The position numbers and the translations under genes were made by a program. The notes beneath the pieces were generated by a model that was given only the letters and a program-made list of their open reading frames with translations, did not search any database and was not told the DNA's origin. From positions 29,744,864-29,808,863 of the forward strand of contig CM073322.1 of NCBI GenBank assembly GCA_037043015.1: a stretch of 64,000 bases of DNA, in the 5' to 3' direction. This stretch comes from Bryum argenteum. Lineage: Eukaryota; Streptophyta; Bryopsida; Bryales; Bryaceae. Of this stretch, positions 1 through 64,000 are shown one piece after another; position 1 is the first letter of the stretch, and each line of letters begins with the position of its first letter.

Positions 1-51
1 GCTGTCTATAATCCCGAGACAGAATGGGGGTGTTGTGAATGCCCTCACTCA

Positions 52-534
52 ATGAAGGGCAATCTATGCAAACATCATCTCAAAGTCTTGAGGATACTAC
101 GCCCGGACCTTGCAGAAGGTCGCATCGTCAAGGTGTGCGGGACTCTATATGGGACATCTCGCGGCGGTATCTCACAACTTGTGCAGTTTCCAGAACTCCC
201 TGGAATAGAGCCCAAGTCAACATGCGAGAGCGACTTAGATAGAGTCCCAAGTACTTTTCTGCCCAATACTGAGACAGAAGAAGAAGCTCCACCATCACCT
301 GAGGCTTTGGACGATAACAAGCGCCTTACTGAGAGCATTGACCGTCTTACAGCTTCCATCTACGATAGGGCATCGAAGCACCAACTCATCAAGAGGCACT
401 TGGAGGTAGAACTCCGTGCTATGGATGCAAGACAAGCTGCTTTGGAACAACAAATTCTGTCTGGAGTATTGCATCCATTGCAGACAGAGGCGACACCCTT
501 TGTCGGTAACGATGTAACAAATGTAGCTTTGTAG
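52..534 (+). CDS. Unrecognised protein, C-terminal part with probable coiled coil (partial)
   Basis: I do not recognise a family. The frame is open to a stop at 532-534. From about residue 70 it reads like real protein: an acidic, proline-rich linker, then a helical heptad-like stretch rich in L, R, E and A (about residues 90-140) that could form a coiled coil. The first ATG at 52 may be internal, because the window begins just upstream and earlier exons could lie outside. A second coding-like frame runs antisense and overlaps the 3' end, so one of the two may be a shadow. It could be a decayed transposon gene or the last exon of a host gene. Confidence 0.35.
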   Translation: MKGNLCKHHLKVLRILRPDLAEGRIVKVCGTLYGTSRGGISQLVQFPELPGIEPKSTCESDLDRVPSTFLPNTETEEEAPPSPEALDDNKRLTESIDRLTASIYDRASKHQLIKRHLEVELRAMDARQAALEQQILSGVLHPLQTEATPFVGNDVTNVAL

Positions 535-926
535 GCATAAAACCATTTGGAAACGAATTGTGAAAGATTTGCACACCTGATGGAAAGAAGTGGAGTGTCA
601 ATTCGTGGGTAGGACCCTTTATATCGCTGTGTATGGCGCGTGTTGAATTTTGTTTGCACATCTGACCGCTTCAACGACTCGCCCAAGATGAAATCCTTGT
701 ACCTCAGCCACGGGATGTAGGCTACACCGGCGCCGCCTTTAACCTCACTAAAATCCCACTTCACATCTTTGTGCGTGAAAGGACCATTAGGACATTTCTG
801 CACCTGGTTTCGAATGAGTTGAAGTGGGATACTATTCCGCAAGATGAATTGTTGTTCGTATAAACCGATCCAAGACGTGTCGAATTCCACAACTTCTTGG
901 TCATTGGGTACAACCACGGAATCCAT
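503..926 (-). CDS. Unrecognised protein-coding-like frame (partial)
   Basis: The frame starts at an ATG at 924-926 and stays open to about 360. The first 140 residues have balanced, globular-looking composition with several W, P, G and Y positions, including a segment near residues 55-90 with the pattern KCPNGPFTHKDVKWDF and, further on, IPWLRYKDFI. I do not recognise the family. Below about 503 the frame overlaps the opposite-strand coiled-coil frame and becomes C-rich, so the true end or a splice site is probably near there. It may be a remnant of a mobile-element gene. Confidence 0.3.
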
Positions 927-934
927 GTTGGATT

Positions 935-1590
935 CAATTCACAATTCGTAACTACTTAGCGAGGAAATCCCCATCTGGAAACCCCAAATGCAATGTGCAT
1001 GGAAGACATCACAAGCACATCGATCGGTGACAAAAGATATTCGGCAAATACGTTAGGATGTCTAACTCGGCTTTTCGACGCTGTCCAGATGTCATTCTGC
1101 ACACAAAAACACAAGTTTAAAAAAAAAAAACTCTCTACAACATCTACACAGCTCCAACACCAAAAAAGCTACCATCCTGGATAGCGACGCAGATCTTTGA
1201 TTCTACGCACAAACATACGAGAAATCCGGGTGGACAGGGGCCTGAACCTCTACCGAGCCATGGAGAAGAGCCGGAGTTGATGGCGCCGTGGACGAATGTG
1301 GGAGTCAAGACCCCTACATTGTTCATCGCCGCGAGAAAGACCTTGTGATGGGATTCCCCGAGTCAAGGCGTATGTGAACAGAAATTTCAAGTCGTTTGTG
1401 CCGAATCAAGCAACTCTCTTCATTAAAGCAAATAGAAAATCCAAACATGATTCGTCATCAAGCAAGCCTCAATCTACTTAAGCATGTGCATGTCGAAATT
1501 CTTTCAAAAATGAGAGGAAAACAAGCACACAAGAGCCATTACTACAATGAAAAGGCAATGCACGATCGGAACAAAAGAGGAAGTACCTTG
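935..1590. other. Intergenic, no supported gene
   Basis: Moderately AT-rich sequence with a short A-run near 1120. The frames here are short and look like chance. I see no domain, RNA gene or clear repeat end. Confidence 0.5.
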
Positions 1591-1927
1591 TGATTACGTA
1601 CTACCGAGTACTACCGAGACTTGAAGAATTCTAGCATCTTTGGATTGAGAGATTGAGTTAGGGTTTCCGTCACTTTCTTCCGGAGTGTGAGGTTTGGAAT
1701 GTTTGTATTTCGTAAGGCGGGGAAGGGTTCGGCACCAAAAGGGACACAAAAGAATTGAAGGGGCGAGGAAAGGATTCACCAAAGCGGCCATAAAGGAATG
1801 CGGGGCTCGAAAGGAAAAGAAATCCGGGTGCTTGTGGGACCAGCCAAGCGAGGCTCGCGCTGACAGGAGAGCGCATTTAAGACAGGGTGGTGATATAGAG
1901 ACGGGGATGCTTGTTGCCCTTCTTTTT

Positions 1928-2160
1928 TGGGGGGCGTTTTTCACCCCTTTTTTGCATGGATCTTGGAATCCATAGCTCCAAATGGCATGTAAATCGGTAG
2001 GCATACCAATTGCCATGCTTCAGAGAAGATCCTACGGTTGGATTATCCATTTTCATTTATTACTTTTTTTATGAAGTTTTGAAAAATCAGCGTTTTTACA
2101 AGTTTTTTGGAGCTTTACCCCCCCCCCCTTGGGCGTTTAGGGGCTAAGGAGATGCAAGGA
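1928..2160. repeat. Copy of a dispersed TTAA/CCC-type repeat (partner at 11190-11392)
   Basis: This stretch is recognisably the same sequence as 11190-11392. Both begin with a CACCCCTTTTTTGC segment, share a middle with GCATGGATCTTG and GATCCTACGGTTGGATT, and end in GGAGCTTTACCCC followed by a G-rich end. Here the end reads GGGCGTTTAGGGGCTAA, so the terminal TTAA has decayed. It has a C9-10 run near 2120. Confidence 0.6.
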
Positions 2161-2273
2161 TTTAACATTGTCTACCTTACATTCGCGAAGTTCTCAAGGA
2201 GTTTTACTTTATTTAAGTGGACATTATATAATTGACATGTAAAGGTCCAATCGTTTTCTGGATCTCATCTATC

Positions 2274-2547
2274 TTAACCCCTAAATTCCTTGTTGCAAAA
2301 CGGTCTAAGTCACAAAATTTGACCTTCCTTAGATTAAGCTCAAAAAATCTCAATCTCAGCATTACATAAAAGATTCGATCGTAAGATCTCAAAGTTCACT
2401 TGACATTCTTCTCACATACCAAATTTGAACCGTTCATTCTTTCTCATTTGTTAAATTATAATCGTCAAAGTTGGTTGATTTTTTCTCAAAGTTGGTTGAT
2501 TTTTTCTCCAAAGCCCGTTTCAGGTTTTAAGAAAAGTTAGGGGTTAA
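2274..2547. mobile_element. MITE, TTAA-flanked, family A copy 1
   Basis: It starts TTAACCCCTAA and ends TTAGGGGTTAA, so it has inverted ends and a TTAA at each edge (274 bp). The inside matches the copies at 4259-4526 and, inverted, at 60527-60794. Shared internal words include TTGTTGCAAAACG, GTCTAAGTCAC and CCGTTCATTCTTT. It has no coding capacity. Confidence 0.8.
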
Positions 2548-2639
2548 AAACTTACCTTCTTCGTGAGGTTCTATCCAAACTGCTATATGAGAAGTGGAGA
2601 CTCAGTACATAGTAATATAACACTATTATTTACACCGTG

Positions 2640-3150
2640 ACTAACGTTTTAAGGTTCTTTCAGTAAGTGTACTTTGTTAGTTAAAGTTTCTAAAAGGTTG
2701 TAGAACCTTTCATTAGTTTCTCGAAATCTCTATTATATTTGGGAAGCTTCCAAAAAGGTTCTATAGTGTCGAGAAGCTTCTATTTCTTAGACTCAAGGAG
2801 CTTCCTCTTCAACTTTCTAGATTACGGAAGCCTCTCAAGCTTCCAAAAATACTTGTTGTGGCTGCTTATGAGATCTTAATTCAGAAGCTTCTTCTTCCTA
2901 GAATCAAGAAGCTTCTGCTTTACCTTTCTAGATCCCGAAAGCTATTCAAGCTTCCGAAAGGTTCTATACATGCTTTCAAGATCTTATTCTGGTAGCTTCT
3001 TCTAGCCTTATATAGAGAGAGAGTTTGAAGATCGTTGTTTTTTACTCTCTACAACACCAATTGTACTTACTCTTCCAGTAATCAATACAACTCTTTGTTC
3101 TCTTATTTTGGGAATCAATCTGACTCTTGTGTGAGGAATCCCTTCACTTC
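2640..3150 (+). promoter_or_regulatory. LTR-like sequence with repeated heat-shock-element motifs and a TATA box
   Basis: Four perfect GAAGCTTC palindromes (2743-2750, 2773-2780, 2884-2891, 2908-2915) fit the nGAAnnTTCn unit of heat-shock elements. A TTCTCGAA (2718-2725) and several near-matches lie among them. A TTATATAGAGAGAG box follows at about 3008, then a CT-rich leader-like stretch. This resembles the U3-R layout of an LTR, as in heat-activated plant retrotransposons. The + orientation is opposite to the neighbouring gypsy relic, so it may belong to another element. The LTR ends could not be fixed. Confidence 0.45.
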
Positions 3151-3211
3151 TTGACTATCTTAGTCTCCCTTCAATCTTGTCTTTGCTCCTCTTTGAGTTA
3201 TTGTCCGCACC

Positions 3212-5950
3212 AGCTTCCCTCCGATTCAGTACATGTGCACTCATATGGTCAATGTACACTATGATAGTATGTTGTGCCCCTTCTAGTAAATGTCTCCATA
3301 CCTCAAAATCATCGATGATGGTAAGGAGTTCTTTATCATAGATTTCATGATTGACTTCGGCAACTGGAAACTTACGAGATTGAAAAGCAATAGGATGTGG
3401 ACGACGATCATCGTTTGTATGTTGTGATAATATAGATTTTAATGCAAAGTCAGCTACATTGGCTTCCACATTCAATAATTTTGCAAGATTTGAATGAATA
3501 AGAATAGAAGCAGATGTAAAGGCATGCTTTAAAGTTTGAAAAACTTTTTCGGCATTTCCATCCCATATGAAAAAAAATCCCGGTCAAATGAGTAAACAGT
3601 GTAAGAATCTTAGAGTGATCCTTGAGGGAAATTCTATATAAATCTAAAAACAAAGAAAACATTGCACATCTCGAATAGATGTTTGAAAAGCCTAATCCTA
3701 GGTAGTTTATATCTTGTTTCTATCCATAGAAATCTCTATATTTGTTATAATGCATCCCGGAGATTCCACAATTTTTTGGTGAATCAAACATTTGTCAAAC
3801 TTAGGGTAGACACAAACCTATCGTAATTTCTCAAGTACAAAACAAGCATGGCGTTCATGGTCTTCTTGATTTTTAGATTACATCAATATGCCATCTAAAT
3901 ATATGACAACAAAATTATCAAAATATCCACAAAAATATCCTTCATCATGTGTTCGAAAAATGCAAAAGTATTTTGTAAGACCAAAAGGCATGATATCATA
4001 ATGAAAATGTCCGTAACTTGTGCGGGAAGTCGTATTTCCATCATCCCCATTCTTGATGCAACAAGATTCTAAACTTTTTCCAAATTAATTTTTGTAAATA
4101 TCTTGTAGTTGTTCAAAAAGCCCTCAATGGCTATGGAGATTGATTTTTTCACGTAATTTTATTCAAGCATTGATAGTCAACATAGTCAACATACATGCGT
4201 AAACTCTCATTTATTTTCTTTATGATAAGATAGAAGTTGCAGCGGGTGAGTTAGAATATTAACCCCTAACTCTCCTTGTTGCAAAACGATCTAAGTCACA
4301 GAATTTGACCTTCGTTTAGATTAAGTTCAAAAAAACTCAATCTAAGCATTATTTAAAAGATTCAACCGTAAGATCTCAAACTTCACTCGACATCCTTCTC
4401 ACATACCAAATTAGAACCGTTCATTCTTTGTCATTTGTGGGATTATAATGGTCAAAGTTGGCTGAGATTTTCTCCTGCGGGAACCTCCACAACCCGTTTC
4501 GGGTTTTAAGGAAAGTGAGGGGTTAAATGAAATTCTTAGCTAGATTTTCATCAATATATTTGCATGGAGCGTCCAATTCAATTTGTGATAAATTATGAAT
4601 AAGTCTAATATGATGTTTTGTACCCATTTAAATTTCGATAGAGCAACCGTATGATATGTGTTGTGGTATGCTGTCAATATTTTTTTTTTTTGTCAAAAAT
4701 ATCCTTGAAATTTGAATACAAAGTTGGAATCTCTTGAGTAATACCCCAATCATAGAAGGTGTTGCAGTAGCATTGATAAGAAACATCTCATCATCCTTTG
4801 TAGCACTTTAAAATGTATTTGTTCCATAAGACAAAAATTGATTCAATCCTTGATGTTTAGACTTTGTATAGATATATTGAAGTTTCCTATGAATATGAGG
4901 AATATGAAACTCAAATCAAGGAAGATCTAGAATCAAAGATGTTCATGTAGAACATATAATATTGAAAACAACATGCGATACATAATCTCTCAATACTACC
5001 TTCAAAGGTTTTGTCTCATGAGTTATTTCTTGTGAAGCTAGAGGATCTCCATCTATAACTTCTATTAGTACTAAATATGTTTTCTTCATAAAACCAAAAT
5101 CATGCAAGTTAGCAAAATCTTTATCGGTAAAAGACGTCGTCGCTCCACTATCCATAGGATTTAGACATCGATATTATTATCGATACTTATATAATATTTA
5201 AATAAATTTTGTGGTAGTAAAGATATAATAAGACCTTTGTTAGGCACTTGAGATCTAGAGGAGCCCAGTTGCTTTTACTGTAGTTGGACATTCGCATTTC
5301 CAAACTTCTCCGCATCAAAACCTTTATTAAAAGCAATGTGAACCTTGTGTACCATGTTTTTTTGGTAAAAGTGGGCAGTCTCCTGCACAATGATTCTGCT
5401 TGATCTCCACATTTCTGCAACAACGACACCTGATCACACTTCATACGATAGACCAATAGTCTTTCTTGGCTAGAATTTATCGACAAACATATGTTGCATC
5501 ACTCTGCATGGGCTCGGCACTTAATGACGAACTCTTGATTGGCTTTGTGTAAGAATTGCTTGCACTCTGGTACAATTGACTCCATGTTGATTTTGTTTCT
5601 TGACGTCATTTACACAATCAATTATCGGACGTAATTGCTTGGGTCGTCAACTGCTTCGGATACTCGATCCTTGGCATTGTAAGCAATGAGTCATTTACAT
5701 CTTCCTTTAAGCCAAATCAGAAACGGTTGATGAACGCCTTGTCATTCCAATCGAGGTCACAAGTAAGTTGTCAAAACTAAGCAGCGTAAATGGATGTCGA
5801 ATGTGTCCCTTGCCGTAGATTTTGCATCTTTGTTTGTGCCACGCACTTTTGATCGCTATCTCCAAATGCATCCAAAAATTCCTCCAAAAATGCCTCCCAA
5901 TCACGGCGTAATGGTGAGTGGCACTAATTAGTATCAAGAAATATGGAAGA
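3212..5950 (-). pseudogene. Ty3/gypsy retrotransposon relic (Gag, protease, RT, RNase H), broken
   Basis: Read on the - strand, the order is Gag, protease, reverse transcriptase, RNase H, which is the Ty3/gypsy order. Gag remains at about 5950-5560 in shifted frames, with a degenerate zinc-knuckle region near 5400. A retropepsin-like segment begins with DSGATTSF at 5153-4943. The RT core remains at about 4010-3870, with a MPFGLT word and a degraded YLDD-like box (YLDG). RNase H lies at 3475-3212 (DFALKSILSQ, then IAFQSRKF, then EIYDKELLTIIDDFEVWRHLLEG). The reading frame is broken by many stops and shifts, and the MITE at 4259-4526 sits inside the RT region. I found no integrase or paired LTRs. 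Confidence 0.8.
4259..4526. mobile_element. MITE, TTAA-flanked, family A copy 2
   Basis: This copy is inserted within the gypsy RT region. It starts TTAACCCCTAAC and ends GAGGGGTTAA (268 bp). It shares its whole internal sequence with 2274-2547 in the same orientation. The TTAA at both edges fits a 4-bp target duplication. Confidence 0.82.
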
Positions 5951-6590
5951 AAAGAGTAGATTTAGAAAAGTAAGTCCAAGACCCATGTAAGCTAAATTTG
6001 AGGTTACTCTCATCTTGCCAGCCATTTATACATTAAAAGCCTTGAAGATATTTAAAGGCTTTGATATGTAATACATAAAATGTAGGACCCTATGGTGACC
6101 TCATGTATCACTTGCATGCAACTTGCAACTGCATCTTCGATGCTGCAAGTATAACATGCAACATTAGGTTCATTATATAAATATATCTTGTATGTATAAC
6201 AAAATAGTCGACTCTAACTTGTAACTACAATTTCTATTGATTAGAAAAAAAAGAAAATTAAAAAAGAAAAAAAGTAGGGATCAATTTAAAATCCAAATAG
6301 TTAGAATAAGTGCACAGTATTTCATTACCTACCTTCGTGTGCAAATTAAAAATAACTATTACCCCTAATAAGTTCTTGCACCTATTACTACATAAATTTC
6401 CTCAACATACTCCCAATAAAAATCTAGATTATTGACCCCTGAAGAACCAAGCGTGATTTTGAGGCTTCAAAACCAAAAACTACGATCATTTGACCACTAT
6501 GTATAAGTTGAGGTAAGAATTATTATTTTTTACTATTTTGGGATTTCCAACTGTACGAACTTCCAAATAACTACCTGTACTAATACCATC
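5951..6590. other. AT-rich intergenic, decayed repeat sequence
   Basis: I see no gene here. An A/G-rich run lies at about 6245-6275. A TTGACCCCTGAAGAACC stretch near 6431 looks like a decayed CCCCTAAACG-type element end. Confidence 0.4.
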
Positions 6591-7023
6591 TTAAATTTCA
6601 ACCGTTGGATCGTTACCGTTTGTAAGATCGTAACGTTCAGAATTGATGCAAAAGTTATTTTGCAACATTTTGAAACTTGCTCTTGTAAATTCTGGAGGCA
6701 ACCCATGTAAAATTGGTAATTTTTTTGACTTGGGGAACTCTGGAACTCAAGTAGTGATTTAGTTATGAACTCAATTCCATTTTTTTTCAAAGAAAGACCA
6801 AATCTGAACGTGCCCAAACTGTCCGTTTGGACTTGAAAACTAAATTTTGCATTGAAAATTTCTTACTTTCGAATTTGACATTGCAAATCCTCAGATACAC
6901 ACCTTGTAGTATAGGAGAGCATCTAGTAAAATCATTAGGCAGAATAATTGCTTCTAATTCCTTCATCTAAACTGCCCAAAATCGCAAAAACCACTTTTGA
7001 CATCTTGCTACTTTAGGGGTTAA
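6591..7023. repeat. 433-bp repeat, direct copy of 8194-8635
   Basis: It begins TTAAATTTCAACCG and ends CTTTAGGGGTTAA. The copy at 8194-8635 is nearly the same throughout and in the same orientation. The two copies flank the 1.18-kb element at 7020-8197 and share its terminal TTAA sites. Confidence 0.75.
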
Positions 7024-8197
7024 CCCCTAAACGACCAAGGCCTACGATTTTGTTGTTTTGCTATTTTAGGCAGCCTAGATGAAGGGGTTCGAATCAATAT
7101 TTTTGCCTAAGATTTTTATTGGGTGTTCCCTACACTACAAGCTGTATGTGGGAAAAATTGCAAAGTCAAACTCCACTTTTGGAGTTTTAAACGCAAATTT
7201 TTGTTTTCGGCTCTAGGGCGGGCAGAAAAAAGCTCTTTATCTTTAACTTTTTTTTATATTTAAAATTTTTAAAAAAATCTTTTCTTGACTGATTTTGCAC
7301 TTAGGTTTCCAAGTGACCCAAGTCAAGACTTTTACCAATTCTACAAGGGCACCCTTCAAAAAATTACAAGAAATAGATCCAAAGTTTCTGTAATATCAAA
7401 ATTTTTTCTTTCGAATTTTGCTAAAATTTGAGATTTAGGAATTTTGTGAATTTCTTTTTTCTCGAAATTCACAAACTCATGAAGGCACCTACTCACCATT
7501 CAATTTTCCCCTAAACCAAATACGATAAATGTGGTGCATGTTTTACGGAATCCTTGATTTCTACCTTCTTCTAGTAAATAAATTGCATGAAGGTTCAAAA
7601 AGCAAAATGAGTGTCTAAAATTTTGCATGGGCATGTCCAACTTAGTTATATACATGTAAATAATTTGAGCTAGATGTTTAACCCTTAAAAGTCAGACCCA
7701 GCCCGAGGGGTTGGGTTTTTTTTTGGAGAGAATCTTGCTCATAACTTACACTCTATTATACCAAATGGAATTTTTAGAATTCCAAACTGAGCAACTTAAA
7801 GAGATCTAAATTTTCATAGAATAGAGCTCAAGCAAATTAAAATTATAATAATGCTAAAAATGGAGTTTAAAAGAGATTATGGGTGTGGTATCAGGAAAGC
7901 ATATGACGTTTAAGGGTTAAGGTAATAAGCATCACATTTTCCTTTGCACAAAGTCGACTATGTTTGCTGAAAAAAAGATTGCATCAACTTTGAATGTTTA
8001 CGATCTTACAAATGGTTGCTATCCAACGGTTGAAATTTCAGCCACTACCTCTAATGGTAGTTCTCTTCAAGATCATACGGTTGAAAGTTTCAAAAAAGTG
8101 TAAAAAATATTCTCACACTTCAAAGTTTACAAGGTGGTATGGAATTGCAGTTTTGGAGTTTGGAGCTCACAAAATACCATGGTCGTTTAGGAGTTAA
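7020..8197. mobile_element. TTAA-flanked element, 1.18 kb, with a nested smaller element
   Basis: The left end is TTAACCCCTAAACGACC. The right end is GGTCGTTTAGGAGTTAA, inverted and matching at 12 of 13 terminal bases, with TTAA at both edges. The right 200 bp resembles 61680-61897 and, more loosely, 26260-26460. A second TTAA element (7678-7920) lies inside. I saw no transposase, so it is non-autonomous. Confidence 0.7.
7678..7920. mobile_element. TTAA-flanked MITE nested in the 1.18-kb element
   Basis: It runs from TTAACCCTTAAAAG to GACGTTTAAGGGTTAA (243 bp), with inverted CCCTTAAA-type ends and TTAA at both edges. It is AT-rich and non-coding. Confidence 0.65.
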
Positions 8198-8635
8198 ATT
8201 TCAACCGTTGGATCGTTACCGTTTGTAAGATAGTAACGTTCAGAATTGATGCAAAAGTTCTTTTGCAACATTTTGAAGCTTGCTCTTGTAAATTCTAGAG
8301 GCAACCCGTATAAATATGGTGTTTTTTTTTTTTGACTTGGGGAACTTTGGAACTCAAGTAGTGATCTAGTTATGAACTCATTTCCAGTTTTTTCTAAAAG
8401 AAAGACCAAATCTAAACCTGCCCGAATTGTCCGTTTCTAACTTGAAAACTAAATTTTGCATTAAAAATTTCTTACTTTCGAATTTGACATTGCAAATCCT
8501 GAAACACACACCTTGTAGTATAGAGAGCATCGAGTAAAAACATATATTATGCAAAATAATTACTTCTAATTCCTTCATCTAAACTGCCCAAAATTGCAAA
8601 AACCACTTTTTGACATCTTGCTACTTTAGGGGTTA
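8194..8635. repeat. 442-bp repeat, second direct copy of 6591-7023
   Basis: The sequence is nearly the same as 6591-7023, from TTAAATTTCAACCG through CTTTAGGGGTTAA. The differences are scattered substitutions and small indels, such as a longer T-run near 8325. Confidence 0.75.
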
Positions 8636-9020
8636 ACCATCCTCACCTTCCACTTCTCGCCCAGTTTATCATTAAATAATTCAACATCCATCCATTTCTC
8701 ATCTCTAATTACTTATTGTCATCCACCATCCATTCACATTGTTACATCCACATACCATCATCCAACGTCCATCTGTAATGTTACATCCACATACCATCAT
8801 CCAACGTCCATCTGTAATGTTACATCCACATATCATCATCCAACATCCATATACTGTATACTAATGCATCCATACGACTTTCATCCATAATCCGTCATCC
8901 ACACTTTTCATCCACCAGTAACCCATCTTAACATACATGCAATTTTCATGCATTCAACGCTACCCCTAAAGCTCACATTCATCATCCATACCATTTCATT
9001 CATCATCCATACCATTTCAT
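8636..9020. repeat. CATCCA-rich low-complexity region with a 39-bp tandem repeat
   Basis: Three tandem copies of a 39-bp unit start at 8740, 8779 and 8818, beginning TGTTACATCCACAT. The surrounding sequence is full of CATCCA and CCATC words to about 9020. It is non-coding. Confidence 0.8.
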
Positions 9021-9540
9021 CCGGGGTGTTTCAGCCCACATACAAAAACGGATGAATGTTCGAATGTTTGAAAAAAAAGGTATTCTTGTTAAAAAAAGAG
9101 GAGATTAATAATAACAAAATTAGCAAAGGGGGGGGCTGCTGCCTGCCCGTGCCCCAGTAAAAACATATGATGATGCATTATAATGATTATGGGGAATTGT
9201 GGACTTATTCTGCCGCCCTCCAAAAATGGGTAAATGACGAAACTATGCGCTGGCCCCACTGATGTAGGTGCCCAATCTACGGATTCCAAGTCTTGCTTAG
9301 TCTTGTCATTATGAAGCCCCATCCACAAATAAACCCCCTATTATAACCCCCCACTCCACAAATATATACTCACTCTGCTCTGTATCCATACATGCCGGAG
9401 CCAACCCCCGGGCAGCACCCCACGAAATCTTTTGCAGTGGCCTGTATGTTATCACGCCGCTGCCGAATTTAGGCACTGTATACAAGGGAGAGTGCCCTAA
9501 AATGTATCAAGAGTGAACTTCTAGGCTTTTTCACCTAGAG
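9021..9540. other. Intergenic, no supported gene
   Basis: This part is slightly more GC-rich than its surroundings, with a G7 run near 9128 and a possible TATA-like AATATATAC at 9360. I see no recognisable protein or RNA gene. Confidence 0.4.
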
Positions 9541-9792
9541 GTAGATAGATTAGATAAAAACTCCGGTCCCTTTCTAAGGGGCCAGCGTGAATGAAGTGTC
9601 CGTTCGTAATGCTAATATCCCGATGGCCACCAAACAAGGGGAAATTGGAACAATACTACTTCCCACTCTCGAGGGTGGCTACTATAACTACGTTAGTTTT
9701 TAGCCAGTTGCAAGTGCCTTGAGGATGCTTGACATAGTATCCCCCCATAGGGCTTTGAGGTACCCATACAACAAGGTCCACACCTAGAGGTA
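9541..9792 (-). mobile_element. SINE copy 1, truncated (no tRNA-like head)
   Basis: It matches the body of the SINE at 58588-58944 (words CTCCGGTCCCTTTCTAAGG, GAATGAAGTGTCCGTTCG and CCCGATGGCCACC). It stops after the ACAACAAGGTCCA segment, so the pol III promoter head is absent. Confidence 0.7.
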
Positions 9793-10968
9793 CATATAGT
9801 AAAAACGCAGTGTCAATAATGGCGCAGTGTCGAAAATGGAGTTTCAATAATCTCCACTTCTTGGTACATAATAGCTTCTCTATACAACAATGTCATGTAC
9901 TCCGTGCAAATATTACAGGGTATCACTTAAGGGCATTATTTTGGGAACACCTATATTTTCACCTTCATAAATTCTCGACTCACTGTTGAAATGTCTAGAT
10001 ATGACAGAGCTAGCTTTATTCCATGCGCGAGAATTGCATTGCATTGGTAGCTTTTTTGTGCTAAAATTGCGCCATTTTTGGCCACCTTACTTTGATAGTT
10101 TCACAATTTAACATCACCATGTATTCATTACAATCATTGTAAGGTGTCAAATTGGGGCGCACCATTTTCGAAGTCCATCTTCAAAATTTCATAGCAAAAT
10201 GTAGAAAAAAGTCCATTAATGATGAATCCACTTGGACTATCCTTTCACTTACTTTCCCCATGTACAAGAATTGCTTGCATTGTTAACTTTGCTCTAGATT
10301 TTCTAAGCTTGAGTCATTATTGAGCACTCTCCCTTTAGTGATGATACACACGTGATAAAAATGGTACACATAAAATGGTGTAATAGTTTTCTAATAATTT
10401 ATCAGAATTGATTATTTATTAGTTGTGAGGTATTGTGTAACTACCAACAAAGTATTGGAAGTCAAAAAAAAAAAATTAAAAAATCTTTGGTTTTACATAT
10501 GTGTGTAAGTGAATATTATACTTAAATCATTTTGCAAAGATATGTGTAATAAAGTGACATGATTCAATCGTTAGATTTGTGTAGTACAAAGAGATCTTTG
10601 TTTTTACTCTTAATTTATGTGACGTCAATGTACATGGTACTTACTTATGATTGTCAACAATTGAATGTGATTTTGATTTTTGAGACTACAAAATGCATGC
10701 GATTTGTAAATATATTCTTCTCATTCCAAATCATGAACTCTCTTGCAACATTGTCAAATTATATTATTGTATATAGATATGAAGTTTAACTCCAAAGAGG
10801 GAATTACTTATTTACATATGATTATACTCACAAGTTACATATATTGTGAACACATAAGAACTTTTTAGGCGGTATTACTTTAGTGTTCATATATAATTTT
10901 CATATTTATAAACTCAAGTCTATTTATTTACACCTCTCCTATTTGATTGAGATATATGTATATTAACT
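9793..10968. other. AT-rich intergenic
   Basis: I see no supported gene. A-runs occur near 10467. Parts resemble other decayed repeats in the window, for example the segment near 10140-10330 versus 20620-20830, which share an AAGGTGTC-like and CACTTGGACTA-like context. Confidence 0.35.
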
Positions 10969-11392
10969 TTAACCCTTAAGTGGCCACGGTGTTGTTTTTC
11001 GACATTTTGGATGTGAGGCTCCGTCTTTGGTGCACAACCCCGCTTTCATCCCATCGATTTTTCATCCGCCGTTTTTTTTTGCTCAACTCCTCGGTGGGTT
11101 TACTCTACTCCCTCCTTGGATAAATAGTAAAAACCTTGATCCTCAATTTGTGAGAGTGGGCGAAAGAGATTTTTCATGAAAGTTTTGGTGGTGTGATCTT
11201 CACCCCTTTTTTGCATGGATCTTGAAATCCATACCTCCAAATGGCATGCAACTTGGAGGTCATACTAATTGCCATGCTCCAAAGAAGATCCTACGGTTGG
11301 ATTTTCCATTTTCATCTTTTATTTGTTTTTACGTAGTTTTGAAAAAATCAGCATTATTACCAATTGTTAGGAGCTTTACCCCAAGGGGTTAA
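10969..11392. mobile_element. TTAA-flanked element, 424 bp
   Basis: The left end is TTAACCCTTAAGTGGCC and the right end is CCCCAAGGGGTTAA, with TTAA at both edges. The left part carries CGACATTTTGGATGT, also found at the ends of the 28.6-30.5 kb elements. The right 200 bp matches 1928-2160. It may be a composite. Confidence 0.65.
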
Positions 11393-11624
11393 GTTCATTG
11401 TGTTCTTATATTGTTCTAAGGATAATTTTACAAACTTTCCTTGTAAGTAAGGTTTAGATTTTTTGCCTTAATTATTGCTAGACAAAAATGAAGTGTTAGG
11501 ACAATTGCCATTTTATATACATAATCTTTGGTACACAACCTATTTCTTTTCTTATCCTATTTACTTTCAACCTATTCTTTGCCAAAAATCTCATTCTTCG
11601 AACCCTAAATAATCCATCCTTTTT

Positions 11625-12600
<976 letters not shown>

Positions 12601-13523
12601 GTCTAAGTGCTGAAGGACCACAACTTCTTCACCAAATGTCCATTTTTCACAAAGTTTGTTAACTAAGTTGGATCTACAATGAAGTTCAACTTTAGCGGTA
12701 AATATTGTAGACCCATCCAAGATAGTATATATTTTTGGTACGTATCTATTTAAAGGCATATTTTGTAATTGGAATATGAGTCTTGTTTACGAAGTGGAAT
12801 GAGTCTCTAAACGTTTGCTTGAGAGTAACCAACTCGATTTCCTACATGGAGAAAATTTGACCAAAATGTTTGGGGTAACAATCTTCAAGTCTCCCTTTGC
12901 AATTTTGAATGCTATCATCTTGCAAATATATATATATTTTTAATCAGTAACTAAATATAGGGTTAGGTACAAGATCTTAGGGTTGGAAGAGTAAATAAAG
13001 TAAAAAATATAGTTCACACTCTTAAAAATGCATAGTAGAAAATGGCAATTTTGGACTTTCAAGCATTAACACAAGGATGGTTAGGAGTTGAGATTCTTCT
13101 AATTACAAGCAAGAAAGTACTGAATTACCTTGTCAAATGATCATACTACCTTTAAGTAAGTTACGGAAATCTATTAGGAAACTCTTAGAAATAATTATTA
13201 CATTGTTCCTTGAAAGTTCTACATGAAATCCATATGTGTTGAGCCAATAAAAATGTTGCTCTTACCCTAATCCCTACAATTTTAAGGAGGAAACAACAAC
13301 TTTCCTCCAAAACAAGCACTAAATTAATGATTTTTGAAACTTTTTACGAGATGTCTTAAAAGTTTGTTACCATAAAATCTTGGAAAGTATATGGAAACGT
13401 TCAATGAAATTTTTTTAGTTTTTCTCTACACAAATTGGGAGATCCATGAATTCAAAGGACAATAAGCATCTAAGTTCTTTTGGGCAGTTGACTTTGAGCA
13501 AGAAATCCTCTTTTTTGCAAAGG
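12601..13523. other. AT-rich intergenic
   Basis: I see no supported gene or clean repeat end. A short TA tract lies near 12927. Confidence 0.35.
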
Positions 13524-13893
13524 TTAACCCTTAAACGCCCTTGGGGTCTAAAACGGGCAGCCCAAAATTGGATCACATCATCTTTTGGACTTGGGCATCA
13601 TGAATAGTGCACTTTTTGAACTTGGGCATCATGAATGAACCAATCAATGATGAACTTGCAACCTCCTACAAGGTTATGTACCACCCCAACCTACCTACCA
13701 CAATCCTTTCAAAACACAAAATCCTTCATACAAATTGTGATTTGAATTGTAAAAATTCACTTTTTGAATGCATCATAAGATGGTGACCAGTTTGACATCA
13801 AAATATAAGTGAAAAGTTCTTGTGTTTGAGAGCTATAGAGGAGATTCTGTTGGAAACGGCCCCCTCGGGGCCGCTCGGGCATTTAAGGGTTAA
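13524..13893. mobile_element. TTAA-flanked MITE, family B copy 1
   Basis: It runs from TTAACCCTTAAACGCCC to GGGCATTTAAGGGTTAA (370 bp), with inverted ends and TTAA at both edges. It shares its interior with 20256-20583 in the opposite orientation (words GGACTTGGGCATCATGAAT and CCTCCTACAAGGT). Confidence 0.82.
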
Positions 13894-15136
13894 ACAAGTC
13901 TTCTCTCATGAAATCTAGTGCAAAATAAAACTACCTCCAACACTTTTCTTCATTGCCAAAGCATTGGAGGTTTATAAAATCATCTTCAACGCTTGCAATA
14001 AGTGAAGGTATCAACAAACTCACTAGTCTATAAATAAGACAAAAAACATGATATTGATTTTAGCAAGTTTGAAAGAAAGGGTCGCTTGGAAGAACCCTTC
14101 ATTTGACTTTTACTCTGTAGACACACTAAACAAAAAAGCGATCATTGATAACTACCATATCCATTTGACAAATATATCATTGTAAATAACATATTTTGAT
14201 TGGGAATATTGGAGATTGACTAAAAGAATCAAGGGCAACCCTTACACCTTAAGAAAATTGATCAGGGGCAATTAGAGTTGTTGCCATCATAAACTGCCCA
14301 CCAAAAGAAAATCTTGCCTTGTTTGTGTTTGGATGCTTTAAAAAAAAGAAAAAAAAAAGAAAAAAAAAAGAAAAACTCACAATGTCATATGAACTGCAAT
14401 TGAAACTAAGCTAATCAAACTTCTACTTTACATTAAAAAAGAGACATAAAACATTCTAATTTTCCGCATGGGAGCCATTTGAAATTGTTTGGACTATTAT
14501 GGGTTGATCGCGAATATCATTATAACACACTTGCATGAATTATATATATTCTTGGCAGCCATGCAAACTCGGTTTTGGGTCACTCCATTGCCAAAAGTCT
14601 CAAGTTGTTATCCATGCATTTGTACGCACTCAAAAGTAATAGATGGACCCCATTCAAGTTTGATATCTTCTTCGACACCCTTTTATGTGGGACGAACAAG
14701 GGAGAGCCCACGTGGTAATGCCCATTTTTTTATCCTGCCAATGCGACTCCCAAAATTACTAGTAATATCGAATTTTACTTGACATAAACTTCCCTTTCAT
14801 GCACTTTAATAACCCCTTTTCCTGCGCACCAACTTCCCTTTCATGCAAGTGAGCCAAAGTATTATTAACTATGTGAATGAATTCGGTAGATGTTTACATC
14901 CATAGCATAACATGTCTTTTTTGTAATGGATTTTATCGATGGACTTCCATTTTCTTATAGAAAAGTTGCAGACTATGGTAGTATAGTTTTTTTCGTTGAA
15001 CAATCAAAAACCATAGTGTTTTTTCTTTTTTAAAGTGGTCCAAAGTTACAATGAGTTCTATGTACTCGTATATATTCTGACAAACAAATTAATATGCTAG
15101 GTTGCATCATGATTATTCCGAGTTTCACACTCGTCT
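13894..15136. other. AT-rich intergenic
   Basis: An A/G run lies at 14340-14373. I recognise no gene; an open frame at 14489-14782 has no family features I can name. Confidence 0.35.
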
Positions 15137-15351
15137 CAACTTTCTTTGGGATGGATTCCAACTAGAGTCTAGTTTTATTCAACTTTCTTTGGGATGGATT
15201 CCAACTAGAGTCTAGTTTTATTCAACTTTTTTTGGGATGGATTCCAACTAGAGTCTAGTTTTATTCAACCTTCTTTGGGATGGATTCCAACTAGAGTCTA
15301 GTTTTATTCAACTTTCTTTGGGATGGATTCCAACTAGAGTCTAGTTTTACC
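15137..15351. repeat. 43-bp tandem repeat, five units
   Basis: Units start at 15137, 15180, 15223, 15266 and 15309 and are nearly identical (core GGGATGGATTCCAACTAG). The unit matches an internal piece of the family D element near 30013-30045 (GGGATGGCCTCCAATTAG), so it looks like a local amplification of transposon sequence. Confidence 0.92.
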
Positions 15352-16130
15352 GATAGAAATCTTGATTTTATTGAGGATGTTGAAAATTATACACTTCATA
15401 ATAATGATATAGTAAGGCTCATTTGTAAACGAACACCAAATATGCCCCTTCTTTTTTTGCATACAATGGCCACTACCCAAATGCAAATAATAAAGTTTTT
15501 TCATAGGCAAGCAAGCAAGCACTTGAGAAAAATATTGCCTTACTCACTAAGCACTATTCTATGCAGTGTATTTGATGGAATAGCCTTTTTAAGGCGGTGA
15601 TTTTTGAATGGAATAGCTGCTGCATACACTTGAAGTTTTTGTATATAATCTCATACCCAACATGTTCTTCTTTCATGTGAGAGGTACATCTTAAACCAAA
15701 TTGATGCATGAGTTTCATATGATGATAGTTTCATGCTAGCATACTTGAAGACCGGCCTCAATGTAAGCCACTTTTTCTCCCCCGGAAATCATGTGGCTAC
15801 GGCACTCGAATTGATTGTGACAAATCTAAATGGTTTTTTTTACTGACTTGACGTGTAGAGGGTTGCATGAGCGGGAGTAGAAGAAGTACGGGGCTACAAC
15901 CTAGGCTATGGGTAAGAAACCATACCAACCATGGGGGAGCGACAAAAGGGCAATGTCTGATCTGCGCACACACAAAGATGAAAGAACAAACCGTGGGGTT
16001 ATTGATCAGTACATCACACTCTTCGCAAGGACTGTGACAAAACCGACAAGGGCAAGGGGGTGGTGCCGGGGGGCCGGCCGGGCGGGGCGGGCACGGAGGG
16101 TTAAGGGAAGGGGAGGGGGGGGGGTGGGCA
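15352..16130. other. Intergenic, turning GC-rich toward the TCP gene
   Basis: It is AT-rich to about 15850, then G-rich with long G runs at 16107-16125. Proline-rich frames on the - strand here follow base composition and are not supported as genes. Confidence 0.4.
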
Positions 16131-17114
16131 TCATAATTGGCACTCAAGCAAGGGAAGATGATTCAAAGGTGGGATAGAGACTCAAGGGGAATCATACTGG
16201 GAATCGAAAAGGGATGGGGTGGGGGGGGGGTACGACGGACGACAGGCCACAATAATAATAATTATAGCTCAACTCCGTCGCGCACGACGAACGACACACG
16301 GGTGGGCATATTGGCAGCCAGCCCCCCTCGGTACTTTTACTTTTTCCCCGGCGGGCAGGCGAATAATGGAGTGCCCGCCCGTCAGAACCCAGCGAAGCAG
16401 TCCAGCAGTCCAGTGAGCGTCGGTCGCGTTTGCAGCGAGCGCTTCCCCTCTGCAGCGCCCGCATCGGCCGCGGCCATCACCCCAACGCCAAAGCCTCCTT
16501 ACGAGGGCTCGTTGATACGAGCTACTAGTCTCTCGCCTTTTCCTTTTCCTCTGGATCTCCTACTACTCCTCTCCGTCTGCCCTCCCCCCACCCCCCCCCT
16601 CCCCCTCCCCTCTCCATCTAGGGTAGCCTTCACTCGCATGAGCAAGGGGATCCTTTCCATGGTCGAATCTCGGGGTTTCCGGATGCCGCGCTCTAGGCGT
16701 TTCTTCTTCGACTTCGACTTCGCACCGCGGCTGCCTCGTGTTGTGGTCGTTGTAGTTCCATGAGGATGATCGGCGGTGCGGGTGCAGGTGGAGCTGGCTA
16801 GGGTGCAGCAGCAGCGGGGACGGCACCATCTAGGTACGAACCAGAGCCAATATTTGTTTTTTAAATTTTTTCTTTTTCTTCTGGACTGTTTTTTTGTAAT
16901 TTTGCCGAGAGAGCGAGCCAAAGAAAGCAGAAGGCGATGGTGGTGGTGTTAGATCTTCTCGAGATGGGGTTAGAATTGGTGGATTCGTCGGGTGGTAGGG
17001 GAGATTTACGAGTGTCGGAGTGGGGATTGACCAACCGCAGCTGCTCACTGGTGGCGCAGTGGTGAGAGAGGAAATTTAGGTGGGGAATTGAATGCCGGGT
17101 CACTGGTCTCAGCG
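16131..17114 (+). promoter_or_regulatory. TCP gene 5' flank and probable 5' UTR
   Basis: GC-rich sequence precedes the TCP start. It has a C-run cluster at about 16569-16613 (G-quadruplex-prone on the opposite strand) and a G10 run near 16220. No clear TATA box was found. An open + frame ending near 16763 lacks family features and is probably compositional. The transcription start cannot be placed from sequence. Confidence 0.45.
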
Positions 17115-18689
17115 ATGGCGTCGATGGGCGGACAGGGAATAGGAGGTGGAGCGGACTCGACGTCGCTCGTCATGGCAGGGATGGGACAGGATTACGGCGG
17201 AGCCGAGGGGCAATCCAGCGGGGGCGTCTCGGGGTTGGGTAGTATGGCGATGGCGGGGAGCTCTGGAGAACAGCAACAACAGCAACAGCAGCAGCAGCAG
17301 CAACAACAGGCACAGCAGCAAGTTGCCGCACCCGCGAAAAAGCAACCTCCGAAGCGAACGTCGACCAAAGACAGGCATACGAAAGTGGATGGGCGCGGGC
17401 GCCGCATTCGCATGCCCGCGTCGTGCGCCGCACGAATCTTCCAGCTCACCCGGGAGCTTGGTCATAAATCCGACGGGGAAACTATTGAGTGGCTGCTGCA
17501 GCAATCTGAGCAGTCGATAATTGCGGCCACGGGCACAGGGACGGTCCCCGCCCTGGCGTCGTCCATTCAGGGATCCTTGCGGAGCTCCACGAGCATGGCA
17601 GTTGCGGCGGCGGGGCGCGCAGGGATGCACGGGAGCCTTGGGTTGGTAGGGCCAGGGGGTGGGCCGACAGAGGCCGAGATGCGGATGCAGCAGGAGCAGG
17701 CGCAACGGGGGCGCAGCGAATGGGGTGCGAGCGCGGAGGAGCGCGTGATGGACGCTTCGCGGGCCATGGAGGCCAGTCGCCGCATGAGCTTGGGCCATGG
17801 GGATCCAGGGATGGGGCACGACGTGATGGCGTTCCAGCACCAGGATTTGGTGGGCGGGCCTTCGGAGGTCGGCGAAGGGATGGATTCGGGGGACAGCAGG
17901 TTGCGGAAGAGACCCAGGGGGTCGCCGCTGCAGGGCCGTATGAAGGAGGATCCGGAGCCCGTGCGGCCGGTACGTGCCAATCCAAGGGGATCTATGCAGC
18001 AGCAGCAACAACAACAGGGGCAAGGAGGGCAGCAGGGTGGCGGCGGATCGTCCAGCATGATGCCCGCGGCAATGTGGGCCGTAGCACCAGCAGTGGCGGG
18101 CGTGAGCAGCAGCGGCCCGATGCCGGGCACCATCTGGATGTTGCCGGTGAGCGCAAGCGGGACGACACCCGGCGTGATGCCGGGCCCGTCGGAGCAGCAG
18201 ATATGGACGTTCCCCACCGCGGCGGGCCAGTACCGTATGACGGCGGCGGCAGGGACGTCGATTCAGCTAGGACCTGGTGGTGGCGGCGGCAGTGGCCAAG
18301 GTAATGCTCCCACCTCCAGTGGCGGCAGCCCCGTCGGCAGCGGGCAGCAGCAGGCCATGGTGCCGCTCACGGCGTCCGTGCTGCCCAGCGGCGGGGTGGC
18401 GCTCATGCCGCGCATCAACATTCAGGGAGGTATGGGGCTAGAGCTTCAGGGCAGTCATATGGGTCATCACATGCCGCTCGGGTCTATGTTGTTGCAGCAA
18501 GGGGGGCAACAGATGCCCGCCACGGGGTTAGGCCTGGGCGGCGGTGGTGGTGGAGGAGGGGAGGGGCATTTAGGCATGCTGGCCGCTTTGAATGCTTATA
18601 GCCGCAACTTGAACCCTGACCATCAGTCTATGGGTGGCTCAGGGCACCAACAGGGCGACAGCGGCGACGATCCCACCAGCTCACAATAG
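17115..18689 (+). CDS. Class I (PCF-type) TCP transcription factor, intronless
   Basis: This encodes a plant-specific TCP DNA-binding factor of 524 residues, expected to act in the nucleus on GGNCCCAC-type sites controlling growth. I chose the ATG at 17115, since the frame extends upstream only to a TTG at 17088. The order is a G/S/M-rich N terminus, a poly-Q tract (about residues 53-68), and then the TCP domain (about 77-140). The basic part is [20 protein letters not shown]; it is followed by helix I ([13 protein letters not shown]), a loop, and helix II ([12 protein letters not shown]). The short basic region and the [13 protein letters not shown] spacing mark class I. The rest is low-complexity Q, G and M-rich sequence, with a second Q tract near 295-315. 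There is no R domain. It is long for a class I member because of the low-complexity C terminus. Antisense and other-frame open frames of 200-300 codons here reflect the GC bias. Confidence 0.95.
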
Positions 18690-20255
18690 TAGTGTCCTCG
18701 CATGCTAGCCTCTTGACGACCACCAGCACCCAAGTTTTGAAGCTGACGACGACGACGACGACAACGCTGCTGCGCACGCGAGGCAAGCTGAACTGCGAAC
18801 GAGGACTCTACATCACAACAACAGCAGCAGCAGCTCTGGCAGTTGCTCTCGTCTAGATTGAGACATTGTATCAAATAGGCCGATCGTGCCATACAGGGGT
18901 ATCCAACAAGAAAACCACCACAACTTCTTCATCATCATCAACATAGAACAAGACGACGCAGACGGCAGAGAGCAGGTGTGGCAATGCACGGTGCTGCTGC
19001 TGCTGCTGCTGCTGTACGAGGAGATGGCCAGTCCCACTACTCGTGGCTGTGCAACACTCCAGGAAACGGGCAAAAAAAAAAAGCAACAAATCAACCAACG
19101 CAACGCAACAATCCAATAAGGTGGCGGAGCTGCAACTCGCCACTGCTCCCAAGGGGTCGGCGGGCGGGATGGTAGACCTCGCTCAGGTGGAGAGTTTTCC
19201 TTATTATCTGAATCATCCTAGTTATTGTATCTCACCCGGAGTTAGTCTCCTCCTCTTCCCCTGCTTTGCTCTATCCTCTGCTCACACCCCAGGACCCGTG
19301 TTTTTATAACCATAATTCATCGGATCCAAAGGTTCCACCAAACAGCTAGAATAGCTATCCAAACACGATCATCACCATATAGTCGCAAAACACCAGGTTG
19401 TTCCTTCGTAGTGTAGGGGTCATTCTTTGTCTCGTCTTCGACACCCGTTGAAGCTTAATAACACTCTTTTCCCGGGGCCCTTGGCCTCCATTCCTCTTGC
19501 CCCGCTGTGTATTGTGTAGACTCCCTCTCTTTTTTTCTTATAAAACAGTGCGCACCCCTTTCGGGATGTCCGCTTGAGTTTGTTCTCTCTACTCCTGCCT
19601 CCTCCGCTCCATTTTTTTGCTTTCTACGGGGAACTGGGAAGAATATTCGAGCTCTCTTATTGTGCCGTCACGCAGATTCTGTGGAATCTGGGGGTATTCA
19701 TTGTTCGCCTGCTTCCAGGACGGACAACTTCAGCACGTTTGACTTGAAAACACGATGGATGTGAGCTACGTGGTGGAGCTTGTCCCTTGTCCTGGTCTTG
19801 CTCACTAGTAGTAGTACCGCTACTTGCTTTTTCCTGGTGTAATGTACAGATTCAAGGACTTGGTAGTAGTAGCAGCACTTAATCCTTTGTAGCCTACTCG
19901 TATGTATGTATTACTGCCCAGATTTCAATGATGATTTTGAGTTGCAGGGGATAATATGAAAATGTTACAGGCGAGAGTAAAATTGTACTGTACAATCGGA
20001 TCTAACCGCACTTAGATTGAGGGATTAGAAGCTCCCTAACCTGAACACACTTGCTCATAGGTCAAAGGGGAGGTGGGTCTAAAGTCTAAAGCCCCAATTA
20101 TTCTGTTAGGCTTCTAAGCTTTGTGATTACTCCCTACCTACCTACCTACTTGTCAGTTTCTACTATTCACCCCCCGATGCCTTTGCAGGAACTGATTTGC
20201 TTGATTACTGTTGCTAGACTGCTAGAAATCGACGCAGTACCAAGAATGGCTCATA
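18690..20255 (+). other. TCP 3' flank, probable 3' UTR, then intergenic
   Basis: GC-rich at first, with CAR- and CTG-type runs such as (GCT)n near 18990, then AT-rich after about 19800. No further gene is seen. The end of the transcript cannot be placed. Confidence 0.4.
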
Positions 20256-20583
20256 GACCCTTTAAGCGCCCAAGCAAGCCTGAGGGGCTTTTTTTTCCCA
20301 ACAGAATTAGCTCTTACTGTACTCAACTTTTCACTTATATTTTGATGTTGAAGTGGTCACCTTCTTATGATGCATTCGAAAAATGAAATTTTGGAATGCA
20401 AATCAGAGTTTGTATGAGTGATTTTGTGCTTTGAAAGAATCGTGGTAGGTAGGTTACCTTGTAGGAGGTCATTGCTTGGTTCATTCATGATGCTCAAGTT
20501 CAAAAAGTGCACTATTTATGATGCCCAAGTCCAAAAGATGTTGTGATCCAATTTTGGGTTGCCTGCGGGTGTTCAAGGGTTAA
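20256..20583. mobile_element. TTAA-flanked MITE, family B copy 2 (inverted)
   Basis: The right end is GTTCAAGGGTTAA. The left end is CCCTTTAAGCGCCC, where the TTAA has decayed. The interior is the reverse complement of 13524-13893. Confidence 0.7.
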
Positions 20584-22335
20584 CACACCAATGCATAACA
20601 TTTTGGAAGTCTAATTCTCCATGTACCACCTGTGCAGATTTTTGGGTGTCATTTTAGGAAGCCTATAAGAAAATTCATAACAAATCGTAGAAGAGTCCAA
20701 AATTGATTATTCCACTTGAACTAGTTTTTGACTTACTTTCCAAATGCACAAAAAAATGATTACACTATTAACTCCATTACGAATTTGTCAAACTGAAATT
20801 CATGCCATTCTTGAGCAGTCCACCTTAGAGTTATGTGAATTTTTCATTTTTCAATTAAATTCTCATATTTGTGATGATTTATTGATATTTTTAGTGATGA
20901 TTTTCTTTTTCATTTTCTTTTCTAAAGACATGAAGAACATGAGAAGTTATTTTCCAATCGTAGGATGTGCCACGAAATATCCAACTTTAAAAGAAGTTGT
21001 GGTATCCAAGAGTTATGCACTCTAAGTATCCAAATTTTGTATATCAAATATGGCCTAAAGGTAGCTCCATCAAGATAATCACATTCAAGATTATACTATT
21101 TATGAGGTTCAGTTTCTAATGATAGAAGTGCGCTATTGGAATACCAAATTTGAGTTCTTGATATTAGGTTAATTAGTACTTCTTTTGTCTCTAAAAATAT
21201 CCTTGATCTACCAAAAAATGGTTGAATATTCTATGATGGTTTGGATTACTCATTAATATGGTTGGATCTTCTGCAATTGTTTGATTAATTTAGATTAATA
21301 TACTCATTAAGAACCTCTAAAGTTGACTAAGGCCAAATTCTGGTCGTTTGGAGCTTTGTCAGATTTACTATTTCTAACTCGTATGAAGTTGAAAGCTTTT
21401 GCAAATTGGAATTTTCTTTCCACAGCTTTTTGAAAAGTCATTTCATGCAAAATTCTTCATACTAAAGGAGAAAATCACGATAAAAGTTTAAAAACACTAT
21501 TTGAAGTCTGCCCAAACTGCAATATATGCTCATTTATTCTCAAAATCTGCCCAAAACTGCCCAAACTGCAGTATATACTCTCATTCATTCTCAAAATTTG
21601 CCCAGAATCAATTAGATCGGAGTAATTTCAAAAATTCACCAAAAATTGAGATCTTGCTTTTCTTTGATTTTTATTTTTATTTTATTTATTTTATTTTTTA
21701 TTTATATAATGTAGAAGAGGACAAGAAGTACCAAGGCATGATCTCACCATTTGGATTTCCAATCGAAGAATTTTTCACATGCCATTTTTTATTGTCAAAA
21801 ACCAGCCTTTGTAGTTGAATTTTAACATACCTCCATGTGATTAATCAAGCATTTCTTTAGGTTCTATAGGTCGCATGAGAGAAAAAAAATAAATTGCATG
21901 GACATGTTCCTAACTCACCTAAGAACAAGGATGTGAAGAGCCTCAAATCAAATTTCTACCAAAAAACGGTTTTCTTGGCCCTCAAAAAACTAGTTACCCT
22001 TTTCACAACAAGAAAAAAGAACTTTTTCCTCAACTTTGAACAGTATGACCCACAATCGGTAAGGAATTTGAATATGAGATTTGCTATACACATAAACATA
22101 CAACTTAACTACTAGATGTTACGGTTACATACCTAAAATTTTGTCAAAATATCACCTTGCATTAGAAGTGAGTAGTTTTTGCCAGTGCTCATACTTTCTG
22201 GCACTGTCGAGTTCACGACTTAATATCAAATCATGGATTCTTTGTGAAACGAGCGTTTATACCAAATCTTGGTTTTTCTCTAGAGACTATTCAATTAGTT
22301 GTTGGATCCCAATATTTCCAAGAATGAACTTATAG
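20584..22335. repeat. AT-rich region with a family E dispersed repeat
   Basis: The part from about 21360 to 22170 recurs inverted at about 26960-27400 and in the same orientation at 56600-57230. Shared words include CTGCCCAAACTGC, ATATATGCTCA, GGCATGATCTCACCATTTGG and CATACCTCCATGTGA. No coding capacity is recognised. Confidence 0.55.
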
Positions 22336-22593
22336 CCGGACACTAAATCCAATCCATGTTCCCCCTTGGAATTTCCAAATATGGAGGGAGGCTAATAAAA
22401 GGCTGCCCGGTATTTTTTTGTGTTTAAGGCCTTAAAATTCCAAGAAGAGGCCCCCTAGGGTAAAATGGGGGTGCAGACCCCAAATTTCAAAAACAAAATT
22501 CAAAAAAATGACCTTAAGGAGGTCAAAAATGGAAAATAAAAAAACTGGGGCGCCCCCCAAGTGGGGAACATGGATTGGATTTAGTGAGCGGCG
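22336..22593. mobile_element. Mutator-like MITE with 9-bp target duplication
   Basis: Inverted ends of about 30 bp share the core CACTAAATCCAATCCATG, at 22341 and (reversed) 22566-22589. The 9-bp direct repeat AACTTATAG flanks the element at 22327-22335 and 22594-22602. A 9-bp duplication plus long inverted ends is the Mutator-like pattern. The element is 258 bp and non-coding. Confidence 0.72.
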
Positions 22594-23670
22594 AACTTAT
22601 AGAGCCTCTAATAGAATTATTTAATAATTTTCTGTATGAAGAGTCACCAATGCCAGGTAAGCATACAAAGCAAAAGGGGGGAAAGTATCCCAAAAGTGGG
22701 TGCCAATCAATAGCATCATTTCCCTCCGCCAGAATCAAGGAGCTTCCCGCCAAAGCATCTTCCATCCCTTGCCAAGTCGCTTTTCTCTATCACATAAGAT
22801 TTTGAATACTCTAAAGTAATGCCAAAAAAGAATTTGTCAAAGTGTATAGTAAAGCTATTTTCATGTTCTACTTTCTTTACTAGAACTTTTCTTATATGAT
22901 TGATACTACATTATTTATTTAAGTTTGGTAGGTCATATATGGGCATGAATCTTGTGGGAATCTTTTTCTTTAAACTTGTGTTGAGCTTGCCCTTTGTAAA
23001 ATGAGCATAATCAGCTCCATTAAAAAAAATATGAACATATGTTTGGGAATCTACATGTGTCAAGATTTAATTCTATAATTTTGGGTTCCTACATGGAACA
23101 GTTGGGAGTTGGATGGGTACCTCAAAGCCCTTCGAGAGAATACCATGTCGGGTATCCCTAAGGCACTAGTGGCTAGGTAGGAACCACCATGGTGTTCACT
23201 CCGAGAGGGTTAGTAGTCCCTCATTGGTGTGATGTCCTCCGGCGATTTGGCAGGACATCCCGCAAGTTGGGACTTACCAGCGTCCCTCCCTCTTTGCCCC
23301 CCAAACCTTGCCTGACCATATAAAATTTTGGGAGTAAATTTGCCCCCCTTATTTTTTAATTGTTGATGTCACCCATGATACCATGCCAGGGTCTCCCAAG
23401 GGTAAAATGGGGGTCTTAGATCCCATTTCAGAACTCAAAATTTCAAAAAAAGTAGTTGAAGGCCTCAACAAATGAAAAAGAAAATAAAATTGCCGTTTTT
23501 CGGCTAGGCGAGTAGGCGCTCGGGTAAGTCCCACCTTGAGGGATGTCGTGTCCACACCGTGTCCTCCGGCCACTCTATTCACCCCGACCTCTAAATTGGT
23601 TGGAGTAAGTTTCTCTTCTTCTATTGAACAAAATGGCGTCCATAGTAACATGACGCAAAAGGGGATGTTG
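22594..23670. repeat. Intergenic with a dispersed repeat (partner at 62590-62720)
   Basis: The segment at about 23100-23260 recurs in diverged form at 62590-62720 (GGGTATCCCTAAGGCACTAG and GGGTTAGTAGTC). No supported gene. Confidence 0.45.
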
Positions 23671-23960
23671 GTGAGCTTCAACGAGTAATAATGTGGCAAG
23701 GGAGGGGCCCCACGAACGAACAAAGGAAGAGATGTTGGATTATTCAATAATCCTAATTGATAGTGGCTACCACATTACCCGTAAATTTATAAACCACCAC
23801 AACATATGCATACAAAACCCACAAAACATGTTCTTTGTTGCAAAATGGTGTCCGCGATGATGTTGTTGAGCTCCAACGAGTAATAATGTGGCAAAAAGGG
23901 GGAAGGGAAGGGGAGGGGGGCCCCACGAACGAACAAAGGAAGAGGTGTTGGATTATGCAA
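23671..23960. repeat. Two direct copies of an 85-100 bp unit
   Basis: The units at about 23671-23750 and 23867-23960 share CAACGAGTAATAATGTGGCA and CCCCACGAACGAACAAAGGA. The second has an extra A/G-rich insertion. They are about 195 bp apart. Confidence 0.7.
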
Positions 23961-25570
23961 TAATTTAGGCCGCGCGAGCCGGGGTGGACTTGGGACGGGG
24001 TGGGGTGGGGGATGTGGAAGTGTTGTTATGGTCCAAGGAAGGCATGCATGCATGGAACTGTACAGTACATAGTCAGAGCAGGCAGGGGATCCGTCCGTCA
24101 CCCCTGCTCTGCTCGGCTCTGCAACCTCTGCGCCCACTTTTGCCTATTATTGATGCCCTAATAATTGCGGCCTCCAGAGTGGCAAAGTAGCCCTGATAAT
24201 TGGCACATTTTGTTTGGTTTTGCACCTCGCACATGCTTTATCACACTATGGCAGCAGGTATCTTAGCAATCTTGGCTCAATAATTAGTTCCGGCCACTGC
24301 TCCCCATTGCCTAATCCCGGACATATGGTACCTTCCTTTGCATTATTGTCCCTCCCTCGCCCCCCCCCCCCCTTTTCTGACATTTTCTAACATGTTAGTG
24401 ATATGATTATATTTCCAGTCTCTCCTTACCCATTTCCAATATTAGCCCACACTCAACATGGGGTTTTTGAGGTCATCAAACTCCCACTTGTAGCCGTAAG
24501 GACACTTTGCGCTTTGTGTGTGAAGTGGCTAAAGCCTCCGTTTCCAACATGTGTAGTACTTTGGTATTAAATGCGTGATTGGGGAACTTCCTATAAGGAT
24601 ACACAACCTAAAATGAAGAATATTTACTTTGAGGTAAGGGCATGATCAATGGTCGGGAAAAACCAATGGCTAGTGTATTATCAGCCGATGGATTTAGGTC
24701 ACTAGTTGGTCCATTTTTGAAAGCACTGGCTAAAAACCAATGAAAATTACAAACAAATTTCTATTCTCAGTATTAAATAAGAAATTTTCCGGAAGAAATA
24801 TGTGAAAAACCAATTAGGTGTGGGAAATGCCGGCTATTAGCCAGTAAAAGTCATAGAATTTCCCGAACCCCGGGCATGATATGGGTACCATTAAGACGCG
24901 TCTCATTATGTGTAACATATATGTAGTTCATTATATATGTGTCAGGAATTCCTTTTTTGATCCCATGTATCCAACTATAGCCATGTCACCTATATTACCA
25001 TCTTGTTAGAATATTTTTTAATATTTTTCTTTTACCAAACAAGTAATTTTTAAAAATCACACTATTTTTGGAGGGGTACCCATACCCTTTGAGAAGAAAA
25101 TTATGATATGATTTTAGCTGAATGCCCATTCTCACTTCTAGGGAGGGCCACTTAACCCTTTATTGATACAGGGGACCAAATTGGTCCTAGATCTGAACAA
25201 GAACTTCCTTAATCTCAACGGTGGCAAATTTTGAGATTTTACCCGATGTGGTCGGTTTTTTTTTTTACATATTTAGAGAATCAAGTTAGCTCGACACTCA
25301 CCATTTCGGATTTTTGAATTTATTTAATTATCTATGCTATAATATGGTCAAAGGACAGTGAGGTCACATTTTTCTCAAAACAATGATGTCAAGAAGATTA
25401 TTAACTTCGTACCAAGATCTATATTTTAGAAAAGTACATGGGAAGCTATATAGGGTTTATCATTTGCTTTACTAGATTTGTGACTATAGTATTTAGCCCT
25501 TGTAAGTCAATAAGGTCCAACTATGGATCCTTTGAGCCCAATGCTAGAAAATTTTACTCAATAAAATGCT
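23961..25570. other. Intergenic, no supported gene
   Basis: GC-richer at 23960-24140, with a C12 run near 24361, then AT-rich. A loose inverted-repeat pattern around 24660-24860 (ACCAATGGCTAGT and GGCTATTAGCCAGT) is too weak to call an element. Confidence 0.35.
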
Positions 25571-26130
25571 AAAATAGATGTTTTCACTTTTAATTGTTCA
25601 GGGAGGGTTTGGAGCATAGAATTTAAAAGTTTTATAAATGAAAGTACACGTGACTTGTGTAGATCTTAACTCTACAATCTTGTAATAAGTTTGTTGTAGG
25701 CCATGATGTGGATCACATTTGGAGGCATGAGGCATCGTAAATTGCAAGATCGTAATGTAGTAGTATTCAAGAAAGATTCACAAGATTTCATTGTTTTTCA
25801 TTTTAGAGTGAAATTACTACTAGCGAAGCTATTGTAATGAAAAAAAAATCATCAACTCGGAAGTTGTTACCTTCATCTCAAGAACATCATTGTACCAAAA
25901 CAGTTCATTGAAGAACATCTCTTGGCTCAAAGAATAGCTTTGCAATGGTGAAAATGACCCCAAAATCTACAAAGGAAGAAAGGTCAAAAACTAGGCTCCT
26001 CTTAGTGAAATTTATGCCATGTCTTCCTCACATCTTGGATAATGGTATTTGAGTTCACCACAAAAAAATATATTGGAATTGGAATCTAAACCAACAACTA
26101 CACTTTGGACATTTAGGGTTTAAAGGAGTC
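25571..26130. repeat. Family D element, decayed partial copy
   Basis: It follows the internal order of 28574-29552 (TAGATCTTAACTCTACAATC, TTGCAAGATCGTAATG, CTTGGCTCAAAGAATAGC). The right end is worn to GACATTTAGGGTTTAA. Confidence 0.6.
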
Positions 26131-26638
26131 ATAAGTGAAATACTACTACCCAACTTTTAAAAAAAGACCCTAGTTGAAAAATCTACTACTTTTACGAAGG
26201 CAACTTCCAAAAATTTCAAAAACAATCTTCGCTATGCTTTAAATCACTTGGGAGACAAACTTTAGATGTTACAGTTTTTCAAATGGTAAACATCCAATTG
26301 TCAACTTTTTGAACAATAACTAAAGATCTTACGATTGAAAGTTTAAAAAAAATTTTAAAAAATGGTTCTCACCCCGGAAGTGCATAGAGTTAGCACATTG
26401 TAGTTTTGAGGTTTCAAGCTCTTGAATTCACACAAGGAGCTTTATAGGTTTATAACTTTATACTACCTTTTCTTTTGGAATATTGAAATGAAAATTTGTA
26501 ATTAATTTTTATGCAAATCTCACATAAATTTTCAACTAGATAATCCAAACAAATCATATCATATCACTTGTCTTAAGAAAATTATGTATGTTTGGTACAA
26601 GCAATGCATGAGGGTATACAAAAACATGGTTTTGATAT
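26131..26638. repeat. AT-rich repeat-derived sequence
   Basis: About 26260-26460 resembles the right part of 7020-8197 and 61680-61897 (the motif of a direction-specific ACGATTGAAAGTTT followed by TTTCAAGCTC). No gene. Confidence 0.4.
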
Positions 26639-27450
26639 TTAATCTCTAATGTTGTAAGGCCTCAAAACTGCCAAAAAGTCTGAAAATAGCCCTCAATTAT
26701 TTCAAGGTGCAGATTTTGAGAAATTTTTGAGTATGTAATCTTAGCATCTAGTACCAAACTTGTACATGTAGGTGTGTAAGGAATCTTGGATTCACCAATG
26801 TGGGATCATAATGTTCAAAGTTGAAAAATGAATAAATTCCCCTAGTTGTAAAATGGGTTTGAAGTGTTTTGTGAGCCAAAAAAACCAATTTTAAGAGAAA
26901 GTTTGAATTGAGGCTTGTTCATGAGGGATTTACAATTACATCTACATAATTTTTACTCCTATTGGACCTATGCCACCTATAGAGATGCTTGATTATTCAC
27001 ATGGAGGTATGTGGAGATGCAAATACAAAAGCTAGTCTTTCACAATAAAAAACGGCATGTGAAAATTCTTTGATTGGGAATCCAAAGGGTGAGATCATGC
27101 CTTGGTACCTCTTCTACATGTACGAAAAACAGAATTTGAAAAAAGTGAATCTCAATTTTTGGTGAATTCTTGAAGTTACTGCAATCTAATTGATTTTGGG
27201 TAGATTTTATGAGCATATATCGCACTTTGGGCAGTTTTGGGCAGATTTTGAATATTTTTTTCAATCTTTGAGCATGTATATCTCCTATAGTATGAGGACT
27301 TTTGAAGCTCAAAATGATTTTTCGAAAAGGTATGAGAGATTTCTACAATTTGCAAAAAGTTTCAACTTCATACAATCCATATTTAGTACGTGAGAGCCTG
27401 ACCATAGTCAAATCGACCTTGTTAGGGTCGATTTTGACATTAGGGGTTAA
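26639..27450. mobile_element. Family E repeat, inverted copy, possible TTAA element
   Basis: The right end is ATTAGGGGTTAA and a TTAATCTCTAA occurs at 26639, so a TTAA-flanked element of about 0.8 kb is possible. The interior is the reverse complement of 21360-22170. Confidence 0.45.
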
Positions 27451-27513
27451 GAATTAAACATACTCAGACTATTTTAGGCTGGAACGTCATTTCTTTCGAA
27501 GTGCCTTCATTGT

Positions 27514-27863
27514 AGATAGAAACTCTAGTCCTTTCTAAGGGGCCGACGTGAATGAAGTGTCTGTTTGTAATGCTATTATCCCGATGGCCACCGGACAAGG
27601 GGAAAGGGGAAATTAGAACAATACTACGTGGACACTATAACTACGCTAGATTCTAGCCTAGTTACTAGTGCCTTGAAGATACTTGACGTGGTATCCCCCC
27701 AAAGGGCTTTGAGGTACCCATACGACAAGGTACAAGGACCTCCCACAATAGTTGGGTGGACTATAGTGGTGAGCACCACGCCGGCATGGGGAATAGAACT
27801 CACGACCTCCTCATTGGGGGCCTAAGCCCTAACCACCAAGCCAAGGCTTGTGGTGCCTTGCAT
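27514..27863 (-). mobile_element. SINE copy 2, full length
   Basis: It is co-linear with 58588-58944 over its whole length, including the tRNA-like head at its high-coordinate end (A box and B box on the - strand). It has small indels, for example a lost part after TAGAACAATACTACG. I could not find a clean target duplication. Confidence 0.75.
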
Positions 27864-28573
27864 TCAATGTACTTGAAAATTAGCTTAGCAAATTACAACT
27901 ATACAATTCTATACCTGACTTATTACAAGTGTATTTGAATCAAATTTAAAGTCATATAGCTACATAAATTATGAGAGCATAATGTAATCATTTAATTTTT
28001 ATTTTTTATTTAACAGAAGCACATAAATTTTGAGAAATCTCTTCTTTTCTTTGTTAGAAAATTACATGCAAAACTCTCATCAAGATATATCCTACAATAA
28101 CCTCCATTGTACGATGATTTCAACCCTAATATTCTCTAATATTGCATAATCAAATCTGTAATTGTACATTTATTGCACAAAAATGTTTTCAACCCTCATA
28201 TTCTCATTTGTTGCAAAATTGTTGATGTAATTGTATAAAATAATGATGTTAGTACATAGGAACAAGAATGTGAAGAGTCTCATATCAAATCTCCTACCAT
28301 ATTTCTCAGGTTATTTTGGCCTTCAAAAAACTCCTTACCCTTTTTACAACAAGGGAAAACAACTTTTTCTCCAACTTTGAATATTACGATCTCACAATTG
28401 GAAAGGGATTTGAATTCTCAGATTCAATATACATATACACATACAAGTTACGTACCAAATCGTTTGGTACGTTCACATACCCAAAAATACATCAAAATTT
28501 GAAAACGTCATCTTGCATAAAAAGAAGGTGGTGTTCGCCAGTTTTGAGACACTTTTGAGGCTAGTTTTAACCC
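27864..28573. repeat. AT-rich, partial family E sequence
   Basis: The stretch 28240-28560 resembles 21890-22200 (AACAAGAATGTGAAGAG and TTTTTACAACAAGGGAAAA). It ends at a junction TTAACCCTTAACCCC. No gene. Confidence 0.45.
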
Positions 28574-29552
28574 TTAACCCCTAAACGTCCTTGGGGTATT
28601 TTTAGCCAAAAACTCATTTTTTTAAAAAGTGATATAGATGAAAATAAAGATAAGCTATTCAGATCTCAACCGTACAAACTTGTAATAGACTTGTAATAGA
28701 TCATGTGGACCAAAACTTGACTCATGGGACCTCATAGATTGCGAGATCATAACATATTAGTGCGCAAAACAGGATACAAAATATCATCATTTCCACTTTG
28801 AAGTGAAAATACTACCAACATGAAATTTGCAATCAAAAAATCAGCAACTAAAAAGTTGTTCATCTTCATCTCAAAGACACTCTTGTACCAAAAAATTCAT
28901 CAAAAAAATCTTGGCTCAAATAGTAGCCTTGTAGTCGTGAAAATCGCCAAAAAAATTTTACAAAGGAAAAATAGTCCAAAACTAGACCCCTCGCACTCAA
29001 ATTCATGCCTTTTCTTCAATATATCCTCGATTGGGTCAAGATTTCTACCACTAAAAATAGACTATAATTGGAATCCATCCCAAAAAATAAAATCAAAATC
29101 TAACGGTGGATGAAGAAGATCTAGCTCTTCAAAATCATCCATTTTTTCACTTTTTTCATCGTAGAAACATCATTGCAAAGCCAATACCAAAGTTCTTTAG
29201 ATCAAAAAACTTCCAACTACAAAGTTTTTGGGATGCATCTAAATATCAAACCTATGAAAAAAAAATCATGAAAAACTATTTTAGATTTCACATAATTGGC
29301 ATGCAATGGTAAAACATGCCAAATGTTTGAAAACCCAAAAACGAAAGCTGCCTTCACTAAAATCCATGCCATTTATTCATACTTTATTTTACGAGTCTGA
29401 AATTTTTACCACATAAACTAGACTTGATTTGTGACCTAACCCAAGTGATTTCGTCAAAAACGGAGTTTGGATGAAGAAGTTATGGCTCTTCAAAGTTTCT
29501 GCCCTTCATCCAAAATGTCGTTTTTCGACACTAGGGACGTTTAGGGGTTAAA
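28574..29552. mobile_element. Family D TTAA element, left arm of a 1.95-kb inverted repeat
   Basis: It starts TTAACCCCTAAACGTCC and ends GGGACGTTTAGGGGTTAA (979 bp, 13-bp perfect inverted ends). TTAA lies at both edges, and the right TTAA is shared with the next element. No transposase frame was found. Confidence 0.85.
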
Positions 29553-30522
29553 CGCCCACGATGTCGAAAAACGACATTTTGGATGTACATCAGAAACTTT
29601 GAAGAGCCATATCTTCTTCATCCAAGGTCCGTTTTGGATGAAATCACTTGGATTAGGTGTCAAATCAAGTCTAGTTTGTGTTGTAAAATTTTCAAGCCCA
29701 TACAATAAAGTATGAATTAATGGAATGCATTTTAGTGAAAACAACTCTTGTTTTTGGGTTTCCAAGCATGGGGCATGTATTACCATTGCAAGCCAATTAT
29801 GTGAAATTAAAAATAGTTTTTCATGATTTTTTTTCTCATGGTCATGATCTCAAGGTGATTCTAAACAACTTTGTAGTGAGAAGTTTTTTGATCCAAATGA
29901 TTTTGCTATTGGATTTGCAATGATGTTTTGTCAACAAAACAAGTGAGAAAATGGATGATATTTGAGGAGCTATATCTCCCTCATCCACCGTTGGATTTCA
30001 ACTTAATTTTTTGGGATGGCCTCCAATTAGAGTCTAGTCTAAGTGGTAGAAACCTTAACAAGATCGAAGATGTTTTGAAGATAAGGCATGAAATTGAATG
30101 CAAAGGGTCTAGTTTTGGACTATTTTTCCTTTGTAAAATGTTCGGTAGTTTTTACCATTGCATGGCTTTTATTTGAGCCAAGAAATTTTTTTGATGAGTT
30201 TTTGTTGGGTAAAGGACTTATTAAGATGAAGGTGAACATCTTTCTAGTTGGTGGTTTTTTCATTGCAATAGGTATATTGGTAGCATTTCCACCTCAAAGT
30301 GAAAATGATGAAATTTTGCAGTTTGTTTTTTATATTAATATGTTATGATCTCCCGATCTATGAGGCCTCATGACTCGAATTTCGGTCCACATGATCTTTG
30401 ATAAGTCTATTACAAGTTTGTACGGTTGAGATCTTAATAGCTTCTCTTGATTTTCATTTATGACAATTTCTACGGAAATGTGCTTTTCTGCTAAAAATAG
30501 GCTCGGGCGTTTAGGGGTTAAG
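29549..30522. mobile_element. Family D TTAA element, inverted right arm
   Basis: It starts TTAAACGCCCACGATGTCG and ends GGGCGTTTAGGGGTTAA. The interior is the diverged reverse complement of 28574-29552; for example, a GATCATAACATATTAG at 28746 corresponds to the ATATTAATATGTTATGATC near 30340. Substitutions and indels separate the two arms. Confidence 0.8.
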
Positions 30523-30842
30523 GATGTGTGATGTATACAAATTCACCTTCTACCAAACCTTAATTGTTTAGAAAATTAATTTTCACACTGAAAGTGGAAC
30601 AATCCAAGAATTGTATTTTATGGTGGATCAATTTAGGGGCGAGCCACGCAACCTCCTTAGGGACTAGGAGCTTTTTTAATTAGTCTTAGAACTTAGAGAG
30701 TCTAAGGACACTATGAGAAAATTACAAAAATACCTTCGCCAAGCAAGCCCTTGCTTTTATTCATGTTGTGTTAATTCAGTTGATTATTACATTAATTGGT
30801 TCAAATAATAATAATAAAATAAAATGGAACCAATCCAATCAA
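30523..30842. other. AT-rich intergenic
   Basis: No gene seen. It includes a short (ATA)n run near 30808. Confidence 0.4.
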
Positions 30843-30964
30843 TCTATATATATAATAAAATATCGTACGGCAATTCTTCCTACCCACTAACGTACCAACC
30901 TACCTACCTACCTTTTTATGTTTTTTGGATTATGTAAAAAAATTTAAAAGAAAAAGAAAAAAAG

Positions 30965-31026
<62 letters not shown>

Positions 31027-31065
31027 AAAAAGAAAAAGAAAAAGAAAAAAAGAAAAAGAAAAAGA

Positions 31066-31096
<31 letters not shown>

Positions 31097-31278
31097 GAAA
31101 AAGAAAAAAGAAAAAAGAAAAAAGAAAAAAGAAAAAAGAAAAAAGAAAAAAGAAAAAAGAAAAAAGAAAAAAGAAAAAAGAAAAAAGAAAAAAGAAAAAA
31201 GAAAAAAGAAAAAAGAAAAAAGAAAAAAGAAAAAAGAAAAAAGAAAAAAGAAAAAGAAAAAAAAAAGAAAAAAAAAAG

Positions 31279-31310
<32 letters not shown>

Positions 31311-31331
31311 AAAAAGAAAAAGAAAAAAAAA

Positions 31332-31363
<32 letters not shown>

Positions 31364-31411
31364 AAGAAAAAAGAAAAAAGAAAAAAGAAAAAAGAAAAAG
31401 AAAAAAAAAAG

Positions 31412-31442
<31 letters not shown>

Positions 31443-31582
31443 AAAAGAAAAGAGAGAAAAGAAAAGAAAACGGGCATTTATAAAAATAATAAACATAATA
31501 TGAGGAAATGGGTAGACATGGGATAATTTTATAAAAGTATCATATAAAGAGCTTTCCCGTAGGAACGACGGTACATTACTAG
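30843..31582 (+). mobile_element. Helitron-like element carrying a GAAAAA expansion
   Basis: The 5' end is A|TCTATATATATAATAAAA. Near the 3' end a short hairpin (CCGT...ACGG, 31558-31571) precedes TTACTAG|T. The ends fit Helitrons (5' TC, 3' hairpin plus CTRR, A/T target, no duplication). It shares both flanking parts with 45.5-45.86 kb: a CCTACC-rich left part, and a CGGGCAT, TATAAAAATAATA, CATATAAAG right part. The middle is a purine tract (30940-31460). Confidence 0.5.
30940..31470. repeat. Poly-A and (GAAAAA)n purine tract, about 530 bp
   Basis: Almost pure A and G, with a long A run and then dozens of GAAAAA-type units. The lysine-rich and phenylalanine-rich frames across it are repeat artefacts, not genes. 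Confidence 0.97.
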
Positions 31583-32110
31583 TATCCAATAAAACTATGA
31601 AATCATTAGATTGAAAAACCCATTCAAAATTGTATGCTTTTTAATGAGTAAGATCCCTTTTCGGGGGCAAATAAAGGGATGGAATGACAAGCGACTGGAT
31701 CACATGTGGCCATGTAGAGGGCAAAGGTTTGCTTTTGATCCAATCAATGAGTGGCCTGCACTTTCATGTGCTGCCATGGCCGTCCCAAAAATTGCTCATG
31801 TTGTTGTGCTGCTTTGTCTCGGGTACGCGGACGCAATCATTCACCCCCTCCCTCCGGCAGTCCCGCAGCAGAGGTAGGCCTCTCCCTTCAGCGGCCGGGC
31901 CGGGCCGGGCCGCATGCATGCCGCTTTCTAATCCCATACATCCCCATTCAATTATTACTGTGGCCTCCTCTTCTTCCCAAAATAATGCAAGTGACCTAAT
32001 AAACCAACAATCTTTGGTACCCTCCATAATTTCCCAACACCCAAGAGTTGCTTTTTGCTTACATCCATTTAACCCCCCAAAGATCCTTGATTCAAAATTG
32101 CTTAAATTAA
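31583..32110. other. Intergenic
   Basis: Mixed composition, with a GC patch around 31850-31925 (CCGGGCCGGGCCGGGCCGC). No supported gene. Confidence 0.4.
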
Positions 32111-32350
32111 ATTACAGAAAAAATGACCTTTGCTTACTTCAAGCCAGAAGAAGCTCAATCTAAGTATCAATTAGAAAATCCGACCGTAGGATCGTAAAGC
32201 GAACTTGCCTTATTACTTGCACTTACAATTTGAACCGTTGATTCTTTTTCATTTGTGAGATTATAATGATTGGAGTTGGCTGATTGCAAGAAACCGTGAA
32301 AAGGAGAACCGTGAGAAGCCATTTCGGCTTTCTTGGATCTTAAGGGTTTA
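32111..32350. mobile_element. Family A MITE, decayed copy
   Basis: The interior words of 2274-2547 recur in order (AAGCTCAATCTAAG, GATCGTAAAGCGAACTTG, TTTGAACCGTTGATTCTTT, GAGATTATAATGAT). The right end is worn to TCTTAAGGGTTTAA. Confidence 0.6.
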
Positions 32351-32419
32351 ACCAAAGTCACATCTAACTTTGTGCAAATATACCCATTGGAGAAATGTGC
32401 TGATACCCACAGTTCGTAG

Positions 32420-32632
32420 CAGGGTTGTCTTATGCAACACTGTCGAACGTCACAACACAACACACACAACGGTCAGTCACACATTCACCCTCCGAGGAGG
32501 CACACGACAAATGTTCTTTCTTTTACTATGCATTGTCTAGTAGGGTCGGACATTCCTTGATATCAGACGAACATGTCGTACATGACAATTTAAGCAGACA
32601 TTACGAAAAATGTGTCATGTAAGACAACCTTG
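32420..32632. mobile_element. hAT-type MITE
   Basis: Ends are CAGGGTTGTCTTA and, inverted, CAAGGTTGTCTTA. It is flanked by GTTCGTAG (32412-32419) and ATTCGTAG (32633-32640), an 8-bp target duplication with one mismatch. CAGGG-type ends plus 8-bp duplications are the hAT pattern. It shares its ends with 62959-63111. Confidence 0.72.
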
Positions 32633-34364
32633 ATTCGTAGTATCCAAAATTCATTGAACTATGTGTGAAGTGGACATTGATCAATTTGCAAGACTGTGGG
32701 GAAGGCTCGGAGGAGTTTGTTGCACCACCATTGATATTGATTGAGACGAGACCAGTTTTCCTGAAATCTTGGGAGTGTCTGCATCATTCCACTATTCACA
32801 AAAAGAGTATGCGATCCACAACAATCAAATCATTGGTTATCTTCCATTCTACTTTTGTATACATAATATCAGCAACTTGATGGAACTCGGCCTGAAAAGA
32901 AAAAAGAAGAGAACTGTTGCAGGTGAGCAAAAAAGCGCCGTTTATTTGCGAGTTGCGAATACCAAGACGGAACATATTGGGTAACGCTCCTCACTGATTG
33001 AAGAAAAAAATTCTGGAATGGAAACAAAATCACAAAGGGCTACTCATTATAGAAGTGACGAGTGGGTCCCGGGAGAGTCTCACTCACTCATACATAGATT
33101 GATAGCATCATTCGGTTACTTGCCTAACAACAACCACTACAACAATTCCAGGTACAGACAAATACAAGTATCGAACGAGCAAAACACGGATAGGAAGAAG
33201 CGCACACAGTTTTCAACGCGCAATAATAAGTCCATTATTACTACCACGCAAGTTTTGTCAGTGACGAAACTGGCAATCGCAAAAGGAAGGAAAAAAGAAT
33301 ACTAAAGTGACAGTTAAAGCATCACCCAACGATGCTGATTCTACTCTAGTAACCGCACCGCACCGAACCGAAGGAATTTGTCGGTCCCTTGAACCATTAC
33401 TTGTTCTTCACTCATTGCCACAGGAATATTGCTCTTGCTGCACTCTCAAGATATTTGAACACAACAAGGTACCTACTGCCACAATCACAAGGTTGGTTGC
33501 TGTGAATACTCAGGCTCCATCTCTCCTGCCCGTTTTATATTGATCTCAACACGTTCTACAAATTTTCTGAAAAGGCTCCAGCTCTCTCTACTTTTGTAAA
33601 GTGATGGAGAGATAGAACTTCAGCTGGCCATCGTACTTCAGTGATGTTTTTATCACTTCAGTCCATAACGCTTGCGACACGTGACGAGGCATCTGTTTAT
33701 GGCAGTACTAACTTGTAGTTTAGCTGAGTCACACCATTGCCCATCGACATGGTTTTCCTTCAAACGGCCCTGGCATTTTTCGTTCCGAACCTGAAATATA
33801 GAAACAAGACAATCAATCAGTTGCGGAGGAAATTAACCATCTCGAACAGGAGCTTGATACCGAAGATCTAAATTTCATGAGAGCACCGAACATTGTTGAC
33901 ATCTATCCTTCCTGGTGTTATAATACTCTTATTACCTTCAGAAAGGTACGATAATACCATGTTGGTGATCCTAGCCAGTTTTGGTAACAGCATGGAGCAG
34001 GAAAGAAGGCCAAATCGACACAATGTTCTTGAGACTTATTATGATGCTACTTCGTGCACATGATACTTTGTTGTGATTTGCTTGTGCTTGCAAGAATTGA
34101 TTAAATTGAAATGAGACTTTAAAGGGAGAAGAAAAAGCTGGTGTAGAACGGGTTCACATGTAATACTAGAGCAGTACGATGTAAGAAAAAGGATGAAGCT
34201 TGTTACCTTAGGGACAGGCAGTTCATAAAGCGGATGCTGGCACGAGCTTGCTCACTTCTGAAGAGCCCATAATTTTGTACAATGAATAATTATCGTGAGG
34301 ATCGGTAAATACTGCTCCATTCAGGTGGACATTCACAAGATTTGTGGAGAGCACACAAGTGATG
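32633..34364. other. Intergenic and probable 3' flank of the PPR-SMR gene
   Basis: No supported protein gene. The sequence just below 34365 would hold the 3' UTR of the - strand PPR-SMR gene. Confidence 0.4.
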
Positions 34365-37328
34365 CTAAGAGTAGGAGTTTCTCACTGCCGTATCCCAAAG
34401 GATAAGACGGGGAGGCGTTTCAGGTCTAAGAAGCCACCGCAAAAGTGCCTCCCCATTTGCAGTCCACCTTCCTGTATCACTAGATAATCGAAAAGGCACC
34501 CCAAGTTTATGCATTTCTTTTTCGATGCTCGCTTTCACCTGTGACCTCCCCTCTTCCTTGCTTAATTTCCCCCACCCACTCACCACCGTTACAAATTTAG
34601 GAAAGGCCTCCATGTGCTCATGAGGCAAAAACGAGACTTTCACTTCAACGTTCATGACCGAATGCTGTTCATGCTCTTCAAGATCACTGTCGAGCATTTC
34701 AAGAGCATCCACCTCTTGAGCCACTTCGAGCAGGTGAGCTAGCCACTGGTACAATGCGACTGTGGCACCTCCAGATGAAAGACGGCGCACATCCAGCTTC
34801 CATTCAATCGGAACCACAGTGCAAAGCTCCTCGTAAATGCCACTGTTGTCATAAACCCATCCTAAAACGATTGCAGCTCGTCGATACCAACCTAATGCCC
34901 AAAGTGCGTCCAAGAGAGCGGAGCTCAATGCAGTCCACGTTTTGGTGTGCTCTTGTGGGATGGAATCGAAACATCTGCTCAAAAGATTGATCACCTGCAA
35001 GCATAGCATAGCATCGATCTATCAGGATCGATCAAAGAGATAAGACTGCTTCAATGCAACAGGCTCTGTGATCGATGTTGTTACCTCTTGATCAGTCTTT
35101 GCGCTATCAGTTAACAGAGAATGAGAACATTGTACGAGCTCTGAACCAAAACCTTCCAGTGATTGAAGGAGATTCGAAGCTTCGACGTGGTTGGAGCATT
35201 TCGAACTTAGTGCGACAAGTAGCACGGTACACGTGACAGCATTTGGAGAAATTGCCGCTGCTCTCATATCGTCCAACACTCTGATCATTCCTGCAATGTC
35301 CTTGGCTTTTGCGCAAGTGTCTAAAGCCTCAGTGTAGGTCTGTACACTACAAACAGTGTTTAACTGCTTTGCTTGATCGTAAATGGATAACGCCTGCAAA
35401 AGAACGGATCATCCACTTCTTACTACTTTCTCACATATAGTCTTCAACTGAGAAACAGATAGATATATAGTCCTATGCATTTGTTTGATTCAAGAGGAGA
35501 TTGCATTGATGTACTCACGTCTTTGAAAGCTCCAGTTGCCTTGAAACTGGACATGAGGACTGTAAAGGAAACGCCGGAGGGCTGTAGTCCAGCTTGCACC
35601 ATCTCAAGGAATACACTCTGTGCACGACCTTGCTCGCCTCGTTCATTATACACACTAATCAAAGCATTGTACGTCGTGACACTGGGTTTCACGCCATACT
35701 CTTTCATTGCTTCGAATATCGTTTGTGCCTCCTCCACATGCCCACCTCTCCTACATGCATTTATTAGTGATGTGAAAGTCTTCACATTCGGTTCGCACTT
35801 GTCTGCCGTCATTTCACCAAATACTTGCATGGCAGATCGAAAATCCCCTGCACCGTTTTCACAGGATCATATCAGTAATTGGCTCAACATAAAGGGTATG
35901 CCCAGATTAGAACAAGGCTCAACGCACTTAGAATAACGCTAAAATCTCAGCGACGGTCAACATCCAAGCTTCTTAAACCCTACAGACCAAGGATTCATGT
36001 CCATAGAACTACCAACTCGATACACCATTTTGACAAGACGATAGGGAGTCGAATCTGGTATTCATCGACATTGCTCACGAAAAGAAGTAAACGTATCCTT
36101 CCAAATCAAGTTTGCTGATTGAATCATGAACCCTAATCTCTGCTATCACGACCTAAGAAGGATCGGTCTATGATTCAATGTAGTTTGGGTCATCTAACGA
36201 AGGTACACTCAAAGTGTTGTAACTACCGTTAACCCTAAATGTTAGCGATGGTCGACCTCCGGACATACCCCTAGCATTGGGTTTTAGGTAAACTGTAGAC
36301 CTCGTAGCTTCCAAGATATTAAGAATCCAAAAAACGCGTTCTTTGATCATTGAAACCCTAAAAGAACGATCATACAGCATGAAAATGAAGTTCCACAATC
36401 AAGAGATGTGAAACCCTGATATGAGAGGTTTAGGTCAAGAACACTAACCAGCTTTGGCATGAACGGTGATGAGTGACGAATACGTTACAACAGTGGGTTT
36501 AACACCGCGCTTCTTCATAGCTCCAAAAATTCGCTGCGCTTCCTTGACGTGCTCTCCGGAAGCACAAGCAGCTAAAAGAGTATCATACGATACAACATCT
36601 GGTTGAATGCCTAGTAAGCACATCTCCTTGAAAACCGACAGCACTTTCGACAGGCCAGTATCGGCCTTGACGTACATGTTCATGATGGTGTTGTAAGTGT
36701 ATAAATCCGGCCTGCAATTCCGCTCCTTCATGGCATTGAACAATTCAAGGGCGCCATCCACATGGCCGGCTTGACTGCGAGCGTGCAGGAGGGAGTTGTA
36801 GAGCACCGTATCCTTGTGGACAGAGTCATTGATACCGGTGAAGATCTCCTCCGCCAAATCCAAGCAGCCGGAGCTTCCCAGAGTACCAATCACAGTCGTG
36901 TACAAATGCGGGTCTAATTTACACCATCCTTGCAGCTGCATCCATTGGAACACTTGAAGCGCAGCGTGAGGACGACCCTTTCGACCTAATTCTTGCAGCA
37001 CTGCGTTCACCGTCCTCGCCACTTGCTCGTAGCGAACATAACGAGCTCCGGATCCCAGTTTTCTCACCCAAGAGCCGAGCACGTCTTTGATGGAGAGCTC
37101 GTCGCTGAGATCCAGCACCTGGCGGACCAGATTGGCCTTGTCGTCGTCCCGGGAACTCTCGCGAGTGAGCCAGTAAGGGCGGTGGTCTGAATCCAGGCAG
37201 GTGCTGAAATGCGCGAATCGGCGCAGACAGAACCAGGCGGGATGGTGGCGGGCGAGACGCCACGGCCCCATGAGAGAACGCGAGGCTACGTGAGCATGGT
37301 GCCTAAACCCTAACACCAGGGAATTCAT
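34365..37328 (-). CDS. PPR-SMR protein, organelle-targeted, four exons
   Basis: Exons on the - strand are 37328-36449, 35847-35519, 35393-35085 and 34994-34365. All introns are GT-AG and the frame is kept, giving 715 residues. The N terminus is arginine-rich and acid-poor, like a plastid or mitochondrial transit peptide. About ten P-class 35-residue PPR motifs span about residues 160-490 (such as YNTIMNMY and YNALISVY), which bind single-stranded RNA. A C-terminal SMR domain (about 573-700) has the SGWGKLSKEEG box and ends in ALLRWLL. The usual LDLH of SMR reads LDVR here. PPR-SMR proteins act in organelle gene expression, RNA cleavage or retrograde signalling (GUN1, pTAC2, SOT1 and SVR7 belong to this class). 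I cannot assign a specific orthologue. Confidence 0.93.
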
Positions 37329-38630
37329 AGAACCTCATTGCCAGTGTTTGATGGAGCAGTGTGGGTTGGCGTGGCGTCCGCCACAAACACCCCTGAGAGT
37401 GACACACCGCTGATTGTTGTAGGAAAAAGCGTCTTCTGTATCTTAGCTGACGTGATGAGGTCACAGCGGCGAATTCCCCTTCGTTGGCGACGAAGCCAGC
37501 GAGCTCGATGGAAGCTTCCTTCTGTCTCCAATCGGTTACTGCTCCGTAAATGTGTCATTGTTGCCTCCATCTTCGTTTCGCACTTTCGCTCCGTTCAATT
37601 TCGTCTCTGTTCTTTCCGTTTCTTTTTCTTTTCGTCTATTGCTGCTTCCGTTCGCTCCGTTTCTTTTTCTTCCCGTTTCTTTTTCTTTCCGTTCCTTTTT
37701 ACTTCTCTCTCTTCGTTTTCTTTTCACTTCTCTCTCTGGGTTCCGTGTTTCTCCATCTCATTCTCTTCCCTTCCTCACATCTTTTCTACTATTTTCTTCG
37801 TCATGCTTCCAATGTTCTTCTTCTCAGCACTTCCTATCTTTGAACTCTCCTTTGTCGCGAAGCGCAGGTTGCAGAAACCTAAAAATAGACTTTTGTTCGG
37901 AGGACATGGTGGCTTGCATGCGAGTTCGTATTCATGATTCCCCCTTCGGAACATTGATGTGTTTGCAGTTATTACTCGAGTCGAGGTGCATGGTGCTGCT
38001 GGACCTGCGGACAAGGCTGCTCTTCCTAAAGTTTAGATCTGAGTACATCGGTAAGTTGAAATCCTTAAGCTTGCTAGCATTACTGAGTTGGAGAAAGACA
38101 TTCTGATTGTATTCCTAGGCATGACGTGCACCTAAAATTGTGTACAACTCTTTTCTTCTCCTAAATTCAAATCATATTTTTCACTCTTATGAAATGGACA
38201 AAACATTGCTGGTGAGGGCGACGAGCATGCACAACCCTCAATTAGTACGTACTAACGTGACATTAACATCTGTTGAAAGCCCTGGATCTATAACAGCTCA
38301 TACTTTCCTCTGAATGTCGTCACCGTCAGATTTACCAAGACTTGTTAGGTTCGATGCTCATCTTGTGATCGGTGTCTAACCTCAGCCCAGCTTGTTGTCT
38401 TCATGTTTACCAATCATGTACCAGAATCTCGCATTCATGGTACGTACATGATTAGTTCCTAGCTGGTTACCTTGACACCATCTTTGCAAGATAGTGCTTA
38501 AATCATCATGAAGGTGCCTCATTGTAGTTGCATGAAAATGTCGTCTTCTATAGTTGTTGGTATTCATGATCATACCTTCATGAAACCTCCCAAATGTATC
38601 ATATGACCCGATTGTTGTTTGCGTTTGCAG
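37329..38630. promoter_or_regulatory. PPR-SMR 5' flank with a pyrimidine-rich tract
   Basis: This lies just upstream of the PPR-SMR start, on its opposite side. At 37550-37800 the + strand is C/T-rich with repeated CCGTTTCTTTTTCTT words. Long frames crossing it are repeat-driven. No TATA box was identified. Confidence 0.45.
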
Positions 38631-38982
38631 GTTCGAATTTCAATAGAATCTCAGTAGGATGTGAAGCGGCTCAATTCCAACCATTGACAGTTTGGGCCAG
38701 GGATGAGAAACCTGAGCATGCATGTGTGTGCTCATCGCTGCCTGGTGTGTCCAGAAAGACGCCAATTGTCAGGTGATACTCTTCATACACTGTAATCTGT
38801 TTTGACAATCATTTAGTTTAAAGATATACCAGGCGTATCATCTAATCCTAAATGCTTCATGTTGTAGAATTCAGCTTCCAGCGGCGGTGATGCTGGCGAA
38901 TTTCACCAACCCCACAGCAGAGAAACCGTCATTGCTTGTTCATGTGGAGGATGAGACCTACTTTCACGAGTTTGGACATGTG
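38631..38982 (+). pseudogene. Two-exon fragment of an M3 (thimet oligopeptidase-like) zinc peptidase
   Basis: Exon A (38631-38772) and exon B (38868-38982) join in frame across a 95-bp GT-AG intron. Exon A ends with a region like the ...GKYGHACV... segment of M3 peptidases. Exon B has LPAAVMLANFTNPTAEKPSL, then the zinc-binding signature FHEFGHV, and ends at an intact donor GTAAGT. In complete M3 enzymes a further helix follows with the third zinc ligand (glutamate). I find no such exon in the next 1.6 kb and no convincing N-terminal exons, so this is a gene fragment rather than a working peptidase. M3 enzymes normally run to about 650-700 residues and degrade oligopeptides in cytosol or organelles. 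It could be a captured exon pair or the remains of a local duplication. Confidence 0.75.
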
Positions 38983-40787
38983 GTAAGTCAATGATCGATG
39001 TAGCACTGATCATGGGTGCGTCTAGTCTCTGAATCTTTAGCTACCGGAATGCATGCCTTGAATTTTTGTATGATTCTTGGATTGAACATTGTGAGCGAGA
39101 ATCGTCTATTCTGTTGTTAGACTGGGTAAGTAGGGGATAGAGCAGTTCGATGGTCATCTGCACATGGTTGTGCATGTATCTTTGCCATGGAACACTCTTA
39201 GAACTCTCACCACATCACAAGCCAAATTAGACTATCGGCGAGTTTTTTGAGAGTGACAAAGGTGGAGAATACTAAATCATGCATGTAAGGAGCACCTTAC
39301 TTTGTTACCACTAAATCTTTGCGCATTTCATAGGTGGCTTTTTCGCACTTCTACCTTTTTCATGTTTTTATAATTATTTACATAATAGAATGAGTTGTAT
39401 CATCAATGACTTTGACTAGGAATTTTTTGGACAATTTGACGATGGTTGTGATGTACTAAGGTAGAACCCAAGGCGGAATCTACACAAGCGGCAGGTGATA
39501 AGCAAGCTCGAACTAGGGCTTCGAGTAGGGCTTCATGTGCCAAGTGAGCAATTACTCCCATACAACCGGCACACCAGCCTCGCGGGAAGCCCACCCCACC
39601 GAACTTTCTACTTGCTTCAATACCGTGGCGCATTGAACTTTCTTGAGTACCATCGTCCACCGATATTTCTTCTTTGCCCTTACTCGCCCCGAACTTTCTT
39701 CTCTGCCCTCCTCGAATTGTCTTCTTTGCCCTCTACTCTTGCCTCGAACCCCTCGCTCACCGAACTTTCTTATGTGCCCTCGCTCTCCCACGTACAACTT
39801 TTGCATTCATTGAAGGAAGTCCGGCTTGTTGTCACTGTTGCAGAGCTCCTATTCAAACCCATCTTCTTGTTGTTACAATCCTTTGAAGTTCGTTAAAATT
39901 ATAATCATGCTTTGTAAGTTCTTCTTGCTGGTTTTGATAATCACAAAGAAAATGTGAATCAGTAAAGAGTGTTGAAGTAATGGTATGTCATTAAAGACAA
40001 TCAAATTTTTATCATAATTGCTATACCTTTAAAGCAGTATATTTTACTTAAAACCTTGAGTACTTAACACATATCAATATTTTATATCACTTGACTGCTT
40101 AACACATATCACTATTTCATTTTGAATTTGAGTAAATTATGTTATAAGTATAATTTAATGAGCCATTTGATCATATCAACATAAAATTACAATCTCAATT
40201 TGAAATATATGAAACCCCGCTTTACTTCTTCCGAGATGGATAATCTCATCAAATTGAGATAATATTGATTGCCAGTTGCATTAAATTGTTTCTGAACTCT
40301 TAACCTTTGAATGTATCGAGATTGTGCAACTTAGGGAGCTTGATACGGACTGCCAACTTCTTATGTTAGTCATACTCCACTGAGTTTGATGTGGAAGGCT
40401 CTACTTAAATATGCCCAATTTTTCGTGTGAAGTGCACACAACAGCCTCCAAGCTTAGCTACCACCTTCTTATTCAAAATTTCACACACATCGTGAAGATG
40501 GATGACAAAGTCCTGAAGCTCCGACTTCGTTTTGTCTTCGCAATTTTGTACGTTAGAGAGTTAGAGAGTTTGTCTGGAGATGTGGGGTGATTTCTGTATG
40601 GCATTGGCAACAACTTTGTTGCATCACTTTTGCAATGCACGGATTCAAGCGAGTGCACAGGCGGCGGTAACAATGACTTAGAGACACAAGAGAGGGTTGC
40701 GACAACGTGGGCTTTATTATCAAAACCTCTTTGGATCATTTAATGCAAGGGAGTTGAAAGGACGGATGTGTATAAACGTCTCGACAT
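38983..40787. other. Intergenic, no supported gene
   Basis: AT-rich in most parts. The frame at 39495-39896 looks compositional. No M3 continuation is visible. Confidence 0.4.
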
Positions 40788-41510
40788 TCAAATTCTTGTA
40801 TTCCTCTTTTGCCACATCTACGAACATGATACGAACATGGGGTCCGCAAATCCAGTTCACATTAAGGTGGCACTTGCAATCTCAAGATTGGCCACATGTA
40901 ATTCCATACAAAATATTGATTTGTATAAGATTGGCATTTCAACAAATCGGCTAGCAGTTTCTCAATTTTGTGCTGCCATGAAGACAATCCTTCTTAAGAG
41001 ATTCATTAGATAGCCTAAATTGCCATCATGGAGAAATGCACCAAAGAATTATAAATTTGCATCACATACCTTATGTAATTGGGGCGGTTGATGGATCACA
41101 CATACCCATTATTGGACCACGACTCTATGCTACACACTAACTGCAAAGAATTCCATTCAGTCCTTTAGTAGGATGTGTTATCAACCAAATGCCTATTCTA
41201 GGACTTCGATATAGGCCATGTTGGATCATTGGAGGATGCAGATCTCAGGGAAGGACTAAGATCATACAATTTTGTAAGGCTGGAGAGCTCAGCCGTTTGC
41301 TTTGGTTGGCAATGTTGTATAACTTTATTGTCCGTGGATGCTAGCTCCATTCAAGAGCGACAAGCATGGACCATCGCGAAAAGAGTATTATTGGAACTTT
41401 GTGCAAAGCTCTACACGAATGTGCATCGAACGAGCCTTTGGCATACTGAACAGTAGATGGAAGATTCTCCTCTAAGAGAAGTGACATGCGCCTCAAGAAT
41501 GTGCCCGAAT
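40788..41510 (+). pseudogene. PIF/Harbinger DDE transposase, frameshifted
   Basis: The nuclease is readable across several frames. First comes LATCNSIQNIDLYKIG with a LLKRFIR end (to 41013). Next is YVIGAVDGSHIPIIGP (about 41075-41122), holding the first catalytic D. Then DFDIGHVGSLEDADLREG (about 41205-41260) holds the second D, followed by WMLAPFKSDKHGPSRKEYYW and finally RMCIERAFGILNSRWK (about 41420-41475), holding the E. At least three frame changes and several stops make it inactive. PIF/Harbinger elements move with a partner SANT/Myb-like protein. A candidate remnant on the opposite strand is discussed at 41712-42044. Confidence 0.85.
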
Positions 41511-41711
41511 TTGTTCACTATCAGCAATTTGCTTATCTTTTCCAATGTACTCCACATCATCACTTTCTAATTTGCAATAATGTGAAGGACAAAGACGTAT
41601 CACCACAAGAAAATCAAATGGATGGCATTTACAAAGAAGGAAAATACCTTGCTTCAGTGGTGTGGAGAAAACACCTCGCATTTCTCCATGAATTGTAATA
41701 AACTCGATGAC

Positions 41712-42044
41712 CTAGTGATCCTTCTCTATTTTCCAGTGCCTCGCGCTATTGAGGACATCAACTTCTTGCTTTACGTCATTGAACTCAACAATTTCAACTT
41801 TTTTCCTTACACCTCCTCTCCGTTTCTTGGTGCTTGTGGATGGGCCTGTGACGCACTCCTCTGATGTGGATGGGCCTGTGACGCACTCCTCTGATGTGGA
41901 TGGGCCTGTGACGCACTCCTCTGAACCACGCTTTTGCGAATCTGACGTGAGAGCAATGGTGGTGGGAGCTGTAATCTCCGAAGGAGGTGCAAACCCCAAC
42001 CCTTGAACTGAAGGCATGAAAGAATGTGAGAAAATAAAAGGCAT
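41712..42044 (-). CDS. Unrecognised frame with three 10-residue repeats, possibly element-encoded
   Basis: A 110-codon frame lies 3' of the Harbinger transposase on the other strand. It contains EECVTGPSTS three times, followed by a basic KKRRGGVRKK. Plant Harbinger elements carry a second, divergently oriented DNA-binding gene, which would suit the position, but I see no SANT/Myb helix. The repeat unit is the minisatellite at 41836-41925. It may be an element remnant or chance. Confidence 0.25.
   Translation of the reverse strand: MPFIFSHSFMPSVQGLGFAPPSEITAPTTIALTSDSQKRGSEECVTGPSTSEECVTGPSTSEECVTGPSTSTKKRRGGVRKKVEIVEFNDVKQEVDVLNSARHWKIEKDH
41836..41925. repeat. 30-bp tandem repeat, three units
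   Basis: Three identical 30-bp units start at 41836, 41866 and 41896 (core GGGCCTGTGACGCACTCC). Confidence 0.95.
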
Positions 42045-42189
42045 TTGGCCATGAAGAGAAGGAAAACCCTGGAAAAATGGCGGAGGAGAAATGTCGCCTC
42101 GTTGAAGACTAAATTTGCTCCACCCAGAAAGAGGATTGGTGGTGGAACATTGTTCGCATTGGCATCACCAATTTGTACAAAGGTCCCTG

Positions 42190-42785
42190 CGAATCCATGG
42201 AAAGAAATGCGCCGGAGAGAAGGAGAGGAGAGAAGGAGAGTATGCGCGCTAGAGAGAAGGAGAGGATGCACGCCGTAGAGAAGGAGAGTAAGCCACGCCG
42301 GAGAGAAGGGGAGTATGCGACGGTGGAGAGAATGAGAGTACGCCGGAGAGAAGGAGAGTTCACGCCGGAGAGAAGGAGAGTATGCGCGCCCAACCATGTG
42401 GTACGTGTGGTAGTCATGGAAAAGAAATGGAAAGCACGTTGGAGAGAAGAAGAGTATGCGCGCCGCAAAGAAGGAGAGTACGCGCAGGCGAGAGAAGGAG
42501 TGTATGCGCGACTCATAGAAGGAGAGTACGCGCCGTCAAGAGAAGGAGTGTACGCGCCGCCGAGAGAAGTAGTGTACGCGCGACGCATAGAAGGAGAGTA
42601 CGCGCGCCAGCCATGTGGTACGTGTGGCAGTCAGGGAAAAGAAATGGAAAGCGCGCTGGAGAGAAGAAGAGTACGCACGCCGTAGAGAAGGAGAGTACGC
42701 ACGCCGTAGAGAAGGAGAGTACGCGCCCCCGGAGAGAAGAAATGTACGCGCCGGTGAGAAGGAGAGTAAGCGCGACGGCCGTGTG
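42190..42785. repeat. Degenerate GAGAGAAGGAGAGTACGCGC minisatellite
   Basis: About 25 units of 20-26 bp are built from GAGAAGGAGAGTA and CGCGCC words. A larger module (CCATGTGGTACGTGTGG plus flank) recurs at about 42396 and 42612. Frames on both strands read as simple peptide repeats, which is typical of a minisatellite. Confidence 0.85.
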
Positions 42786-43637
42786 GTACGCCTCTAAATT
42801 ACCAAGGCTTATTCAATTATTGAGTAAAGAAACTTGAAGCAAGTTGGTCTCTCAAAATAGATCCCAAGAAATGGTGTTGATATGACATTTGGTGCGACTA
42901 AACATTTGGTTAAATGTTTGCTTGTTACCATTTTCAACAACTTCTGGCTTGTCTCAGTTTTGAACAATCTTTGTCGTAGCTTGTCATTATTCTCAACAAT
43001 CTCATTCCTCTCTTCTCAAAATGCAAAACAATTTTGAATCCTTACAAGTCACTATTTCAAAACAAATTTTGACAAGAATTGTCACTATTCATAAGAATCT
43101 AAATTTTTACCCATTAGCATTGGATTGAAAAATTTGTTTTCACTTATCATGATATACAGGACTCTCAATTCTTACTTAGTACTACCAAAGGCAATCAAAA
43201 TTGGCAATTAATACTATTTGAGGCAACTATTAGCAAATTGTGATGATTACATGCAAATCCTCCTACGTGTTTATGAAGCTCTGATGACTCTATGTTACAC
43301 AACATGAACCAAAATTAGTGTTGGAATCATGGAGATAAAATGGCTGTAGTTTTATGATATAAATAAGGTTGAAGTGCTCAACTTTTGTTGAAACAAACTC
43401 ATGCGCCCTCTGCACGAGCACTCTAAGCTGATAAACCAATTGCCTTAAGCATGATCCTCTTTAGTCGTTCAACATTCTTGATCTTCTCCCAACCTTCAAA
43501 CCTTCAAGCCCTCTAAATCAAGTTTAGTAGCTAAATGAATGAAATTTATGACTATACAAGCTCTTCAGAACAATAGCAAGGATGTGACAACAATAGCAAG
43601 AATGTGGGCCAAAATAAAGTAGGTGAGCTATCCTTCT
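42786..43637. other. AT-rich intergenic
   Basis: No supported gene. No clear repeat boundary. Confidence 0.35.
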
Positions 43638-43895
43638 AACCCCCAATTCGGTTAAAATGGCATTATTCCGGTAAAATGGCACACCTCAACTTTCTGAAAT
43701 GTAGTTCAAAAACCATGTGATATAACAGAATTTTACTGTGATATTATGGAAAATGATTGACAATGTATATAAAGAAGTGATATTACAAAAAAAAATTGTG
43801 ATACTACAGAATATACCATTTTATATGAGTACAAATGTAAGATCTAGTGTGACAAAATGGCACATGGCATAGTGCCATTTTAATGGAATTGGGGT
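43638..43895. mobile_element. Inverted-repeat element (MITE) of uncertain class
   Basis: The left end AACCCCCAATTCGGTTAAAA and the right end, inverted, AAACCCCAATTCCATTAAAA match over most of 20 bp. Both continue into an ATGGCA word. No clean target duplication. Confidence 0.5.
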
Positions 43896-44836
43896 TTTCT
43901 CTAGTGCACATGGTGATAAAACTTGATATCATGTCAGTGAAGAGAAACCTTCAATGGTGACACCTTAGGGTGCAAGGGATTAATTTCATTTCAGAATGAT
44001 CATTAGCCTTGCGAGCAAATTACTACACTTATTAGGGTACATTTAAGCATGGAACTTTTATTTATTGATTCATGATCACACAATATTAGGTTAAATTTAT
44101 GTTCATATTCAGCGTGCTCTTAGGCTAGACTTTGAGTATTTTGCACCTTTTTCTATCTACGATCTTAGGGTCTTACCAAAACTCTTAAAAAACTTTACAT
44201 GTACCAAAATTAGGATAAATTATAATCACATGGTACTACAAATTTAGAAATTCAGGAAAATTTGTGCTCATGGCCAACAACCGGATCACTACGTTACAAC
44301 GACAATGTCTAATCAAGCTTGTCTTGAGTCCTCTCGTGAACAAATCTGATTTGACAATTGTCCCAATCATATTTGGGCGTATAAACCTCAAAATCGCCTT
44401 CTTCTTGAATTTTAAATACAAAATATAATACCCTAACCACATACACAACAAACATTAGCCCTAATTCGTATTAGATGTATATGGCATTTGAAAGCTTAGA
44501 TCATTTTAAAGTGTATGTAATTGATGACGTTAGCCCTAGTTTAGTACTAGGGTATACTATAAAAATATTTAACCATAGTGAAATACTTAAACATCCATGG
44601 AATTAAGAGCCATTAGTTTTAGAAAAATATTAAATTAATCTTTTTTGAATACAAATCTTGGTAATAGGGTGCCTTTGTTTCTAAATCTCCACGAAATTTT
44701 TCAAAAAAATTCTCACTGTTCACCACTCTACCCTCACATGCGTGTATTCCTCATGATATATGCTCATTTATTTTCAAAATCTACACCAAATTGATTTAAA
44801 TACAAAAACTTCAAACATTCACTATAAAGAAGAAGA
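43896..44836. other. AT-rich intergenic, partial family E sequence near 44690-44836
   Basis: The words ATATATGCTCATTTATT and CAAATTGATTTAAATAC echo 21520-21620. No gene. Confidence 0.4.
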
Positions 44837-45010
44837 TATTACAATACAGGAGGCTTTGTCTCACACGACGGTTCCGCGCTGGAATCCGTCGTCGTGGATT
44901 CCAACGGTCAATACCCATTTTGAAGTTTATCAACTTATTTGAAGTTTATGAACGTTTTATAGCTTTAGGCAATCCAAGTTGAACGTGCTCAAGGGCACGG
45001 GTCCCACTAG
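44837..45010 (+). mobile_element. 174-bp insertion between 19-bp direct repeats, ending in hairpin plus CACTAG
   Basis: The 19-bp TTCACTATAAAGAAGAAGA lies at 44818-44836 and again at 45011-45029, flanking the insert. Inside is a hairpin (CGACGG...CCGTCG near 44857). Near the 3' end lies another (GTGCTCAAGGGCAC) followed by GGGTCCCACTAG|T. The 3' end looks Helitron-like, but the long duplication is retroposon-like. Confidence 0.5.
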
Positions 45011-45453
45011 TTCACTATAAAGAAGAAGAGTTTCTTTTCATTTTAACATTATGTTTTTTGAGCATGGAAAAAGGGAACCAAAACATGATCTCACCATTGA
45101 GATTTTCAATACATTAACCCTTGAAGATTCTTAAGAACCCGATACGGGTTTTGAACAAAATGACCGTTATAATCTCACATATGAAGAAGAATTAACTCTT
45201 CAAATTCAAGCATGCAAGTGGTATATTAAGTAAGCTTCAAGATCCTAGTGTGAAACCTCATTGATAATTCTTAGAGTGAGCTTTTTGGGTTTAGAAGTAT
45301 AAAGAGGGCAGTTTTTATAATTTAGGCAATTTTGCATCAAGGATCACTTTGTCATATGGTTTTTTCAACTTACCTTGGTGTTAGATTTATTGTTAGTCGA
45401 GCAACTCTGGTTAGTTGTTGCAGCAGTCCACTAAATTAGATGAATGTGCGGAT

Positions 45454-45860
45454 TCTCTAATTTTGTTTACATAATATATATAAAAAAGAGAATAGGATCC
45501 CCGTTCGGCGATGCTTTGTACCTACCAAACCGTCCTATTCTCTACACCTTCCTACTCACCAAACCTTCCTACCCTCCAAACCTTCCTCCCACCAAACCTA
45601 CCTACCTACCTACCCTCCAAACCTTCCTACCCACCACACCTTCCTACCCATCAACGTACCAACTTACCAACATACAAACCTACCATCCTACAAACTTACC
45701 AATCAACCTATCTACCTACCTTCTTTTATGTTTTTTAGATTCTGTAAATTAAAGTTAAATATATTAAAAAAAACACGGGCATATATAAAAATAATATGGA
45801 ATGGTAGACACGAGTACCATATAAAGTGCTTCTCCGTCGGGACGAGGGGGACCTTACTAG
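45454..45860 (+). mobile_element. Helitron-like element, second copy
   Basis: It shares a CCTACC-rich left half and a CGGGCATATATAAAAATAAT right half with 30843-31582, and ends in a short hairpin followed by CTTACTAG|T. The 5' end is uncertain. Where the other copy has a 0.5-kb purine tract, this one has only about 10 A residues. A CCTTCCTACC-rich stretch runs from 45525 to 45720. Confidence 0.45.
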
Positions 45861-47481
45861 TAAATCAATATATTTGAATAAGTGGTTCAATTTTCAGAAG
45901 TTCAGAAGGCATTTTCATATCCCCCCAAAACAAACTCTTGAAATTCCGCTGCCACTCATTGAAGTGCAGGCTTTTCCCAGAAAATCTTCTTATTTAATCT
46001 TCAGGTGCACTTTAGAATTTGACTTGCCCATCAATGGAAGCTCAGCACCATGACACTTGTCTTACACTCTGGCACCATCCTATTAACATGCATGAATGAA
46101 TAAAACTTCAAAACCCCCCCCAAGAGTTAAATGCTGTACCCAAAATAAATGGTAGTTGACATTAAATAAAGGGAGAGGAAGACTGCTCACATGTCATAAC
46201 CTCATTGGTCGAACCATGTGACGAATCTACGTGGAGCTCGAATTGCAGAAGACGTAGATGCCTTGGATCTTCTGAGAGCAGACATTGAGTCAAGCTGGGT
46301 CTTGGTAGATTTGAGGACGGTGTGCCTTATTCAAAGTACAGTCTAGGTAGGGCGTAGATGCGAGAGCCGAGATTGCCGCCGAATGAAGCTCGTCAAGGTG
46401 GCGATCCGTGTGCGGTTCTGTGGTTTTGTCTGAATCTGTGGTGCTTCTGAAGCTCCCGGCTAACTTACTCGTTTCAATCGATTCCGAAAGTCGTAGCGTG
46501 CGTTTTGATGCACCTTTGTGTGAGTGAGTTGTACGCGTTTGAATCATTCCTCTTGCAAGTTTGCTTTCTTCAGCACGATTCGAGGTGGCTCCTTCTTGCG
46601 CTTCAAACTGTAGACGAGATGGAGCACCGGATGAAGTGTTGATGCGATCTAAAGGTTTGTATGCTGTTCCTCATTCATTCTTGTTTTTTTTTTGTTCCGC
46701 CGAGCGATTGTGAAACCGTTAGGATCCTCAATTAAGTGTCACGGATTCATGCGGAGTGGTGTCAGCCTCTCGTACATTGTCATGCCTGAGTGGTTGTTAA
46801 GAACGTTATTCATTTTTGAGAACATGTGCTTATACTTCAATTCCCGTTGACTTGTGAACCGTCACTGTGTGCTATTGTTGAAACTCTTTTCTCACCAGAG
46901 TAATAAATTGCTATTCGAATTTAGGTCTTTTACATGATCGGAGTTTCTGCTTTCGGATAGTAAATGTAGTGTAGAAACTGAGACTCCAGCATCTAAAATG
47001 TACGCTCCTGGTACATTTCTACCTCTAGAACATGCACCGGGTGTCTCCTGAGCCACACTTCCCCTGTTTATTAATGTCACCATTCTGAAGAGTAGCCTTG
47101 TTGGGATACTGCCTCTACTTCGAACTGCATGATGTCGATTGCGGTATTTAAAATTGGAGTTTCAGGTTGCGGTATCGCAAATTTTAAATGAAATTCTGGC
47201 TTGTGCGAGGGATATCTCTGCTTTAGTAGTACTCTGCTGCTCGTCACCTTTGAGTTATGAAGCTCACAGTGTAGCACTCTGAGGCGTTAATGACATCATA
47301 TATTTGGCAATACGATCGTTGTTGAAAATTTATCCTTTGTTCAGGCGTACGGAGGACGATTTGTCTTGGGTGGAATTTGCAGCACGATCGTCAAAAGCAT
47401 ATATTGGAGGACTCGCTTCTGAGCTCTCGTGGCCGTATGAAGTGAAAGTTCGTCGTGTTGATTACAGGCACCAGATTCAAC
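45861..47481 (+). promoter_or_regulatory. 5' flank and probable 5' UTR of the PITP-DUF547 gene
   Basis: GC rises from about 46190. Frames here are short and lack family features. The exact transcription start, any 5' UTR intron and core promoter are not visible. Confidence 0.4.
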
Positions 47482-50400
47482 ATGGTCCACATAACTGAAA
47501 TGCGCATTGTCCTTCCACTGACAGGTATATCATTGTTGTAGCAAGGTTGTCTTTTTCTAACTACACTGGGGTCTCAAATTTCTCCTCATGTAAATGTTAC
47601 TTTTTGAGTAGGTCGAAAGGAAACTTCGCACGTACTCTGGGATCAACATAAGTACTACCCTTGATTGATTCTGTTGCTTTTGGCGCCGACTGAATTGTAA
47701 TTTTTACTACGCGGTCAAGTGAATTGATCCAGAAGTCGTTTAGGGTTTAAGTGCAGAGAGGCTCTGCCAGTTTGGGGTTTCGGTTTTTGCAGAAAGTAAC
47801 TTCGACTGCTTCGTGGTACAAGAGTCCGCTGTTCTAAGTCGCACTGTGTTGTCTGAAATTAGTGGAAGAATTCAAGAGGGGTCAACGTTTCGCCAACTTC
47901 AAGACCAATGAACAGAATACGTCAGAGGGTCAAGGAGGGCAGGTGTGTCTCGTCTATTTCATATCCATCAGATTGCTGCTCATGTTCTGATAAAATTTGA
48001 GCTCATAAGCGTAGAATATGTTTCCAGCTTCTCTCGACATTGCCGTGGGAGCACGAGACTTGGGGCGAAGGATTTTACACGCACAGCCTTTATCGTCTTG
48101 GAGACCGCTTGCCGGACTGGGTAATGCCGCAATTATGAAGCCTATTGTGACATGATATGAGTTTTACATAATTCCGTTGATGTGACAGTATGGTGGCGCG
48201 CTCTAATGATTTGGTGGCTGTGTGTCATTTTGCTGCATGTGAAATGTTACTATCGACCACTAATGTATGGAAAAAACCTTGCGGTTGCAGGTGACAAGGT
48301 TGGTGCCTTCAAATGCTTTAATCATTGATGAAAAGACATGGATGGCTTATCCGTACTTACGAACCACGATATCGATTCCATTTTTCAATAAGGTAAGTTC
48401 GATACCGAGATTATTTCTGCGTTGCAGTAAAGTTGATTGAAATGATCTTAAAATATTTCGAATATTAATTGTAAGTTTGCATCAGCTGAAAATAGAAATG
48501 CTCAGCATGCACGCGGATGATGATGGCTCAACGGAGAACATTCATAATCTTACCGAAGCTGAACTTGCAATCCGCAAAGTTGATATGATCGATATCGCAT
48601 TTGACGATGTAAGTCACCTCTCTTATCCTTTAAAGCCAAGGTTATTAGGAGGTGTGATTCTTATGAATCCTTTATTGAACTCAGCGCTAAAATTGGTAAC
48701 CACTTCACAGAGCCTTTTAATGTATGATACAGACGTTTCCTTGCATGCTAGTTATGAAAAACTTGACGCTTTGTCAGTGCTCCTATTTTTTAATACGAAC
48801 TAGAGTTTCAATGTAGGCATACAAGCAGAAGTCTCATATTTCGTGGCCAACATTCTCTTATCCAGTCTACTGTAATTTTTTCATCTTCATAGTTGTAGGT
48901 TTGAAAGTGTGCTGGTTTTGGAGGGGCATATGAAACAACGTAATTATCCCCGGTAATAGAAGGCTACAGACGAAGGAGGTACTTGTGATATGTATAAGAA
49001 CTCTCACAAACATATCTCACGCAGGTCCCAAAACGAGACTATCGATCAGAATTGGATCCAAAGCTGTATATCTCGAAGAAAACTGGGTAAGGAAATTCAT
49101 GATACTCTTGGCAACTCAACATGATTACACTCCGTTGAGGACATCCTATCTCTTCAGGACATTGGGACGACTGAGTTATTTTATGGTCAGATTTCTTAAT
49201 CAAGCTGACTGTTGGGTTGAAACAGGCGAGGACCTTTGAAGAAGGGCTGGCGCGGTAAGACTGAACCGACGATGTGTGCATACAAATTGGTCAAAGTTGA
49301 AGCCAAGTAGGTAACAGCTTCTGTCCACCCCTTGGTTTACAAGGATGTGGTCAGCGGCAAATCCCTCTTTATTAACTTTTGTAGACTTGTCAATTATGCA
49401 TCTACATACAGAAATGCGGTTTCTGTCTATAGAATCTATTACTTCAACATTTGAGATGCGTTTTACCCAGCTCTATTAGGAGCCGTGATCGTATATTAGG
49501 GCCGATTTATGCTATAAATCTGTTCACTTCCACTACACAGTTTTTTCTAGACATATTTTCAGATTTTTGGGACCAGGCACCTTCTCCATAAACTCTTACT
49601 ACTAACCATTGTGAAAGTATTGATGTTATGAATCTGCCGTATTTGATTGACTGGAAACGTACGCACTCTGCAGTTATTGGGGTGTCCAGAACCGGGCCGA
49701 GAAACTGATGATGAATGGAATCCGTCAGGTACACTACGATCACTTCAACACTATTGCAGAAGAAGTTCTGACGTGCTTGGATAAGCCTTGTGGCCTTAGG
49801 CACTGCAGGAATCTTGCTGTTGCAACTATCCTGTTTCATATACTAATGCGCGCTTGCTCGTTGACTATCCAGATAGTGCTTCTCACCCATCGGAATGCAT
49901 TCTGTTGGCTGGATGAGTGGTTCGTTCTCACCTTTGAGGAGGTACTCTTTCATACCTTTTGAGCAAGCACATAGAGTATGAAATTTCAGGGGAATTGATA
50001 TTTCCATATGCTGTCGTAAGTGGACGCCTTCTTCTAGGCTTTACGTGCTTTTCTGGTATTTTTTCATAGTTGCTTGTTGTAGTGATCACAGCCAGCCTTT
50101 TGTGCAGATCTGTGCACGGGAAGTCCTGGGACGGCAGAAATTGAAGGCTACTGTGAAGCAACCACCTGTTATTGATCCTAGGACAGGGCAGGAAGTCATC
50201 ATCGAGCCCGAAGGGCGAATATCCCAAGACACTGATGACAGCCGAGATAACAGCCGAGATAGCAGCGACGATGATTCCACGGGCGATTCTAGTGACATTG
50301 AAGCTGAATACTTTGAGGCCGAGGTGAGGCTTAGACTCACTAGTGCAGGGTGCGTTTTGTATGGTCTGATGTAATATTCAAGTTTCCATGGTTTTTTGAG

Positions 50401-53400
50401 TCCATAAGCTGAATCTTTAGGACTGATCAGGGTCCAACTGCAGCTCTTTCGTGAGCTTAGTATCAAGTGGTAATATTGCAAATTTTCATCCTTGATGCGC
50501 TCTTGAGTTTGTTAGATTTGCAGTACGCACTTTTTTTTGGAACGCCATGACCTGTTTTGCATGCGCTGAAAGCTTATACTTTCGATGTTATGGCTAATGC
50601 AGATGGAGTTGGGCAACCAAAACGTAGAGCAGTTCGGAGCCAGGCATTTAGCAGGTGCGCAACATTCTACTAGTGCAAATACATCATGGAATGCTTGTTT
50701 AGGGCAGATTTATACGGTGAGTGAAGGCCAAAATGAGAGCGTCGGCCATTGGAATCAAGCTTCCTCATTGGTATCCAACCGCAATTGAATAAGGATCAAT
50801 CTTGAATAATGTTTTCCATCTTACATCATTTGAGTAATTTACTTGTTTGAATAAGCCCTTACGGGACCCCAAAATGGAGAGCCAAGTTCACCATCTTGGG
50901 GCTATGTCAGGCCGTCAATGGCACCTCCATCAATGGGGATGAGGGACCCTTAGGGGCCAAGAATGGGCTCTGACGGCCTTCCAAATCCCATGGCCCTCAT
51001 CATATGTGCCAACTCAGCCTTAACTTCGTGGGAGTCATAACTTAGTGAATACTGGTTGTGAATGAAATACAGTATTTCGAAATTTGATGTCGGGCCATCT
51101 TAGCTCCTATATGCTACTCAAGGACTCTGTACCTCCCAGGAGTTCATCATTGCAAATTGTAAGGATAGTTATGTGCATGCTGTTTATATTTAAGTTCAGT
51201 ACTGACATTTATGTTTTGCTGAAGCAGGGACCGATGCAGTGATTACTCAGCCTTTAGATGTTCCTGACAGGTACAGTGCAGCTGATTTTCACAGCTCTTA
51301 TACTGTAGAATTATACGGAGGCAAGGTTGATGGCGTCCAATGTATCTTCTCCTAGCATGCACTGTTGAGTTCTCCTAGCAAGCAGAATGAATGCCTCTGT
51401 TAAGTGGACTGCCATTGCTTCTGCTTACACATGTTGGTCAGTTTGGAAATCTTTGAGTAAAGGAATCAAACTGCATATTGAGAAACCCTATCTGCATATT
51501 GACTCTGGAATGGTATGGGTAGATGTGCAGTATGTGCTACACGAGACATCTCAACCTCTCCGCCAGCTCTATTCTGCACAACTTGCGAGGAATACTTCTG
51601 CCAGCGTTGTTTTTCTGAGGTAAAAATTCTGCAGATATCTTATGGGCGTGAGGGCTCGAAATTAATTTCTTTCATTCCTCATATGCAAGACGGTCGCTGG
51701 TCATCTGTCAAGGTCTTTATTACGAACAGGACAGTCTCAGTCTGAACCAGCACTTGGACAAGCTAATGGAATTTGTGTCGTCGGAAGCTTGTTTCATTCT
51801 GTTATCGCCATGTCTTTAATTCTCTGGAGTGAACCTACCATCTCATGAACCCTAGCTGAGTTGAATGTTGCCAACTGTAGTGCCCAATGTTAGACAATTT
51901 CTCTCGTAAACCCTGTCAGGTTTCCTGAAATGCGTTGGACGACTTGGTTTCCTGAAATGCGTTGGACGACTTGGTTTCCTGAAATGCGTTGGACGACTTG
52001 GTTTCCTGAAATGCGTTGGACGACTTGGTTAAATTGCTTTTGTATATGTGTGCAGTTATTTGGGTTGTGGCTTTGGATAGGATCTTAAAGTTTTTCAGGT
52101 GTTGGATGAATAAGGAAAATCGCTGTCAAGGAGAAGAGAAGTGATCTATGCAAATACTCAGCATATGTGATGGTTTTTGGTATTTTGCAGTTCCATGTCA
52201 CCACGCGACTCAAGGCACATACAACACAACGCCTTTTGAACAGCTTCACATCGTTGGACTCCAGAGATATTGCACGAGCGCGTCCAAAGAAAGATGCTGG
52301 TCTTCCTCCTCTTTCTCAGAAGTCAATCAGCGACATTGCTCAAGTCAATCCTATCCTCGTCAACGGGCATGACTCAAATAATAGACAGGTTGGGTGCAGT
52401 AATTATTGTTGCTCATCTCAGTCTCCGCCTGAAGACCTTATTGTTGTACTGATATCATTGAAATTTTATTTTGAACATGAAGGATGAGAGGGTGCCGAAC
52501 ACTGGGACCCCAGCCAAAGAGTTGGGCACGCAGGAGCACACGTGGATTGGTCGGACAACATCGAAGTTGCGGTCCACTAAAAGTGGCTTTGGTGTGCTCA
52601 ACGGCCTACAGTCCACCGATGACTTGTTACCTCAGGTCGGTGATGAATGTCTCGAGCACTGTGCTTATCTAAAATGATGATAATTGCTCTCTAACATTAT
52701 CAAGTTCATCAAATTCTCTTTAACATTATGTTCCATCTCCGTTGAAATTCTGAACTGAACGAGCAAGCCGCACCTCTTTTACTGATGCCTATCACAAGCT
52801 TTTGTAACTATAACCGTCTAAATAAGTGAGACTTTTGCTCTCACTTGAAATTACTGACGGAAACGCTGTTACTCAGGATGTCTCACACTCTGGGGTCATC
52901 GCTCCAGACCCGGACATTAGTAGTTTTAGTCACCGCCCAAATGAACTGTCTGAAGAGCTCGTGCGAACTGTAGCCTTACTTCATCAACGAGCAGCGGAGT
53001 CACATTCAGCTACTGGATTGTTCCGGACGAGTTCTGGAATCAGCTCTTCAAAACGAAGACTTGGTCGGCGTTCCTCTCATGTAAGTTGTGCCATTTACAC
53101 TAATATTGAATTTGTCAAGTTCTTGTCTACAATGGGAAAAGCTTCTTAAAGCCGAATCTCATGTACCGTAGGAGGTGTTTTGCGGGTCAACTGATTCTAA
53201 GACGCACTTTTATCGTTCAAATAGTGGTATCTATTGTCTTCTTTTTACTGGTAAACCTTCCTTGAAGCTCTCCTACGTTTTTGAAAGTGGCCACTTGGGG
53301 CAGTAAGGGTCGAGTACATCTTCTTGATCGGAGAATGTTCGTGGAAAGAGGTTTGACTGGAGCTGTTTTGAAAACGATGATACAGGAACTTTCGGTGACA

Positions 53401-55049
53401 GATACAGTGGCGGAGCAGTCAATAATGGATCCATACAATGTGAAGGAAATTTACCCTTCTTGGGATATCGGAGTTTACGTTGACAGCTTGGAAGTGAACG
53501 TGCTTCCTATAGAATCTGCCATCAAAGCCTGCACTGCTCTTTACCGGCGATTGCAGTAAGGCTTTTCACAATTTGTGTCAAATCTTTAAGTCGGAAACCA
53601 CTTCTTATTCACTAATATGTGGGCGAACTCTGACTAATCCGTCTTCATTGGGTGAATCAGAGGCCTTCTTGAACTCCTGAAGCATGTGGAGCCAAAAGAT
53701 ATGAACCACAAACAACGGTTGCCATTCTGGATCAACATCTACAACACAATCATGCTTCATGTAAGTTCATGTTACAGTTTGCAGTTCTAGTACATTTTCC
53801 TTCGTTTAGATACCACAGACTTGATACTGAGGTTGCTGTATCTTGAAAAATCGTATGCGTGTGTATCCGTTATGCGGAAGTTGCATTCCAATAGAAGTCG
53901 TATCATCCATGTTTTGATTGTTAAACTTTTGTTGAGTCCGCCATTCTTTTCCGCTAGGTAGAATTTTTTGTAACTGGATTACTGTGTATGCGTTCTACAG
54001 GCGACTCTGATGTATGGAGTGCCCAAGAATCATTACAAGAGGGTCAATCTGATGAATAAGGTGAGTTTTACCTCTTGTCATTTGGCATCGTTGTCTCAAT
54101 ACTTAAGGTATTTTTCCGTGCGTGATCCCTGAAACTCATTTTCGGCAGGTAACGTATATTGTGGGTGGACATCAATATAGTCCGTTGATGATTGAGCACG
54201 CAATCTTGCGATCCAACTCTTACCGACCTGCATTGGTAATGTCTACCATCCTCTCTTTAACGAGCTTGCTTCTCGTTTTTTGTGGTTAAATATGCGGAAA
54301 ACTAACGTATGTACCCCTTGAAAGTAATACCTTAATTTTGAAACTCGTCCCATATTTATGAATGTGATGCTTATGTGCTGTATATCAGGCTACCATATGC
54401 AGCCAATATCCTCTCTCATATGTTCAACATAAAGACATGAATCTGACTTCTCATTGCTATTGTGACGGTGGTACGTTCTGCCAGGCAAGCCTATTGCCCA
54501 TTCCGAAATTGAAGAAGACTGATGAGGTTGCTGGATCATCCCTTGATAACCCGGAGCCGCTTGTCAGTTTCGCCCTTTGTTGTGGAAGCAGGTCAAGTCC
54601 AGTGGTAAGTCCATCGCAACCATTATGATCATTAAAAAAAGAACATGGTCAATCTATCAAAGTTTCGGCCCTATTAGTGACTCCTGAAAACTGACCATTT
54701 CGTGTAACATCTTCAGTTGCGAGTATACACAGCCATGAACGTGGAAACTGAATTAGAACAAGCGTGTCGAGACTATCTGATGGCAGCAGTGGGTGTGAAC
54801 AAGAAGAAATCCATCATGATACCAAAGATCCTGCACTGGTATGCACGCGACTTCTCCCACGATGCTGAGTCCTTAATCCACTGGATTGCTGCCAAGCTGC
54901 CAGCAGACAAGCAAGCCGCGTTTGATGAATGCACCAAGCAGGGACGTCAGAAGTCGTCGTCGTCGGCCAAAACCACCATCCGACACCGTATGTCCGTTCA
55001 GCCCTACGACTGGAGCTTCCGTTATCTCTACGATCCAATGCTCTCCTGA
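47482..55049 (+). CDS. PITP-B-box-DUF547 fusion protein, 22 exons
   Basis: Exons: 47482-47524, 47863-47942, 48028-48120, 48291-48392, 48486-48608, 49025-49086, 49226-49306, 49674-49728, 49873-49941, 50108-50323, 50603-50654, 51228-51270, 51523-51619, 52191-52388, 52483-52635, 52877-53080, 53308-53555, 53661-53760, 54001-54060, 54149-54235, 54485-54604 and 54717-55049. They join in one frame (872 residues). All junctions are GT-AG; the exon 17 acceptor is the weak AAG. Residues 1-250 form a START-like PITP domain: MVHITEMRIVLPLTVEEF start, TWMAYPYLRT, KTGRGPLKKGW, MCAYKLV, YWGVQNRAEK, FCWLDEWF. Residues 250-339 are an acidic linker. Residues 341-382 form a B-box-like zinc finger (C341, C344, C358, C361, C366, C369, H374, H382). 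LSEELVR is at 513-519 and DUF547 at about 625-830 (FWINIYN, GGHQYSPLMIEH, VSFALCCGS). PITPs move phosphatidylinositol and phosphatidylcholine between membranes; the DUF547 function is unknown. The joint role is inference. Confidence 0.88.
51921..52028. repeat. 27-bp tandem repeat, four units, inside intron 13
   Basis: Units start at 51921, 51948, 51975 and 52002 and are identical (core CCTGAAATGCGTTGGACGAC). It lies between the two exons that together encode the zinc finger. Confidence 0.95.
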
Positions 55050-55957
55050 ACGATAGTGTAGATACACACCAGCCCCAACCACTCAGCGACCCATTCATCC
55101 ATTTATCCATTCACCATTCACTCAATAAGGTATGCCGGGTTATTGTAAATATCACTCCCCATGTAGTTAGTTTCCTTCTACATAAGTTTTCTGCCATTGT
55201 AATAGTTACTAGGTATTCCAATTCCAATTCAAAAGTCAAGGTACAAGCTTGTGTTCCTTGTCTTGCGGCTTTCAGACGAACTCCACATCTTGATGGAGCT
55301 TGTCCTAATCCCCACGATTGAATGATATTATTGCTCTTGTATCTGAATGAGTTTTATCATGATGGTGATTGTGTATTGTATTTATAGAAAGTGAGAAGCG
55401 GAAACTCGAGCAGGGATTTCAAAAAGAAAGTGAGAAGCGGATGGATATACTTTGCAGGGCTAAAATTAGGCGGACACGAGTCAGAAGGAAGGAGGGGCTG
55501 GAGGTAGCTGTAATGAAGAGAGAGAGTAGCATCAGGAAGGGATCTAAGGCGAGATGCCGAAACAGATGCTGGGGCTTGGAGGGTGGCAGGCACGGAATGG
55601 CGGAAAGTGGATGAGGTGATGTTGCTGGGGAGGCGACACACCATCACGGTATAAAAGAATGTCATGAAAGAGTTCGTTACCTTGTTCTTTAAACTGAATA
55701 GTGTCGTCAATTAAAGTAATAATAACAAGTTGCTTGTTGCTCCCCTCCTTTTCCAATCCTGTGGGCGCTCGATGCATCTCCACCGTCCGTGTGCCCATCA
55801 TTCTTTCCCTTTGCTCCTTCCCCAACTGCTCCACTTCCATTGCAACACTATGGAGTCATCCTCGTATCCTACACTAAATAGTGAATTTCAGTTGCCCCAC
55901 GCTTATTCCGTTCCTACACAACTCGCACTATGACTGCTGTGGTAACTTCTAAGAATA
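55050..55957 (+). other. 3' flank and probable 3' UTR of the PITP-DUF547 gene
   Basis: No further gene is supported. The frames at 55357-55933 are without family features. Confidence 0.4.
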
Positions 55958-56057
55958 CTCCTTCTACCCCATTACAATGGTTAATGAGTAACTCCCGGAT
56001 CTATCTGAAGAGGTAGATCTCAGAGAACCTACTGGACCATTTTAATGGGATGGAGGC
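55958..56057. mobile_element. Stowaway-like MITE, diverged
   Basis: The left end TA|CTCCTTCTACCCCATTAC and the right end, inverted, CTCCATCCCATTAAAATGG form a hairpin. It shares internal CTACCTC and AGAGAACCTACTG words with 59879-59980. Confidence 0.55.
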
Positions 56058-56128
56058 ACTATATTGATATACATTTTAGCAAAGGTGATGGTGTAGAATG
56101 CGATTTTGGAATTTTTGATATAAATTTA

Positions 56129-56296
56129 CAGTGGTACCTCGATAAGATCAAACTCATTAAGATCAACGTCTAGTTAAGAACGTTGTCCGTGTCCCTTTAT
56201 TATGCAAAGAGGCATTGTTTTGTTATGGTCAACGCTTGGATAAGATCAACCGGTTTTTGTATATCCAAAAACGTTTATCTAATCCAAGCACCACTG
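56129..56296. mobile_element. pogo/Tigger-like MITE
   Basis: Ends are CAGTGGTACCTCGATAAGAT and, inverted, CAGTGGTGCTTGGATTAGAT, with TA at both edges (56127-56128 and 56297-56298). CAG termini and a TA target are the pogo pattern. 168 bp, non-coding. Confidence 0.72.
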
Positions 56297-58574
56297 TAAC
56301 TGTTAATACTGGTTATTGACTATTCTTGTGTAGAGTATGAAATGTATCACAAGATGTAAATTCTCTGCCGATAACCTCAATTTGTCAATAATGGCAATTT
56401 TTGCAGTGTCTAAAGATTTGTGCAAGGGATTGCTTCACATAGTGAACTTTCAAATGGCATATTTTTTGAGAAGATTTGGCACAAATCTCTGAGTAAAACT
56501 GACACAGTGAGTTATTACAAATTGCGAAGTTGTAATGGTTAGAGATAGTGATCAATACTTTTTGACATATATTCTTTACAAAAGACATTGGTTAGCCTCT
56601 GACTTACACTAAACTTAGATCGTATGAAGTTGAAATCTTTTGGAGTGTGTAGAATATTTAAATTCTTCCAGAAGATCATTACTCGCTTCAAGATCCCTAG
56701 TACTATAAGGAGATAATCACGGGCAAAGTTTGAAAACACTATTCGAAATCTTCCAAAAGTGCCCAATTTGCGATATATGCTCAATTATTCTCAAAATCAG
56801 CCCGAAATCAATTAAATTGTATAAACTTCAAAACTTCCCCAAAGTTTGAAAATCTACTTTTGTCCAATATTTGTTTATTTTACTTGTAAAGGAGGTTGTA
56901 AGGCATGATCTTAAGGTTAGGATTTATAGGTCGTGTGAGGGTTAATATTCCATACATATATTCTTAACTCATATAGAGACAAGAATTTGAAGAGCCTCCA
57001 ATCAAATTTATCACCAGAAATGGGTTTTTTGGCCCTCAAAACATTGCTCACCCTCTTTACAACAAGGGAAAAAAAAAAAAAAAAAAAAAAAAAAAACTTT
57101 TTTTTCTACTTAAAACATTAATATCTCTCAAATGGTAAGTATTTTAAGCTAATATTTTATATACATATACATGTAGAAGTTAGGTAATACATTATAAAAA
57201 AATAAATCTCACCCTTCATTCAAAAAGGACAGTTTTGAGGGTTAGCCATGCAAATAGTGCCTTGAAACTTTTGGGATTAAGTATTTTTTCCTTAAAAGAA
57301 AAATGAAGCTTTACAAACCAATTATGTATTTTGACACAAGTATTGCGTAACTTTTGTTCATTGTATGTAAACCCCTAAAACTCCAAACATTTTTTGGAAC
57401 TCCATAACCAAGATCTACAATTTTCTACCACCTTGTGAAAATTGAGGTATGGTCAATAAATAAATATATATTTATATATATGTTTCATCGAAAATTTTCT
57501 ATACTCTCAACTGATGAGCTCATTTTGCTCCTATTTTTTCCCATGTAAATAATTAAGTTGAGAACGCTCATGCAAAATTTTGGAAACTCATTATGGTTTT
57601 TGACTCTTCAAGCAAAGGATTTTCCACAAGAATGTCTAAAAACAATGATTCACTAAAACATTATAACCTTCGTTGTATTTGGTTTAGGAAAAACTCAAAC
57701 GGTGAGTTGGTATCTCTATGAGTTTGTGATTATGAGTTCATGAGTTTGCAAAATTGTTTTGAAAAATTCCAAAATGACCAAATTCATGGAGCAATGGAAA
57801 CCATCAAAGTACAATAAAATTTGCAATAGATCTCCAATTTACATTTTGATATTACAATGGATTTTCACAATTAACACTCACCCACTTTACACCATTAATT
57901 GAGCTCTCACAAAAATTAATCTTACAATATGATATATAACTATGCACACAATTTAATTACTTTGATCACTATAGACCACTCCTAACCTTCCCTCTACAAG
58001 ACCTCTAGACTAAATTCTTCAATTGCCATTTTTTTTATTTCTCATGAAAACTATAGTTAACCCTCAACCACTATTATGTGAACTTCATTCTTCTTATTCT
58101 ATTGAATTTTATCCCTAAACCCTGAAACCGCCTTCAAGAGGTTGTGAGGATGTCGAGCAATATACTACTCTTGTACTTGCATTGTATGTAGGCATTGTCA
58201 CAACGTTTATTCGTTTTAGGAGTAGTGTAGAGTTCATGTCTATAGGCTCAGAGGTGCAAAGTTTAAAGCTTTGATGCTATAAAAAAAGACCATAATTTTA
58301 TCTCTAATAGATGATACACATTCAAGTAGTTTTTTCTAGCTATGAACTATAATTTGTGTGGTTTCTATCTAATAAAGTCGTCTATAACATTGCATCTATC
58401 TATATAATTTCTACTTAATATTTGTCTATAGGGAACTTGGCATCACTTAAGGATTACAAATAGTATCACAAAATCACCACCAATCTTCACGATTTCTATT
58501 TCGGCACCAAAGAATAATAAAGTACAATGCTATGTTGCCAGTTTAGAGTACCAAATTTTCTTGTCTTCACAATA
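56297..58574. repeat. AT-rich region with a family E repeat copy
   Basis: About 56600-57230 follows 21360-22170 in the same orientation. An A30 run lies at about 57069-57096. The part from 57240 to 58570 shows no gene. Confidence 0.5.
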
Positions 58575-58587
58575 GTATCTTGTCTTA

Positions 58588-58944
58588 GATAGATAGAAAC
58601 TCCGGTCCCTTTCTAAGGGGCCGGCGTGAATGAAGTGTCCGTTCGTAATGCTAATATCCCGATGGCCACCGGACAAGGGGAAATTGGAACAATACTACTT
58701 CCCCCTCTCGAGGGTGGACACTATAACTATGCTAGTTTCTAGCCTAGTTACTAGTGCCTTGAAGATACTTGACATAGTATCCCCCCAAAGGACTTTGAGG
58801 TACCCATACAACAAGGTCCAAGGACCCCCCACAATAGTTGGGTGGACTATAGTGGTGAGCACCACGCCGGCATGGGGAATAGAACCCAAGACCTCCTCAT
58901 TGGGGGCCTAAGCCCTAACCACCAAGCCAAGGCTTGTGGTGCCT
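58588..58944 (-). mobile_element. SINE copy 3, full length with 13-bp target duplication
   Basis: The flanks are GTATCTTGTCTTA at 58575-58587 and again at 58945-58957. On the - strand the element starts at 58944 with a tRNA-like head. This has an A box (TGGCTTGGTGG) and a B box (GGTTCTATTCC) about 40 nt apart, the pol III promoter pattern. It ends with a TCTATC-type tail at 58588. It is about 357 bp with no coding capacity, and this is the cleanest copy. Confidence 0.85.
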
Positions 58945-58957
58945 GTATCTTGTCTTA

Positions 58958-59878
58958 CTTAGGTACTCTTACAACAACCACTTTCTCAAATGAACACTTG
59001 AGAGGCACTCAAATACCCTCACACATTACATCATGTAAATCCTCATAAAAGACAAATTAGGTTCTAAATTCCAAAATTTATAACTGCCTCAAATATCAAC
59101 TTCAATGAACGTATAGTAAGGTACTCAATAATGACTCAATTTTTGGCACATGGAAACTTCAACAAGGGTAACACTGCAAGCAATTTTCATGCATAGGGAA
59201 AGTAAGTCAAAAGATAAAGCTAGTGCAATCATCATTTTTGGATTCTCTTACAATTGGTTACGAAAGTTCAAAGTTGGACTCAAAGATATTTCTAAAAATG
59301 GTACTCTATAATGTTTGCTCTTAGTACAATCAGATTATTAGATTAGGAAGCTATATTATACCTCTAAGTAAAAATTCCTAGAGCTCAAATAGTGAACTTG
59401 CCTCATCTTAGAGCACTTTACCTTAGCTCGCTAATTACAGACAACACCGAACGCAACTATCCAAGGTGTGCCTTTACGAAGAAGGGCCACTCTTCAAGCA
59501 AAGAACACTATTCACCTTCAGGGCACGCTCAAAATCCACTACGATCCCCCTCCCCTGTCGTGCAAAGAAACTAGCTTGTCCGCAAGCTCTTTCTGAAGCT
59601 GTTTTTGACATGACGACAAAAGCGGTGGGAACGCATGCATTGCGAGTATGGGTGGGGTTGTCAAAAATATTGACAACCCACAATCCCAGAAAAGAGGTTG
59701 TTTTCAATGCCGACATTGAGAGCAAGAGTGCCCATGCACTTAGTCGTACCTCTCCAAGCGCTTTAATTCTCCTTCCCATCCCGAGGTGTCAAAGAAGTAT
59801 AGGTATAACTCGGCACGTTTCTGAAGCTTGGTGGATGACCAAAGACTTTTCTTTTCCATCAATGAGTTTTGAATAATA
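58958..59878. other. Intergenic with an unrecognised open frame
   Basis: Frames of 101-136 codons exist on both strands at 59466-59876, and I recognise no family in either. The sequence is GC-richer than its neighbours, so a decayed coding segment is possible but unsupported. Confidence 0.35.
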
Positions 59879-59980
59879 CTCCATCTGTCCCATTATAATT
59901 GTCCGATAGGTTCTCTCAAATCTACCTCATAAGGTAGATTTGAGAGAACCTACTGAACATTTATAATGGGACAGAGGGAG
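59879..59980. mobile_element. Stowaway-like MITE
   Basis: It starts TA|CTCCATCTGTCCCATTA and ends TAATGGGACAGAGGGAG|TA, and the whole 102 bp folds as a hairpin. TA target and CTCC(A/C)TC(T/C)GTCCCA ends are the Stowaway (Tc1/mariner) pattern. Confidence 0.88.
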
Positions 59981-60526
59981 TATTAAAAAAGGGGAAAATA
60001 AAACTGGGTCATGAAAAAGCTAGGCATGACATTTTTTGGGTACAGTTACTGCATGGGCACTGGGCCCCATATGGAAAAATCCAAGAGTACACACCCCCAG
60101 CATCTAAATCTACCAAAAATGCGCCTCACATGTAACTCATGGGTACATAAACCGAAACATGGCCTTTAGGGTTCCGAAGGGGCAGGGCCACGCCGACAGG
60201 GATTTGCGCCCTGTGCCATATCAAGCTCGCTTGCCTGGCTACCCTATCCATAGCTTTATTTGGAGCCTTGTTAATGGCGAGGCCTGCCCCCCCCCCCCCC
60301 CCTTGCGCTGCTTTTCCCAGTTCATGCAGCCGCCCACCGCCTCACTCATTCGCCCTCCCATCCTGGCACCCCAACAACTACTTATGTGAGCATATCCAAC
60401 CATGGCTCCCTTTTTTCCCCATTTCATCCTCAACTTCCATACTCGCGGCTTTGGACCATGTGCGCACCATGTATGGTATATCCACACCCGGTCCCGTACT
60501 TGTATGTCGATAATGTAACGATTGTG
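59981..60526. other. Intergenic, GC-rich patch
   Basis: C18 run at about 60288-60302, followed by a GC-rich stretch to about 60370. No supported gene. Confidence 0.4.
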
Positions 60527-60794
60527 TTAACCCCTAACTCTCCTCAAAACCCGAAACGGGTTTCGGAGGTTCGGACCGGAGAAAAAACTTAGCCAACTTT
60601 GACCATTATAATCTCGCAAATAAGGAAGATTCAATGGTTCAAATTTGGTACGTGAGAAGAATGTCAAGTGAACTTTGAGATCTTACGGTTGAATCTTTCA
60701 AATAACGCTTAGATTGAGATTTTTTGAGCTTAATCTAAAGGAAGGTCAAATATTGTGACTTAGACCGTTTTGCAACAAGGAGATTTAGGGGTCA
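60527..60794. mobile_element. MITE, TTAA-flanked, family A copy 3 (inverted)
   Basis: The left end is TTAACCCCTAACTC. The right end is GATTTAGGGG followed by TCAT, so the right TTAA is mutated. The interior is the reverse complement of 4259-4526. Confidence 0.8.
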
Positions 60795-61623
60795 TCTACT
60801 CTTGGGTAGCATTGTACTATGCATGCATCATTGATAATGTCAACATCCATAGTACAAGATAACATGTTTTTTTTTTCTTCTTCTTCTTTGCCAAACATGT
60901 GCTACACATGGTGTTATTTAGAACTTTTTTGGCTAATTCCATGTCCACCGCATATGGTGTCAACTTCATAGTATGAAACATGAGAATAAGTTAGAGTTTT
61001 ATTGTGGAAAGACCTTTTCGAGTATTTCCTAGAGCAAATGGATGTGTGTTTGAATTTAATACACATATTTTATTTTTGGATACGTACCTTTGTATTGGAT
61101 AGTATCTTGGTGATATAAGTATTGTACTATGAAAGCATCATTCAACATTTGTGGTATACATTGATTTCCATCATTAGTGTTTTGTAATGGGCGCTTTAAA
61201 AAAAAAAAAAAAAAAAACATGTTTGAAGATGTTTTATGTGCACATTCCAATACGAAGCAACTTGTTTGGTTGGAATTACTACATTTTAAATTATTTATAT
61301 CTTGACGTAATATTTTTAGCTACATTTTGATTTTTTAGGATGAGCACCTAGGATAGTGTTTGATATTTACAATTTACTTTTGGTCACTTGAAATGATCTT
61401 AGAAGTTGCTTATACTACATTCATCTCTTTACTAAACCTTGGTTGCGATTAAATGTACATTGGGCTATTTTCTTGTTGTACAAAATCACGAGATGTTCTC
61501 GCTCATCATCAAATGGCCACAATTAATCTAGTGCTTAAGGAACTACCGTATTCAAATGGTTGATAATAAAAAAATCTACATGATGGTTTGAAAATCAATG
61601 CATTGATACTTTCACAATGCTTG
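60795..61623. other. AT-rich intergenic
   Basis: Short A/T runs near 60867 and 61197. No gene or clear element boundary. Confidence 0.4.
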
Positions 61624-61897
61624 TTAACTCCTAAACGACCACGGCCACCGATTCGGCTTTTACCGTCATGGCCACATTTAAAAACTTTTACAGTCAACTT
61701 CAAATGTTATGATCTCACATCTAGTGAAGATCCAACGGTTGAAAATTTTCACACTACTACCGATGGTAGTCTACTTCAAGATCCTACGGTTGAAATTATC
61801 AAAAATATCTAAAAACATTGGACGTACCCACATTAGTACATAGTGGTCAGTGTTGGGATTTCAAGCTCCCAAAACATCGTGGATCTTTAGGGGTTAA
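61624..61897. mobile_element. TTAA-flanked MITE related to the right part of 7020-8197
   Basis: It runs from TTAACTCCTAAACGACC to GATCTTTAGGGGTTAA (274 bp) with TTAA at both edges. Interior words (GATCCAACGGTTGAAA, GGTAGTCTACTTCAAGATCC) match 8030-8090. Confidence 0.72.
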
Positions 61898-62958
61898 GTG
61901 CATTCAAAAGCACGGATCTAGTTGCATCATTTGCACGCAAGGACAATTCCAAAAGTTGTTTTTATTACACAGAAACATGTGACCTCGTCGAAGCATACCA
62001 AGCATGTGCACTCGCCATGAATATTCATTGGATCCTTCATGTTATCAAAACAAACAACATTTTGAGTCAAGTGACCAGGTTCAATGAACCAAAAAGTCAA
62101 ATAGTGCATATACAAAATAACGGACTACATTCAATGTATGTATGTATGTATGCCCAAATTAAGTGAGCTGAATCTGAATCTCACTTTTTTGAATTACAAA
62201 GCTTGGATTCCTATAATGAACACTTGGATATGCACTAATCTTTTATTGTCGTTTTACAAGGTCTAAGTCGGATAAAGTCATTGTAGTACCAACGAGAATC
62301 TTATGATGAATACATGGCATTGTTGGATGGTATTATTGACAAGTTTATAAACATGTAAGAAGACCATGTAATGTATGAAGTTCTAAAAGAAGTGAAACTT
62401 GGTCTGTTGGGTCCTTTAGGGCTTGAATTTGAGAAAGGAAGAAAAATAGGACCATCATTGTTTAGATCAAGTACTTTTTAAAAGATGCAGTACAATAAAA
62501 AATATGTGAAAGGATTGATACGATTTGAAATGACCTTAAACTATGAGCCATCCAAAGGTTTTTGTTGCCGCAAGGTTTGAGTTTTATGTCCTTTGGGGGG
62601 AAACCATGTTGGGTATCTCTAAGGCACTAGTAGACTGGCATATTGTTCACCCCAAGAGGGATTAGTAGTCTGATCACCTGCGGGCATGCATCCAAGGATA
62701 GGTCGAACAAAAACTCTATTCACTCCGGACTCTTAATAGGTTGAATTTCTCTTTTTTCCACTCCCTTACCTTGAAATTTCCTACCAGTTGATGCAAAACC
62801 TCAAAACTCCTTCTGAAGAGCTCTTCAGTTTGAGAATATAAAGAAAGGTTTTTATTAAGAGGGGCTCTCAAAATCAATGAATATGGTCATTAGACTCACC
62901 TCATCAGGTCTCTATTCCCTCTAAAGTTCTAATGAATGTACTTATGACCAGTTTCAGC
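61898..62958. other. AT-rich intergenic with the partner of the 23.1-kb repeat
   Basis: 62590-62720 is a diverged copy of 23100-23260. A short (TATG)n run lies near 62135. No gene. Confidence 0.4.
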
Positions 62959-63111
62959 TAGTGTTGTCTTATTGGACAAATTCCCCATTCATTTGTCAGA
63001 GACAATTTAGATGAGATGTACATTTGATACATTGATGACGTCTTGGATGTACATCTCATCTAAATTGTATTCGACAAATGAATAGGAATTTTGTCTGATA
63101 AGACAACCCTG
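62959..63111. mobile_element. hAT-type hairpin MITE with 8-bp target duplication
   Basis: Ends are TAGTGTTGTCTTA and, inverted, CAGGGTTGTCTTA. It is flanked by GTTTCAGC at 62951-62958 and 63112-63119. Arms of about 65 bp pair nearly end to end. It shares ends with 32420-32632. Confidence 0.82.
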
Positions 63112-63167
63112 GTTTCAGCCAACTTAAAACACCTTTAATACATGAATCCCTCCTTACAAGAGATACT

Positions 63168-63363
63168 AGATAGATAGAAACTCCAGTCCCTTTCTAAGGG
63201 ACCACTGTGAATGAAGTTTCTCATCGTAACTAATGCTAATAACCCGATGCTCACCGGACAAGGGGAAATTGATTATTGGGACAATACTACTTTCCCTTTC
63301 GAGGGTGGACACTATAAGTTTGCTAATTTCTAGCTAGTTACTAGTGCCTTGAAAATACTCGAC
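63168..63363 (-). mobile_element. SINE copy 4, truncated
   Basis: The body matches 58588-58775 but diverges; it stops after CCTTGAAAATACT, before the tRNA-like head. Confidence 0.65.
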
Positions 63364-63369
63364 GAGCAT

Positions 63370-64000
63370 TATACGCAAGTTTTTAAAGTGATCATCAGTC
63401 CCAGTTTCTGCAGTATATTGTCATGAAAAAACTCCAGAAGTTAAAACAAATAGAAAACTCAACGTATACAGGCTCGATCACACTCTTTAATATCACATTA
63501 CTATTTTTCCTGCAGTGACTTTCCAAGTAGGAAAGGGGTGATATAAAGGAGTAGCAAAAGTGCGCACAGGACAGGAATAGAAAAGGGATCGCAATTGGAT
63601 CCGCCTGCTTTATGACCAGAACAGAAGCATCGATGGGAACCAGGGGAGACAGACGAGATAGGGAGACGGTCCAACTTTAGATGTTTCCAGCTGATCGTTT
63701 TCGATCGAGCTCTATTGTCAGACTAGACACTGGGTTTCTGACTTTCCCAAGAGCTCAGTTGACTGGGACCTCCGGCCTCACCGCCGCTTGTCACCCTCAT
63801 TTACTGCAAACATGGCGGGCCACAGCATGCACCGCGCGCCCTTTGCTACAGTAATTCTGCAATACCGCATATAAGGCGAGAGTTAGCCCGCCGAACGTTT
63901 CATCAACGGCGCACTCACCTGAAAGAAGCACACAACCGTGGTCTTGTTCCACTGAGTATCATGTTAGAGAACTTGAGTCTATTCAACTCGGGTTGAAGCT
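63370..64000 (-). other. Possible edge of a - strand gene
   Basis: GC rises to gene-like levels after about 63520. On the - strand a donor CAG|GTGAGT sits at about 63921, and an open frame runs from the window edge to it. A separate - strand frame of about 50 codons runs from about 63955 to 63802. No domain is recognisable in so little sequence, so this may be a terminal exon or UTR of a gene beyond the window. Confidence 0.3.

What the first reader, a model, noticed from the sequence alone, without database searches (positions are those of the whole stretch)
47482..55049. A single reading frame joins a PITP lipid-transfer domain, a B-box-like zinc finger and a DUF547 domain
Seen: 22 exons with phase-compatible junctions give one 872-residue frame with three recognisable parts and no internal stop. 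Known: START-like PITPs are usually single-domain or fused to other lipid-signalling modules, and plant DUF547 proteins usually have an N-terminal MIP1-type leucine zipper. I do not recall a described PITP-DUF547 protein. Inference: a lipid-transfer domain replaces the leucine zipper, which could tether the unstudied DUF547 to membranes or lipid state.
Basis: partly seen in the sequence, partly recalled or inferred. Interest (0 to 1): 0.88.

Follow-up and report, generated by a model that had tools for sequence, protein, structure and literature searches.

The report
Bryophyte lipid-carrier, B-box, DUF547 fusion protein
A moss gene joins a lipid-carrying domain of an animal-like type, a zinc-binding B-box and a plant domain of unknown job in one protein that mosses and liverworts share, and its lipid pocket has lost two residues known to be needed to hold phosphatidylinositol.

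Summary
Pfam finds IP_trans (2.2e-78), an ANCHR-like B-box (2.8e-6) and DUF547 (5.9e-38). It is not a gene-model accident: 13 of 13 proteins that passed the whole-protein search carry PITP and DUF547 (best-sharing candidates only), from mosses, liverworts and one protein whose gene code I recall as the alga Spirogloea.

Three things are added. (1) The DUF547 half sits with MIP1 leucine-zipper DUF547s (no outgroup), so replacement of the zipper is the simplest history. (2) Of four inositol-gripping residues, K61 and N90 are replaced in every family row covering them (14 of 14; 15 of 15), while 30 of 30 other PITPs in hand keep all four: the domain probably does not carry phosphatidylinositol. 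(3) The acidic linker holds a conserved FFAT-like motif, as behind the PITP domain of RdgB, with one element off-list.

Best reading: an ER-contact-site lipid carrier or sensor coupled to DUF547. Architecture near certain; mechanism inferred. Databases annotate it automatically; my paper searches found no description.

The parts
47482..55049 (+). whole coding span, 22 exons, 846 aa: 47482-47524, 47863-47942, 48028-48120, 48291-48392, 48486-48608, 49025-49086, 49226-49306, 49674-49728, 49873-49941, 50108-50323, 50603-50654, 51228-51270, 51523-51619, 52191-52388, 52483-52635, 52877-53080, 53386-53555, 53661-53760, 54001-54060, 54149-54235, 54485-54604, 54717-55049
47488..50113 (+). PITP (IP_trans, PF02121) domain, residues 3-238, exons 1-10
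   Evidence: E 2.2e-78; PITP alpha chain 1t27_A, E 5.3e-50; coordinates
50306..50605 (+). FFAT-like motif EYFEAEM, residues 303-309, after an acidic tract (end of exon 10 and first codon of exon 11)
   Evidence: 12 of 12 full-length or near full-length rows; 0 to 45 of 20,000 shuffled linkers per row; element 7 is M, outside the substitutions listed in PMC3261905 (passages)
51524..52229 (+). B-box-type zinc-binding domain, residues 341-385 (exons 13-14); ligand set C341 C344 C358 C361 C366 C369 H374 H382
52937..55046 (+). DUF547 module in the wide sense, from the PNELSEELVR helix (residue 510) to the end; Pfam core residues 626-757 = 53695-54779
   Evidence: PF04784, E 5.9e-38; MIP1-type DUF547s are the nearest outside relatives; P0009 model: ten-residue means of 83-97 at 371-470 and 501-620, 44-59 at 471-500
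51919..52030 (.). 27-base tandem repeat, 4.1 copies, inside intron 13; not coding

Best explanation
The gene encodes a conserved bryophyte/streptophyte multidomain lipid protein. Shown: PITP domain, acidic linker with an FFAT-like motif, B-box and MIP1-type DUF547 in one protein, kept from mosses to liverworts. Inferred: the FFAT-like motif binds VAP (VAP27 in plants) and holds the protein at ER contact sites; the PITP domain, which keeps the phosphate-gripping residues but has lost two of the four inositol-gripping ones and the two phosphatidylcholine residues, carries or senses a phospholipid other than phosphatidylinositol (phosphatidic acid is my first guess); the B-box serves self-association or partner binding; DUF547 is the output module, brought to a membrane by the lipid domain instead of being dimerised by a leucine zipper.
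For: Domains and frame. Conservation of the whole architecture: 13 of 13 proteins, mean column identity 61% over 10 rows. Transcript-like ORFs: P0009 and P0015. Inositol residues T59/K61/E86/N90 read T-S-E-M in 12 family hits, T-T-E-M and T-N-E-I in one each, gap-gap-E-V in P0013; 30 of 30 other PITPs read TKEN; phosphate residues Q22, T97, T114, K195 are kept or S-for-T swapped in every family row that covers them. Literature: each of the four is needed for PI binding (PMC8266687, passage); K61A and N90F in RdgB lose PI binding and transfer, with PA transfer largely unaffected (PMC4582195, passages); phosphate residues named in a figure legend of PMC2635478. FFAT-like motif: with the tolerated substitutions of PMC3261905 (passages). 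Seven of ten animal rows checked carry E[FY]FD motifs after their PITP domain. DUF547 kinship.
Against: No binding, localisation or mutant data exist here. FFAT element 7 is M in 12 of 13 rows and A in P0013, outside the listed natural substitutions, and an acid one place later is the invariant one; AlphaFold puts a low-confidence helix there, so the conserved stretch could be a helix with another job. Three of ten animal rows checked, among them the RdgB-type nematode P0041, lack the pattern I used. K61/N90 loss argues against PI, but T59, E86 and E248 are kept, so weak PI binding is not excluded. The ligand is a guess: in PMC4582195 all the mutants also bound less PA, and K61A bound more PC, so PC is possible although C95 and F225 are lost. 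DUF547 gave no solved relative by sequence and no trustworthy fold match, so its output is unknown.
Confidence: 0.42

Rival explanations
1. The PITP domain is a lipid-dead or closed relic that now works as a protein-interaction or dimer module, taking the place of the leucine zipper in organisation only; the protein does what MIP1-type DUF547 proteins do.
For: Two of four inositol residues are replaced in every covering row, and both phosphatidylcholine residues in all covering rows but P0016, which keeps C95; the nearest DUF547 relatives have a zipper at the same end.
Against: The pocket is otherwise strongly kept: phosphate residues and a W in the membrane-docking pair (YW, as in most RdgB rows), and PF02121 scores far above cut-off in the moss and liverwort members scanned.
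Confidence: 0.25
2. It is a working phosphatidylinositol carrier of the RdgB/Nir2 kind that feeds phosphoinositide synthesis at ER-plasma membrane contacts.
For: PITP domain, FFAT-like motif and order as in the RdgB rows that have the motif; YW docking pair and loss of C95/F225 as in most RdgB rows.
Against: K61 absent in 14 of 14 and N90 in 15 of 15 covering hits; K61A and N90F abolish PI transfer in RdgB (PMC4582195, passages). No DDHD domain was reported by Pfam.
Confidence: 0.15
3. Two neighbouring genes or two transcripts, a PITP-B-box protein and a DUF547 protein, that were joined by the gene model.
For: P0014 (Sphagnum-like) ends after the PITP part, with what look like intron sequences kept; Calypogeia P0016 is PITP-only.
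Against: 13 of 13 proteins found with the whole protein have both ends; P0009 is one ORF across the counterparts of exons 8-22 and P0015 across exons 14-22; Calypogeia also has the full fusion (P0010).
Confidence: 0.02

Closest known systems
RdgB/Nir2 (class IIA StART-like PITPs)
   Same: N-terminal PITP domain, then (in 7 of the 10 animal rows checked) an FFAT-type motif, then other modules; YW docking pair; C95 and F225 not kept.
   Different: Pfam shows no DDHD domain but B-box and DUF547; K61 and N90 lost.
PITP alpha/beta (class I)
   Same: Same domain over nearly its whole length (1t27_A residues 1-263, E 5.3e-50).
   Different: Multidomain; K61, N90, C95, F225 replaced.
Plant MIP1 leucine-zipper DUF547 proteins (PF14389 + PF04784)
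   Same: Same DUF547 type with the upstream PN.LSEE helix; nearest outside relatives.
   Different: They have a zipper; 0 of 107 listed carry PF02121 and 0 of 107 have the FFAT-like motif.
Klebsormidium nitens PITP (P0017)
   Same: Streptophyte algal protein with a PITP domain.
   Different: No B-box or DUF547; all four inositol residues kept.
Entamoeba histolytica PTEN drawn with DUF547 (PMC9122207, figure legend only)
   Same: DUF547 joined to a phosphoinositide-related module.
   Different: Lipid phosphatase, not a lipid carrier; unrelated lineage.

Membership tests
StART-like PITP domain (PF02121) | Full-length IP_trans domain above the curated cut-off | tested here: met
   263.7 bits against 21.3, profile 2-238 of 246
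StART-like PITP domain (PF02121) | Four inositol-contact residues T59, K61, E86, N90, described as predictive of PI binding (PMC8266687, passage) | tested here: not met
   window reads T, S, E, M
StART-like PITP domain (PF02121) | PI binding and transfer | not testable with these tools
   needs purified protein
Class I PITP | C95 and F225 (phosphatidylcholine) | tested here: not met
   window L and T
Class IIA PITP (RdgB/Nir2) | DDHD (and, as recalled, LNS2) domains behind the PITP domain | tested here: not met
   Pfam reports IP_trans, zinc-finger types and DUF547 but no DDHD (PF02862, present in the RdgB rows) at E up to 1; LNS2 was judged by the absence of any other family only
Class IIA PITP (RdgB/Nir2) | FFAT motif behind the PITP domain | tested here: inconclusive
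   conserved EYFEAEM in an acidic tract; element 7 off-list
B-box zinc finger | eight-ligand Cys/His set and B-box fold | tested here: met
   eight residues invariant in 14 rows; PF22586 just above cut-off, zf-B_box below; matched by solved B-boxes in the P0009 model
DUF547 | PF04784 above cut-off | tested here: met
   130.1 bits against 27
MIP1 leucine-zipper DUF547 proteins | N-terminal MIP1 zipper (PF14389) | tested here: not met
   no PF14389 at E up to 1
MIP1 leucine-zipper DUF547 proteins | DUF547 half groups with MIP1-type DUF547s | tested here: met
   12 fusion rows plus 6 others joined at 100/100 (26 of the 107 listed non-fusion proteins used; no outgroup)

The most novel reading that the evidence does not exclude
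A third kind of StART-like PITP: a PI-blind, VAP-anchored phospholipid carrier or sensor that arose in streptophyte algae by swapping the zipper of a MIP1-type DUF547 protein for a PITP-FFAT-B-box head, kept in bryophytes and lost from vascular plants, and whose DUF547 end acts on or at a membrane, giving a first handle on what DUF547 does.
Probability: 0.27. Interest if true: 0.82.

Novelty: new variant of a known kind. Interest (0 to 1): 0.62.

Why it matters
From what I recall, PI transfer in plants is told mainly through Sec14-type proteins (the review PMC10225987, passages seen, is of that kind). A conserved StART-like PITP with an RdgB-like layout in bryophytes, with its inositol grip changed in every member seen, would add a different lipid carrier to the streptophyte kit, and would tie the uncharacterised DUF547 to lipids. 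It can be tested in two model plants that have the gene (Physcomitrium, Marchantia).

Tried and rejected
First model with exons 53172-53226 and 53288-53555 rejected: no relative has that insert. Searches were made with that model; Pfam was repeated on the refined one with the same result.

A catalytic-cysteine idea for DUF547 (FALCCG) was dropped: P0013 reads FALCSG and Mesotaenium P0091 FALVNG.

A hidden PITP in the DUF547 protein P0091 was looked for and not found. My random-splice test (0 of 2,000 open) says little and is not used as evidence.

Papers: DUF547 with 'phosphatidylinositol transfer protein', 0 papers; DUF547 alone, 21, none in title or abstract. Titles and abstract starts listed (8 of 8; 3 of 3; 12 of 40; 15 of 34; 15 of 550) name no such protein. 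Supplements were not searched; subscription papers are not held.

Not tested: hornworts (none seen by name in the listings); stand-alone PITPs of about 270 aa in plants, because the length window of the protein search leaves them out; introns of the relatives, whose genomes are not held here.
Full report
What is there. The + strand of 47482-55049 encodes one protein of 846 residues in 22 exons; all 21 introns are GT-AG and 20 of 21 break the frame if kept. Pfam places IP_trans at residues 3-238, an ANCHR-like B-box at 341-384 and DUF547 at 626-757.

It is one gene. A search with the first, 897-residue model found 13 proteins, all 13 with PF02121 and PF04784 in the precomputed annotation, 10 of 13 also with PF22586 (only the 7,989 candidates sharing most words were scored). 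The other three (P0007, P0008, P0013) show the B-box below its cut-off, and all 14 aligned rows keep the eight Cys/His residues. Sources: Ceratodon purpureus (two proteins, P0001 and P0002), Physcomitrium patens (P0003 and P0004 look like one gene, P0009 is an exact stretch of P0003, P0005 a second gene), Sphagnum magellanicum and compactum, Marchantia polymorpha, Calypogeia fissa, Riccia fluitans and sorocarpa, and P0013, whose gene code SM000037S13494 I recall as Spirogloea muscicola (recalled; not looked up). Not all entries are whole: P0013 lacks the first 81 residues of the alignment, P0005 ends early in DUF547, and P0007 lacks a short DUF547 piece. P0015 (JGI, 451 aa) is 95.6% identical over residues 394-846 and has the spliced junctions of exons 14-22; each of the eight introns in that span would break the frame. 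P0009 (contig of 3,017 bases) is one 628-residue ORF across the counterparts of exons 8-22. I take both as transcript contigs; that rests on their genes having the same introns, which I could not check.

Where the DUF547 comes from. With residues 508-849 of P0001 as query, 142 proteins passed and 120 are listed (22 weaker ones unseen): the 13 fusions first, then 107 others, of which 105 carry the MIP1 zipper PF14389 and none carries PF02121 (counted from the list). Fern, lycophyte, gymnosperm and angiosperm proteins are among the 107, so vascular plants are searched in part, yet no fusion appears among them, nor among the 46 hits of the profile search (7,995 candidates scored). That is absence in capped lists, not proof of loss. 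In a tree of 38 rows (12 fusions, 26 of the 107 others) the fusions are one group at 82/70, with P0091 (gene code recalled as Mesotaenium) at 92/84, and this set joins a zipper-bearing subgroup of five rows, among them Riccia, Ceratodon and Ceratopteris, at 100/100. There is no outgroup; if the root lies among the remaining MIP1 rows, the PITP head replaced the zipper. P0013 and P0091 are long branches, so their places are unsure.

The lipid pocket. Four residues grip the inositol ring, T59, K61, E86 and N90, and mutation of any loses PI but not PC binding in class I proteins (PMC8266687, passage). [quoted passage not shown] PA transfer was largely unaffected although PA binding fell, and K61A bound more PC (PMC4582195, passages). 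In this family K61 is S (12), T (1) or N (1) in 14 of 14 covering domain hits and N90 is M (13), I (1) or V (1) in 15 of 15; 30 of 30 other PITPs have all four. The rows are redundant: P0003 and P0004 look like one gene, and 26 of the 30 share one RdgB-like pattern. The PITP-only Calypogeia P0016 shares the change (N, I). The phosphate-contact residues Q22, T97, T114, K195 (PMC2635478, figure legend) are kept or T-to-S in each family row that covers them. C95 and F225, needed for PC (PMC8266687), are lost, except C95 in P0016. The docking pair WW is YW, as in most RdgB rows. Hence: probably a phospholipid pocket, probably not for PI; PA is a guess and PC is not excluded. The PITP tree puts 14 family rows apart from Klebsormidium, PITP alpha, a mite PITP and four RdgB-type rows at 100/100 (21 rows, P0046 left out because my cut had removed its domain).

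The linker. After the PITP domain each fusion row checked has E[FY]FE[AT] behind an acidic tract: EYFEAEM in the window and most mosses, EFFEATM in liverworts, EFFEAEA in P0013 (13 of 15 rows checked; not in the PITP-only P0016 nor in Klebsormidium P0017). In 12 of 12 rows the real linker has it while 0 to 45 of 20,000 shuffles do. None of 107 non-fusion DUF547 proteins has it, and 7 of 10 animal rows checked have an E[FY]FD motif (six EFFD, one EYFD) at residues 325-404; P0018, P0041 and P0046 do not. FFAT motifs bind VAP on the ER, and F2Y and D4E are among natural substitutions; weak targeting survives two changed elements (PMC3261905, abstract and passages). Element 7, here M or A, is outside the list. 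Plants have VAP27 proteins at ER-plasma membrane contacts, and Nir2 works with VAP-B there (PMC7387695, passages). I rate a working FFAT at about one in two.

B-box and DUF547. In the model of the Physcomitrium relative P0009 the B-box is matched by solved B-boxes of CONSTANS, COL2 and TRIM28. DUF547 has no solved relative by sequence (best E 0.51, a tropomyosin) and no usable fold match. Its pairing with lipid modules has a parallel in an Entamoeba PTEN drawn with DUF547 (PMC9122207, figure legend).

Most likely working. Shown: architecture, conservation, residue changes, motif. Inferred: VAP anchoring, a non-PI phospholipid as ligand, B-box for association, DUF547 as output. I put 0.42 on the whole chain and near certainty on the architecture.

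Novelty. I found no paper on a PITP-DUF547 protein (open-licence papers only, capped lists for 48 and 73). The database entries carry the domains by automatic annotation, so the combination is visible but, as far as these searches go, undescribed: a new variant of a known kind.

Noticed in passing
window 51919-52030: Perfect 27-base tandem repeat, 4.1 copies, in intron 13 of the gene.
   Followed up: no
window 17031-18689, + strand: 552-residue open frame with a TCP transcription-factor domain (PF03634, E 4.1e-30), in a GC-rich stretch (61% and 55% in the two 2-kb windows at 16001-20000 against 31-49% elsewhere).
   Followed up: partly
window 36444-37334, - strand: Open frame with pentatricopeptide repeats (PF13041, E 3e-45), perhaps a piece of a longer gene.
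   Followed up: no
window 30946-31470: About 525-base A-rich tract (TRF period 1, 77% matches) that yields spurious long lysine-rich open frames.
   Followed up: no
window 42227-42778: Degenerate tandem array, period 24, about 23 copies, in part also read as a 217-base unit.
   Followed up: no
P0016, Calypogeia fissa: A PITP-only protein of the same PITP clade, beside the full fusion P0010 in the same species: a split, truncated or secondarily reduced copy.
   Followed up: partly
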